From Gamsiella multidivaricata (Eukaryota > Mortierellomycota > Mortierellomycetes > Mortierellales > Mortierellaceae), in contig NW_026251834.1 of NCBI RefSeq assembly GCF_025024155.1, positions 1 through 64,000 on the forward strand: a stretch of 64,000 nucleotides of DNA, written 5' to 3'. Positions 1 to 64,000 of this stretch are shown here, piece after piece. Made by a program: the position numbers and the translations under genes. The first letter of the stretch is position 1; each line of letters opens with the position of its first letter. The notes under the pieces were generated by a model. The model did not search any database, was not told where the DNA came from, and was given only the letters and a program-made list of their open reading frames with translations.

Positions 1-140
1 GAGATCTTATCTCTGGTGCTGGCCACACACAAATAAATAAATACCCAGTGGGGATGAGCACTCCTCCGCCCTCTCTTGTTTCCGTGTCTTCCTCTTCCTC
101 TCTCACGCCAGGAACACCTTGAACCCTGTCCTCGCGCTCG

Positions 141-223
141 TCTCTTTCTCTCTCTCTCTCTTTATCTCTCTTGGTCTCTCTCTCTCTCTTTATCTCTCTT
201 TATCTCTCTCTCTCTCTCTCTCT
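141..223. repeat. CT-rich microsatellite in a 5' leader
   Basis: Runs of CT dinucleotides broken by short TTTAT pieces lie about 80 bases before the first start codon. CT-rich leaders are common just upstream of fungal start codons, so this is probably the 5' UTR and core promoter of the following gene. An AATAAATAAATA stretch near position 31-45 could serve as the TATA element. Confidence 0.6.
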
Positions 224-301
224 TTAATCGAACCTTGACCAGCACACTCACATCCCTCCAATTGACCACAGCGCCTTCTCTCCAATACTCTCACACATAT
301 C

Positions 302-2690
302 ATGGCATCCACAACGATTACCCTCACGCCCGCCTCGCCCTCATTCGTCTACACCTTCACACCCGAGCAGCTGCAACAGCCCCCTTCGCCCTCGAAGCCC
401 TCCTTCCAGACCCCCTCCTCCACCTCCTCCAATTCACAGCATGCCAACCGCCACTCCTGCCCTTCCTCCAACAACCTCTGGCAGCAGCACCAGCAGCAGA
501 TGCAGCAGCTCCAGGAGAAGCCATTCCAGCCCTCGCCTCCCCCTGGCCGCGCTGGAGGTCCCAGGCTGAGCCTCGACACGTCTCAGGAACGCCTTCAAAA
601 ATTCACTGTGGTCCAGCACAACAACCAGAGCTACCTCAAACTGTTCACCCCGACTCTTGTCGAATCTCCGGTCAGCTTCTTGAGCCCGACCCAGCTGCTT
701 GATGATAAGAAGCTCTGGGAGAACGGGCCGAATGAGGCCTTCCAGAAGAAGCTGGATATGGAGAAGCGCGAAGTTTACAAAGGTAAACCTCATTGTAAAA
801 TTCGCCCGTTGAATACCGAAACATGGTTGACTCTGGCTTTTTCCCATTTTTGAATTCTCCATGGCTTTTCCGATACCCTCCCCCCCCCCCCCACTTTGGA
901 TATTACTTGTTGTCAACCCAATCTGCACAAAATGGCGATGCAGGCTATGCGTTGGATGCGCATCTCCCTTGATCATTGACTACAGCATAGCCCTCTCACT
1001 TTCTCTATGGGCGGAGCATACGCCACATGCTGCGCTCGGGTTTCTGTATAATATTTGTATTTCCCTCCCTCTTTATTCAGTCAGTCATTCGTTCCTCGCT
1101 ATATTTTTTTTTCTTTCTTTGGAGCAACATGTGTTTGCTATGTTCACAGATGGGCTGGATGGTCCAGGGTCTTGATAGATAACCAGCCCATTATGTAATT
1201 TTTTATTTTATTTTTGTTTTGTTTCTGTTGAGTGAGGTCGGAACGAGAAGTAGTGCGGATTCATGTAAGGGTTCGCGAAGCTTTGGTTCTCAGGGCGTTA
1301 CCCAAAAAAATTTATCATAGTCTCTTTCGGTAATGAGGACTAGACTATGATGAAATGAGCCTTTGAACTTATGGTGACATTATACAGACATGTTAAACTA
1401 GTCCAGTAGTAGACTAGTTGGCTGTGGTGTGTGGGAATCACATCGTAGACAATAGGCGACGGGTGTGCAACATCACAGATAGATCGCCGCTAAAGAGTTT
1501 ACGTGTGGTCTATTTTTGTTTGCAGTTTTTTGTGCCTCGTCCGGATGATGCGTTTTCGTTTGGGCACGTTCTTTTTTGTAACTGCAGTCTAGTGACATAA
1601 CAGCTGAAAGGGCTACTTCCGTGTTCAATACCCGGTAGTCTGCTAGTTTCTAACCCTATTCTTCCTTTTTTTTTTTTTTTTTTTTTTTCGTCCTCTTATC
1701 TATAGCGCGCTCAAAGCAACAGCTCCGAGGATTCATCCTGGGCATCTGGCTCGGATGTCTGATGGGTCTCATCGTCGTGCAGCAGACCGCCGGCAAGGTC
1801 TATATCCCCAGCCATCTAGCGAGGTAAGCATCCCCCCCCCCATTACATCAAACAGATGGATGGACCCACTATTGCTCTTGCAACATCTCTCTTTCTTTCT
1901 CGCGTCTTGCATGAATACAACACCACAACACAAATGCGCCAATCTGCGTGATGTTACCGGACAATCGACAAAAAAGAAGAGGACCGTCCTGGAAATAGAA
2001 AAGAATGTTCCGGTCCGACCCAGTCAGCACCCTCCCGCAGCGGCATCCCACTTCGCCCTTCTTTCGGTCATAAAAAAAATAATGCGCCAGGGCGTATATC
2101 CCTTCGCAGCGAATCACAATCCAGATAATCTCAACATGTTCTGGGACGAAAAAGGGCGTGGATGGCATTGCGCCGGAAGGGGGGAGGGGGTTGTTATCTC
2201 CGATGTCCTTGCATTGCATCCATCGTTGAGCTACCACACATATACGCCCATCCATCGACAATGATCAGAGGTGTCCAGCTGTGTACCCGGGCCATTTAGC
2301 TTCCTTCCATCGCCTCCATCTGCATGCACCGTGCATCATACACACACACATCAGCTACCAGACAGGAACCACATCCCTATCCACATACCGAGACAATCAA
2401 ACACAATCGAAAAAAAAAAAAAAGGATTTTCGATCATCCGTTCCTAACCCCTCCTTTTCTTCCTCCTTTTGCCCTTTTTTAGACGCGACACTTCGCCACT
2501 GCTGCTCATGATGGTCTTGGTGAGCTGCATTGCCGCGGTCAGGTCAGGAACGCGTTGCATGATCTCGGCCATCGCGACGTGCGCGGCCGTGTTGACGTGC
2601 TTCGCGACCCTGATCGCCAACCAGAGTCGGTACGCGGCCGAATTCCGGGTCTACAGACCTGTTCAAGGGAACGCCTCGCTCCGCAACTGA
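302..2690 (+). CDS. Three-exon membrane protein of unknown function (268 aa)
   Basis: I join exons 302-782, 1706-1823 and 2483-2690. Both junctions are GT-AG and the phases (1, then 2) match, giving 268 residues with no internal stop. The first 160 residues are Ser/Pro/Gln-rich and probably disordered or cytosolic. Exon 2 encodes a clear membrane helix (GFILGIWLGCLMGLIVV) and exon 3 two more (LLLMMVLVSCIAAV and a second ending CFATLIA), so the protein likely has three membrane spans at its C-terminus. The introns (923 and 659 bases) are long for a fungus and contain T and C homopolymers. I do not recognise the family. The hydrophobic segments appearing exactly at in-phase splice sites are the main support. 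Confidence 0.7.
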
Positions 2691-5600
2691 GCTTTCCTCT
2701 CCTCTGTGAAAGCGGTTCTTTGTTCTACATTATTGCATTTTTTTTTTATTCTTTTTATTCTTTTTTTTTTCTTTGTATACAATTCCTCATCCTCCTCGCA
2801 CGCATGGGGGGAGGGGAGGATGCATTCATGACACATACGCACTCGCATTACTATCCCCCTTCTCGTTCTCTGCTCAAGACTAGCACTGTCTGAGTAGACT
2901 GTACACAATCCCCCTCCTCCTCCTCACACACACATACTCTCTTCATACGCACTACCTTCTTCATCTCATCTGTATATATTTTCATCCTGTGCCATTTTTC
3001 CCCATCTCATCTCCCTCATCTCCTCATCAGTCGCTCTCGCGCGCTCTCTCTCTCTCTCTCTCTCGCCCGCCATGTAATATAATATCAAAATCGCCTCTCT
3101 CACTCTTTCTCTCACTCTCGCTTGCTTGCTTTGCTTGCTTATCAAGATCATAATAATATAAATAACAAAGTAAATAAAAAAAAAAAAGATCTTTTTCATT
3201 CTTTGTACATACACAAAAAAAACCAGTTCCACAGAATTATGATCTTTTTATATATATAAAAAAAAACCAGTTCCACAGAGTAATGAAAAAAAAAAAAAAA
3301 AAAAAAAAGGGTGAAAGGGTGGAATGTAAAAAAATCGGGGGAGGAAGGGGGGAAGGAGGGGGGGTCTCTCTTTCGAGCTTGGCGTTTTGAACGCGTGTAA
3401 CCCCCCTCCCCTTTCCCCCTCATCTGCATTCATAGCACAGCTAGACTATAGGTAGGATTTTTATATCTTGACGCGTCTGTTTTTTTTTTGTTTGTACCGT
3501 GTTGAAGGAAAAATATTAAAAACCTCTTTGTGCACACGCTAGTGGAAGATCCTTTTGGACAGAGGTACTGGAGGAGTAAACCGGGTGGATGATGTATGTG
3601 GGTGGGTGGGTGTGAGTGTGGGTGTGTTAAAACTAGTCTAGTCTAGGCAGGTCTTGGAAGTCTTCTTTCGGAAAAAGCTGTAGTGGTTGGATTATTCTTA
3701 AGAAGAAAGGAAGAATAGGGAACAAAGAAAACAAAGCCAGGTGCTCATGAGAGATATATTTTTATATGCTCCACGTCCCTCCCACCCTGTGTAGACAAAG
3801 TATAGTCTATGTTGTACGTCGGTCATGGGAAAAGTGTAATTTCTCCTGATGATACTAATGATAATAATGATAATAAGGCCTACAAAAAAAACCCCCCGCG
3901 AACGAGTGAGTGAGTGAGAACGTGTTCGCTGTATCGGGGGGAGGGAGAGAAGGGGGAAAAAAGAACTTTTGTTATGGTCCAACGCGGAAATATCCATCGT
4001 CCTCCGCTTAACAGACTTTGACGCCCTCATTCCCCCCGTTTTTTTTTTTTTTTTTTGGCCGTTCATGTTCGCGTGGCCGTGTGTCACGAACCTTCAGCCT
4101 ACAGCCCAAGAAAGTGACTGTCCTCAGAGTCGACGAGGATGGATTATAGTTCGTCTTAACTTGGAAACTCGGACCTGAACTCTTTTCTTTTTTCGCCGCT
4201 CAGTTACTCCTTGAGAGAGGGAAGCGGGGGGGAGGGAATGAGGCGCGTGTTGTGTTGTGTGTGTGTGCGTGGCATTTGTTCATCCTATCAGTTTTACTAA
4301 CCAGATTTTGGGACCGAAAAAAGATGACACTTAGTGAAGGACCCAGGAATCCCAAGAGCAATTGACCTTTTTTTTTTTTTTTTTTTTTGGCTCATGGACG
4401 TGATCCTCCGTCCGTGTTTTTACAGTTTGCGATAATAACTTCAATGGCCCCCCTCCCCGGTGTGTGCAGCGTGGCCGGTGATCAAGGCAGTAGACAAACC
4501 TTGAATTCTTTAAATCACCCGGCTCTCCATTCTCCTTCTTGGGAGAGATGAGGGGCATGTGGGGAGAGAAAAGAGAGGTGCTTTCCCCCCCCCCCCTCTC
4601 CTCATAGACTAGGTATATACATCGTCCATGAGAATCAATGGGGCCTCCATCTACCTGATCGTCACGCCGTCGCCCACCCCCTCCCCCCCTTTGTTATCGT
4701 CTTGCACTCTGAGCTGTACCTCCAAGCAGCAGATCAAATTCAGGAAGCAGGTTTGCAGTTTGAACGATTTGATATGAAGCCTCCCTCTGGGTGGCAGTGT
4801 GCATGAGTGGCAGCGCACATCATGATCAAGATAGAAAAAAAGAAAAGAAAAAAGAAAAAAGAATGCGCGCATCCTTGGCGTCTGCATGTACCCTGACCGA
4901 GCTCCGTTTATGGTAAGCAATTGATCTTAATTCAAAATTCCTCATCTGTCCAACTGGTTGTGTTGCAAAAAGCAAAATAGCTCACTCTTAAAAAAAAAAA
5001 CCAACCGGGTCGACGTTCATTTAACCGCTCGCCCGAGGGCTTTCTTATTAGGCACATGGCCAGGTGGTGTTTACAGAATTCGATGATCTTTAGACTAGCC
5101 CAATTGCCCAAATGGCCCCTTCCACTCTGGATTGTAAGTGCCCAAAGAAAAAACGTCGCTATGGATTTGCTTTGTTATATTCACATTGATGGCAGGAAAA
5201 TCGTTGGCTGTGTGTCTGCACCACCCGACAGACTAAAGGTGATAGATAACGGGGACACACGACACAGCTAGGATGGGATGATGATGACATGAAGGGATCA
5301 AGCGGACGAAAAGGAAGCATGACCTACGGAAGAAGTTCCTCGCTCTCTCTCGGCCAAGAGTCCTTAAATGGAAGTGCCCGTTCTCGTGGAGCGCATAAGA
5401 TGATGTGTGGAGGCGTAAAGAGTCCTGGGCAGCCAATGGCTCAGGGTTTTTTAGCTCGCTCCGAGGCATTCTTTGCTGGTGATCCTCTGAGCAGCACAGA
5501 TAAAACAACAAGGCTGCGCGAAATAAGACATGACCTGCATCAGGGGGAAGGAGACAATGTAATGATAGTTTAAGTAATGATAAGCCATTTAACCTAATTG

Positions 5601-6195
5601 TGTGATGCACATCCAGAAGTGCTTAAAAGTGAAGGGCGTCGCCCACGTTTTCCTTCCTCGAATCAATCCACCATCACACCTCTCGACATCCGTCTCCATA
5701 ACGCATCTCTCCTCAACAGCCTTTCTTTTTCTCTTCCTTGCTTATTCTCTTTCCTCCCGTCCATCCCATATACCCTGCTCACGTACAACGACCACTGCTT
5801 GCTTTCACAGCCCGGGTTTTTTCTTTCTTTCCCCATTGAAGCAACATTCTCTCCTGATCAGCTGAACACTTTGGGGCCCCAACAGCCAGCAACCTAGGAC
5901 TCGTCCACAGCAACTGAACGACAGCACTGGGCTCCTTGATTTCTGTGCTCCCTCTAGCCTCCTTTCTGCTGTGTTTTCTCGGTCGGCTCCCTTCCGCCTT
6001 CGTGTTCTCTTTTTTAAAAAAAAAAGGCAGCTGCAGACAATTGAGCACCAAAAACCAAACTTTAATAACGCTCAGCCAATCGCCATCGTTCCATCGTTCC
6101 CTTGAAATAACCGCACGCCTCTCGCAACCAGCTGTCAACCTCTTTTTTTCCCTCTCACCTCGCCCTCTCCATTCTCACGTCCACTCTAACCAAAG
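2691..6195. other. Gene-poor stretch with homopolymers
   Basis: No reading frame here looks like a protein. The interval holds the 3' flank of the preceding gene, a CT/GA-rich tract near 3030-3065, a poly-A run near 3285-3308, poly-T runs near 4040 and 4370-4388, and a pyrimidine-rich leader (about 5600-6195) that probably belongs to the next gene. Short open frames near 5056 and 5289 have no codon bias or splice support. Confidence 0.5.
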
Positions 6196-6643
6196 ATGCC
6201 GATGCAAATCTTCGAGTTCCAGGCTGATAGCACGGTCAGCCTGGCCAGTAACGCCGCTATCAACCGCAAGAGCTGCGACCATTGCTTCCTGAACCGAAAG
6301 ACCTGTGACAAGGTCCGGACAGCAGAAGACACAGGCGACAAGTGTAAGCGATGCGCCAAAGATGACCGTCCCTGCACCTTCACGCCCACGGTCCACCTCT
6401 ACCATATCGCAGACTGTGTCGGTCGCCACCAATGCCGCGCAAAGGTCATTCAGGCTATGGGAGGTCGCAAGAAGGAGATCAAGTTCAAGACGATCGAGAT
6501 CCCAATTGTCTGCGACATGGACTCGGAACTCGACGTGGCCCTGTATGACTATATCCAAAGGCAGCCCAACTTGCTAGTCTACAATAACAGGATAAAGTCG
6601 TTCCTTGCTCAAGATGTAAGGCTGTCTTCTTGGTTGCCATTTG

Positions 6644-6676
<33 letters not shown>

Positions 6677-7359
6677 CATGTTGCATGCATGGTTGTTGTA
6701 CCTATCGTCCTAATTACTGTCCTATACGCTTTATTCAACACAGATGCTCGGCCTGACAGAGGAACAAGAAGACAACATGTCGACTACACAAAACGATCAA
6801 GGCGTACCGGATTCTGTAAGAATTGTCCCTATTCGGCATTGCTGCATGTATTGGTATATCTTTGACAGACGTAGGCAGCATCCTAACTTCCTAACTGTGT
6901 ATGTTCTTTTAGTCCTCCGAGTCTCCTAAGCATAGATCAAAGCGGTCTTTCGATGCAGAAGAAAGCAGTGACAAGGGTACGTCTGGTAATAACGCGCTCA
7001 CCTCACCCACCCAAGGGCCCCACAAGTTCAGGATCATGGCCTTGATCGATGCCCATCAAAACCAGAGCCAAAGCCAGAGCCAGAGTCAGAACCAGGACCA
7101 GTATCAGCAGCAGCAGCAGTCGCCAGTGGACCAGGGATGTCAAGTTTCGAATGGCGGCAAGAGCCCGGTGATATCCCCCATGGACATCACAGGCCTCAGT
7201 CACATGCCTCCAAGCCCCAACACGCTCAGTCCGAATGATGCCCTGACTACTCACCAGAGGCGTCTCTCACAAACCCTGGCAACATTGGGTTTGCCCCCGT
7301 TGACTACGACGATGGGACAGTATGGAACCAACTTTCAGGGTCAAACGCAGCAACCATAT

Positions 7360-7397
<38 letters not shown>

Positions 7398-8232
7398 ACA
7401 CCCTTATGCCCAACAAAACCCGTACCCTCAGGCCTCAATCTACAACCAACAACAGCAGTACCAACAACAACAGATGTTGAATGGATACAGGAGCACGAGC
7501 CCTATGCCACCGAGCCCTTTGGTACCTAGCCCAACACGTCATTCTCCGCAACCGCCCAGTCCCTTGGAATTGTCGCTCAACATCGACATGAACTTTAGCA
7601 ACATGAGCGGCAACCAGCAGAGTCTCCACAGTTTGCTCGATAGCAGCCTGACTATGTCGACACAGAACCAGTTCCAGCAACAACAGGAACAACCAATTCC
7701 AGGAAGAACAAGCGTTGGGACCTTGACGTCTCCGCAGATGGGATCTGAGAGCAATCCCTCCGCCAATGCAGCGCCCCCATTTGTGATCACTAGGACGAAC
7801 GAGGATGGAAACGAAGTTGGGTTTTACTATGCTATGCCGACTGTCAACCTCAACCCGGCCTACAGCGATGCGGATCTGTTCCAGGATTTCACAATGATGG
7901 ATGCCCTCGGAGAAGATTTCGTATGGGTCGAGAATCTGTTTGACGATCCTTCGCCTGAGGAGACTGCTGCCAACATGACGGCCATGTCTGTCGCTGCAGC
8001 TGCCGGTAACGTCGGACCTGCGACATCTGCATCGGGCGCAACCGAGAATGGCCTGTCGGACATGGCGACCGTTGCTGAGGATCTAAGCATGTGCGGCAAT
8101 GCGATGATGACAGGCACTAACGATGTCACTGTGAGATCTCCAGGGCAAGGGTTTGGGCAGGTCGAGGAGAGCGGGAGCAGGCAGCAGCGGATGTGGATGG
8201 AGGACGGGTACGGGCAGACTATGCAAGGTTGA
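6196..8232 (+). CDS. Zn2Cys6 fungal-type transcription factor (603 aa)
   Basis: Exons 6196-6615, 6744-6815 and 6913-8232 join in phase 0 at GT-AG sites and give 603 residues. Six cysteines at residues 27, 30, 37, 50, 53 and 60 fit CX2CX6CX12CX2CX6C, the binuclear zinc cluster that binds CGG-type DNA half-sites, so the protein should act in the nucleus. Residues after the cluster include a predicted basic stretch (GGRKKEIKFK). The long third exon is Gln-rich, with a CAG-coded Gln run near 7362-7398 and several QSQ repeats. The C-terminal part contains an acidic-aromatic segment (EDFVWVENLFDD) typical of activation regions. Intron 1 carries a 31-base A run. The targets cannot be read from the sequence. 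The start has an upstream pyrimidine-rich leader and no earlier in-frame ATG. Confidence 0.9.
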
Positions 8233-8939
8233 AGAAGAGTGATGTTATTAGATTTCCGTTTCCCGCTGTATATCTCCGTGCCCTAGTAGTCTATCAGTCA
8301 GCCAGTCTATCAGTCTATCTAGTGCGTCTCCCCCCTCCCCCCCCCTTATTGTACAATAGTAACGAATGACCGCAGACCGTATAATCGTATAATAGTATAA
8401 GCACAAGTACAAGTACAGGTATAATCGTCTTCACCCGCTCCGTGGTTATGCAATGCGTTTGCATGAGGGCTGACGTCATATGGACAGTGCGCTTGCAGTG
8501 CACTACATACATTTGTCCGAGAGATGGCATAAGAGACGAGAGACCCAGTCACGGCGAGGGGTGTGTCTATGTCGATATGTCGATACGCTCAGGATGAGCG
8601 AATGTGCGCTGCGGAGACGCGCTCCGCTCATCCGCGCATCCAATAGGATTTGCTTATTTTTAGGACACGAAAAAAATGTTTCACGGCCCTGCCCCGGACT
8701 CCAACCCTGCCGGTGACACCATCCCGGGGGCAAGCACGCCCAAGTATTAAAAGGACACATCGCGGCCGCCATCTCCCCTCTCCATTTCTCATCATCCCTC
8801 CTGCGCTGTGTTCACTCACACACTCACCCACTCACCCACTCACTCACTCACTCACTCCAGCGACTTTCTTTTCGAGCCTCCTTCGACTCCAATCCTCCCC
8901 TTCCTCCCCCACTGACATAGCAACCCACCCTATCCAAAA
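8233..8939. promoter_or_regulatory. Intergenic region with aquaporin promoter
   Basis: No gene is seen here. A TATTAAAAGG element at about 8745-8754 lies roughly 190 bases before the aquaporin start and is followed by CACT/ACTC repeats (8812-8855) and a pyrimidine-rich leader, the usual fungal core-promoter layout. The 5' part holds AGTCTATC repeats near 8287-8320 in the 3' flank of the transcription factor gene. Confidence 0.5.
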
Positions 8940-10109
8940 ATGCCGATGATGAAAACAGGATCCGCCAAGGGCTGGCTCATCCAGTCCCTCGCCGAGTTCT
9001 TCGGCACGGCCATGTTCATGTACCTCGCCATCGGTGGTGCTGACGCCGTCACTCAGGACCTGGGACCCGGCACCGGCTTAATCGGCCAGGCGCTTGCCTT
9101 TGGCATTGCCCTCCTCGTCACCTCCTGGGCCTTCTTCCGCGTCAGCGGTGCCCACTTCAACCCCGCCATCTCACTCAGCTCCCTCATCACCGGACACATC
9201 TCCGTCCCAAAGTTCGTACTGTACTTTATCGCCCAGATCTTGGGTGCTATGCTCGGCATTGCCTTGGCTCGTGGAACCACCCCCAGGATCGAGTCCATCC
9301 AGCAAGTCAACGCCCTTGTAAGTTGTCTAGCGTTTTACTCTGCATCCAAGCATTTTGTATTGAAGACCCATTTCTTTGTTTCTTTCTTTTCCTAATGGCG
9401 CCTTTTCTTTCCCCTCGAATTTTTTTTTCTTCTCTAGAACAACTACGAAAGCATCGCCCGCGGATTCTTCCTCGAGTTCTTCTTGACGACGATCCTGTGC
9501 TTTGTCTATCATATGATCGTCCACGAGAAGAACCGCTCGACCTACTTGATGGCCATTCCCTACGGTCTTACCCTGTTCTCTTGCCATCTCTTCGCGACCC
9601 GCTACACCAACGCCGCCATAAACCCCGCCCGTGCCTTCGGTACCTCGGTCGTTGCACGTTACTTCACCAGAGAGCACTGGATCTACTGGTTCGGGTATGT
9701 CTTTTTCCACTTTTGAACAGATTTTTTTAAAAGCAACTCGACAACTCAACGTGTCTAACAAACGCCTTTCTCTCCTTTTCTTTCACTTGTACTTTTTTTT
9801 TTTTAAATACACAGACCCTTGGCTGGAGCAGTCCTCGCCGCGGCCCTTCACGTCCTCTTCCGATTCGTCGACTATGACCACCACTCTGCCGGTATCGATG
9901 CCGCGAACGAGGCCGAGTACGAACGCGCCCAGGCCGCGTACAGGGACGGTAACACCGGCAACAACGGAGCGTACACGGATGATCAATACGTGAACAACAC
10001 CCATGGCGGCGCCGGTACCGGCACCGGTGGTCACCACCACGGTCTTGGTCACCATGGTGCGAACACCGCCAACAACGCCAACACCACCGGCAACGTCCTT
10101 CCTCGTTAA
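8940..10109 (+). CDS. Aquaporin, MIP family water channel (309 aa)
   Basis: Exons 8940-9317, 9438-9694 and 9815-10109 join in phases 0 and 2 at GT-AG sites, giving 309 residues. Both pore signatures are present: HFNPAIS in the first half and AINPARAFG in the second, with the conserved Arg after the second NPA. The residue after NPAR is Ala rather than the Asp typical of glycerol facilitators, so I infer a water-selective channel. Six hydrophobic segments and the two half-helices are in the expected order, and YWFGPLAGAV marks the last span. The C-terminal tail is unusual: about 60 residues rich in Gly, Asn and His, probably disordered. Expected location is the plasma membrane or an internal membrane. 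Introns are about 120 bases each. Confidence 0.95.
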
Positions 10110-10733
10110 AAAAAAAACTGGGAGAATTCTGAAAGAAAAGAAAGAAAGGAAAAAAAGGAGAGGAAGAGAAGGAGAAAGTCTTTTTGAGTCGTTCTTTTTT
10201 CTTTTTGTTTGTACAAAGTCAAGTCGCTTTTTTTTTTTTTTTTTATGAGTGAACAACCCCCTTTGGACTGTTCGCCGTTTTCAAATACTTGTGCCCTATA
10301 ATGTAAATACAAAGTATAATATTAATTATATAATAATAAAAAGGTAAATATCCCCTCCTATATCCAGCTCCTTGACAAAAAAGTCCAAAGTCCTTGGCAG
10401 ATATAATTCCAGAATAGTCTCTAGGATTTAGACTGGTCAATGGTTGTACCAGTTTTTCAATTTTGAGGAATTTTAAAAAAAAAATGTGTCCGTTGGTGTA
10501 TTTTGTCGAGAGAGAAGATCCCGAGGATCCATTGTCGAATTGTCGATGAAAAAAAAAAAAGCTTGAAGGCTCAGTTTTCGGTCACAAAGTCTAGGGAGGG
10601 ACATGGATATTTGTTTTGTTGTCGGTCGCACAGACTATGCTGCCCTCGGACCAATAGGTTTCTTGATTCGCAAACATTTATTCCAAGCACCTAAAGGTGG
10701 ATGAAAACCCCACTCCGAGTGGGTTTTTTTTTA
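10110..10733. other. Intergenic region with a 3'-end hairpin
   Basis: No coding sequence is supported. The 3' flank of the aquaporin gene has AATAAA-like runs near 10330. A short inverted repeat (CCCACTC with GAGTGGG, 10709-10723) followed by nine T lies directly beyond the stop of the minus-strand frame ending at 10734. Read on the plus strand it looks like a bacterial terminator, but in fungal DNA it is more likely chance or a 3' UTR hairpin. Confidence 0.35.
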
Positions 10734-11232
10734 TCAGACCGTCACTGAAGAGGGACGCTGGTCAGATCCATGCGGGACTTTCTTTGCTTGGTACTCATCT
10801 TCATCCATTTTCTCATGAATGCGCTTGAGGAGATTCAGTATCTGCACGTGTTCTTCTAGGAAGAGGTTACTAAAGTTGTCCGTGTCGACCCTGAGCAGAA
10901 TCCGTTGGGGGAGGAGGAGAGAGGGGTCCTCTTCTTGCGCTGCACAAGTTCGTTCAAGGTGACATTCGGTCGCGACCAGGGTTTGCTCGCTGCTCATGAA
11001 AGACCGCAACTTTAGCTGCACGAAACACAAGACAATAACCACACAGTCTTGAAAAACGCAGCACAAACACAATGTCGGGCCCGGAGGGGGTTCTCGGCAG
11101 GAGAGTAAAACGGCGGAACCTCCTTCCCATCTTTGCGCGAACCATCTCGGACATGGGGCCCCGCCAGAAACTCACCCAGCAACATGCTTCTAGGGGTTGG
11201 ATTCCAAGCGTTAGCGCTCCCATTCCAACCAT
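10734..11232 (-). CDS. Possible two-exon hypothetical protein (112 aa)
   Basis: On the minus strand exon 11176-11232 and exon 10734-11015 are joined by a 160-base intron with a GTGAGT donor and a GTGCAG acceptor, in phase 0. The product is 112 residues, starts MVGMGALTLG, has a predicted helix near its end (EEHVQILNLLKRIHEKM) and no known motif. The frame stays open for about 11 more codons upstream of the chosen ATG (ending LLDHKAE), so this may be the 3' part of a longer gene whose earlier exons lie in or beyond the broken region upstream. The intron consensus and natural composition are the only support; it could also be part of a pseudogene. Confidence 0.35.
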
Positions 11233-11547
11233 CTCGGCCTTGTGATCCAGAAGCGCAGTAGCATAGGGAATTCGGAATTAGGGCAACCTTTTAGGCCCTT
11301 AAAGACCTACTCTCATCTGCATCATGGAGACATGAACGAACTAACACTAGGGGGAGGGCACATCCAGTACGTCATTCTGCGGGCATCAAGAACTAAAATT
11401 CCTCAGACCAACATGTCTTTCAGATAACCTCAGGTTATCGCAATGAAAGGAAGCAAGCTGGGACAGCGGAGCAGGAATCTGATTGGGAAATTTGCATAAG
11501 TGCTACCGACCTGCCGATTTCGATAGGAATCCTCCTTCGTACATAGA

Positions 11548-12251
11548 CTACCCGCAGTGTGAGAATAAAGTAATGGCTGTTTGGCTTCCTTGTTCGGATA
11601 TGACGTAAACGCGTGGGGAGAGGTTGTCATGTTTCTCTATCTGCCGCTTGATTAAAGACCAAGACCAAAGGATGGCTTCGGAGCCCCCTGGTACACATGA
11701 AGCACGGAGGTCCTTTTCATTCAGATTGGATAAAATGTTCTTTCGCGAAGGCGTCATGGGATATTAGACGTTTGAAAGTGTCATGAGTATGCAACCATCG
11801 CACGAAAGTCCCCTTGGAACCAGAGGGAACCAAGACTGAGATGCATCTGCCCTCATGAAAAAAGGAAGAAGAAGCAGCAATGACTCGAGTCCTCTGCTGC
11901 TGACTAAAATATACTTTAGAGCGAAGAGCTATTCGTCCGTCTCTGATGGTCTTTATCAACAAGCACCAATTTTTTGCTCGGGACAACTGCAACAGATCTG
12001 AAAAGCTATGCTGGTAGCTCTTATTCTCTCGAGGTATCCGACTTACGAGCACATCTCTCGAGTATGTACTTTCCCTAGAAAGGCGGAGGTTATGCGTTAG
12101 GGTAGCGACAAAGAGGGTTTCCAGATTAGAGAACGCGGTTTAAATCGAATCCTGCAGCTTCTTCAGAAATGTTTTTGCACGTAACCACGAACATGGCGGC
12201 GTCCTTCGGCAGGCTATCTAGGATGGAAATTGCAGCTATAGTGGGGGACAT
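11548..12251 (-). pseudogene. Broken minus-strand gene of unknown family
   Basis: Three protein-like stretches follow one another on the minus strand in different frames. 12251-12123 begins with an ATG and encodes a segment including LDSLPKDAAMFVVTCKN. 12003-11717 encodes a segment including TRVIAASSSFFHEGR. About 11735-11568 encodes a segment including GGSEAILWSWSLIKRQ. Each looks like real protein, but stops and frame changes separate them. One possible 49-base intron (GTAAGT donor) lies near 12000. This may be an intron-rich gene or a decayed one, and the two-exon frame at 10734-11232 may be its 3' end. The family is not recognised. Confidence 0.3.
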
Positions 12252-13470
12252 CTAGTCGCAACTGTACGTAGAAAACGTTGAAGCTCAAACCCCTTTGAGC
12301 TAGAGGTCAAACTTCGATTCTGCGGTCGCGACTAAATGTCCAGCACTGTAGCTTAGCGCTGGGGAGGGCCATGGAAAACATTCATTCGTTCACTTGTGAT
12401 TCGAGGCTACCAATGTCACCCACAGCTTATTGAGGACACATTGTACTTATAATCCTGTTTCCGAACGATGGTCCTTGATGCACCTATAATTAAGGTCGCA
12501 TTAGGCAGTACCATGAATCATTGCCACCACGAAGTAAAGGACAACTGAGCTCCAGCGAATATCTTCCAAATAGGTCGTTTGTGTGGAAGAAGAAGGAAGG
12601 AATTGACTGTTAGTTTTGATGCTACAAGGAAAAGGAATTATATTATCCCACATCCTTGACGCGTTCACCTGCAGAGCAGAATCTTCAGATATATCAGGTA
12701 CATTCGTTGCCCAGCTCACCCCGAACGAACAAATAGTAGGACACATCTAATACCAATGGGGGAGCATGTCCACTTTATCCGGAGTGGACAAGGTCCGAAA
12801 AATGACAAGGTACCAGCAACGAATACTGAATACTGTCGGACGGGCTCACTTACGGCCGTTGGGATATGAGGAATGTTCCAACTCAAAAAGTAAAAATGGG
12901 TTCTGCTGGACAATTTTCATATCCAACAGCAATGGGCGCGATGCAAAGTGTTTAATTGGTGGAAGCAAGGAAGAGGTGAGCATGGCAATTAAGCAGGTAG
13001 GGCAAGATACATACAATACGGCGACCAGGAAGGTTGTCTATTTGATTGCATGTTTCTCCTTTTGGCTCATCTACAGTCCAGGTGGACCAGCTTGTCGTCC
13101 CAAAGTCCTTCTTAAAGTTAAATGAATGTAGGAATGTAGGACATATGCCCTACCTTCTTCGGCCACCCGCGCGTCTCGTTTACATTGACCTCGCTCGCTC
13201 TCCTGCTCTCAGACTTTTCTGCTTGGGGTTTCGTGTCGCCAGGTTGTTATTTCGTTATAAATGGGACCCTCCATCCACCCATGGCAACGATTCTCTTCTC
13301 CTTGTCACTTTCACACCCCATTCCTCGAGCCCTACCTTCGCACTCACCTTACCTCCCCGTTTTCACATCCCTCCCGCCTTCCCCGCCTCGCCTCCTCACC
13401 TCCTCACCTCCTTTCCTGCCACTTCCTCCATCTCCGCTTCCAGCACTTCAACACCAAACTACAACAAGCA
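12252..13470. promoter_or_regulatory. Intergenic region and LPMO-like gene promoter
   Basis: A short plus-strand frame (12766-13125) and two minus-strand frames here have no motif or splice support and are not called. TTATAA at 13255-13260, about 210 bases before the next start codon, followed by a C/T-rich leader with tandem CCTC blocks (13370-13440), is the probable core promoter of the secreted LPMO-like gene. Confidence 0.45.
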
Positions 13471-14739
13471 ATGGCTGCATTCTCATCCGCCCTGAAGGCC
13501 TCCTGGCTTATGTGCCTGGGACTCTTGGTCCTCGCTCTCTTGACGTCAAAGCAGTCTGAGGCCCACATGGCGATGCTCTACCCTACTCCTCGTGGTGGAG
13601 TCGGCACCAAGGAGTTTGACGGAAAAATCCACACCTTTATTGGTTACGAGGGACTCAAGTTTCCTTGCGGCGGATACGGCAGGGGTCCCAACACCAGTAC
13701 GCTGCTCTCTTTAGTTTTTATAGTTCTGTTTTTTTTTTTTTTTGCTTGCATGGTCGTTCTTTCTTTTTTTTTTTTTTTTTTTACCGTTTCTAATCGCTAA
13801 TCGGTTTGTTGGTTGCTTTTATTTTATCGTTTCTATTGTACAGACCTTAAGGCTGGTCAGGTCGTCCCTGTCCGTTTCTGGACGCCAGAGATGACGAACT
13901 TGAATTCGTTGCCAAAGAACAAGATGAGCGAGGCCCGCCACGGAGGTGGACTGTGCGAGTTCTCACTGTCGTACGATGGTGGAAAGACTTTCCATGTCAT
14001 CGGATCCTACTCCAAGACCTGCCCTGATGGTGAGTGGATTCGACGCCTCAAAAAAAAAAAAAAAAAAAAAAAAAAAGGAAGCGTTGCTTGGTACTATGTG
14101 AAAGGGGGGATGAATATATCGAACGATGTGAAAAAGATGATAGCTGACATACCGTTTTTGTTCGATCCTGCCCATTCTCCTCTCTCTCTCCCCCGTTTAG
14201 CTTACTACGAGTGGCCAGTTAGAATCCCCGACAACATTCCTTCCTGCAACAGCCCTGGTAAGCTGTCGATTTGAACCTCTCTAGTCTACGCCTCCCTCCT
14301 CCAATTGCTGAGGGAAAACGATCAGAGGCGTAACATTGTTGTGCTAATCACAAATGGTTATGCTTGTATTTTTTTTTTTTTTTTTGGTGCCTGCCTGCTT
14401 ATGCGTCATTATAGGCAAGTGCTTATTCTCTTGGTCCTGGACCGCAAACCTTGTTCCTCAGTACTACCACAAGTAAGTCCTCTTTGCGTTAAAAAAAAAA
14501 AACGCCATACCGAAGCAGCGAGCGCAAGTCATCTAATGAACCCCCCCTCCCCCCCTCTTTGTAGCTGTGCTGATGTGACCATCCAGGGCGTCAAGAACGG
14601 AAAGTTGCCCTCGAAGATGATGCAAGAGTACGACTTCAAGGGCGTGAAGCAGGGCAAGTCCTTCCCTGGCGATGGTCGCTCCCACGCCCGCGGCACCGGT
14701 CCCATCCAGAGCGAGGTCGCTGCCAACACTCGCAATTAA
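13471..14739 (+). CDS. Secreted LPMO-like copper protein (233 aa)
   Basis: Five exons (13471-13696, 13844-14029, 14201-14257, 14415-14472, 14565-14739) join at GT-AG sites with consistent phases and give 233 residues. A hydrophobic signal peptide ends SKQSEA, so cleavage would expose His32 as the first mature residue. An N-terminal His is the hallmark of lytic polysaccharide monooxygenases, where it forms half of the copper histidine brace. A second His in ARHGGGLCEFSLSYDGG and the late YYHNCADVTI segment match the layout of chitin-type LPMO domains. Cysteines at CGGYG, GLC, TCPD, SCN, KC and NCAD could form the usual disulfides. There is no carbohydrate-binding module. The family (AA11, AA15, X325 or other) cannot be fixed by eye; a copper-binding non-enzymatic role is also possible. 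Introns carry T and A runs. Confidence 0.78.
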
Positions 14740-15107
14740 TAGACGAACACTTTGCTATTAAACGGAAAGCTGTATAGCGAGTGAGATAAAAAAAAAAAAA
14801 AAAAGGATTGGGGAAGGAGTTGGGGGGGGGGAAACAGCGTACTGGTTGCACTGTCCTCCATAGCAATGATCTTTCTCTCTATCTATCGTTTTTTTTAAAA
14901 ATAAAGCGAAAAAGTCGTTTGCTTGGACGTAAATCCCTTTCAGTTGTGAGCTGTCCCTCAATTGTAACAACGTAATAAACAAGCAAACGCGTGTCTAGAC
15001 TATGGTTGCGCATGGCCGCAAAGGTCCGAAAACAGGCATTCCAGTCCAGATGGACAAGCGTTGCTCTCTTGTGCAACCAACCATGCGTCCGAGAATAGCA
15101 CAGTACA

Positions 15108-15161
15108 CCAATCTAATCCAATCTAATCCAATCCAATCCAATCCAATCCAATCCAATTAGC
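15108..15161. repeat. CCAAT pentamer array
   Basis: About ten near-perfect AATCC/CCAAT pentamers, the first few as CTAAT variants, lie between the ends of two convergent genes. CCAAT boxes normally act in promoters, but both neighbouring genes end here, so this is most simply a microsatellite. Confidence 0.85.
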
Positions 15162-15323
15162 CAAAGCTCAAAGAAAACGTTCGGTCTAATGGAGCAAAGC
15201 TCGCTGAATGTCACAGAGAAGCGGGTGATATACAAGTTTTTTTTTTTTTATATATTACAGATTACGAAAGAGGTAATGCGGATGCAAAACAATGATTTGT
15301 GTGTTTGTTTTGGGTGTCGACGT

Positions 15324-16319
15324 CTACAACTTGTTCATAGGATCCTTGCCGCCTAATTCCCTCGCCAGACTCCTACTCCTCATGTCCGCAGCCTTCACAC
15401 CCTGAAACACCAGTTCCCTGAACCCTTCCTTCTCAAACGTCCGGATCGCCGCGTCCGTCGTCCCGTGGGGTGACGTGACCTTGACCCTCAGCGTCTTCAA
15501 ATCGTCACTGCTCGATTGTGCCATCTTGGCTGCGCCCAAACATGTCTGGATCGTCAATGCCTTTGCTGTCTCACGGTCCATGCCCAATTTCACGGCTGCG
15601 TCCTCCATGGCTTCCATCATCAGGAAGAAATACGCAGGTCCGGATCCAGAGATTCCTGTGACTGTGTCGATCAAACTCTCGCTCTCGACCCAGGAAACTT
15701 GTTTCGAGACCGCGGCCATCAGGGATTCAGCAACCTGGCGCTGAGCAGGCGTCGCGTCTGAGGTCGCGTACAATCCTGCTGCACCCTCGTTCACGAGCGA
15801 GGGGGTATTGGGCATAGCCCTGATCACCGGAGGCATGTCCCGGGGCTGGAAGCGAGTGCCTTCAGTCATGAACCTCGCAATAGCGCCGGTTTCGATGCCT
15901 GCAGCGATAGAGATAACAAGTGGTTGGCGCGTCTGCAGGACGGGGCTCAGATCCATAACGACGTTCTTGAGGACCTGGGGTTTGACAGCGAGAATAACGA
16001 CTTCGGCGGGAGTAAAGTGTGTAGAGGCAGCGGTGGGATTGACATGTACAGAACCTTCAGTGATCAAGGCGGCGGTTTTGGAGGGAGAGAGAGAGCCATT
16101 GACGGCGAGCTGGTTTGCTTGTGGGCCCGAGAGAACTTGGAGGCCGGGGTATTTGGAGCGGAGGAATTCACACCGGGCTGGGAGGGGTTCGGAAACGACG
16201 CATTGAGAGAGTGGATAGCCGCAGGCGAGGAGGCCGCCAAGGATAGCCTCGGCCATGTTGCCGCCGCCGATGAATGCGAGTCTTGACTGGAGTGACATCG
16301 TCGTCTTATTCTTTTGCAT
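15324..16319 (-). CDS. PRO3: Pyrroline-5-carboxylate reductase
   Basis: An intronless 331-residue frame. It catalyses the last step of proline synthesis, reducing pyrroline-5-carboxylate with NAD(P)H in the cytosol. The N-terminal Rossmann loop reads FIGGGNMAEAILGG. AVKPQVL, RAMPNTPSLV and the helical dimer region GSGPAYFFLMMEAMEDAA follow in the family order, and the C-terminal signature is present as LRVKVTSPHGTTDAAI (the usual SPGGTT here has His). The length is at the upper end for the family because of an insert near residues 75-100. Met1 is followed by a second candidate, Met8 (MSLQSRLAFIGGG), which sits closer to the family start; either is possible. Confidence 0.97.
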   Translation of the reverse strand: MQKNKTTMSLQSRLAFIGGGNMAEAILGGLLACGYPLSQCVVSEPLPARCEFLRSKYPGLQVLSGPQANQLAVNGSLSPSKTAALITEGSVHVNPTAASTHFTPAEVVILAVKPQVLKNVVMDLSPVLQTRQPLVISIAAGIETGAIARFMTEGTRFQPRDMPPVIRAMPNTPSLVNEGAAGLYATSDATPAQRQVAESLMAAVSKQVSWVESESLIDTVTGISGSGPAYFFLMMEAMEDAAVKLGMDRETAKALTIQTCLGAAKMAQSSSDDLKTLRVKVTSPHGTTDAAIRTFEKEGFRELVFQGVKAADMRSRSLARELGGKDPMNKL

Positions 16320-17192
16320 GTGTGGATTGGTTTGTGGTACGGAAAAGCTGTGCCTCTTGCAGCGAGGGATAGTGGTACAAAATAAAGAGATTTGATGGAG
16401 CTGTGTTCAAGTGGTCTGAGCTGAAGAATGAGGGGACACTGAGGTCTTTATAGGCTATGTAGAGGAATGCACCGTGAATTCCGAATGAGCATGGGCCATG
16501 ACGGACCCCGATCACTTTTTTCTTCTTCTTCATTCGACTGACCTTGTTCATCGCCGTCAGAATCCCAGCCAAGTAAGTAGCGACGTTTCATTTTTCGAGC
16601 GCCGACAACAATTCGCTTATCTTTTTGAATTGAGGCGCCGGCATTTACAGACAACATCACGTGAAGACCGGCACATTACTGCCTGGGGTAGTCATTGCGC
16701 CGGTTTGCTACTATGCCCGACACTGCCCGCAGTGTACACCACTACTATACGGTCTCTCCAACTGCATGCGTGTTCTCCTCTGCTTTCTTTACTTGGAAAA
16801 TAGCGCATGGGAGTAGTCCGGGGGCACCATCTGTATGATTTTAGCGCCATTCTATAAGAAAGACTCCCCTTCGGATTCGAGATAACAAGACCATGCTCTG
16901 ATCTACTGCCGCACTAAGCATACTCTCCCCTCTCTTCCTTTCCGTTCCTGTATTGTTTATCTCTCATGTCCTTCCTCCATATTCAAACGCCCAGATTGCA
17001 ATGACCGCACTGGGCTTCAGAAATAAGGACCAGAGCCGGGTATCATTCTAGATAAGGACCAATTGTTTCCAGGATGTTATAGGACGGTCATTTTACGTGG
17101 ACAATGCGACCAACACAGCGTCCATGCCCAAAGCGCAAAAGCCGCCAGCACACAACTATATAATAAAAATGCACAATTGTAGGGTAGCCAGT
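16320..17192. other. Upstream region of PRO3, no other gene seen
   Basis: The first 300 bases are the probable minus-strand promoter of PRO3. Small frames overlap there on both strands but read as low complexity. No repeat or known element is visible up to the start of the Helitron-like remnant. Confidence 0.4.
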
Positions 17193-18955
17193 AGAGGACG
17201 TCATGAGCATCTCTGCGGACGAGTTCGATGGCCTGGATAACATCGACGAAAGCGTATTCACGGATGATTTCGCTACTGCATGGGACCCCAAGCCCGAAGC
17301 GAGGCAGCCAGTAAAGGATTTCATGAGGATCCCATCGATGACTTGGACAGCCTTGAAGAGATGCCCGTAGATGTCTTTGAGGACTGTGATGGCAAACCAT
17401 GGATGATATCGGAGGTGGTTCGATGACTTTAATGAAGACTATTTTACACATCTAACAAATCTAACAAATAAACATGTCAATTTGCAGTGCTATTTCTATC
17501 ACTATTTCTTTGATAAACATATCGATGGCATGCCAACGCAACTTTTGCTTCGCCCAAAAAATAAATTTCCTCCCACATTCACCACTATCAAACACCCTTG
17601 TCACTCAAAGCCATTCCTTTTGCTCCTCCTCAATCACTGCGTCCCTCTTACACCGGCTACTGGAAACATGGATATAACGTGGAACCAAGCGTATGTGAGG
17701 TGTGCCATTGCCACTTTTTACATCGATATTGGTCCCATGCTTACTCGACACGAATTTATCGAATCTATAGTCCTACTGCGGGGCTTGTCCGATCATCTCG
17801 AGCATGTAAATATTGTTTACCTGGTCGTTCCAGAATTACCTTTCAGGACTGCCCCGAAAATCCCAGTGGCACGCCCGAAAGGCAGGTTTTTTTTATTTCT
17901 TATGAGGTGGACTTGCGGAACTGTCTGAACTAATCGCTGATGTACTTCTCACCAGGCATGCTGGGCTAAATTCCGCCTATGCCGTCCAGTGCGCCCGCAA
18001 AAATCAGCAGCGGCATGAGCGTGCTAATCACCATCCGGACAAGCCAGAGCATGCGGACCTGGCACCTGCCCTTACTGCAGGGCCTCTCCAAGCGTCTCAG
18101 ACATGCAGATACGGCCAAACTGGCCACTCCAGGATCACCTCCAAGGACTGCCCTAAGAATCCCAGTAACACGCCTGAAAGACAAGCTCCTTTTTTATTTT
18201 TCTTATGGGATGAGTTTATACCTCTCACCAGGCGCGCTGACATAATTACCGCTTACAATCGCCGGAATAGCGCAATGGATTTAGATGCGTTACCCCTTGC
18301 ACGGCGGCCTTTCACTGAGGATCTGACAACAGGCGTTGAAGTCCCGCGACCTTATGCCATCTTCTCGCCGTGGTTCTACACCTATGCAGCCCATCTAATC
18401 CTCCCGAATTATGGAAGCGTTCGCTGATGATCTATCTTAGGACTTTCTGTACGTTGCCGGAGATCGCCCGAATGCTGAAGAGGATGTCAAGGGTACTGCA
18501 CTGTTCCGCGTCAATGAGATTTTAAAGGGAGCTGAAGCCAGTCTGGCCGTCTCTGAAGAGATGCCTTGAGACTTTCGAAGCCTCATCGATCGTCAACCCA
18601 ACAATGACGAACTTGGATAACAAGCAGAGCTCGGCACTGAGGCATTTGCGGCTAAGACAGCTCATGACTTGGACCTCTGTAACGATGATCAAAAAGCGTT
18701 GTACGCTGCAATTACAGCAGCGCTGGATAACATGGACGAAGGTGCGGCAAAGGTGGTCTTTATTGATGGACCAGGAGGAACTGGCAAGTCTTTTTTGTAC
18801 AACACTTTGATTACCCACATCTGAGGAAGGCGTGAGAAGGACGTGGTCGTAGTTGCATCATCTGGACTTGCTGCCCAGGTCTTGACAGGAGGTCGTACAG
18901 CCCACTCTACTTTCAAAATCACGCTCCAGAAGTATGCCTTGTGCTATATTGGACA
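17193..18955 (+). mobile_element. Decayed Helitron-type element with PIF1 helicase
   Basis: Plus-strand coding pieces survive in several frames. Near 18690-18930 a PIF1-type helicase segment is clear: Walker A FIDGPGGTGKSFLYNTL, then a stop, then VVVVASSGLAAQVLTGGRTAH, which is the PIF1 pattern for Helitron helicases. Upstream are two diverged copies of a zinc-knuckle-like module, ACKYCLPGRSRITFQDCPEN near 17800 and TCRYGQTGHSRITSKDCPKN near 18090, with similar flanks, indicating an old internal duplication of about 300 bases. Two acidic modules near 17195-17420 also look like diverged repeats (DEFDGLDNIDESVF; DDLDSLEEMPVDVF). No complete frame or terminal hairpin was found. Assignment to Helitron rather than a host PIF1 rests on the zinc knuckles and the decay. 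Confidence 0.65.
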
Positions 18956-19135
18956 GATACTTCACTATCACGCTAAATAGAACCAGGATGGAGCCCGGCA
19001 CCATGACAACACTGTTACAACACTGTAAAATAGGCCACAAACATGTACATATAGACCCCGCTTATTATTGAAATATATTGCGGTTCTTGAAGTAAGTGAG
19101 AAAGAGATGTGGCTCCAAATGCACATCTACACGAC

Positions 19136-19221
19136 ATTTATTAATCAACTCAAAATTAAGTTCCAGAGGCGATGGATTTATATAGTAATAAAGTACACTG
19201 GACTTGGCTGAATATGCAGCA
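19136..19221. repeat. Dispersed 86-bp repeat, copy 1
   Basis: From ATTTATTAATCAACT to GAATATGCAGCA this segment matches 35481-35568 with scattered substitutions and one two-base gap. Read on the minus strand it contains AATAAA-like sequence and lies just beyond the end of the minus-strand frame at 19355, so it may be the 3' end of that element. Homology stops abruptly at both sides. Confidence 0.75.
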
Positions 19222-19354
19222 ATGATTATTAAACAGCATTCATTTCTACGCATCCCTACTTGACCACTACCCTTGACCCCTTGACTCTGCTGCTGTTGCA
19301 GGAAGTACCGCGAAGGTGACTTCGTATCTAAAGCTAGTAGTGGTGGAAATGTTG

Positions 19355-20446
19355 TCATGACTGGCGTGCCGCTGCCAGTAGCCTCGACATCTGTCCAAGC
19401 TCTCCATCACCAACCGGGTTGCCGACGTCTCTCTGCTCCACAGTATGGATATGCCCTTTCTTCAGCACCACATTGTAATACAGCAATGTCATTACCTCGC
19501 CGCGGCAAGCGAATACAGACACCATCACATACTTTGGCGCGACTATTACGTCCTGCAACTAGCTAGGCGCCAGTCTAAGCATGGTATTCACCACATTTGT
19601 TTGCACCAATTGCTGCACGACATCGACTCTCATCTCGACTCCATTCGGCCCTGCGTTTATCCCGGCCCCTCCACTTCGCAAGGCTGTCACAACATCTTGC
19701 GTGCTGGTGGTGATGATCGAGGTATTCGAGTCGTTCTTGAATCGGATCACATCACTATCGTTTCGGAATCTTCGCGTGAGGCGGTACATCATTCTCGGAA
19801 ACAAAGGCCTTCCATTGCCCCTCTGCCCCGAAGAAAAGCGAGACACCTCTAGGCGGGAGTCTATTTCGACCTTCGAGTCTTTGAATAAACCACCGAAATC
19901 GGCACTAGGGATGACACCCCATCGCTCATATAGGCTGAGGTATTCTTCCTCTCCCTTTGAGAGTACTTCCCGATACTCGCTCCAGGCATCCTCGGATAAA
20001 TCTGCGACATTTTCGAACCATTAACGAACGTTTTTCTAAGTTACATGCGACCAGTCAATCCAGTCATACATGAGATCATCAAGATATACTCATCCCCTCT
20101 CAGGCTCTTGCTCCACAGGCTTTTGTTTCATAGTAATCGCGTATCGCTCCACAATGCGGTCAAAGCCGTCTATGGTTTTGGTTCTGAGTCCGGCTAGAGC
20201 ATCATAGAAGGCCTTGGCAATGCTCTTATCGTTGTATACATTAGGCAATGGTTCGGCTCTCCCCATCTCCTTCAGACCTTCTTTGACGCTAGCCAACCAT
20301 GAATTGATATCCGCGCGAACGTGAATACCGCCATGCTCGATATATTCGAACTTTCTGGCATCCTTCCAGCCCATCTCCATCACGGTCGAATCATTTCCGG
20401 AAGTCATTTCGAGATCCACCAGACGCGCTTGTTTCGTGGGATGCAT
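19355..20446 (-). pseudogene. Long minus-strand frame broken by four in-frame stops
   Basis: A single reading frame of 364 codons runs from an ATG at 20446 to 19355. It is interrupted by TGA, TAG and TAA near 20025-20090 and one TAG near 19560, with no frameshift. Between the stops the sequence reads as ordinary protein, for example NVADLSEDAWSEYREVLSKG and TSIITTSTQDVVTALRSGG. Each stop is one C-to-T change from CGA, CAG or CAA. No family is recognised. It faces away from the plus-strand frame starting at 20460, only 13 bases apart, so the two probably belonged to one element sharing a promoter. An intron with unusual ends around 20025-20090 is an alternative for three of the stops. Confidence 0.45.
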
Positions 20447-20459
20447 AACGCTCTGACAA

Positions 20460-21577
20460 TTGCGGTACTGGCTCAGTATGGTCTTTCTTCGTGCGGTATT
20501 TGTAAGATCTGCCTATTCCACTATTTGTCATGGAAGCGATGGTGAGTTGAAAGACCATAGAGCCAATAACAACCAACCAACCACTGTCCAAGCCATCAAC
20601 GATTGGATTTGCAACCAGAGCAACATCGTGAAAGGCAACGTGCGTGGAAGGTCAGAGCTTAGATTGCACGCCGAGTATGGAAAAAAAGACCCCACGCTGT
20701 CCAATGACTTCTATAGCCGACTGTTCACCTACGTGAGGATCAAGAAACACCTGTCGATGAATGGCTTCCTACAGCGATTCGTACAGCAGATGGTGGACGC
20801 AGGATGTACTGTCCATGAAGCTGAAGGCGGAGCTGCCAAAGACAATCCCATTCTCGAGTCTCAAAAGGAAAAGTTGGAGATGATCAAAGATGAACAGACT
20901 CAGCAGGTTGCTGATGCAAAGTATCTGACGGAAGATGACTTCTTGAAGCTGCACAGGGATCGGAGTCGACACCAGCAGACAAGCATGCAGTGTCCAAATA
21001 CCTCCTGATGAACGCCTACGACATAACTGTACCTGAGATTGCCACGCCTCAGTGGGTCGAGACATATGACAACGAGTGGGAGAAAAGGGTGTACAAGGAC
21101 CTGCGTGCCCTGTCTGTAGCTAGAGGAGACACAATACAGGATATGCTCGGCGCAGTCCAGCGGCGGGAACGGCTCTCCCAAATGTACTACAGCAGCATAG
21201 ACGAAGGAATTCCAAGCCAAGCACTTCACAAGCTCGCAGAGTCCCGATATGTCAAGTTGAGATATGCAGTGGACATCATGATGCCTTGTGGATTTGCGGA
21301 TACATTTGCCCACAATAAGGTACCTGCTCAGGAGCTTCGAGACAGCATCGATACGATTTGGGGCGACATCGTGGGTGAGATGGGGAACATGTGCACGACA
21401 CTAGGCAAGGAGAAGCCAAGACACAATAACTGGACATTTAAGAACCAGCTTGGCTTCCTGAACACTGTCCTGTATGATGTTTTGAGCATGAAGATCATGG
21501 CAGTCAATAAGCGCAGGACAATATATGAACTAAGGCATTTCTCAAATGTGGGAATCACATCGGGTCGGCCCCTCTAG
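20460..21577 (+). pseudogene. Decayed mobile-element protein, replication-type by guess
   Basis: Two plus-strand frames (20460-21008 and 20990-21577) form one protein if a frameshift near 20960 is allowed. In the second frame the segment ESTPADKHAVSKYLLMNAYD reads straight into the downstream frame. Both halves are well-formed helical protein (RLFTYVRIKKHLSMNGFLQR; YDNEWEKRVYKDLRALSV). The style recalls proteins annotated in other Mucoromycota as replication-origin-binding or primase-helicase relatives on mobile elements, but I see no catalytic motif, so this is a guess. It is divergently paired with the broken minus-strand frame at 19355-20446. Confidence 0.4.
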
Positions 21578-22041
21578 ACTTGCAAGGTGTCGCGAACCAT
21601 AGTCGAGTGCAATGAGTGCTGTCGTGGTGAGGAAATTCGATCGGCGGTATTTGATTGGTCGAAAATAAGAAAGGTGATCGAGCGCGCGCTCAGCGCTCAC
21701 CGGCAGAGAAAAAAATCGCCGTTAAAAAAATCAAAAGGTCAAAAGGTCAAAAGGTCAAGCACCCAACGACACTCCCCGGAGTCCGCTCTGTCCTTGAGAC
21801 TGGGCTTGTTTTTTTAAAAACAACACCGTTTCTTGTTCACTCCATACAGTCACCCACATTGCACCTCCGGGTAAAACCTAGGTTAGCCGGGAGCTAGGAC
21901 AATGTTTGTCTTCCTAAAGATACTCGCTGTCCTGGCTCCATGATCCGTGTACAGCTTACGTAAGCCATCAGGAACAGAGGTAGATAGCTGGGCAATCAAA
22001 TATCGTCCTAAAACATTCATGTGCGGTAAAAAGTGCCTGAG
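21578..22041. other. Non-coding spacer with short tandem repeat
   Basis: No gene is seen. Three to four AAAGGTC units lie at about 21735-21760, preceded by a GC palindrome-like GAGCGCGCGCTCAGCGCTC near 21679. Confidence 0.5.
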
Positions 22042-23485
22042 CTAGAAGGTGGTCTTGGACTTGCAATATCCATCAATGTAGCGCCTATTAATCGCGTGCT
22101 TTGGCCCCCATGTAAGACCGAACCCTTCATATTCCTTCTGCTTCACAAGATAATGGGCGTCTCCATCATCTCCTCGGTGCCTCCAGAATCTTAGTCTCTC
22201 CCGAGTCTTCCTGTGACATATCAGTCGTAGCAGAATCTTCAGGTTCTGCAGTGCTAGATCGAGATACGGTAGTGGACATAAACGCTTCCTGAAGCTCCAG
22301 CAGATCATGGCCATAGCCTAACTTGGCCTTGATATTGGGTTGCTTCTCATAGGACTCCTGGTACTCGATGCTCTCAAGGAAGTCAAATCCATCCTGCATC
22401 CAGAATCCATGATGTGGCTGAATGGCAATGTTCTGACTTGCTACCAGCTTCTTTATATTCGTGAGTAGACAACACAGCTTGAACTGGAGTTCGAATGGCT
22501 TCTCATCAGCAAACCGGACAGGTGCATTGTGCGTGAACTTAGCAAACTTAGACTGGAGATCTGCAAAGCAGCTTTCGATTTTGGATCGAAATCCACCAAA
22601 AGCCTTGTTATACTGGGTCTGCCTCTATATCTGTCAAAGCAATTCCCCTGGTCTTACGCACAGGGTAAGAGGAATTCCCATGACTTAGCTCTTCTGATGC
22701 ACCCACAATTTGGCCCAAAACCCGTTGTATCCACCGTCCAGAGCAATGCAGTCAAGTTTGTGGATGAGGGATGGAATCTTCATCTTGACTAGCATGGTGC
22801 CATCGTTGTTATCCTTACATGGTGCAGGCTTGGATACAAACAGCACGATGTTATTCATGTCTGCGCACACCTGCACACGAAATCCAGACTTCTTAGACTT
22901 CTTGAGCTTGTAAGAATAAAGTCTAGGTTTATTCGCATTTATATAGCTGACACGAGAATCATGGCCATCCAGATTCAATGTAACGTGCTTGAATGGATCT
23001 GGATTATTCTTCGCAAGAAGCAAGCGCAACTTCAGAGTTGAGCACATGGTGTACAGCTTAGAGGTGATTGTATGATGCAGTTTCTGATGATCTTGTAGGT
23101 AGAACTCCTTGCGCAGGTCATAAAAAGATGTCTTGGGCACAAAGCGCGCCATATTTGACAACGAGTCACCAGTTACCAGGGCATATAACAAAAGTAGGCC
23201 TTTTTCGACGTTCCTGTATGGGCTGCCATAGTCATGAGTCCCAAAGATCTGAGTAAGGAAGAAGAAACCAGGTATGTAGCCAAGGCGGTCCAAGAGAGCG
23301 GACTTCACAGTTTCTATGTCTGAAACGTTCTTCATCTCAGTACGATGAAATTTGGCCTTGTCCACAGCTGGCCAGCCTTCATGCAAGGAGCCCCAATGAG
23401 TGTCCAAAATATGTGCGTACTCTTCGGAAATAGCGGCCATTGAGATATAAAAAAACAAGTACAGTTGCATATAATTAGCATACAA
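22042..23485 (-). mobile_element. IS5/Harbinger-like DDE transposase, frameshifted
   Basis: The minus-strand frame 23485-22685 encodes the N-terminal and central part of a DDE transposase. VTLNLDGHDSRVSY carries the first Asp and DCIALDGGYNGFWAK the second. The C-terminal part continues in other frames: NSSYPVRKTRGIALTDIEAD, then YNKAFGGFRSKIESCF with the catalytic Glu. This order (LDG, DxGYxGF, RxxIE) is typical of DDE_Tnp_4 transposases. At least two indels, near 22670 and 22615, break the frame, so it is inactive as it stands. A Ser/Thr/Glu-rich tail follows to 22166. A start around MAAISEEYAHIL is as likely as the first Met. Terminal inverted repeats were not found. Confidence 0.65.
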
Positions 23486-24277
23486 TCGCTCATTTTGATC
23501 ATAGCATGCTTTTTACTATTTGCATGGCGACTGTTCGAGCTCGCTATGGATTTAATTAGACTTCCAAACAATGGCATTCGTCCTCGACCATTCCATAGTC
23601 CGTTGGAAATTAGAGTCAGGGCGCCTATGCATCTGGCCAGCAATACTCTTGAATTCTGACACCCATCGAACTGTAACTATCCCAAGCATAACCGGGAGAG
23701 CGACCAAGGCTTGGACAGCTTGAAGTAATTTATCAAAGCACAGATACAGGTCATGTCATGGTGTTGGTCAAAAGAATACAGTGTTGAACATCGTCCATGA
23801 AACCGTCGGCATCTGCAAACAGCGTCATAGCTGCGTTCGTGTGTTAACGGCCAGCGTTAGCCCTGGCACATTGCAGAGTATCCATAGCTTTATCCTCAGT
23901 CGAGAACAGCGGCAGAAGCTCGGAACAAGGGAAAGTTCGGAGCTTTGGAGAATAGTTGGGTAATTCACGCGCCTTCTTTGGAAATAAGAACGTTCGGGAA
24001 GCAGCATAAAGGGCGGTTGAAGTCCATCAAATTCAAGGCTGGCCTGGAAAAACAATAGGCATTGAACAGTCGCCATGGGGAATCCGCAGCTGTTAAATTT
24101 GGTGGCGCCCCTGGAAAAAAATGGTTTGGGGGCAAACTGTTTTTAATAAATACAAATCGAAAGTGCTTTGAGAACGAGTGTTGTTGATCATCAAATGAAT
24201 ATGAAGTATGAGCGGGGATAATAATGAAGCCCATGAAGACCTCTTTCGATCCCTGGGAATGAAACCATAGCCGTAGA
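23486..24277. other. Spacer between transposase remnant and F-box gene
   Basis: Minus-strand frames here (23332-23643, 23825-24076) contain no motif; the first may hold a decayed 5' exon of the transposase. No repeat or promoter is obvious. Confidence 0.35.
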
Positions 24278-25828
24278 TCAATAAATATGACAAATGCCCA
24301 GGATGCTTAGCACCCGTAGACGTTTCAATCTCTGCATCTGTAGCATGGTACCTCCGTCCACCTTAATCGGGAACGAAAGCACGCTGAAGTTTAGGCGCGT
24401 CGGCCTCAACTGCAACTCCTCCAACACGCTCAGCTGCGTTAGCTTCTCAAGGATTCTCTCCTGCAAGAACATGCGTCTGTCAGCGACAACAACGTTAGAC
24501 GGATCCTCGAGCTCCACTTCCTGGTAGAATGACGCAGCTTGGATCTCATTGCAGCTAATACTGATCCTCAGCCTTGTTATCGTTGCGCGACATCCCCACT
24601 GGATACGAAGGAACCGGTCCACATTCACGGATGCGTTCTCAAGCTCAAACACGCGTAAATTTGGACAGATCTCAAGGACGGCCAAGGTCAGGTCCAGTTC
24701 AACTTCGAGGAAGCGGGTGTGGTACGAGAATACCTCGAGTCGAGCGCGTAGTCCGAAGCTTCTCAGGTAGAATACGGCAGCGAAGTCTCTCTGAGCTCGC
24801 TTCAAAGAAACCTCTAGGAGTTGATCGCTTGCTGTGAGGACCTGCTCCAGTACTATACTATCTTGATCTTTCCCTGGGGCTGGGAGTCCGTCGAATTCCA
24901 GAAGCTGAAGGGTTGAGCTGCAGTCCGAGTCCCTGATGGCAGTGGCGATGGTCAAGAGCAGGCTCTGGGCGGTATAAGGCGGGAGTGTAAGTCGTCTAAG
25001 TCTGGGGCACCGCTTGATCATGTAGACCACCAACCACTTGTCGACATAGGAACCCTCGAACTTTAAATGGATGATCTGAGTGGGTTGATGAATGATATCC
25101 ACATGCTGCCGACAAGTCCTACGTGATAGCCAGACCAAGGTATCGATATCGGAGCAATGATCCAATAGAACCTGCGCAGCATCCCTCTGTACCGCCCTGG
25201 AGACGCAAACCTCCTTCAGTTGACCAAGGCCGCCCAGCGCCTCGGCGATCTTTTCGATACCTTCTTGAACACTCGACAGGTCGATGCGCACACAGGTCAA
25301 TGATGGGTTCCTTGTTATCAAGTCCACCCATATCTCGACAGTGCGCGGTGCGGTCACGGCACCAAAGTATTCGCACCATGTCTCTAGTTCGAATTGGAAC
25401 TGAGGACATGCACTATAGCCATCTGAGCAGAAGTCTTGCGGATTCTCGATCACCAGAGCGTGAGTTAGATTGCTGCATCCGTCGCCTAGGTACTGGAAGG
25501 AGTGCACGTTGGCTGCAGCTATGGCTTTTGTCAGGTATGAGTACTTATATACTCGACTCCCACCATAACCGACTTCAGATTGGTCACAATAAGGAATATC
25601 TTCAAGCTCGAAATGTCTGGCTCCATGGGTTCGAGAGGCGAGGCCGTAACCGAGGTCTTTGGAGAAGTAATCAAAGTCAAAAATGTGAATACTCCGGTAA
25701 AGCGGCTCGATGAACCATTCGAACCAGAGGCGATTGACACGGAGACAGACAGTAAGATCATGAGGAGCGAGGAACTCGGCGATGTGGGACACCAGTTCTG
25801 ACACATCAAAAATACGATGATGTACCAT
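24278..25828 (-). CDS. F-box / leucine-rich repeat protein (516 aa)
   Basis: An intact, intronless 516-residue frame. The N-terminus is an F-box (ELVSHIAEFLAPHDLTVCLR then VNRLWFEWF), the Skp1-binding module of SCF ubiquitin ligases. The rest is a series of irregular leucine-rich repeats with recurring patterns such as CPRLRRLTLP and CPNLRVFELENAS, which would bind the substrate. The layout is the same as in the gene at 27229-28761, though divergent in sequence, so they are paralogues of an expanded family. Such genes multiply in early-diverging fungi. The substrate is unknown. Confidence 0.85.
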   Translation of the reverse strand: MVHHRIFDVSELVSHIAEFLAPHDLTVCLRVNRLWFEWFIEPLYRSIHIFDFDYFSKDLGYGLASRTHGARHFELEDIPYCDQSEVGYGGSRVYKYSYLTKAIAAANVHSFQYLGDGCSNLTHALVIENPQDFCSDGYSACPQFQFELETWCEYFGAVTAPRTVEIWVDLITRNPSLTCVRIDLSSVQEGIEKIAEALGGLGQLKEVCVSRAVQRDAAQVLLDHCSDIDTLVWLSRRTCRQHVDIIHQPTQIIHLKFEGSYVDKWLVVYMIKRCPRLRRLTLPPYTAQSLLLTIATAIRDSDCSSTLQLLEFDGLPAPGKDQDSIVLEQVLTASDQLLEVSLKRAQRDFAAVFYLRSFGLRARLEVFSYHTRFLEVELDLTLAVLEICPNLRVFELENASVNVDRFLRIQWGCRATITRLRISISCNEIQAASFYQEVELEDPSNVVVADRRMFLQERILEKLTQLSVLEELQLRPTRLNFSVLSFPIKVDGGTMLQMQRLKRLRVLSILGICHIY

Positions 25829-26159
25829 CTTGGCGAGAACGTGTGGGCGGACAATTGAAAGTCAGGAAAGAAGAGAAAGGACATGGCGCTGTCCAGGAGG
25901 GTGTTCTATCTATGGGGAACCGTCATCATTAATCATGATAATATTCACAATTAAACCTCCACCCCCTTGCTTGCTTTTTTATTCATATCGATCAGATTGG
26001 CAATGGTCGCATTGACGATGGGGACAAAAAAAATTAGTATGTACATGATAATCGCGCCATTGGGATTACAGCATAACTGTTCGTAACACTGTCGTTGACA
26101 GCCATTGTAGCTGCATTGGACATTGATATTATTTTATTTCACAGATAAAGTCAGTACAC

Positions 26160-26980
26160 GAACTATGGTGGAGAATGCGCGGCATGGCTGTATAATCTCT
26201 TCAACTGTTCCCATGTCTCTTCCGTAGGGTAAATTCGAAAGCTCTTCAGCCTCCTTTGCTCAGGAGCCAGATCCGTCGTTAGGAAGTAGATCTATCCAGC
26301 AGCAACAACTTGAGCTGCGATAGGTTCGTTAGAGAATAAAACACGTCGCCATGTTTGGTCGCTCAAAATACCGAGTTCGTTCGTCTTATAGGACTGTGCT
26401 TGCATCTCCGTACAGCTAATGGTGGTTCTCAGTTCCATGAGCGAGTCGCAACATACCCACTCCTGGTTCAGGAAAGCGTCGGTATTGATAAGAGTCTTAC
26501 TCGTCTTAAACGCGCGTAAGCTCGGACAGATTCGAGTACGGCGACAAGGAGGGCATGGGTCGTGTCCTATATTGTCCAAATATTTTACTGGCGAAAAAAA
26601 TCTCACTGCGCGGATATCTGTGAAGAAATCGAAGGAACCCGTTGGCTGGCTGTCGATAACGTCCTGAGCGGCTGAACCGCGGAATAGGACTGAATATCGC
26701 CAGCAATATTGATTTGTTTAAGTCTTGCACGGCAAGAGGATCCCTGTAACCTTGATAGGATTATCAGTGGCCTAGTAGAGGTCCAAGTAGAAGTCGAGTA
26801 GACGCGGGTTCCTCTTGATCAGTGTCTCCCAACTGTGCATTGTCCGAGTGAGAGCCGTCCTGCGCTAGTGGTTTCTCCAGTAATAGATCAACAGATCCCG
26901 TCGCCAAAGAATGGATCCGCTTGATGTTCATCCTTCTTGTGGAGAAGTTCGAGGGAGCGCGCATGACTTTTGGAAGTTTG
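26160..26980 (-). pseudogene. F-box/LRR pseudogene fragment
   Basis: Minus-strand pieces align by eye with the C-terminal half of the neighbouring F-box genes. One carries CPSLRAFKTSKTLINTDAFL and LRTTISCTEMQAQSYK, matching CPNLRVFEMQKASIDVGQFL and LRITLSCTETQARLYK of the 510-residue paralogue. A stop follows at about 26292, after which the homologous tail continues to about 26165. A separate piece at 26764-26964 resembles an internal region. The N-terminal F-box is absent. Confidence 0.65.
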
Positions 26981-27228
26981 GACAGTTGAACTAATTTAAT
27001 GTACGGTAGAAGTTGCTATTACGGCGCATAGGCCTAACTATCTTCTTCACTACTCAGATTGTGGCTCATGAGCACGAACACAAGCGAGAGAACGAGAGAG
27101 AGGGAGCTGCATTTGTATAGTACCTATCCAGGCATCTGCTGATGGCATCCTTCGTAACTTAACGATTCCGCCATGCACGCGACGGCGTGGAGTATGTGGT
27201 CCAGCCTTACCGATTTGTGCCATGATGC

Positions 27229-28761
27229 TTATACATATCGACAGCGAGCTGCAATGCTGTAGCGAATGCCCCATATTCGCAGCATCTTCAATTTCTCAAG
27301 TCTCGTCAACTGCAGCCATGTACTTCCTGCAAGGTGTATTCGAAAGGATCTCAGGATCCACTGCTCCGGAGAAGACCCCACCCAAGTAAGCCTGTCGAGC
27401 ACTAACGCCTCGAGCTGTTGAAGGTTTGCTAGGGAATCGAAAACGGCACTTTGCTTTGCAGTCCTGAGCTCCAAATCAGACTTGTACAGCCGTGCTTGCG
27501 TCTCCGTACAGCTGAGGGTGATCCTCAGTTTCTTGAGCGAGCCGCGACACGCCCACGTCAAGCCTAGGAACTGGCCGACGTCGATAGAGGCTTTCTGCAT
27601 CTCAAAGACGCGCAGATTCGGACAAAGCTCTAGTGCGCTAAAGACGAGGGTAGGTGAGCAGCGCTTGTAAAGGTCAATTGAGGTGAATGAAAGTTCCGTG
27701 AGTCGATCTCTGAGCCCTATGTAGCACAGGAACTTGCTCGCGAAAAAGTCTCCCCGGCTGTCGGCGAAGGAGATTGAAGATAACTGTTCGCTGGCAGCCA
27801 GTAATCTCTCGAACGGTTCCAGTACAAAGGTAGATGTCCCCATATCCCCGCTGAAATCGATTCGCTTGAGCGTTGTGCGACAAGGGGAGGCCTCGATTGC
27901 TGCTGCTACTTCAGAAAACAGCGGGATGGAGAGATATGGCAATGAGAGTCGTTCCAGTGCAGGGCACCGCTTGATCATATAGGCTATTACGGTATGGTGG
28001 GGGTAAGATGGCATGGGAAATCGAAGGTGTTTGATCCCTGTTGGCTGTCCGTCCTCTGCTGTCGTTCGTGCGATTATGCGCGTGTGCGGCTCAATGCAAA
28101 TGGTAAATGTATGGATAGAGGGGCACTGGTCAAGGAAGAGCTGGATAGCATTTTTTGCTTGGGGCCAGCGTAGAAAGGTCTCTCGTAGATGATCGAGGTT
28201 GCCCAAGGCCTCGGCAATCCTGTGAAGACCATCCTTGATCTGGTATAGATCCATACTGACATAGACCAGACGAGGGTTTCTCTGGATGAGAGCCTCCCAG
28301 ATGTCGACGGTCCAAAGAAGGGTCGTCTTGCGGAAGTAGTCTTCCCAGTAACGGATCTCTCTATCAAAGAATGGACATGCCCGACATTCAGTCCTCTTTG
28401 AGAGGAACTCCTCGACGGTCGCATGCGTCAGGTTGGTGCAGGTATCGCCCAGGTACTGGAGGGAATGGACATTGGCGGTGGAGATAGTCCTGATGTGGTG
28501 TGCGTACTTGTAGACCTGGCTTCCGCCGAGTTTCTTTGGGAACCAAAACTGAAGCCATTTTTCGAAACGGGATTTTCGGTTGGTTTGGTTCTCGTGGCTG
28601 TGGAAGTCAAAGTCGAAGACACAGATGTGTCGATAGAGCTGAGGAATGAAGGTACTGAACCAGGTTCGGTCGACACGGACACAGGCTGCGAGGTCAGGAG
28701 GCGTGAGGTCGATTGCGATGAGCTCGGCCAGTTCAGGAATGAGCACAATGCGTTCGCTCAT
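27229..28761 (-). CDS. F-box / leucine-rich repeat protein (510 aa)
   Basis: An intact, intronless 510-residue frame starting at the ATG in 28759-28761. The F-box is ELAELIAIDLTPPDLAACVR followed by VDRTWFSTF. Leucine-rich units follow to the end (for example CPALERLSLPYLSIPLF and CPNLRVFEMQKASID). It would be a substrate receptor of an SCF ubiquitin ligase. Its first 226 codons and about 380 bases of upstream DNA are duplicated almost identically at 39530-40532, showing recent copying. Which copy is original is discussed in the findings. The 5' flank is GA-rich. Confidence 0.87.
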   Translation of the reverse strand: MSERIVLIPELAELIAIDLTPPDLAACVRVDRTWFSTFIPQLYRHICVFDFDFHSHENQTNRKSRFEKWLQFWFPKKLGGSQVYKYAHHIRTISTANVHSLQYLGDTCTNLTHATVEEFLSKRTECRACPFFDREIRYWEDYFRKTTLLWTVDIWEALIQRNPRLVYVSMDLYQIKDGLHRIAEALGNLDHLRETFLRWPQAKNAIQLFLDQCPSIHTFTICIEPHTRIIARTTAEDGQPTGIKHLRFPMPSYPHHTVIAYMIKRCPALERLSLPYLSIPLFSEVAAAIEASPCRTTLKRIDFSGDMGTSTFVLEPFERLLAASEQLSSISFADSRGDFFASKFLCYIGLRDRLTELSFTSIDLYKRCSPTLVFSALELCPNLRVFEMQKASIDVGQFLGLTWACRGSLKKLRITLSCTETQARLYKSDLELRTAKQSAVFDSLANLQQLEALVLDRLTWVGSSPEQWILRSFRIHLAGSTWLQLTRLEKLKMLRIWGIRYSIAARCRYV

Positions 28762-29142
28762 TATTCAATCAGGGATGGCAGGTGAATGGGAAAAGAGGAC
28801 AGGAGAGAGAGTGCGGGGTAGAGTAAGAAGCGAAGGAGGGTGTGCGGGGCAGACTACAGGGACAGAAGAGGCAGTGAGACAGACTTGGTTTACAGCACAG
28901 CCGCAGGATCGATCAACACGCTACATATACACTGTAGATCCTTTTATGGCCCACAGAGCAGAGGGTCAGTTAACGGCGAGAGGGGGAAAAGAGAAGAGAG
29001 AAGGATCGACGCGAGAAAGAGGGGTCGACGCAAGAGAAGGAGGGGGGAATAGAAAGAGCCGCGAGGAGAGGAGAGGAAAGGAGGAGAGAGAGAGAGGAGG
29101 AGGGGGGAGGATGTCTCACCCTCGCACGTGGCGCTTGGTCTC
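28084..29142. repeat. Segmental duplication, copy 1 (about 1.06 kb)
   Basis: This segment covers the first 226 codons of the F-box gene and its upstream region. It matches 39530-40532 with only a handful of single-base changes plus one extra GA-rich block of about 56 bases at roughly 29050-29110. Homology ends after GCGCTTGGTCTC, where the two loci diverge completely. Confidence 0.95.
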
Positions 29143-29382
29143 TGTTGCGCTTGGAGATAGTTCTTTTACAGTTGGAACAACGAACAAAAGACCGCTGGCT
29201 CTGATCCTCTTTTTATCCCTTCGTTTGTTTTCCTCACTCTGGAGTGAGGAATTATTTAAAAAAACTACATAAATGAGAAATTCTCTAAAATGGGCTAGCT
29301 TACCCCCCCTAATTGCTTATCTGAATCTGATTCAGATGTAAATTTCACGTACGGGGGCCAGCTCCCATGAAACTGTTTCATT

Positions 29383-31557
29383 ATGATTCCTGCCTTCGTA
29401 ATACAAGCTGTAAACCTCATGCAACAGCTTGCTCCACTCTTTGACCAACCCGTGCCTATGCCTGGTCAACCTGGGGCTCTGCCTAACCTAGCTACCCAGG
29501 GGTTTAACGCTTCTGTACCTGGATCCAGTCAGACTTCATCTCATGCTCCAGTTATGCCCATCGCTGTTCAAGTTGCACCTGTAATCATTCATGGCACCTC
29601 ACCCCTTGGGCCAGTGATGCCTTTGACCATCCAGACCGCTCCTACCACCATCCAAACTGTGCCTGCCACCACCAAAAACACACCTCCTCTTGCTGAAGGA
29701 GCCAGTGAAGCCGACTCAGATATAGAGGAGGGGCATTTGGCGACAATTGTTCGCTCCCGTCCACTCCTCAATGCTGGGGATCAGTTTAATGATCTGGAGA
29801 ACGAACCTGGTAAGCAATGTGCCCAATGCTTTTTTTTTTATTTTTTTTTATTACCCACGTAACCATTCAAAAGTCGCTAGCATGGATACTGCCGACAGTG
29901 TCAGCAGCAACACCAATTGTAATAATTAACGCAGGCGCCAATCTTCCCCCCCGTCCTCTTATGCTTTTACTCATCCACATCATCATCCTCACCATGGCTA
30001 TATCAACCTCCCTGCGCCTATGCGTCTGGACGGATCCCTTGAGCCTATCCACATATTTTCACTTTTTTTACGGATGATATCTTGGCTGAACTAGCATGGA
30101 ACACAAACGCATATGCTACAAAGAAGGAAGCCTGAATGAAAGTCGGAGCTCATGCATGGACGTGCACTTCCTCAAAGGAACTTAATCTTTTCTTGGGTAT
30201 CCTCATCTACATGGGCATTTTTCATCAGCCTCGTGTTGCGGATTATTGGTCTCTGTCATCACAATATCCATCACATCCATTCAAACGCTTCATGTCACTC
30301 ATTCGATTTCAACAACTCAAGCGATTCTTTCATGTTTCCAACCCGTATGCTCATCCTGAACCTTGGTATTTCAAGCTGGAGCCACTTTCTACCAAGCTTC
30401 AGGAATTGTTCCACAAATTCTACACCCCTTCGACAAATGTCTCTGTTGATGAGATGATGGTTCGGTTCTCAGGTCGAAGTGTGCATACTATTCGGATAAA
30501 GAACAAGCCAACGCCTCAAGAATACAAGATCTTTTCACTTTGCGACTCTGGATACACCTACTCATTTCTGTACACCTCGAGGGTTCATTCTTTCAACGAT
30601 ATCAAGGAAGTCCCTGGCTTGAGCAAAACCTTGTCTGTGGTCTGCCAACTTGTCAAAACACTTCCTTATCGAAATTTGTCCTACAACGTCTTCATGGACA
30701 ACTATTTCTCCAACATTCCTCTTTTCATTGCTCTTCGGGACCTCAATATTGGAGCATGCGGCACAGTATGGGGTTCGTCGTCGCGATTCCCAAAAGAACT
30801 CAGGATTAACAAGGCGATAAGCTTGACTGGAATACTTTGTTTGGTGTTGTGATTGATGATAAGGTCATTGCCATACTTTGGATGGATAATGGGCCGGTTA
30901 CAATGCTGTCTACACTCCATGAGATCGTGGGTGATACCTCATTCGTCATGCGCAATAGACGCCGCCCTCGAGGAACGAGTACAAATGGTAGAACTGCCCG
31001 TGCAGTTTTTCAAGGACATCCCCGAGCTGACCTCAAGATCCCCAAGGTTATCGATGATTATAACCATTGCATGAGTGGCGTGGATGTCAGTGATCAATAT
31101 CATATGTACTACCACACACAACTGTCAGTTGTCCGAAATTGAATGCCTCTTTTCTTCTGACATTTACAAACGGAACAATGGGTCTCTTTCTCATCGCGAT
31201 TTTCGAGCTCAGCTGGCATGGTCTCTGATGATGAATGGCATTCGAGAGGAGCAAGCTTTACCAAGGAGCTGCCATGGCCAACCACTTGTGTCGCACAAGG
31301 TCAATAACCCCTACATTTCTAAATTGAAACCCACGCTCTCTGAAGAACGTTTCGTTATTGGGAACCACTTTCCTGAATATTCAGATAGCCGTTCCGAGTG
31401 TGTACTCTGCCGCTACAAGTCAAGCATACATGGGCCTGGCCTCACAAGCTTTCATCACAAGATTACACATTGGAGCTGCACCCATTGTGCCCTTCCTTTG
31501 TGTATCGTCAAAGAGCGAAATTGTTTTCAAGAGTATCACAGATCTCAGGATATTTAA
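29383..31557 (+). mobile_element. piggyBac-like transposase remnant
   Basis: A plus-strand frame from 29383 gives a Pro/Thr-rich N-terminus, then a GTAAGC donor near 29810. The core begins before 30136 in the same frame as MKVGAHAW, with an in-frame TGA just before it. The core shows the piggyBac order: KELNLFLGILIYMGI, FKRFMSLIRFQQLKRFFH, VDEMMVRFSGRSVHTIRIKN, VFMDNYFSNIPLF and, after a frameshift near 30814, MSGVDVSDQYH. Past 31138 the expected Trp positions read TGA, and a further shift leads into SHRDFRAQLAWSLMMNG and a Cys-rich end (CVLCRYK, WSCTHC) like the piggyBac cysteine-rich domain. It encoded a cut-and-paste transposase targeting TTAA, now inactive. Terminal repeats were not identified. 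Confidence 0.85.
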
Positions 31558-31955
31558 TTATCAATGGTTTTCCCTCTCTTACGATAACATAATGATGGCA
31601 CCAACGCCTGTTTCTCTTTGTGCTCCGGTGAGATGATGAGACCAGCGTGTCAGGTGTTGTTCATGCCGGTTCGGGAACCGGATGTTGATCGCAATGAAAG
31701 AAGACGGAGACCTTTTTACTTTGATATAATTTTTCGTTACACGCGTTTTGCACGCAAATTATTTTATCCGAGGCGTTCGTCACGTTATTAGGATTTTTAA
31801 AATTGAAATTTTATTTTCTGGTGAAAGGGGCAATAGTTGTCTCTTATGCAGTAAGATATTGGTTATGAACGTGTACTTCGAGATCGTTTGCGCCGCGTGA
31901 ATGGCCAGACAGGGGTGTCTGTTGCTGTGTCATCGTATGCTCGCTTATTCGACTT

Positions 31956-34900
31956 CTATTGCGCGGCATGATGCTCAGCCCAATAATCGCTGATACATCG
32001 TCGTTCAATAAAATGACCTTCAGGTTCCCATGTATTTTCATCAGAGGAATAGCCCTTCCATTTGACCAGATATTCATTTGTGTTGGGTGTAATTGTACTA
32101 GCCCTGTGGTCAACGATTTTTTCCACTTCATAGGTATCAGTATCTTCAAAGTCGTCCAGCACAAGCTTGAGCTGAGATGGGGCATAGTGACGTCCTAACA
32201 AAGCTCCTATGCCATCTTTAAGAATATATGAGCCATGTGAAGTGCGTCATGCCACTGTATATGGTCCTTCATACCGTGGAGTGAGCTTGCCTCCTTTAAT
32301 CGGATCAAGAGCCATTACTTTTGCTCCATCTGGGAATTCTGGGAATTCGATCATTTTTTGCTGTTTCGCCTTAAATTTCTTTCTAATGGCGGGAAACATG
32401 ATCTCGGTCATGTATTTTAGACGTTCAAGCAGTTCTTCTTCGTTCATGATTCTGCCTTCTTTGATGGTGTAGTTATTGAAGTTATTTGCTTTGCGGGCGA
32501 AGAATAACGAGAATGGTGATGAATTGTGCAGACTAACCGTTCGCGTATTTGCAGACAATTGTACAAAGGGAATATGTCGATCCCAATGACGATGATCTCC
32601 TTTAACTCCTTTGCGAATCATATTGCAACTCCATTTCCCCTTGGATGGTATGGTGTTACCAGACGATGATCTATATACACCTGTGTGGTCATGATGCGGG
32701 TGAGTTCGTTGACAAACTTTTTTCCGTTATTCGATTGTAACACGCGAGGGAAGCCAATATCAGTAAAGCGTTTGAACAAGGTCTTTGCGACAGTGTACGA
32801 GGATTTATCAGGCAAGGCATCCAACAGAACAAACCGAGTGTACGCATCGACTATAATCAACAAATAGACATTCTTGTCTTCGGACTCTTCAAAAGGGCCT
32901 ACAATTCCAATCGCAATGAGTTCACCAGGTAAGTGTGCATGGATTGCCTTCATAGGATGATACCCTTTACGAGCAATATTCATCCTCTGGCATTCTCGGC
33001 AGCGCTTTACGAAATTTAAACAATCATTGGCCAGATGGGGCCAAGTTTCCCCTTGCTGATGGATTGAATTCACCATAGCATTTGTACCAAGGCGACCCAT
33101 GGCATGCGCTTTATACATGGTTTCGTCCCTTTCTTTTTCGGGTACTACCGCTCTTTCTGCTTCCTCATTTTAAAGGATGTGTACGTACGCAAGAGCTCTT
33201 TTCTGCACTTCTGCATGGAGCGATTACTGTTTCCTCACCGGGAATAGACGCGAAAAAACGTCAGGAAGAATATTAAGGATTCCCGGTCGATAGTGGACAG
33301 TAAATAAATAACTCAAAATGATATCTTGCCATGCTTTCATCATGGAATTAAGATTCTGTTGAGAATGCAGGAACATTAAGGCATGGTGGTCCGTGTACAA
33401 ATCGAAATGTCTTCCCCACAAATAGTAATGGAATTTGTTCAGAGCAAACACAATTGCATGTAATTTCTTCTTTGTGGCACTGTATTTACGTTCGCTTTCT
33501 TGCAAAGAACGAGCCATGAGGGAGACATAATTGATGTCTTTTGGATGCTCTTTTCCGTGTGGCAATTGGTACAGTACAGCGCCTATACCAACGTCCGAAT
33601 CATCTGTTGCAATATAGAATGGTTTGCTAAAGTCAGGGAATGACAAAATTGGTGCATTCGTCAACATATTTTTTAGAGTATTGAATGATTGCATTTGTGC
33701 CTGATTCAGAGCGAATGGTTCGGTTCGACTACGAAGCGCGTCTAGCGGTGCTGCAATGTCACTGAACAAAGGGATATATTCTCGGAAGAAATTGAACGTG
33801 CCAAGATATGACTGGATCTGTTTCGCTGTTCTTGGCGGCTCCCATTCATTAATGTTTGCGAATTTGGTTGGATCAACACTTTTGCCGCGCAGTCCAATGA
33901 TGAAGCCCAACAGCTAGATTTGTGTGCTGAAGAAATTGCATTTCTCGCGGTTGATTATCAATTTGGCTGCATTGAGCCGTTCAATTACACCTTATATATG
34001 CTCAGCATATTCTTCTCAATTCTTTGAGAATATCGCAATGTCATCAATGAAATTACAGACGAATGGAAGATCGCTGAGGATCCTTGACATTCCCCTCTGA
34101 AAAAGACTGGACAATGGCTTCAGTCCAAAAGGTGCATTTTTTGAACATGTACTGCTTGCCATTGTGCATAAATGCAGTCAATGCTTGATCCTCTTTATGA
34201 ATTGGAAGACGATGGTATGCCTGAGAGAGATCAATTGTAGTAAAGATTGTGTGTCCACCAAGACGAGTAAAAATATCGTTGTTTAACGGTAAGGGATAAT
34301 TGTTATCCGGCAGATGCTTATTCAACGGTCTGGGGTCAAGGCAGACTCGTCACAGCGTCTTCTTACCATGCTTATCCTTTTTAGCAGCAAGCGTTAGCGT
34401 ATTATTGTGCACATTGCTAACTGGCGCAAGCGTGATAACATCATCGCGTAGCCATTTTTGAATAGTGTCTTCGAAGATGCTCATTTGCTTTTCAGCAAAC
34501 GGTCTGGGCCTTCTGAATAGTACAGTGCCCTCAGGAACAGGCAAATGTGCCTTCATTTCTGGTACAGGACAGAAGCTCGTTTTTGGTATTTCAGCATTTT
34601 ACTTCAGATACTCAGCAATTCGTTCGAGAAACTTATGTTTTGCAGCTTGGAATGCCTTTGACTTTTCGTCTGAAGGCTGTTCACCAGGAATTAATGAAGG
34701 TTTGGTATCTTCTTCAGATTCAGAGAGTTGCATCGCATCATCGCCAGGATTGACGAAAGCTGAAATGCTAAAACCGAATTGATGAAAGAGATCCATTCCT
34801 ATGATGAACGGATATGATTGATTGGTGACCTCCATAGGTGCTGACACAATTCGAGTGCCGTACTGCAATTCAATGTTTTCAGTCTGACCAATTCGAGGGA

Positions 34901-35493
34901 TAGTTTGGCTTTCATCGGCAAGCGCGATGATACCCTCAGCAGGATTAACTTTTATTCCGTATTTGAGAGCAATGTCATGCCGAATACAAGTGTCTGTTGC
35001 ACTTATATCAAGCAAGGCTTCATGTTTTTCGTCCTCAAAAGTGATTCTTCTGTCCGATTAGTCTTTGTTAACGCTCAATTTGGTGAATTTGAAAGTACCA
35101 TCATCGATTTTATTCAACGACGAGATTCGAATTTGATGGTTTAGACATTCATAGTCCTCGTTGCTGCTTTTACCAGTCTGTCGTTTGTCGTTCTTGTTTG
35201 TACATCTCTTCGAGATCAATTATTTCAGGGATATCTTTGACATATGAATTGCAAGTGCCATAAGACGATATTGCAGAGTGTGATAGTACGTCAGGATTGA
35301 CTACAGGCTGCGCTAAAGCAGGATGCATTGCGATGCGCGGTTGTTTGTCAAAGATAACTTCGTGCCGCGCCGAAGCGTTAGTCTGATCGCATAGTATATG
35401 GTTGTTCGCTAAAGCGGGTAATCTTATTTTCTGCAATGGGCTCCTCATTTGAAGCCTCAAACTTTGTTCGTTTATTGCATATTTATTAACCAA
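31956..35493 (-). mobile_element. Ty3/Gypsy chromovirus retrotransposon, decayed
   Basis: On the minus strand the pol order is preserved. An aspartic protease-like region (LDISATDTCIRHDIALKYG, about 35015) comes first. Reverse transcriptase follows, with TTIDLSQAYHRLPI and the catalytic box FIDDIAIFSK. RNase H (FYIATDDSDVGIGAVLYQ; LYTDHHAL) spans about 33910-33224. The integrase zinc region and core (CRECQR, 33118-32618), a GPY-type region (PRYEGPYTV) and a chromodomain ([32 protein letters not shown]) complete the order to 31956. Several in-frame stops and at least one frameshift in an A run near 34130 inactivate it. In the integrase the expected catalytic Asp positions read Gly (AIGIVGPF) and Asn (SNNGKKFV). 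The 5' end stops near 35493, against the dispersed repeat. gag and the LTRs were not found. Confidence 0.93.
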
Positions 35494-35568
35494 CTTTAAA
35501 TTAAGTTTCAGGGATAATAGATTTATATGGTAATAAAGTACACACTGGACTCGGCTGAATATGCAGCA
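35481..35568. repeat. Dispersed 88-bp repeat, copy 2
   Basis: This matches 19136-19221 (see that entry). It lies exactly between the truncated retrotransposon and the Fanzor-type frame, so it may be the end of one of these elements or of the element that carried copy 1. Confidence 0.75.
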
Positions 35569-35626
35569 CTACATTGTTGCTATATTTAGAGCTAAATTTC
35601 TGGTAATGTCTGTCCTTTTAATGTAA

Positions 35627-37421
35627 ATCGAGGCTCCTAAGAAAAAGGGTCTTTTGCCTTCAGACGCAAGGAGCAACGTTGAGCCTAATATTTCCGCAGT
35701 CGAGAACCTTATTCTCCTCAGCACGGTCTGTATGAGTCGCCGACCGTTAGTGCCGATGTCATCCTTCGATGACAAGTTCATTTCTATTACAGAGCTGGAT
35801 CTCATTAAGATCTTCTGGCATGACAACGCCTTGCGATATTAACTTCGAATGTATACCCACCAGGACTTTCCAAGTTTCGAGTACATCGAAGCTATCTCGC
35901 AGGCGGACGTTGGGCTATGGCTCTCTAGAAAGGAACCGGAACATCTCCTCACCAAGCTGATCACCCACATTAGAGGATATACGCCGGGAGAACGGAAAAG
36001 GTTCAAAGATTACCACAGGTCGGTCGACCTTGATGATGACGCTTGATAAGATGAGAGAGCATATTGAAGCCATTCGAAACGATAACTTCGGGCCCAACAC
36101 TTACAAGGAGAGCGGCTATGCTTTACGTGGATTGATTCGGACAGATGGGTTTCGGCTTCAGTTGCTCGCATTCAAGCTTAACGAACTCAATGCGGTCAAG
36201 TACAGACGACTTCCCGAGGCCAAGCTATCACCTCGCATCAATTCTACTCTCGGCGGCACGGATTATTCCTTGACCGAGATCAGGAATGTGGTGAAGACCA
36301 AACAGGACGTCTCGGATCTTTGGGGATATGATCTGAAGCAGATCGAGATTTTAGGTCTGGATCAAGGACAAGCATTTGTGATCAGAGTAAGCGCCCTTCT
36401 GCCTAGTTGCGAGCAACTCACCGTAGATCAAGAACAAGAAACCAATGGCGCTATCAAAGAGCCATCCCCGTCGAATGTCGGAGGAGCAGGAGAGGCTGTT
36501 ATGACCAAGAAACCATCTACCAAGTTTTACAACCTGGTTGTCAAGCAGAAGGCGGTGTATCAGCCCACACTGAAGCACAGGCGTTGGTTGAAGCTAAGGA
36601 AAGGAATGATGGTCTATGCTTCAAGATCTATTAGCAGCATCGAGAGCAATCTACCGCACCTCCACGGCTCTGCAGCAAGCATCAAAGACTATACTGACAA
36701 GCTGCGGGACGCGGAGACTCACCTCGATTCCTTCTATGGCAGTGTGATTCTGAAGAAGCACAAGTGGAACGCTAGAAAGGCGCGAGACGAGGAGTACAAG
36801 CAGATTGCCAGCCGTCTTCTCAAACTGGTTGAAGAATCACTAGGTGCCAAGAGAGAAGACAGCAACAAGGTCATCATCGGCGTGGGTCTTGGATAGTTTT
36901 CTACGAAGACTAAACTGTCCTCCTTGCATGAGTCTTTCCAATCGTACTTTGTCCAAAAAGTAAGTGGTCGATGGTGGTGTCTCTTCGCTAGCCTATGATT
37001 GTTATCTATGGTACAATAGAATCGGCACAATGTGATGACTAATATCGTATTTCTACTTAATCTTTCTGGCTCTCTCGAGGTCAGATCTCTTGGCTATATC
37101 GTTGTGGATGTGAACGAGTATTACACTTCCAAAAAGTGCACAATATGCGAGGAGTTTGTGGGCCAAGTTAACATCCGACGACTTTATTGTTCAAACTGCA
37201 AGACATACATGCACCGCGACATCGTGGCCGGCCACAACATCAGCAATGCAGTCTGTGACCATCTGATTAGCCAGCAGCGGTCCCTGCAACTCAAGCCCAA
37301 AGATATCGATGGGAACTACCCATGGATGCAAGTAGCAAGTTCTTGCTCCACTAGCAGCAGCGACGGAGAGCGTTCAGGGGCACAGGTCGTCTCAATTAAT
37401 TTCGTCTTAGTTTTGATCTAG
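35627..37421 (+). pseudogene. Fanzor-type RNA-guided nuclease (eukaryotic TnpB), disrupted
   Basis: Plus-strand segments form one protein of the Fanzor/TnpB family, nucleases that use an omega RNA to cut matching DNA. An N-terminal stretch with a PKKK nuclear-signal-like motif runs from about 35627; a TAA lies at 35840-35842, so translation may begin at 35849. The frame changes near 36040 (one indel) into 36030-36896, which holds RuvC-I (ILGLDQGQAFVI). A TAG at 36894-36896 interrupts GVGLG and FSTKTKLSSLHESF. A 120-base intron (GTAAGT donor, 36960-37079) then joins in phase 0 to a last exon, 37080-37421. That exon encodes VNEYYTSKKCTICEEF, the second Cys pair LYCSNC, and MHRDIVAGHNISNAV (RuvC-III). 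The Glu in NEYYTS is where Fanzors carry their rearranged catalytic Glu. All catalytic residues survive, but the nonsense codon and frameshift suggest recent loss of function. Confidence 0.85.
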
Positions 37422-37424
37422 GAG

Positions 37425-37466
37425 GGGCGCGCGAATCGCCACTTTGGTGACGTAGTTTTCGCGCCC
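37425..37466. ncRNA. GC-rich hairpin after the Fanzor stop (candidate omega RNA end)
   Basis: GGGCGCG at 37425-37431 pairs perfectly with CGCGCCC at 37460-37466, with a smaller CCA/TGG hairpin possible inside. The first arm starts four bases after the Fanzor stop. In Fanzor and TnpB loci the guide RNA usually overlaps the 3' end of the gene and the element end, so the position fits. It could equally be part of the promoter of the following secreted-protein gene. Confidence 0.3.
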
Positions 37467-37480
37467 ATTGTCCTGGAATC

Positions 37481-37490
37481 TATAAAAAGG
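37481..37490 (+). promoter_or_regulatory. TATA box of the secreted-protein gene
   Basis: TATAAAAAGG lies 102 bases before the start codon at 37592, followed by a C/T and A-rich leader. It is a strong match to a canonical TATA element. Confidence 0.75.
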
Positions 37491-37591
37491 TTATCCAGAA
37501 CACATTCCTTTCACTCCAAAAAACTACCTCTCTCCTCTCCCCCCCGACAACCACTCCATTCCTCATACCCCCCAAAGAAAACAAGCACACC

Positions 37592-38095
37592 ATGCGTCTC
37601 GCCCTCTTCTCCGTCCTTTCCGTTCTGGCTCTCGGTCTGATCCGTAGCGAAGCTACCAACGTTGTCCGTATCGACCCTAAGTCTGGCTTAGTCTGCCTTA
37701 TCCTTCCTCCTCCCGGTAAACTCATTGGCGACACAGAGCAAAACGGCCATGTCCAGTGCACTGATGGCAAGCCCAAGTTGTTGCCCTCCAAGTTCTTTGC
37801 CACCAAGAACTTCCAGGTCACCAAGGACTATGTCCAGGCTTGGGGTTTCATGAACGACGCCAGCGTGGGTCTCCTCAAGAAGGACGGTGGCGGACAGTAC
37901 GATGTCCACAAGGACTCTGGCGACAACATCGCCCCCGGCTACCCTGTCTTTGTCGAACTCCTCGAGCCCGATAGCGGACGCTGGTGCATCCGCTTCTGCC
38001 ACGAAAAGGGACCTCACTGCAACATGGGACGTAGTAGCGATGGATGCGAAGGCGCTTTGGGCATCACCAGCTGGCCATCCCCTTCCCACCATTAA
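37592..38095 (+). CDS. Small secreted Cys-containing protein, conserved fungal type (167 aa)
   Basis: An intronless 167-residue frame. A signal peptide (MRLALFSVLSVLALGLIRSEA) precedes a mature domain with CLILPPPGKLIGDTE, a central GGGQYD, FVELLEPDSGRWCIRFC and a late Cys pair (HCNMG, DGCEG). This order, PPPG...DTE then GGGQYD then FVELxEPD..WCIRxC, is one I associate with a family of secreted fungal proteins of unknown function. Six cysteines suggest disulfide bonding outside the cell. The strong TATA box and intact frame suggest an expressed gene, the only intact non-F-box gene inside the transposon island. Confidence 0.88.
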   Translation: MRLALFSVLSVLALGLIRSEATNVVRIDPKSGLVCLILPPPGKLIGDTEQNGHVQCTDGKPKLLPSKFFATKNFQVTKDYVQAWGFMNDASVGLLKKDGGGQYDVHKDSGDNIAPGYPVFVELLEPDSGRWCIRFCHEKGPHCNMGRSSDGCEGALGITSWPSPSHH

Positions 38096-38268
38096 AAGAA
38101 GCTCCACATTTCCTCTTGCAATATAAAAATAAAAACCTCACACAATCCCTGTAGACCTACTAGGCATAGCCGCTGGATTTTTTTTGTGAAATTTATATAT
38201 TATTTTTTGACTACATATTGAATACTCCTCAAAAGTCCTGGAATGCTGGGAGTTTTCATGATTGCCGA

Positions 38269-38522
38269 ATGAAAAACGCCAGTGGATAATGGTTTTTCAT
38301 TGAAGCCCACGAACTTGGCTAAGCAAAGTGGTGTTTAATAACAAGAATCACCGGCGTTGGTCCGCATGCTGTGAACGAAAAGTGAGATTTTGAATGAATT
38401 AAATGAAAAAAAGCCTGTAAATAATAGTTTTTCAGAAATACGCCTGAACCTGGCTTAAGTAAACCGGCGCTTGTGAACAGGAATCACCGGCGGTCCTTAC
38501 GAAGTGTTTCCCATAAAGCGAG
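38269..38522. repeat. Imperfect tandem duplication, two units of about 120 bp
   Basis: Unit 1 (38269-38386) and unit 2 (38402-38522) share the same order of blocks: AATGAAAAA, TAATGGTTTTTCA or TAATAGTTTTTCA, GAAC(T/C)TGGCT, then GAATCACCGGCG and AAGCGAG-like ends. They are clearly related but diverged. No coding sequence is present. Confidence 0.7.
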
Positions 38523-38719
38523 ATGTCGAGGTGATGGGCAACTTTTGAAGGCTGTAGCTCAATGAGAATGTGGATGAATAGCCAGTTTGCGAAACCATTT
38601 CTAGATGTCGATGTAGGATAAGGTTGGCGCTAAAAATGCGCTTATTTCTATTTTCGATCGCACAAGTTTGAGACCATGCACAAAAATTTCCCCATTGGTC
38701 GAAACTTTTAACGAGCCTA

Positions 38720-39083
38720 CAGTCCTTTTTGTGAAATAGCCGAACTTTCATAGTAAAAGTTGGGCTATTTCGACTGAAATGAAATATATACACGAGGCTA
38801 TTCATTTTTTTGCAAGGATTTAAGAGGTCACATGATGAGTTTATTTCTAGTAAGATTTACGAATCAAGTACCGTACTGTTTTTCGGTAGCTCGCGTTCTC
38901 ATCTCCAAGCAAAGTGAGAGTGAGAATGACACGCGTTTTGATGTAGTCATGAGCGTAAAGATTGCAGGGAAATAACGTATTTCAGCCATCACAAAAAATG
39001 AATAGCCTCGTGTATGTATTTCAATTCAGTCGAAATAGCCCAACTTTTACTATGAAAGTTCGGCTATTTCACAAAAAGGACTG
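38720..39083. mobile_element. Fold-back MITE with Tc1/mariner-type ends
   Basis: Arms of about 92 bases (38720-38811 and 38993-39083) are inverted copies with few mismatches, starting CAGTCCTTTTTGTGAAATAG. They are flanked by TA on both sides (38718-38719 and 39084-39085), the target duplication of Tc1/mariner elements. Each arm also contains its own palindrome of about 39 bases (GAAATAGCC ... GGCTATTTC), so it can fold by itself. The 180-base centre has no coding capacity, so this is a non-autonomous element. Confidence 0.88.
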
Positions 39084-39266
39084 TAGATGATTCCACTGCA
39101 AGAAATGTAACCAGCCTGAGGACGCCATCACGTGCAGGCAGCAGGCAAGCACATTACCATAAATGGAAATTCTGCACCATCTTTCTCAGGCTGGGATAGA
39201 ACTCGAGTTATTAGCAAAGTCGAAAATAGGCTGTGAAGTGGTTCTTTTGCATGCATGCAAATTGTC

Positions 39267-39537
39267 AGCCGCACTGAAAAAAAAAAAAGCATGTCCCGAA
39301 AGCCGCCTGACAAAGTTGAACAGTGTCTTCGGGAAGCTGCCTCTTGCGGTGCGCCGCATGGAATCTGAAATAAGAGACTGTCGCAGTTGAAGATGCAAAG
39401 ACGGAAAGGTAGGAGTATGAAGAAAGGAGAGAAAAGTTGAGAGAGAAGCGAAGCGTGTGAGTTGAAAGAAAGTAAATGGATTGTGGGAGAGCATGCATGC
39501 ATGCTTTTTTTTTTTTTTTTTTTTTTTCAGTGCGGCT
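39267..39537. repeat. Inverted repeat at the duplication breakpoint
   Basis: AGCCGCACTG followed by 12 A and GCATG (39267-39293) is the inverse of CATGC, about 23 T and CAGTGCGGCT (39500-39537). The right arm ends inside the duplicated F-box segment, so the left arm is an inverted copy of the breakpoint itself. GCATGCATGC runs flank both arms. Confidence 0.8.
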
Positions 39538-40207
39538 CAATGCAAATGGTAAATGTATGGATAGAGGGGCACTGGTCAAGGAAGAGCTGGATAGTATTTT
39601 TTGCTTGGGGCCAGCGTAGAAAGGTCTCTCGTAGATGATCGAGGTTGCCCAAGGCCTCGGCAATCCTGTGAAGACCATCCTTGATCTGGTATAGATCCAT
39701 ACTGACATAGACCAGACGAGGGTTTCTCTGGATGAGAGCCTCCCAGATGTCGACGGTCCAAAGAAGGGTCGTCTTGCGGAAGTAGTCTTCCCAGTAACGG
39801 ATCTCTCTATCAAAGAATGGACATGCCCGACATTCAGTCCTCTTTGAGAGGAACTCCTCGACGGTCGCATGCGTCAGGTTGGTGCAGGTATCGCCCAGGT
39901 ACTGGAGGGAATGGACATTGGCGGTGGAGATAGTCCTGATGTGGTGTGCGTACTTGTAGACCTGGCTTCCGCCGAGTTTCTTTGGGAACCAAAACTGAAG
40001 CCATTTTTCGAAACGGGATTTTCGGTTGGTTTGGTTCTCGTGGCTGTGGAAGTCAAAGTCGAAGACACAGATGTGTCGATAGAGCTGAGGAATGAAGGTA
40101 CTGAACCAGGTTCGGTCGACACGGACACAGGCTGCGAGGTCAGGAGGCGTGAGGTCGATTGCGATGAGCTCGGCCAGTTCAGGAATGAGCACAGTGCGTT
40201 CGCTCAT
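39530..40207 (-). pseudogene. Truncated copy of the F-box gene (226 codons)
   Basis: The first 226 codons are nearly identical to the gene at 27229-28761, including the F-box. The frame is cut after CIEPH, where the sequence changes to a 23-base T run read as Lys codons. The leucine-rich C-terminal half is missing, so it could make at most a short F-box fragment. Confidence 0.92.
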
Positions 40208-40532
40208 TGTTCAATCAGGAATGGCAGGTGAATGGGAAAAGAGGACAGGAGAGAGAGTGCGGGGTAGAGTAAGAAGCGAAGGAGGGTGTGCGGGGCAGAC
40301 TACAGGGACAGAAGAGGCAGTGAGACAGACTTGGTTTACAGCACAGCCGCAGGGTCGATCAACACGCTACATATACACTGTAGATCCTTTATGGCCCACA
40401 GAGCAGAGGGTCAGTTAACGGCGAGAGGGGGAAAAGAGAAGAGAGAAGGATCGACGCGAGAAAGAGGGGTCGACGCAAGAGAAGGAGGAGGGGGGAATAG
40501 ATGTCTCACCCTCGCACGTGGCGCTTGGTCTC
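39530..40532. repeat. Segmental duplication, copy 2 (about 1.0 kb)
   Basis: The counterpart of 28084-29142. Its right end lies only about 145 bases before the start codon of the carnitine acetyltransferase gene, so the divergent F-box promoter is joined to that gene's promoter region. Confidence 0.95.
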
Positions 40533-40676
40533 CTTCAACAGCGCAATTGGGCGAGTACATTCCCTCGGGTGGGGCTGGCCTGCTCTCTCCTCCACTTTCT
40601 TCCTTCCGAATGGTCGCTGTGCATCGTATCATCCCATTTCGTATTTGCTCCGCTGCCCCGCCTTTAAAAAAGAAAG

Positions 40677-43340
40677 ATGTCTACTCTCCGCTCCTTGGCC
40701 TCAGTCTCCAGACCCTTCCTCCGCAACTCGCTCAAGATCACTTCTTTCAAGCCCAGCACTGCTGCTGTCCAGCCAAAGGTAACCTCAGCCAGCCAACCAA
40801 CCACCCTAGACTATTCAGGAGTAAAAACATACCCATCCATTCAATCAGGAACACTCACCATCGCTCCATCGCTCCATCGCATCCACTCTCTTCTCTCCTC
40901 TCTCTTCCTCATCATCAAACAAGATCATCTCAAGCATGCTCCATAGAAACTACACCAGTGCTGCCCCCGCGACCTTCCCTGGTCTGGGCCAGCCCGATAT
41001 GACCAAGGGACCCCTCTACCGCTACGACACTGCCCTCCCCAAACTGCCTGTCCCCACCCTAGAGGAGACCTGCGCACGCTACCTCAAGTCAGTTCGCCCT
41101 CTGCTCAACGACAAGGAGTTCGAGGAGACTACTGCCGCCGTTGCCGAGTTCAAGAAGCCCGGTGGTGTCGGTGAAGAGCTCCAGAGGCGCCTGCTCGCCA
41201 AGGCTAACGATCCCAAGACCGTCAACTGGCTTGAGGACTGGTGGAACGATCTCGCCTACTTTGGCTACCGTGATCCCGTCGTCATCTATGTCTCGTACTT
41301 TTACGTCTACAAGGACGATTCTATCCGCACGAAGCCCACCCAGCGTGCTGCCGCCATCATTCAGGCCGCCATGGACTTCCGTAGACAGGTCGTGGATGAG
41401 ACTTTGCCACCCGAGATGGCCAGGAAGAGCCCCCTGGACTCCTCGACCTACAAGTACATGTTCAACGCCTGCAGATACCCTGCCAAGCCCAGCGACTTCG
41501 AGCTCGCCTTTGACCCCGCCAAGAACAACCACGTCGCCGTCGTCCGCCACAACCAGTTCTTCACCTTTGATCTGATCAAGGATGGCAAGCCTCTGAGCAC
41601 TGCCGACATCGAGGCCCAGCTGGACGCCATCATCAAGTTGGCTGGCGACCGCAAGGACCCCGCCATCGGTGCTTTGACCTCGGATAACCGTGATATCTGG
41701 ACCGAGGTATGTGTGCTGATTACTCCGACACTCATTTTTATTCTAAAGCGACAAAAGATTGAACATTCCACAGGACTAGAGCCGACACGGTTTTTCTTGA
41801 CAAGGAGACAAAAGAGCATTGCAGGAAGCGGACCCATTGGATGCCATCCTTGTCGACCTCATTTATTACGACAATACTTCGCTTCAGCAAGCACGGATCG
41901 GCTTCTATAATTTAAAGTTCGGCGTTCGTCGGGGAGGCCGCTGTTTGGTGAATGGTAGATACTTTGGGATCCAACCTGGGCTGGGCCTGATCGTCATTCT
42001 CGGCCCGATACTGCAATCAGCGGCAGTGAAAGCAAGGAAACCTCAATTTTGACGGACACAATTCATCCGTTGATGTTTTGTGCCATTTAACACTTGCATT
42101 TACTGACTCGACCGAAACTTTTTTTTATTTTATTTTTGCGCTCCATCTACTAGGCCCGTAAGACGTTGATCAACGCTGGCTCTCATAACGAGAAGCTCCT
42201 CCGCAAGATCGAGTCCTCGGTTTTCTTGCTCTGCTTGGACGACTCCAGCCTCGTCACTCGTGATGAGATCTCGCGCGCCTGCTGGCACGGAGATGGCCGC
42301 AACCGTTTCTTTGACAAGGCCCTCCAATTCATTGTCTTTGAGAACGGCAAGGCCGGTTTCATGGGCGAGGTAGGGAAATGAAAGCAGTTGCTGTTCGATA
42401 TTCAACGATCATCAGAACTCACAATATACTGCAGGGATACTGACGGAGGTGAAAAATGCATTGGATATCAAAATAGCATTCTACCATGGACGGAACTCCC
42501 ACCTGCCGCTTGAACGACTATGTCTGCACGTCTTTGGCCAAGAACAAGATCGATCACGGATCTGCCACGGTCTCCTCCAGCTTAGAGGTCCCTCAGAAGC
42601 TCAACTTTGCCTTCAACACTGCCGTCCACAAGGCGATCGAGACCTCGGAGAAGAACTTTGAGGAGCTGATCAACAAGCACGGCCTCTATGTCCAGAACTA
42701 CGAGGGATATGGCAAGGGCTTGATCAAGAAGTTCAAGTGCTCCCCTGATGCCTATGTTCAGATGATCATCCAGCTCGCCTACTACAAGATGCACGGTGTT
42801 TCTCGCCCCACCTACGAGTCTGCCCAGGTTCGCAAGTTCCAGCACGGCCGTACTGAGACCTGCCGTACTGTCAGCACTGAGTCAGTTGCTTGGGTCAAGT
42901 CCATGGTGGACCCTCATGTCTCTGCTGCTGATAAGACTGCTCTGTTCAAGAAGGCACTCGATTCGCATGTGAGCTACATGGCCAATGCTGTGGAGGGTAA
43001 GGGTGTCGATCGTCACCTGCTGGGTCTCCGTCTGTCGCTCAAGTCACACGAGAGCAAGCCTACGATCTTCACCCAGGAGATTTTCAGCCGCTCGAGCCAC
43101 TGGAACCTGTCGACCTCTCAGCTGTCGTGCGAGTACTTTGATGGTTACGGCTGGGGCGAGGTCGTGCCTGATGGTTACGGAGTTGCCTACATGATCAACG
43201 AGAACAACCTCAGCTTCAACGTCGCTGCTTTGAACGAAATGCGTCCTCACCACCTGCACCACTACTTGAAGGAGGCTGCCACTGAGATGAGGAAGCTGTT
43301 TGAGCAAACCTTGCTCGAGGCTCCCAAGTCCAAGCTGTAA
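40677..43340 (+). CDS. CAT2: Carnitine O-acetyltransferase, dual mitochondrial/peroxisomal
   Basis: Exons 40677-40778, about 40924-41706, 42154-42369 and 42477-43340 join in phase 0, giving about 654 residues, the usual length. The enzyme moves acetyl groups between CoA and carnitine so acetyl units can leave peroxisomes and enter mitochondria. The catalytic His lies in GEHSTMDGTPT, and the substrate region KKFKCSPDAYVQMIIQLAYY and STES motif are present. The N-terminus (MSTLRSLASVSRPFLRNSLK) is Arg/Ser-rich without acids, like a mitochondrial presequence, and the last residues are SKL, a peroxisomal signal. Exon 1 codes only the presequence, and an in-frame ATG at 40936 begins exon 2, so alternative starts or splicing could make the two forms. 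The exon 2 acceptor is the least certain boundary. Confidence 0.95.
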
Positions 43341-44200
43341 ATCTTGCTCCTTGCAAACAAAAACGAAGCACACTACACACCACTTTATGGTCTAGACAAC
43401 ACATCAATAAAAACAACACATGTATAGATAAGATTGTGCCTTGCTAGTCTATCCTCTGAGTGCAGTATCCTACAAATTGCAAGACGAGTCCACTCGGTGG
43501 ACATGCTCCTTCAGCTTGAGCGAGAAGCGTTGGCTGTGACATGTTTCAGTCGCGTAAACAAAAAGTGAAACCTGATGGAGCTGCTCAGGTACCACCAGCC
43601 ATCGAAAAGAAGGGCAATTGATTAGGATCTCCCCGCATTTCGTGCGAGGGCGTTTAGGGGGGAGAGATATGGTTACTACAGAAGGTTCCAATGCCTGAAA
43701 CAGCATGCAAGAGACAACCGACTGGCAGAAGCAAAGGCATGGATGCAGAGAAAGCAAGAGGAAGTACAGACGCGTATATGTATATACCCTACTGCCGGAG
43801 CCTAGCACGGTCGTGTGCAGCCAGGCACACAATGTCCTGGGTCGGTCGGAAGCAGCTACCCCGCATTTTTCTAGTTCCGTTGTAAAAAAAACTGGGGCCC
43901 AGCTCAGTTCCGTCTTGTTCCTCGATCATCGGAACCGCTCCGACGCCTCCGTGGTCCCCAGTTTTTTGTAAATGTTTACCCCGTATGCTTCTCCACATTC
44001 CTTTGTTATTAATACAAATCCCCCCTATGTGCTTCATTGTTTCCTAGAAACGTTTATATACCGGTCGTTCTCTGCCTTCTTCATGCTTTTTTTTTTTTTA
44101 TTCTACAGCCACACTCATCCATCTCCACTCTTTTCTTCCACCGAACGGACACTACCTCTTCTTCCAAAGAACTCATATCTCCTCTCAAAAACAAACAACA
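43341..44200. promoter_or_regulatory. Intergenic region with urate oxidase promoter
   Basis: No gene is supported. TTTATATA at 44053-44060, about 140 bases before the urate oxidase start and followed by a C/T-rich leader, is the likely TATA element. The 3' flank of CAT2 has AATAAA at about 43407. Confidence 0.5.
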
Positions 44201-45151
44201 ATGGCCAACCCCACTGTCAACGTCTACCTCGACAAGCAAGAGTACGGAAAGGACAGGGTCCGTCTGCTCAAGGTCCATCGCGACTCCAAGGTTCATCGAG
44301 TCGACGATCTCACGATCCGCTGCCTTCTCTCCGGCGCCTCCTTCACGACCTCCTACACAGAGGCCTCGAACAAGGCCGTCGTCGCAACGGATTCCGTCAA
44401 GAACACCTGCTATGTCCTCGCCAAATCCTCCAAGGTCGTCGACACGCTCGAACTCTTCGCTGCCGAGATCGCCAACCATTTCCTGAACACCTACGCCTGG
44501 GTCGAGGGCGCTCATGTCACGATCATCCGCCACCGCTGGGCCCGCATGATCATCGACGGCAAGCCCCACACACACTCTTTCTGGCGTGATGGTGATGAGA
44601 CCCGTCAGACCGACATCTTCATCAAGCGTGGCGCCAGCGGCCGCCGATCCGTCGAGCTCAAATCCGCGATCGCGGGATTGTTGGTTCTCAAGACCACAGG
44701 TTCGTCGTTCGAGGATTTTGTGCGCGACGAGTACACGACCTTAGCCGAAGCCAAGGACCGTATCCTCTCGACCTGTGTCGATGCGAACTGGGAGTTCAAT
44801 GTGCCCTCGGCCTCGACCGAGAACCTGTTATCGAACATGGCCCAGATCCCATTCAACAAGATCTATGACTCTGTAAGGGATGTGACCTGCAAGACCTTTG
44901 CCGAGGACGAGTCGGCCTCGGTCCAGGCGACGCTCTACAAGATGGCGGCCCAGTCGATCCAGAACTGGAAGTGGTTGGACCGTGTCTCGTACGCATTGCC
45001 CAACCGTCATTTCTTTGCGGTTGATTTGAGCTACTTCAGGGGCACGAAGAACTTGGCGGAGCATGCGGATGTCTACCAGCCCCTCTCCGACCCTTCGGGC
45101 TTGATCAGCGCGACCGTCGCACGCGCTCCTGATACCTCTGCTCGTCTGTAA
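44201..45151 (+). CDS. UOX: Urate oxidase (uricase)
   Basis: An intronless 316-residue frame that oxidises urate to 5-hydroxyisourate in purine catabolism. Family landmarks are in order: EYGKDRVRLLKVHR near the N-terminus, VVATDSVKNT with the Thr-Asp pair, HRWARM, GRRSVELKSAIAGLLVLKTT with the substrate Arg/Phe region (SSFEDFVRDEYTTL), SVQATLYKM with the Gln, and ALPNRHFFAVDLSYF with the Asn and His near the active site. It ends SARL, a PTS1-like signal, so it should be peroxisomal. The start is the first ATG after a TATA box and an A-rich leader. Confidence 0.97.
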   Translation: MANPTVNVYLDKQEYGKDRVRLLKVHRDSKVHRVDDLTIRCLLSGASFTTSYTEASNKAVVATDSVKNTCYVLAKSSKVVDTLELFAAEIANHFLNTYAWVEGAHVTIIRHRWARMIIDGKPHTHSFWRDGDETRQTDIFIKRGASGRRSVELKSAIAGLLVLKTTGSSFEDFVRDEYTTLAEAKDRILSTCVDANWEFNVPSASTENLLSNMAQIPFNKIYDSVRDVTCKTFAEDESASVQATLYKMAAQSIQNWKWLDRVSYALPNRHFFAVDLSYFRGTKNLAEHADVYQPLSDPSGLISATVARAPDTSARL

Positions 45152-45399
45152 AAGATTGCGGTTTTTTTCATATTATTTTTCAGCGAGATCTAGACCATGC
45201 TGATTATTTTCGTGGGTAGAAGTAGCGGAGGAGCAAAACGCATACATTAAAAGCATACCAGTGTAAATACTTATCACAACTTCACTCGACCCTTCAACTG
45301 CAATTGCTATGTTTGTACATTAAAAAAAAATATGCTTGCATGCACGATGATCACTACTTTCCCTTCCTTTCTCTTTCTCTTCCTTTGTCGTCGCTAGCC

Positions 45400-46716
45400 T
45401 TACTCCTGCTTGCTGCCCTTCCCCTCCTCCTTCGTCTCCTCCTTCTTCTCTTCCGTCTTCTTACTAGCGCCTACGCTCTTGCTGTTCGGGTTATTCGCCA
45501 GCTCCTCAATTCCATCCACATCTACAATCCCCTTCACATCTTCATTTTCGACCGCGTTCATGATCGCCCTCGCCAAAGTCTCCATGCTCGCCGGTGGTGT
45601 CGACATTGCTTGTGCAAACGGAATTGTACCCCTCAACGAGTTGCCGAGCACCGCGCTCGAGATCTGAAGCAATCCTGCCAGGGGCAACGTGATAGGTCTT
45701 TCGGGCGTGGACAAGAATCCGGGACGGAAGATGATGGGCCGGAAACCGGATGGGTGGGTCAATAAAGCATGTTCGGCCTCGCGTTTCGTGGTGATGTAGC
45801 GGTTAGGGACCATGGGTGGTGAGAATGCTGCAGAGATGTATACGAAGCTGTCGACACCCGCCTTGCCTGCCTCGTTTGCCACCGTGATCGCTAATATTTA
45901 TGAGAAGTTCCTATGGTTAGTGACACATTGTAAATGCCTCCCTCTATTCGTCTGAATATCTATACATCGTCCTTCGTACCGGTGTCGCGGTTGACCTTCT
46001 CATAGGTGAGTCCAGACTTGGGCGTCTTTGAGGTATCGAGTGGGTTCTGCCCACGGAACGTAGACTGCACGTTCTTAGTGAGGTCGTTCAGGGATTGACT
46101 GTGAAGGATCTCCTTGTAGTTGTCCTCGAGCAGAAGGCCGACTGTGTGAACGACCGCGTTGGTACCAACGATCGTGTCCTTGTAAGAATTCGGTTCCAGT
46201 GAATCGCCCTTCGCCCAATTGACCTATAGCAACACAAAAAACAAAGTTTCAGTTGGTCAATGCGGATCACTGTACTTGGTGCAAATTGGTTGACTGGTAA
46301 GCTTAGGAATAGGGTGCCCATTGCTGATACCTTCTGTGTCCATCCCTGAGGTGCAACGAAGTCGGCCTTGGTGGCTTCGGTCATAGTGGGCTTTCCTCGT
46401 CGGCTATTTGATAACGATGACATAAATAGTAAATAGGCCAATATGGAACAGAATGGTGGAGACATTGTAGTTGTGTTGGTCATCTTTGAGTACCTCAAGC
46501 TGGTGACATCCCATCCTCTGGCGACAGCCAGCTTGCAGACCTGGAATCCTAGAATGGCGTTCGGGTATTCCACAAGAGGAAGGAGGGCGTTAACGATGTA
46601 TTTGCAAATTTAATGAATGTAAGGACAAATACTCCAAACTCGACGTTACCAACTCCACCCGTTCCACCGACGACCAGCAGTTTCTTGGCCAAAGCTTGGA
46701 TTGAGGGAGAGACCAT
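45400..46716 (-). CDS. COQ11: COQ11-like NAD(P)-binding protein (309 aa)
   Basis: Five minus-strand exons (46650-46716, 46494-46548, 46331-46403, 45980-46223, 45400-45890) join at GT-AG sites with consistent phases into 309 residues. The Rossmann loop is split over exons 1 and 2: KKLLVVGGTGGVG then FQVCKLAVARGWDV. VNWAKGDSLEPNSYKDTIVG, TNAVVHTVGLLLEDNYKEIL, SFVYISAAFSPPMVPNRYIT and a YxxxK-like YITTKREAE follow, the order of atypical short-chain dehydrogenases related to yeast Coq11 (YLR290C), a mitochondrial factor of coenzyme Q synthesis. The C-terminus has a Lys/Glu-rich tail. A TTTAAAA stretch near 46824-46830 may be its promoter. Assignment to Coq11 rather than a complex I subunit-like relative is from the short length and motifs. 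Confidence 0.85.
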
Positions 46717-47354
46717 GACTTGAATGCGATGTGTTGTGATTGAGTTTTTGAATGCAAAAGTATGGGAAAATTGGAATGAAAGGAAGGGTTGGATGAGAAG
46801 AGCTGAGGTTGCGATCCGCTTGCCTTTAAAAAAAACCCAGCGCATTCCGCAGAGGGGGGTGACTGCCATATGTCGCGACTATCCCGTACGGAAATACTGG
46901 CGCGGTACGCCCAAACGCGCTTCTTTGTTGGGATGGTTGGCGTCCAGTTTCACTTGGTGCAATTGGAGCCTTCGTTCAATTGCAATCATTGCAATCACTG
47001 CGGGAAATAAGGGTGGTCCCTGCTCAGCGCGAATTGATTGGTCAATTGCATCTCCTATGAAACAGAAACCGACCAACCAAGCCCAACTCTTGCCAAAGTC
47101 ATACGTTCGGCGTGATTCTTTTAATCTTCCCATCAACCCATTGCACTCCATTACCGACATCCACATCGACATCCACATCCAAAAGAACAGGCTGCCTGCA
47201 CTCCCAGCAATAAATACAAGTACACACATCCTTTGTCCCTATTCGCACCTCAGATTCACCGTTGACACTCAACCACACCAAACACCGCTACCGCTCCAAT
47301 TTTCACACGCTTCAAAAAACATACTGGGACTTACGCCGAACTGGAACACCAAGC
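46717..47354. promoter_or_regulatory. Divergent promoter region
   Basis: The interval separates the COQ11-like gene (minus) and MAF1 (plus). No further gene is seen. CATCGACATCCACATC-type short repeats lie near 47157-47180. Confidence 0.4.
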
Positions 47355-48826
47355 ATGAAATTCCTCGAATATCCCGGCCTCGACGACATCAACAGTGCCC
47401 TCAACTTTGACACGCCCGAATGCAAAGTACACGGACGTATCGAACCATACTCGTGTAAGGCTCTCAACCACCAGAGTTCTAAAAGGTCTATGCTCAAGTA
47501 GCGGACACAATTGACGTGCATCACCCCAACCTTTTCTCCTCAGCCTTTTTACAAAGAGCACTGGGCGAAGCATAACCTTGTCATGTCCTCTGCAGCCTCA
47601 ACGCAACTATCATTCGATGCCCCTCTGCAGTTCCCACAAAAAAACCTTCCCTTCTCCACACTTTGACAATGCGCTTTCAAAAACGAACTCTTATCAACGT
47701 TAATCTAGCCGTGCTAATCCCATGTTCCTGTCTCTACTTTTATTTTATTTTATTCTTTTCCTTCCTCTCAACAGGCAAGGCAGCAGGAGCAGACAAGAAA
47801 TTGTACAAGCAATTGGAGAACAAATATGATCCGTCCTCGAACAACATGCTGAGTCCTCCGGATGATGACGGATTTAGTATTCGAAACATCATCTCACCCT
47901 TCGGACCCATGGACCAACCCGCCTCCCGAAAGACGCTATTTTATCTGATCGGAACCCTGAATGCCTCTTTCCCAGATTATGACTTCTCGTGCGTTCAGCT
48001 TCTTTCTTTTTTTTTTTTTTTTTTTTTTCGACGATATTATGCTTGGATAGCTCTAGTTGGAATGCTGACCGATGGAATTTGGCATATGCTAATACTACGT
48101 TCTGGTCCTTCATTACCTGTTTCGGTGAACGAGTAGCGATGTGAAACCGGAGCAATTTCGAAAAGAGCCCTCGATCTCGATCGTGGTGAATTCCATCAAC
48201 GCAACGCTGTTCAACCACGGGAACGAGCGTGCGGTGAAGGAATTGCGCCTGTGGGACTCGATCGACCAATTGATCGATCTTCAGGACTCGGATGTATACT
48301 CCTATAACCCGGAAAGTGACTCGGACCCGAATGATGAGGAAGGTGGTGGCACCCTGTAAGTTTGACTGCGTTTGCTTCCATTTTTTTTTTGGCATCAAAT
48401 GGAATATGTGCGTGGTGATGATACAGATTCTGACCAGAAAAGAAAAAACACGTACGCGTGATAATCAATTTTAGGTGGTCATTCAACTACTTCTTCTTCA
48501 ACCGGAAACTGAAGCGAATTATCTATTTCACGATGCGAGGGGTCAGCTACGGCGTCATGACAGAGGAGGATGTCGATGAGGACGACGATAACTTTTCGAA
48601 CACGGATGATGACGAGAACTCTGGATTTGGACATCGTCGGAAACGGTATGTCGGGCGAACGGAATTTCTTAAACAAGAAAAGTACTTGAGTCACTTCGTA
48701 GCCTGTTCTCTCTTTCCCTTTCTCCTCATGACATAATTTGGGGGCTTTTTTTTTTTTTTTTTTTTGTATGTTAGATACGATGCGGACGAGGACGACTTCA
48801 TTGCGGGAGATATGGATATGCAGTAG
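47355..48826 (+). CDS. MAF1: MAF1, repressor of RNA polymerase III (251 aa)
   Basis: Exons 47355-47454, 47775-47988, 48137-48355, 48475-48645 and 48775-48826 join in matching phases to give 251 residues. MKFLEYPGLDDINSAL at the start, RIEPYSCKAAGADKKLYKQL across the first junction, SIRNIISPFGPMD, LIGTLNASFPDYDFS and the late WSFNYFFFNRKLKRIIYF plus MRG are the conserved MAF1 boxes. The C-terminus is very acidic (EEDVDEDDDNF). MAF1 binds RNA polymerase III and lowers tRNA and 5S rRNA synthesis under stress or poor nutrition, and is controlled by phosphorylation downstream of TOR and PKA. Intron ends carry long T runs, as elsewhere in this window. It is convergent with the arrestin gene, 310 bases away. 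Confidence 0.94.
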
Positions 48827-49136
48827 AATTCCTCAAAAGGAATTTGATCCGCATCCATGGCGACCTTCAGGAAGGGAGCCCCTATGGTTCAGATCCATCC
48901 CAGGAAATCGTCCGAGGATATTGCATAATGTCTCCACAGAACATCGCCCAGGAAGCAAGGAAAAGACTTGGCGACTTCTGGTTTTGCAAGTAGATACTAT
49001 CAAATCATCATAAAGAAGATTTGGTCTGCATTGCTATGCAGGGGATATTTTTATATGAAAATCGTACAGATTGCAAAAGTGGACCGATCATGTCTTGAGT
49101 ATACCACTGTATCCTACTCAAACAAAAAGAGCCTAC

Positions 49137-52100
49137 TCATATGGGCGGCAGCTCTGGCACAGCCCCATAGACCTGCTTAAATGCATCTCCATACTTGGAC
49201 AACCACGCAACCCTGGCCTGCCGTCGTCGCTCGACCCGCTCCTCCTCTGTCTCCTGGTCATCATCCTCATCATCCTCATCCTCGTCATCATCATACTCCA
49301 TATCCTCCTCCTCCTCATCCTCATCTTCATCCTCTTCCTGCACATCCGCATCTTCGCCGTTCCTGTGATCGCGACTAGACAGATCCTGATCCGTACGGAT
49401 GATGCGCACAGGGCTCTGCACCTTGATCTGGAAATCCAAATGCTGCTTCTCGAGCGGAGATAAACGGCTGGGATGGCTATCGAAGGGGTGGTGCAGACGT
49501 GCTCGCGGGCTGGCAGAGCTCGGGCTCCGCGCAATCGTCGTCACTCCATTGCCAAGGCTCTGGTGTTGTTGAGTCGTCATTGCAGTGATAGAGCTTCTGG
49601 TTCTCTGTGTCAAAACGAGCGGTCTCTCGAGCACGACGTTTGAATGGGGGTCAGACATACCGCGGTTGACGGGTGAGAACGATGGCGAAGTAGTCAGGGG
49701 AGATGCTGCAGCTGCGGAACGGCCGAACGTCATGTTAACACCCGCCGCTGAGAAGGTTCCAGGGTGACCCATCACCGGAACTGCGGGAGATGTCGAAGTT
49801 CCATTGCCCTGCATCAAATGTTGATAATGGTTATGGTACTCCAGATCCGGGAAGGAGACCTGGGAGGCTCTGGGTGAAGGCGCTGGTGTTGATCCCTTTG
49901 CAAACGTAACCTTCTTCCTCCGCAAGGGCGCAAACGTCTTCAATCCATTTGCTCCATCCAAAGAGACGACTCTTCGCTTTTTGAGACACGACTTGAGTGG
50001 CCGCGGAGGCGGCAACTGAGATGTCTGGGACAGTCGTCTCCTGCGCAGCACAGCGCCACCATGACTCCCATTGCCACTGTCGTTGATGTTGTTGGCTCCC
50101 TCGCCCGTCATCACTGCAGCCGTATGGCCCACTGACGAAAGCAATGTCAGCGCCGAGAGCGTTGTTGCTGCTAGAGTGAACGCCGTAGACTGCTGTTGTG
50201 GCGAGAGCAAAGACAAGTTCGTATTCGATCCATTCGGCGAGATCGATCCACGAGCTCGCAGAAGTGGGGATGATAAAGACTTTGCAATCTTGGCGACGAG
50301 ACCGTGATTCGATCGGCTGTCACTACTACAGCTGCTGCTATCATCGTCGCGGGGTGTACTGCTCGCGCTCAGAGAGCGGAAATTCGAGGCCATATTCTGG
50401 TGTCCGTAAGAAGGTTGCTGCTGACGAGGTGAACTCGATACGCCCTTGGTCTGAGCAGCACCTGAACCAAACAGCTCAGAAACCGGAGATGAGCACATCA
50501 CAATGGGCGTGGTCATCTTCATCTCACTGCTGGTGACGCTATTGCTGCTGGCACTATCGCCACCGCCGAGCGATTTTAAGGCATCTGGGAATGCCATTAC
50601 CTGTGCTGAAGGAGAGGGCAATGCTGCAGATGTGAGGTCGAACAAGAGGGGCAATGCTGGCTGAACGCTGATCGAGGATGTACCCCCAATGCTCGAAGAA
50701 CGATCTGACCCATGAAACGACGCTGGGGAGCAAGGAGCTGAGCCGGCCCGTGATAGCGAATCCTTGTCGTGTGGAGGATGTCGATTGGAATTGTTGTTTT
50801 TAACAAAGGTTTTGGTGCTGTTGACGGTAATCTTTGGAATAGCATCACCACCTTTTAAGATCACTGTGCTTCCTTCTGATTTTCTGTACCGAAGTGGTAC
50901 TTTTGGTGTAATTGAGGATTCCTTGCCCATGAATACAGCCGCGATTCGTGCCACGTTTGATTTGAACGCCTCGGACTCCATCTTGGACAGGCGCGAGCTC
51001 GAGACGGTCCCCTCGATTTCCCTTTTCGTGGCGCTTGAATTCTGTTTGAGTCCTAAATCGATCCTGGAAACGGAAGTTACCTTCTTGTTTGAGTCCATCA
51101 AGGTCGCTCGAACGACTTGGTCCTTAGAAGAGATGCCAGAAAACTTGTCCTGTATGGCCTTGAGACTTGAGCTGCGAATGTTGACGATGAATTTTGGAGT
51201 ATCCTCCGGGTCCTTTGAAGAAGCGGCCTTGTCTTGAGATTGCTCCCCGGCTGTGCTTTCAGGCAGATTTAGCACCTTGTGTGACTCCTTGACGTCGATC
51301 GCCGTTACATCCGCCGCTCTAAAATCCTTCTCAGTTGAGCCCATATCTTCATCCTTTTCTGCCATGCTGCTGTCGTCGCTGTCAGGCGCCTTCACTTCCG
51401 CGCCATTGTCCGCATCCGAGGTCGCGATCTCCTTGTTCAGGTTCAATCTATCCAAGGTGGACATAGCACTCAGATCTGGAGATTGACTTTCTATTCGCTT
51501 GATAAGGATAGGCACAGGTGGCATCGCGATTTGAACAGAATTGGAAACACACGAGATCGCGCCAGAGATGGTTGAAATCCGATTGTGATTGTACTGCGAG
51601 ACAATCTCGATCGGCAACTCCAGAAACGCACCCATGCGGCCCTTGAAGAAGAATTTGATTACGAACATGTACTCGACCTTCATAAGTTCGCGTTCCAAAA
51701 TCGTCAATGCATTTTCCTATAATGAAAAGAATATAAGAAAGCTGGTCAACGTGCAATCCAATTTGATGCAACGGACAAGAGAAGTAGCTGTCTTACAGGG
51801 ATGCGCATGCTCAGCTTGTATACCGACAAGGACTTTGCTGTCCTAAAATCTTCATAGTCTTCGTAATATCCCTTCAGATGGTTATCGTTTGCGTGGCTCT
51901 CCTCCGATTGCGCCGGGACGTAATCCTTCGCGATCTTCACCACATGCGTGTCAACCAGTTTCCGCCGCGATGTCTCCTTCGCTGCAGCATTCTTCTCCAT
52001 TACTTCCTGCGCACCCTCAATCTCCTCAGACATCCTAGCTCTTGAAGCTATCGGCGACACAACCGCACATGCGTCATCATGGTCGAGCAGCGAAAACACC

Positions 52101-55063
52101 TGGATGGTCTCCACAAGCGAGACCTTGATATCCACAACCTTCATCAGATCAGATTTGACAATAAACATGTCTAGAGTCACTTGGTCCCCCGCTGCTACCA
52201 CAGATTTGTCAATGTGAGCTCCGAACCCTACCTCGTCCAGTCCATCAGAACTCTTTCTCCGCATATTACTCTGACGGGTACGTCCACTTGTGTACTGTAT
52301 GTGCGGCTGTAGTTGTACCTGCTCTAGTTCCATCTTTCGCTGCTTCAGCTGCTGTTGACGATACGGATCTTCTGCCGAGATCATCCCATCATCCTGAAAA
52401 CACGTGTTATGGCTCGCCGCCGACACCTTCTCTTCCGAGAGTTGCAGTTGCAACTGCAGAGAACCCATTGCGTGCATTGCGGTTTGCGACCTCATCATCG
52501 TCTGCGCCTCAAAAGGAAACAGGCTATTCCCAGCCGCTACAGATGATCCGGGTCCTACGGCCGTCGTTGATTGGAACGATCTCTGTCTCTGGTGCTGCTG
52601 ATGATGATGGCGACGGCTCTGCTCATGGCTATGGCTCCGCTGGTGACGATACCTTCCATATCCGTGGCTATTGCTATAGGTATAATGATGATGCTGGCTC
52701 GATGTTGCAGGCCCAAGTCCCCAGAGACTGTAGGGTTTTACAACGGCTGTGCCCAGAACAGAGTTGGCCTTGAGAATCACGAAGCGTACGCTGGAAGAGG
52801 TCTTGGATGTACCCGAGGATGTGGAGATGGTAGAGTAGGTCGGTGAACGCCTGACGTCTGCCTCGTTGGAGATGAACTGCAAAGGTCCTTCAGGGCCGAT
52901 ACCGCACGGGGATGCGGTTTTAGTGGCGGCACAGATTTGGACAAGCTCAAAGAGCGAGACAGGTAGAGGGTGCTGGAGCACAAACATTTCTTTTCCGAGA
53001 CGAATATGGACATTTCTGAGTGTGGAAAATGAGGAGACCCACGAACGGTGTTAGATGATATTATTGAAGTCCATAGAAGTGAAAAGAAATAGTCCCCTAT
53101 GGTCAATAATTGCCAATAGTCGATAGTCGATGGTTGACGAACGCTAAAATAGACTTACGCTGTCAGTTGATAGCTAATAGAGGCGTGGGCGCTCTTGAAT
53201 GTGCCGCTGACCTTTTCGGGGACGCGCATCTGGAAGGATATCCCCTGGCAGGTTCCTGGGGCGATACATCCTGACTGAAACGACTCTGGCACCTCAGAAG
53301 TAGGAGAATCGAGGGCAGAGGTGGCAGATGTATGAGTGTTTGTTCGGATAAAGGACGGGGCTATTGGGACATCGGAAGAGGGCGAAGCAGATGCAGAAGT
53401 CGATGCAGGAGTAGAAGATGAAGAAGCCGAAGAAGACGAAGAAGAGGAAGTGCCATGTACCCATTTGAGCTCCTCCAAAGGCAGAACCTGAGTTTTGTGC
53501 AAAAAGCAATGCTGCTCGGCTCGCGCTCGTGAAAGAAGCCCGGCTCCTGTTGTCACTTCTGCATTAAAAAAAAAAAAAAAAAAAAGTGGGGGGTACAAAT
53601 CCCTGTCAATTTTTCGTGCCTTCGCCAAGTTTTCGTGTCTTCGCCAATTTTTCGTGCCTTCGCCATCTTCCTCGCCAGCTATTTTTACATTTCAGCACTC
53701 TTGGGCCCGTACCTTCAACCCCAATAAGGTCCACTTCAATATGTTCGACATGGACTATGCGGTTATCGTATAACGATTGTTTCTGCGCTTCTTTTCTCTT
53801 CTTGTTCTTGCTCAGGGTCTTTTTCGTCTTCAGTTCCGATTCTGTCAGCTCCCTTGCGCTGATTACTAGTACACCTCGCAACATCTCGCCTCCGGCCTTT
53901 ACTGGTTCTGGCAATCTCCAGTCCAACTTTACAGCCGGATGCTTGACCAGCATCTTGCACACACGGGGCCGCTCCGAGGACTGTATGCCATGGCTATGAG
54001 TGGAATGGTCGCGATCAGGCTGACCATGCTGGTAACGTTGATGCTCCTGCTGCTGTTCGTAATCATTTTTAGTGTAGGTGCAATTTCCAGCTGGTCCTGC
54101 TCTGTGTTTTTCCGGAGCTGACGATGGCGAAGTCGACGGGTCGGGAATCGAAGGCGTCTTTGGCGATGGAATCGAGTTTACGGTGAAAGGCAAGGGGTCA
54201 GAACTAGGCGTTGAGGAGGATGAGGATGGGGACAAATGGGACGGGTCAGCTACCGTGCGGGATGGACACTGTTGTTTTCCATGTTGAGGGCATGGGGTTG
54301 TTGATATGGTCAGCAATTGTGGTGTACGGATGCTGCAGCACTTTAATGTAGGGTCGACTAATAAACCCCACGATCCATTCTCCGCTCTTCGAATTCTTTT
54401 GCCTGTAAATCCCTCATCGGCTACGGCACTTTTCTGCTGTCCCTTATCCTGCGCTTCATCGTAACGGTCTAAATGTCCTTGCGAGTGCTCGTTAGAAGGG
54501 ACGATCCCAACTTTTGAATAAGAGAAACGCTTGTTATTTTTGTGTTTTTTGTTGAAGTGGCCGTTGCCTGCATTGTGACATTGTTGGTGAAGGTGTTGTT
54601 GGTGGTGGTGAGGGAGTCGGTGATGGTGCGTATAGGAATGGCTAAAGTGCTGTCGAGAGGGCGAGTGCATTTGTTGACCTAGTGTTTGTTGTTGTTTTTC
54701 TTTTGTTTTTTCGCCTTGGTGCATTAGCTGTTTTTTCTTTGTTGTATCTGTGGTGGCGATGGTTGTCAATGCGAAGCGGGGCTGAGCGCCTGTGCAAGCA
54801 TCGCACAGCATATCCGGCGCAACTTTGACAGTGGCCTGGATCTTCAGTTCTTCGCCATTCTGGCGATCTAGACGCCGCTGCTTTATAGGGTCGCTGGTTG
54901 TCTCGACTAATGTCTCTTTGAAATTTTCGGAGGCCAATGTTGCCGTTGCTGTTGCTGTTGTCACTATGTCACTGAGGGTGTTGGGATAATGAATCATGGA
55001 CTGGGACGATTCTAGCAAAACAAGACTTGCGTCATTCATTGTTGAGTGCAGGCTGGAGGGCAT
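49137..55063 (-). CDS. Very large alpha-arrestin (about 1849 aa)
   Basis: Four minus-strand exons (53713-55063, 53159-53558, 51797-53015, 49137-51716) join at GT-AG sites in phases 1, 2 and 0 into about 1849 residues. The arrestin-N pieces are split by low-complexity inserts: VKLDWRLPEPVKAGGEMLRG and HVEHIEVDLIGV, then CQGISFQMRVPEKVSGTFKS and HASISYQLTA. The arrestin-C part includes VVAAGDQVTLDMFIVKSD and the exon junction YKLSMRIP / ENALTILE. Long His/Gln/Ser-rich inserts and a Ser-rich tail with an acidic block (EDEDEEEEDMEYDDDEDEDD) fill the rest. Alpha-arrestins link ubiquitin ligases to membrane transporters for endocytosis. No PPxY motif was noticed. The start is uncertain: an exon may begin at a CAG acceptor near 55128, giving a few more residues upstream of Met at 55063. 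Confidence 0.85.
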
Positions 55064-56230
55064 AAAGGTATTCGCTGGTGAGCAATGGTATCGGCTTTGT
55101 CGCTGTAGTTTTCTGATCAACCGGATGCTGCAAGGAGAGATCAGTTGAGAATCAAAAGCGTTGGTAGGCGAAGTTGAAAGGGACAAAACAAACAGAATAA
55201 AAATAGGAAAGCGAAGTGTGTGAAAATGTCATAGAGGCGTTCAATAGGTCAGAAGGAGGATGTAATTGAGTGCAACATTAGTCGTCTCTCTATTATCGCA
55301 TGACTCTATACTGCATCAACCGCCTTTTTTTGCTGTTGTTCATTCTTTACTGCCAGCTCCTCGATCGAGTAAGGATCTGCTTCTGCAAGTAAACAATACG
55401 AAGCAGCACAATGACGCGTGGGAACCGTGGCGAACGACCAGGATGAAGGTACGGAAACGGTAGTGGAAAGAAAAAAAGGTCGACGATTGGATGTGGCGGT
55501 ATCCAATTCATAATTCCTTGAGTCTAATTACTGTTCTTACTCAGAGAGGGCGAGGGAGAAAGGCGAGTTATGTTTACCTCTTTGCGGGAAGGGAGAGGGT
55601 AGTGAGATGATGACGAAAAGCAGGGGGGAGGGAGCAGTAGCAGTTGGATGCTAGACAAAACATATGCAGTTGAAAATGAGGCTCAGTGTCAGGAAGAGGT
55701 GGAGTTGCAAGCAGCAATTCAGGCAAACAAAAATCGGACGCAGAGAGAGACGCAGAAAGAGAGAGAAGACGAATGTCTGTGCAACACAACGAACGACACA
55801 TAAACCAAGCCATTCACACACGCATCGACACCGCGTCTTCCCTCAGTCGCTCATCCACTCATTCATATCCACATCGGTACATATATTCCAGTTCCGTTTC
55901 TTGACCAGCACCGACAAAGGCAAGGACCATAGCTATACAGATACATCTACGCTAGACAGAGGGTCATGTTTCAGGGTGCATCAGAACAGATTTTGATTCC
56001 TAGAAAAGCGCATTTTTTATTTTTATTTTATAAGCTTCTATCAAAAGTATATTTGAAGGTAAGAAATGTCTAAGTCTATTTAAGTGGATGTACAAAACTG
56101 TTCTCAGATTTTGGCGGGAAAAAAAAAAAGACAAATCTGTGACACAAACAAAAAGGGCACTCAAGGGAGCTGCACCTTCATCGACGCACAATCGTCGTAA
56201 TTGCGATCCTTTGTTTGGCTGGCCGTCCTG
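55064..56230. other. Upstream region of the arrestin gene, no gene seen
   Basis: It probably contains the arrestin leader and promoter, perhaps with a non-coding 5' exon. Small plus-strand frames at 55664 and 55686 read as Arg/Ser low complexity and are not called. Confidence 0.4.
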
Positions 56231-56404
56231 TTAATTGCCGCCTTGACCTTGCCCGGCGGCAGGAGGCGCTGGAGCTGCGTGCACTGGAGGTCCCAGTGGT
56301 GGGTTATTGTTAGGTTGGTGTGGGGTCACATTAACAATATCGGCCGAAAGATGTTCATTGTCCGGGCGGCTGCTGCTCTTAATGAGCTTTGCAGAGTTCA
56401 TCAT
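56231..56404 (-). CDS. Candidate 57-residue small protein
   Basis: On the minus strand a TATAAAA element at 56694-56700 is followed by about 290 bases without an ATG. The first ATG (a double ATG at 56399-56404) opens a 57-residue frame ending at 56231. The product starts MMNSAKLIKSSSRPDNEHLS and ends in a Pro/Ala/Gly/Gln-rich tail (PPLGPPVHAAPAPPAAGQGQ). No motif is recognised. The frame extends upstream to a possible CAG acceptor at 56465, so this may instead be the last exon of a longer spliced gene. Confidence 0.35.
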   Translation of the reverse strand: MMNSAKLIKSSSRPDNEHLSADIVNVTPHQPNNNPPLGPPVHAAPAPPAAGQGQGGN

Positions 56405-59069
56405 GTCGGTTAAAGATACTCCTTCTTTGATGAGCGGGTTGGATTTGGCCTTGGAGGACAGATGCTGTCAAAAAGCTTGTTGAGGCGGACAAGACGGAGT
56501 GGGGATCGAAGATGGCGACGGGTGTTGAAGAACTTCGAGCTGTGGTTGCAAGCAAAACAGAACAGACGAAACCGGAGGTATTTATGTGAAGGGCAGGTGA
56601 ATATGCGATGTTGGCTTGCAGAGGCGGATCAAATGAAGGATGCTGAAGGCGATGAGGGAAAAAAATAGGTACAAATCCCTTTCTTTTATATGTAGTACCA
56701 CTATGATGACTTTGCTCTTCTGCTTTGATGGCTATTGCTGGTTATTGCTGCTATTCTTCTCTATAGTAGGGCCATTTTGATGGTGGCAAAGGTTGATAAA
56801 TTCCCGATTTGAAGAAAGGGCAATGAGATAAAAAAAGAGATGGGCGAAGGTCAGGTGGCAAAGCGAGGGAATTAGTCGAAAGAGACCCTGGAATAACTTA
56901 GAAGTCCAGTGGAAAGACACTCTTATCCTATGTAGTGGGTTCGTCATTTTTTTTGCTGCAATTGCTTCCAATCGATATAAAAGGACAATACCGACTGAAT
57001 CTAAGCGGTGGCATATCGATTCTCAGAGAAACGAAGCAGGCGAGAGAAAAATGTATGCTGTAAGCTGGCATTAGGCATCCAGCTGCATCCTCTCCTAGTA
57101 TAGCGGTCGACTCAGTCCTCGTTTACTCATCAATCTTGCGTCTATGGGCCATTCAGGTGCGGTAGTCTCGAGACCTATTTCCTTCCAGAGTCGCGCGTAT
57201 TTTGAATTTCCAATATTCAGGACCAAATTTATCTACGCGTGTTCCTGAATAACCTAATTGCTTTTAGACTACCATTGATCTCTGCACATGGACGAGTCTT
57301 AGCATAGCATACACGAACAGCGGCGTACAACACCGAAACTATGGGCAACACCGCAGAAAGTATGCGAGCAGTCATTTGCTCCACAGTGAGTTCGAACGGT
57401 TTCAGAGACTCTGCATGAACTCGCTGCGCAAAATAGGATTACAGAGAGTCACCGGATACTCCAGGCGGATATTGTTTCGCTATAACGGGGGATTAAACAG
57501 ACAGGGATAAAACTGATGAGGAATACGACTGGACTAAAATAAAAAAAAAATGAGTGGCCATCCAGTCGCTCACGGTTTCGGCCATTTGGAAAGAAGTACA
57601 CCGTCGCGGGAAGGTTTTGACATACCTTTTTGATCGATTCCCATGAAAAATGCCCCCTTTTGTGCGAAAATGACTGTTTGCCTGCTTGTGTTTCCATTGT
57701 CCCAAATGAGGTTGTCGATGGACCCTTTTGTCATACCCTGCCGTCAAAAGGGCTAAAGTGGGCACAATGTTTTGTCTTGTACGATGTTAATTGGGAACAC
57801 CACTCATTTTTTTGCCATAACTCTAGGACAGAATGAAGAGAATCCAGCTCTGCAGCCACCAAGTTTTAGTCTATATAAGAGTATTGTTTGCTCAATTGGC
57901 CTCGATAAAGCAAACCTTCCATTGCCTTTCTAGCCTTTCATCATTGCGGCCGACTCCGCCAATTGATGATTTTGTCCTTGGTCATGAGGGGAAAAAAAAT
58001 CGCATTTTGATGTGCTAATGCTAGCATGAAATGGCGTAGATTTGTGTGGAAAACGCGCCGGCACACAAATGGACAGCATACCAGTAAGCCGGTCGACGCG
58101 GGTGTTTCTTTAATTCACCAACACCTAGTTATGCTGCAGCACAACGTACGTACCATTGTTTTTCTTATACCATAGGCAAAATTCACGGGGTCCTCCCTTC
58201 TTTTACAATGAGCCGCAAACGCAGGAAAAAAAATGTAGAAAAAAAAAGAGTTCCTATGTAAGTTTTACCTCATGACCGAGCTGTAATCAGCTATGGAAAG
58301 GAAAAATGGAAAGGGACAATGGAAAGGGACAATGGACAGGGATAACAGAAAAACTGCGCCAAATATTGGATTCAATACAACTATGCAAGCAAAGTGGCAG
58401 TAATGAAAGGCGCGATTTTGGGAAAACCAACTAACTCAGCCTCGGGAGCCGCCTGTCGACTCTTCTCGGTGCGCCTTATGGTCCCAACGAGACGATAAGG
58501 CATTACACATGCTAAACGGACAACTTATGCAGGCCGGTTTTTTTCCGTGTGTAAGCAAAGAAAAATAAAAAGATGAAAAGCTGGAGTATTGCAATTTTGG
58601 AACTTCAGATGTATATTCAGCCTCAAGGAAAAATAACATTTTCATGCAACATTTGCCTCGATTCCCCGAGTCTACTTTGATTGCCCTTGCATCCTTTTAA
58701 CCCTAAAAAACGAAGACCTCATTATCAATGATAGCGACCTGCCTGCATTCAATGATGCTCCGATTGAATACCAAGGTTCTATGTTTTTAACACTTTCTCA
58801 TGAAGATTACGGCTTTTGCTTTGGCGCCGCGTGTGTTTTTTTTTTTTTTTTCAAAGGCTCTTTTATTACCTTTTTTATTACTGAAGCATATCTTCACGAG
58901 CAATTTACCTGAGGTAGGTAAGGCTGGAGAGGGAGATGTCGAGGAATAATGCACTTTTTTTTTTTTGTTCTCTCTTGATAAATCTCGTTCTATAAAGCGG
59001 TGAGTTTTGACATTCAGGGGATCATGGACGAAAATCTAATTCAACGAGGCGATGGTTGCCCGTCTCTTG
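56405..59069. other. Gene-poor stretch
   Basis: Apart from the leader of the small frame above (to 56700) nothing coding is convincing. Short minus-strand frames at 56732, 57449 and 58436 lack motifs. AATGGAAAGGGAC units repeat near 58306-58333, and T runs occur near 58838 and 58955. Confidence 0.4.
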
Positions 59070-59459
59070 CTAGGTACTGGTCGCAATGGCCTGGTTTGCG
59101 ACGTAAAAAGTTACGCCAAAAAATGTACCCGCAAGCGACATGGCGGCAGCACATGAAGTAGGACCCATACCGCAGCAGCGAGCTATGATATCGTCGTCTT
59201 GATCACGATGAGATTCTTGCAAGATATCCAACTCGTGTTGGGAGTTGTCGATGTCGCTAGTCACAGGGGGGGTTTGCTCCTCTAGCACCAGTGCATGGAG
59301 TTGCTGCTCGATCTGCTGGATCTGGGCATCCTCCAATGGCAGCAGGAGGATCCCTGGGAGGGGCTGCTGGAGCTTAGGTGGAGCGGGGACTGGAGCAGCA
59401 GGTGTTCGGATCGTTGGGTTTTGCCCATGAATGGGGAAACGTCGTGAAGTAAAATTCAT
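59070..59459 (-). CDS. Small protein with C-terminal membrane anchor (129 aa)
   Basis: An intronless 129-residue frame with a TATA-like TATATAAA on the minus strand at about 59593-59600. The N-terminus (MNFTSRRFPIHG) is followed by a Pro-rich stretch and an acidic, Gln-rich helix (DAQIQQIEQQLHALVLEEQ). The C-terminus has a Cys pair (ARCCGMGPTSC) leading into a hydrophobic span (MSLAGTFFGVTFYVANQAIA) that ends the protein. This is the layout of a tail-anchored or palmitoylated membrane protein. It resembles the protein at 60669-61019 in the SRRF start, the Cys motif and the closing A-IA residues. Function unknown. Confidence 0.65.
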   Translation of the reverse strand: MNFTSRRFPIHGQNPTIRTPAAPVPAPPKLQQPLPGILLLPLEDAQIQQIEQQLHALVLEEQTPPVTSDIDNSQHELDILQESHRDQDDDIIARCCGMGPTSCAAAMSLAGTFFGVTFYVANQAIATST

Positions 59460-60231
59460 GGCGGGTATTGTAGAAAATGAAGGAAATACAGTAGTGAAAA
59501 AAAGTAAAAGCGAAAGTGAAAGTGAAAGGGGAAAGAGCGCAGGGTGCAGGGTCTATGGAGGCTGATGAATGGTGGTGTGGAGGAGTCCCTGTTTTATATA
59601 CTTCTCGTCGATCTATCCCTGATTCATTTTTGTATTGTATATGTACATCGTGGAAAAAAATGCTTTGCACATGGTTCCTGACTAGCCAGAGAGCGAGTGG
59701 GAAAGAACGAAGGATGACTTTGTCTTCCAAAGCCAAATGCTCTCAGCTATTTGTGCATGATCCTTTGGGCAATAACGACCATTGTACCCGTCGACTTTAC
59801 TCTCAGAGAGAATTGTGTCCTTTGCGGAACTTCTCTTCATCTCCGTCGATTTCGGCTACAAGAGTGTGGATGAAATTCATGAAGCAATCCTCCTTTGATT
59901 GATTGAAGTTAAGAACGCTCCAATAGAGGCCATTTATGTCATGTCACACACAGCCAGAGAGTAAAGTAGAGTTTAGGACTATTTACTATTATTATTTCAT
60001 GTGCCTGTGAATATAGACGTTATTTATGATGGGACGATGTGCGCTTGCGAGTGTTCGACCAAGAGGGGGATCGGCGATGAAAATGGCTCCCTCAAGGAAC
60101 AAAAGAAAGGATATCAAAAGAAAACCGGTGAAGAATTTTGAACTCGACATCACCATTGCTCCATCTATCCAGGAAAAGCACACCAAGCGGGAGACGGTAG
60201 GCGAAATAGCGGTCCTCGGTATCGACGGAAG

Positions 60232-60470
60232 CTACTTGTTCATTGTCGAGAGTCGTATCAATTGCTCGATCGGGCCAGGGTAAACCTTGGTAGTCTTGCT
60301 CGTCTGAAGGCCCGTTTGTTCCTCAACGGTCATGTTTTCGGATGGCCCTTTGGTCGAGAGATCTGCATCGGATGATGCAGCGGTAAGGATAGGCAGGGGT
60401 TCGGCAGCAATTACGGTATCGGGCGGAAGGACATCGAGAGAGGGGTTGCAAGAACGGTTGGGAAAGCGGT
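60232..60470 (-). pseudogene. Possible third, broken member of the small anchored family
   Basis: Between the two small genes, a TTTATATAT element on the minus strand (60483-60492) precedes an acidic, protein-like frame without a suitable ATG (LPPDTVIAAEPLPILTAASS) that stops at 60232. In the same frame beyond that stop is a hydrophobic run near 60100 (FFTGFLLISFLLFLEGAIF). Promoter, acidic middle and membrane end follow the plan of the flanking genes, but similarity is too weak to be sure. Confidence 0.25.
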
Positions 60471-60668
60471 GGGCAGTGGCAGATATATAAACTTTTCGAA
60501 GAGAGGTACGGGTGTGAATGGAAGGGTAGGTCTGGGTGGGTGGGTGCGAAGTGAGGAAGTGGGAGGGGAAAACAAATAATCCAAAAAGTAGTGTCCAGGT
60601 CCGGGTATCAAATGAGTGGTGCGGTTGGAGTACGAAGGGTATCCGCTTGGGGCAGGCTTAAGGATGAC

Positions 60669-61019
60669 TTAGTTACGGTTGGCTATGGCCTTGTAGAGGA
60701 GGTAAAAGCAGAGCGGGGTGCCCACTGATACTACAGCCCCAATCCAATACTTCGGACAGTACATCGTACACACCATAGTGTCTTCACCATTGTTGGTAAG
60801 AACATCCTCGTTTGGAGGGGCAAGGACGTTAGAGGGCTGCTCCCCTGCCGAAAAGTCATGAACATCGATCACAACGGCATCTGGAGGCATCACCATCTCG
60901 TCTGCCGCCATATCAGCTTGAGGGTCGGCCGGGACAGCGTGCTGGTTAGGTAGACTATCACCGGGGACGGCGGCAGTATTATTAAATCGTCTGGAGCTGG
61001 AACTAAACATGACTGGCAA
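60669..61019 (-). CDS. Small protein with C-terminal membrane anchor (116 aa)
   Basis: An intronless 116-residue frame; Met4 (MFSSSSRRFNN) is an equally good start. A Ser/Arg start, an acidic Pro-rich middle (DEMVMPPDAVVIDVHDF) and a C-terminal Cys motif (VCTMYCPKYW) lead into a membrane span (IGAVVSVGTPLCFYLLYKAIA) and a short NRN end. It looks related to the protein at 59070-59459. A tail-anchored location on an internal membrane is inferred. No known family. Confidence 0.65.
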   Translation of the reverse strand: MPVMFSSSSRRFNNTAAVPGDSLPNQHAVPADPQADMAADEMVMPPDAVVIDVHDFSAGEQPSNVLAPPNEDVLTNNGEDTMVCTMYCPKYWIGAVVSVGTPLCFYLLYKAIANRN

Positions 61020-63940
61020 TTGCGGAAATGGAGGGGTTGGTCGTAAATGAAGGGATGAAGACGAGCAAGGCCGTTGGTCGTGGTCGTCGTCAGGGATGTG
61101 TGTAGAGGGAAGAGGAAGTAGGAAGACAAAGAAAGAAAAAAAGAGAGCAATTATACATTTTTTGAACCTTTAGTTGCATATCATAAACACACACACAGTC
61201 CAGTTATTCCCTCATTAAAATACATGAGTATACAACCACACTTTTGGTGTGCTGGAACTTTTAGAACCGCGAGAAGGTTCGGTGTTTGATATAAGAAGAC
61301 TTGTGAGGACATTTGGACACATTCCATCGAAAGCGAAGTTTTTCCTAGCAGCGACTATACTACAGTATTCAACAGCGTGCGGTCACCAAATGCGGATTAT
61401 ACCAACAACACCATAGAAAAGCTGCACGTTATCTTCTCCATGCCTATTCTTTGCATCCATCCAACAGCTGCCGTGCCCTAGAATAAAATAGATCTTTATG
61501 TCTCTGATTCCTTTTCAGCTTATCAAATGGCGTTGGAGACAAAAAACATTCCGTCGAATTACAGTTGCATGCCGAGATTGTGTTAAACATTTGGGCTGCG
61601 CGCTTTGCTTCATACCAGAAGCCCAAAACACATCGATATACAGGAGCGAAATTCAATTCCTGAAGGTTGCTCGGTGTCTACTACACAGATGTATTTAATT
61701 TATCTAATAAACAGATTGGAGATTTCATTGGACAAGGTTAGTCGAAAATAAAAGAAAAGGAGGAAGAACGGGAGGCGTCATTGGTAACATTCTGGCTATC
61801 ACCGAGAATTGTGCCCATCGCTTGATCAGGTCTGCATGAGAAGGTGAACTGGCTAGCATGGGAAGAGGTTGCGCGCAGGGAAAAGCGATGAAGGCGTAAC
61901 AAACACCAGAGGGGAGGGAGGAAGGTGTAATCTATTGGACTGCGGTAGGCGGATGAAACTAAATACGTATAGGGCAGGGCATCGCTTAAAACGGATGCTG
62001 ATCGGCCAGTTGCCATGACCATTAACACGATCAACAGAACTCAGAACTTTGCGCTGGACGAGACTTAGAACCATTCTGGGAGTCTTTTGTCTAACCAGTT
62101 GTTGGTAAATCCAAGCGCGTGAGGACACATAGCGATATTTTATCTGGCTGCTCTGGTGAGAGGTGTAATATCAACAATGTCAACGCTGAGGTGGTACTGG
62201 GCGTTGGGATTCCGCGGTAAATTGAAATCTGCTCTTGCGGATAAACATTGTGGAGTGAGGATGGGAATACAACATAAATAAATAAAGGCCTTTTAGATGG
62301 CCAAGCGAAGGCTGACGCTGGACTAGGGAGAATGAAAACAAAAGAGAATTAAGAGAGAGCCGAGAGAGTGCTGATGGCGGGCAAAGTATGAGGCGAAAGA
62401 AGCGAGGAAGAAGTGTTAGCAGAGGTATGGAAAACCAAAGAAGGCGTGCTATGACAAAGTCGATGAGAGCTTGTAGAAGGTTCCTGATGGAGCAGAAGGA
62501 AGTAAGGTAATGAAGGAAGAGACGGCAAAAAAGAGACCTGGGTGAGGAGGTTAGGTACAATCAAGACAGATCGAGCGTGCTCTACTTCTCATTCTGTCTG
62601 TTGCGTACCGCGACGATACAGGTAGTCTATGCGTATTCTGAAAATGGATGCACCGTGGAGATTGAGATAGGCTACGAGATACTTGCGCGCGCAACAAGAG
62701 CAGAAGGGGTTACACCCGCTCTCGGCAATGTGTGACGGAAATAGTGGAGATGGGTACACGGAATGTAGCGCGAGAATAAGAGGAACCTTAGAGCGAGTCT
62801 GAGTATGAGGCGATGGCCACTGCAAAAGTAACCCAGTTGAATAGATTACAGTCATGTTTCCCCCATTTATTTCAGAGTGTACTGTGGCATCCGAAAGTAG
62901 ATTTGTTCGCTAGAGATGCGAGCTGTATTATAATAGGCAACTAGCGGTGCGTGTGGATATCCATTTGATTGAGGACCATAAAATTATGGCTGAAGGGCTA
63001 AGAGCAGTGGGCAGGGGGGAAGATAGAAAGGTCGAATATCTGAACTGTTATTTCGGTGGAAAGCCAAGAATTCGTGGAAGGATAAAAGAGAACAACTCCA
63101 GAAGCATGTGTCCTGTACACTCCGTCCTCCCCCTCCTCTCTCCCCAGCCTGCTCTAATGTTTGTAAGGCCTGGGCCCTAAATTAAATTCACTAATGGCTG
63201 TTTTGTACTAAAAGGCACCTGGAAAAAAATTCATCATACTGCAGAGCCCTGGTAGACGCAATAAGAGAAAACGGCAAAAACTGTAGGTCCCACAATTTCT
63301 CTGCGTCGTCAAATCATTTGTATCATCTAATGTCCTTTAACTGCCTTTTCGTCAGTGAGTGCACTCCAAAGTAAGGATGCCTTTATCTCTCCGACTGTTG
63401 ATACGAAAAAATGTAGCGTCCTCGCTGCTTTGGGAAGAAGAAGTATGCTCCAGGGTCTGCTGAGGGTTTTAGGATGCACTCAGGATGTTTGCAGAAAATC
63501 CATGTAGCTCAAAGAGGTTGTTGAATAACCAAAAAAGGAAAATTGCTCGCGGTAGTGAACGCTAATCTTAGGCGCCTGTTTGGATCCCAGCACAGCAGCC
63601 ATCAGATAAGAGGTACTCAAACTGGCTTTTTTATTTTAATGTTTTAATATTTTAATATTTTACTTTATTATTTTATTTTATCTTATTTTTGAACTCAAAG
63701 TGGCAATAGAGTCAGCTCTGTAAGGCTAAAAGGACATCACTGTGGCCAGATATTGCTTCCTTTACGGAAAGCGTTCCTTTGTAAAATATAGGGTTTCTAT
63801 ACTCATTGTAGACTAGACTATGCCCCAACCTTGGGGCTGTGTTCCTGGGGACAAAAGATTTTTAGTTGGAAGGGAAAAGAACAATTAGTTGACTCGATGG
63901 GAATAAGGTTGTAGACGAGCAATTGTTCTTCGCAGAGAGA
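61020..63940. other. Gene-poor stretch with AT-rich tract
   Basis: Open frames on both strands (61738-62128, 62180-62564, 62947-63180) have no motif, splice support or coding composition. An AT-rich tract of TTTTAATATTTTA-like units lies at about 63625-63692. GTAGACTAGACTATG, a motif seen repeatedly in this window, lies at 63808. Confidence 0.4.
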
Positions 63941-64000
63941 ATAAATATCCGCACTCTTGCGTTTGTGTTCCTCCTTCTCATCTTGTCTCTCGCCACACCT
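63941..64000 (+). promoter_or_regulatory. Likely promoter of a gene beyond the window
   Basis: AATAAATATCC followed by a C/T-rich stretch up to the last base has the same layout as the TATA-plus-pyrimidine leaders before the other genes here. It suggests that a plus-strand gene starts just past the edge. Confidence 0.3.

Follow-up and report, generated by a model that had tools for sequence, protein, structure and literature searches.

What is the stretch of broken reading frame at 35627-37421 a remnant of? The window, by which we mean the whole 64,000-nucleotide stretch of Gamsiella multidivaricata DNA analysed here, carries at this place a segment that a sequence-only reading took for Fanzor, the eukaryotic relative of the RNA-guided nuclease TnpB. 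The same reading held it to be a young pseudogene, spoiled by only a few point lesions. Judged by its sequence, the segment is the RuvC-TNB part of a Fanzor1, and it is the tail of something larger. In its intact relatives the Fanzor part appears to follow a nuclease of the XPG/FEN/EXO1 type and to travel with it in a Mutator-like transposon.

Two exons can be recognized, both on the + strand. The first, at 35627-36959, is the remnant of a large internal Fanzor1 exon, recognizable in its broken frame from relatives in the genome; it spans part of REC, the WED domain with RTDG, and RuvC-I. The catalytic Asp codon of RuvC-I (in GLDQGQ) lies at 36360-36362, placed by the motif and by alignment to relatives. 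A 120-nt phase-0 intron with GT..AG borders follows at 36960-37079, as had been claimed. The last exon (37080-37421) contains the catalytic Glu codon of VNEYYTS at 37116-37118, the start of the first CxxC of the TNB zinc ribbon at 37137, the catalytic Asp codon of HRD at 37218-37220 and the Fanzor stop codon, TAG, at 37419-37421. All of the motifs that the sequence-only reading listed are present in the order it gave; the copy keeps its catalytic D, E and D and all four cysteines.

The assignment to Fanzor stands up to profile and motif comparison. The last exon matches PF07282 (Cas12f1-like TNB) with 46.1 bits against a cut-off of 26.3 (E 5.6e-12); the remaining three scanned pieces of the copy matched zero Pfam families. 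By sequence, the best PDB relative of this exon is the mimivirus TnpB-like protein L79, titled Fanzor2 (E 0.009). The Fanzor signature D-X(125,275)-[TS][TS]-X-X-C4 ribbon-X(5,50)-RD, as given in the accessible passages of PMC3627910, occurs with D at 36360, TSKKC at 37125-37139 and RD at 37215-37220; the D-to-TSKKC spacing is ~215 codons, a span that includes the stop at 36894. In VNEYYTSKKC the Glu stands six residues ahead of the first CxxC, which is where the rule for Fanzor in the available text of PMC10711439 places the rearranged Glu, and where the earlier reading had put it. That text also names a TDG motif in the WED domain as a mark of Fanzor1, and the window ORF has it as RTDGFRLQ. 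Across nine genomic copies the T and G of TDG are invariant and N replaces D in two. Alignment of relatives keeps the RuvC-I Asp in 23 of 23 rows and the rearranged Glu as E in 18 of 18, the other five rows being gapped at that position. The TNB match of the window copy, the predicted fold of a full-length relative described below and the motif rules together support a Fanzor1-like identity.

Is this otherwise an intact gene? The TAG at 36894 and the TAA at 35840 are real, both in frame, and the suspected frameshift can be placed between 35961 and 36046; two stops and a frame change disable the copy. At the position of TAG 36894, the genomic copies compared lack a stop. These lesions are not the whole of the damage, however. 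The upstream exons, encoding the XPG domain and ~195 residues of the Fanzor N-terminus, were not found at the window copy, nor was the left transposon end or a target duplication around it. With ten fusion proteins as queries and E values up to 0.01 allowed, the window yielded no remnant of XPG. Position 35627 is no gene start; an internal exon has its 5' border there and lacks its upstream partners here. The place expected for those exons is occupied by pieces of a broken Gypsy-type retroelement on the - strand: Pfam identifies rve and H2C2 at 32618-33166 and RT RNase H at 33224-33910, and further pieces can be made out by eye as far as 35057.

Several other features lie nearby. A piggyBac-type transposase ORF at 30136-30849 (+; PF13843, 3.3e-43) seemingly continues out of frame downstream. 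Two ORFs on the - strand, 24278-25861 and 27229-28764 (527 and 511 aa), resemble each other and look LRR/F-box-like by eye, with no Pfam family above cut-off; a stretch similar to them seems to recur near 39.6-40.3 kb. A small ORF with a signal-peptide-like beginning and no Pfam match (37592-38095, +) starts ~120 bp past the Fanzor right end. The inverted repeats at 38717-38810 and 38993-39086, 94 nt long, 98% complementary and 182 nt apart, look like a small hairpin-type mobile element.

Relatives elsewhere in the genome had been predicted, and they are abundant. The first large exon of the window copy has at least 154 matches in its own genome and the last exon at least 150; several of these copies have long open frames. 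Ten contigs carry near-identical copies, 96-99% identical over 2.3-4.4 kb. The window copy is not a young member of such a near-identical family, given 65% protein identity to its nearest listed relative, with dN 0.25 and dS 1.0. In seven of the eight Fanzor comparisons that could be computed, dN/dS falls between 0.10 and 0.27. A database protein of G. multidivaricata is 100% identical across 68% of a 553-aa Fanzor query from the family we call A, and the Fanzor half alone retrieves 190 database proteins. Every organism-named protein among the 120 matches listed belongs to what we take to be the Mortierella-type group; Gamsiella itself is placed in the Mortierellaceae (taxonomy look-up). An association with telomeres was considered and set aside: seven of the intact copies retrieved lie near contig ends, yet those ends have no TTAGGG runs, and a four-unit TTAGGG pattern has zero matches in the genome. 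The contig ends near intact copies look like assembly breaks within near-identical repeats. Five loci, L070-L074 on C63, C136, C115, C171 and C126, make up two divergent Fanzor subgroups. XPG partners are listed for those on C136, C115, C171 and C126; no CGTAGT motif was found in the 3' regions of the five, and their ends show no significant fold.

What, then, belongs upstream? Ahead of intact Fanzor exons, on the same strand, lies a sequence resembling XPG/FEN nucleases, which Pfam XPG_I and XPG_I_2 match at scores below cut-off. A TNB match lies no more than 6 kb downstream on the same strand at 67 of 101 XPG loci in the genome, where ~1.2 would be expected; none of the 101 has one within 6 kb on the opposite strand, and the upstream control gives 5. 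The 34 XPG loci without a downstream TNB include an XPG-like group of 27-29% identity. This separate group (for example C24:67111-67749, C113:52652-53281 and C19:44189-44824, with no TNB match within 6 kb downstream) is possibly another mobile or host family.

A two-gene element was assumed at first and was dropped once the exon between the XPG and Fanzor sequences proved to encode the Fanzor N-terminus. Three observations speak for a single reading frame through XPG and Fanzor. The exon preceding the window-type Fanzor exon encodes the N-terminal Fanzor fold (residues 419 to ~614 of the fusion protein P0001). Locus L015:2736-3788 is one stop-free, intron-free ORF that aligns in one piece to residues 209-472 of P0001 (29% identity), beginning within the XPG fold and ending within that of Fanzor. 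Finally, a 1,259-aa spliced query retrieves 38 database proteins, 17 of which cover at least 85% of it; these come from seven genera (Dissophora, Mortierella, Linnemannia, Benniella, Entomortierella, Haplosporangium and Actinomortierella), and a Podila protein covers 71%.

Both halves can be recognized in searches. Of nine fusion proteins scanned, two (P0006 and P0008) score above cut-off for both XPG_I and TNB within a single chain, and the other seven do so for TNB alone. In a PDB sequence search the family profile matches FEN-1 (1.5e-12), RAD2 (3.2e-12) and also EXO1; Fanzor1 chains are absent from those results and appear solely in fold searches. The predicted model of P0001 has an EXO1/FEN1 fold over residues 1-246 and the fold of SpuFz1 over 419-1113. 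Seven XPG-type acidic positions, assigned by FEN1 numbering, are D or E in 8/8, 14/14, 17/17, 18/18, 18/18, 19/19 and 20/20 aligned residues, the rest of the 23 rows being gaps. At the fourth position FEN1 has E and these sequences have D. Distances in the XPG part and the RuvC part correlate across 13 proteins (r 0.60, Mantel P ~0.001). Sequence, predicted fold and the comparison of relatives show a reading frame that passes through both nuclease folds and retains acidic active-site residues in both.

A family-A copy on contig 93 (C93) is a complete element of ~7.9 kb. Its right end lies just past Fanzor, XPG-Fanzor occupies one strand, and a divergent gene stands at the other end. The divergent gene matches PF10551 (MULE) at 25.2 bits, below the cut-off of 27.6 (E 2.3e-5), and a SWIM finger at 24.2 bits, above the cut-off of 19.6. 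The C-terminal part of this gene occurs ten times in the genome at 96-100%, and several other XPG-Fanzor pairs have a weaker match to it upstream in divergent orientation, those on C47, C124, C122 and C101 among them. Target duplications of ~9 bp accompany the insertions. They agree at 9/9 positions on C131, at 9/9 on C93 with the match extending to 12, and at 8/9 on C126 and C124; a family-C and a family-B copy show 9/9 by pattern search. On C47 the script found none, and 6 bp agree by eye. No long TIR (terminal inverted repeat) was found: the C93 element shows no inverted repeat that would link its left end with its right. MULEs without TIRs exist. A short family-A element at C126:732401-734548 keeps its two ends, part of the transposase and the tail of Fanzor but lacks the middle; by its structure it is an internally deleted derivative.

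Insertion sites share a further feature. Directly read left ends have ACGTCA exactly 3 nt ahead of the duplication position in 13 of 14 cases (11/12 in family A, 2/2 in family D). The motif was present in all of the first seven left flanks, five from family A and two from family D. It was then set down as a prediction, and six of seven further family-A left ends read afterwards have it; the one family-A end that lacks it sits on a diverged copy. For C73 and C133, placed by their left ends alone, the motif spacing assumes a 9-bp duplication. Five copies of other subfamilies were approached by searching the genome for the motif plus duplication pattern. The family-C copy gave a single match, exact and at the expected place; the family-B copy has an exact duplication, in place, with CCGTCA; for one copy of F and two of G no match turned up at the expected position. 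Because such a search looks only for sites with the motif or a near-motif, these five tests may lend confirmation but give no frequency. The + strand of the 64,000-base window contains ACGTCA 9 times. An ACGTCA-N3 motif is apparent at insertion sites. It stands in the left flank, and the target-adjacent motif (TAM) of a Fanzor would have to be on that side.

In most multi-copy subfamilies right ends are sharp: identity stops abruptly and flanks differ (10 different flanks at 10 loci), though the boundary is blurred in subfamily E. Just inside the right end is TGACGT, common to subfamilies B to I and part of A, mostly as GGTGACGTA. In the window, the terminal 72 nt lie at 37402-37473 (+), up to a right end held in common with locus L058; they contain GGTGACGTA and form a putative guide-RNA scaffold hairpin. 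Were an RNA of this kind made, its guide would come from the flank at 37474-37488 (+), by comparison with the 14-15 nt guides of SpuFz1.

How well does this end fold? Compared with dinucleotide shuffles, the terminal 72 nt of 15 representatives have a mean z of -2.89; control stretches average -0.27 (144 nt upstream), -0.27 (72 nt upstream) and +0.11 (72 nt downstream). Individual controls in F, F2, G and G' come to -2 to -3 as well. Eleven of the 15 fall below -2.5, the window copy among them at -2.54, and in four the fold is weak or absent (H -0.25, L058 -1.07, L -0.95, M +1.25). No consensus structure emerged when 27 right ends were aligned globally, so subfamilies were folded one at a time and their hairpin arms swapped. 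The arms vary in sequence from one subfamily to the next; native arm pairs average -15.9 kcal/mol and swapped pairs -10.5 across ten subfamilies (permutation P 5e-5). The own arm ranks first in four of the ten; A (10th) and E (6th) do not favour theirs. Rfam has no match in window positions 35000-38500 up to E 1. The omegaRNA of SpuFz1 is described, in the available part of PMC10432273, as a ~75-nt right-end scaffold running 14-15 nt into the flank, and the putative scaffold hairpin here would have the same placement at the right end of its element. For one other Fanzor1, the accessible text of PMC10711439 has the target duplication predicted as part of the scaffold; were the same true here, the guide would lie further from ACGTCA. 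The 72-nt hairpin is a likely candidate for a guide-RNA scaffold, whose guide would be drawn from flanking DNA.

How would such an element work? A transposon-retention role has been proposed for TnpB. We propose that a complete member consists of a MULE-type transposase, a divergent XPG/FEN/EXO1-Fanzor1 gene and a scaffold-like right terminus, that it acts by cutting the empty site, trimming and recopying, and that the window copy, dead and truncated on its 5' side, is left over from one subfamily of these Mutator-like transposons of Mortierella-type fungi; we give this explanation as a whole a probability of about 70%. The transposase would insert the element next to ACGTCA-N3. Once the element is excised, Fanzor, carrying right-end RNA, would recognize the restored empty site by its match to the flank and cut it. 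The tethered 5'-nuclease would trim or resect the 5' ends, and repair would then copy the element back from the sister or a homologous locus in place of simple end joining. The N-terminus of FEN-type enzymes lies at the active site, so an N-terminal placement suits the XPG/FEN part. Cleavage and resection by the fusion are predicted from sequence and model, and the net effect would be a transposon-retention device with a built-in resection enzyme.

Parts of this proposal can be read differently. The window copy might be what it was first called, the recent casualty of an otherwise intact Fanzor gene: it retains its catalytic residues and right-end hairpin, and the part that remains has merely three lesions. 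The dS of ~1.0 and 65% protein identity to the nearest relative listed, together with the failure to find upstream exons and a target duplication, make so young an age very improbable. A separate doubt concerns the fusion itself. XPG nuclease and Fanzor might be made as two proteins from one locus, by their own mRNAs, an internal start or cleavage, in which case the annotated fusions would be artefacts of gene callers, which may fuse neighbours, and the window would simply hold a Fanzor remnant. Many copies do have a Met shortly ahead of the Fanzor part (for example ...M-x-K-x-x-L...HP), which would permit a separate product, and the model of P0001 has pLDDT below 50 between the folds (289-301, 313-340 and 372-400). 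That Met is missing, however, in P0007, P0008, P0009, P0011 and others; a linker motif, RYSFKxR...MKQYxWKPWK, is conserved between the two folds; the L015 ORF crosses both with neither stop nor intron; and the gene models of seven other genera concur. We consider two separate proteins quite unlikely.

If the fusion is real, its XPG/FEN domain might still serve the transposase, processing flaps or gaps of Mutator-type excision and insertion, with the fusion no more than a shared delivery vehicle. The element does encode a MULE-like transposase, and XPG-only sequences occur in the genome, but across subfamilies the XPG domain is in frame with Fanzor and not with the transposase; a helper of this kind is unlikely. 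The part played by ACGTCA is harder to call. It might reflect target preference of the transposase only, unrelated to recognition by Fanzor, and transposases often show such preferences; ACGTCA is a bZIP-type site. The reported TAMs (CATA, TTAAN, CCG and TAG) are 3-5 nt long and adjoin the target, whereas here three free nucleotides separate the motif from the duplication and the guide position. Yet ACGTCA is one-sided, on the TAM side, and the TGACGT that recurs in right-end hairpins is its reverse complement. We regard a transposase-only motif as an even bet. The most far-reaching form of our proposal has Fanzor1, guided by its own transposon's flank, cut the empty site next to ACGTCA, a motif that the transposase also uses; the FEN/EXO1 domain would resect, and homologous copying would restore the element. 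This would be a self-contained homing cycle on a Mutator transposon, diversified into many subfamilies in one genome; Mortierella-type fungi would have evolved a programmable nuclease and a resection enzyme within a single polypeptide. We offer it tentatively, as possible and rather doubtful.

To return to the fused, retention-type element that we favour: that a FEN/EXO1-type partner is conserved in frame suggests that it matters what happens to the ends after cutting, and so that Fanzor promotes copying by homologous repair. From the insertion-site motif and the sharp right ends follow predictions that can be tested, on the guide, the target motif and the cargo. In genome engineering, exonucleases are fused to Cas enzymes as a means of steering repair; a natural nuclease-exonuclease fusion under purifying selection would, if true, give engineers a ready template.

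How much of this is new? In the literature searched, main texts with few subscription papers among them, we found no report of Fanzor joined to an XPG/FEN nuclease. The same literature yielded no report of Fanzor in Mortierella and none that brings together Mortierella, transposable elements and Mutator, and where 'flap endonuclease' stands beside Fanzor in the passages available, it merely labels viral genes. Fanzor1 in MULE-like fungal elements and Fanzor beside GIY-YIG are already known; the XPG/FEN-Fanzor fusion may be new here, although an earlier mention is conceivable.

The closest known elements are ROr-4, PBl-3 and MCi-4, described in the accessible part of PMC3627910 as MuDr-type Fanzor1 elements of Rhizopus, Phycomyces and Mucor with 9-bp target duplications. 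They share with ours the placement of Fanzor1 in MULE-like elements of early-diverging fungi and the length of the duplication; as far as that text describes them, they have TIRs and no transposase, whereas the elements here have a transposase, no long TIR that we found, and a Fanzor fused to XPG. In the giant-virus mariner PGv-1, reported in the same text with a transposase, a GIY-YIG endonuclease and a Fanzor1, Fanzor likewise travels with a second endonuclease, but there, by that account, the genes are separate and the nuclease is of an unrelated family. According to the available part of PMC10432273, SpuFz1 is encoded by one ORF, and its locus measures ~2.1 kb. Compared with SpuFz1, PpFz1 and GtFz1, the proteins here have an XPG/FEN nuclease and a ~170-residue linker preceding Fanzor1 in frame; compared with FEN1, EXO1 and XPG (RAD2) nucleases, the XPG-type nuclease here is fused to an RNA-guided one.
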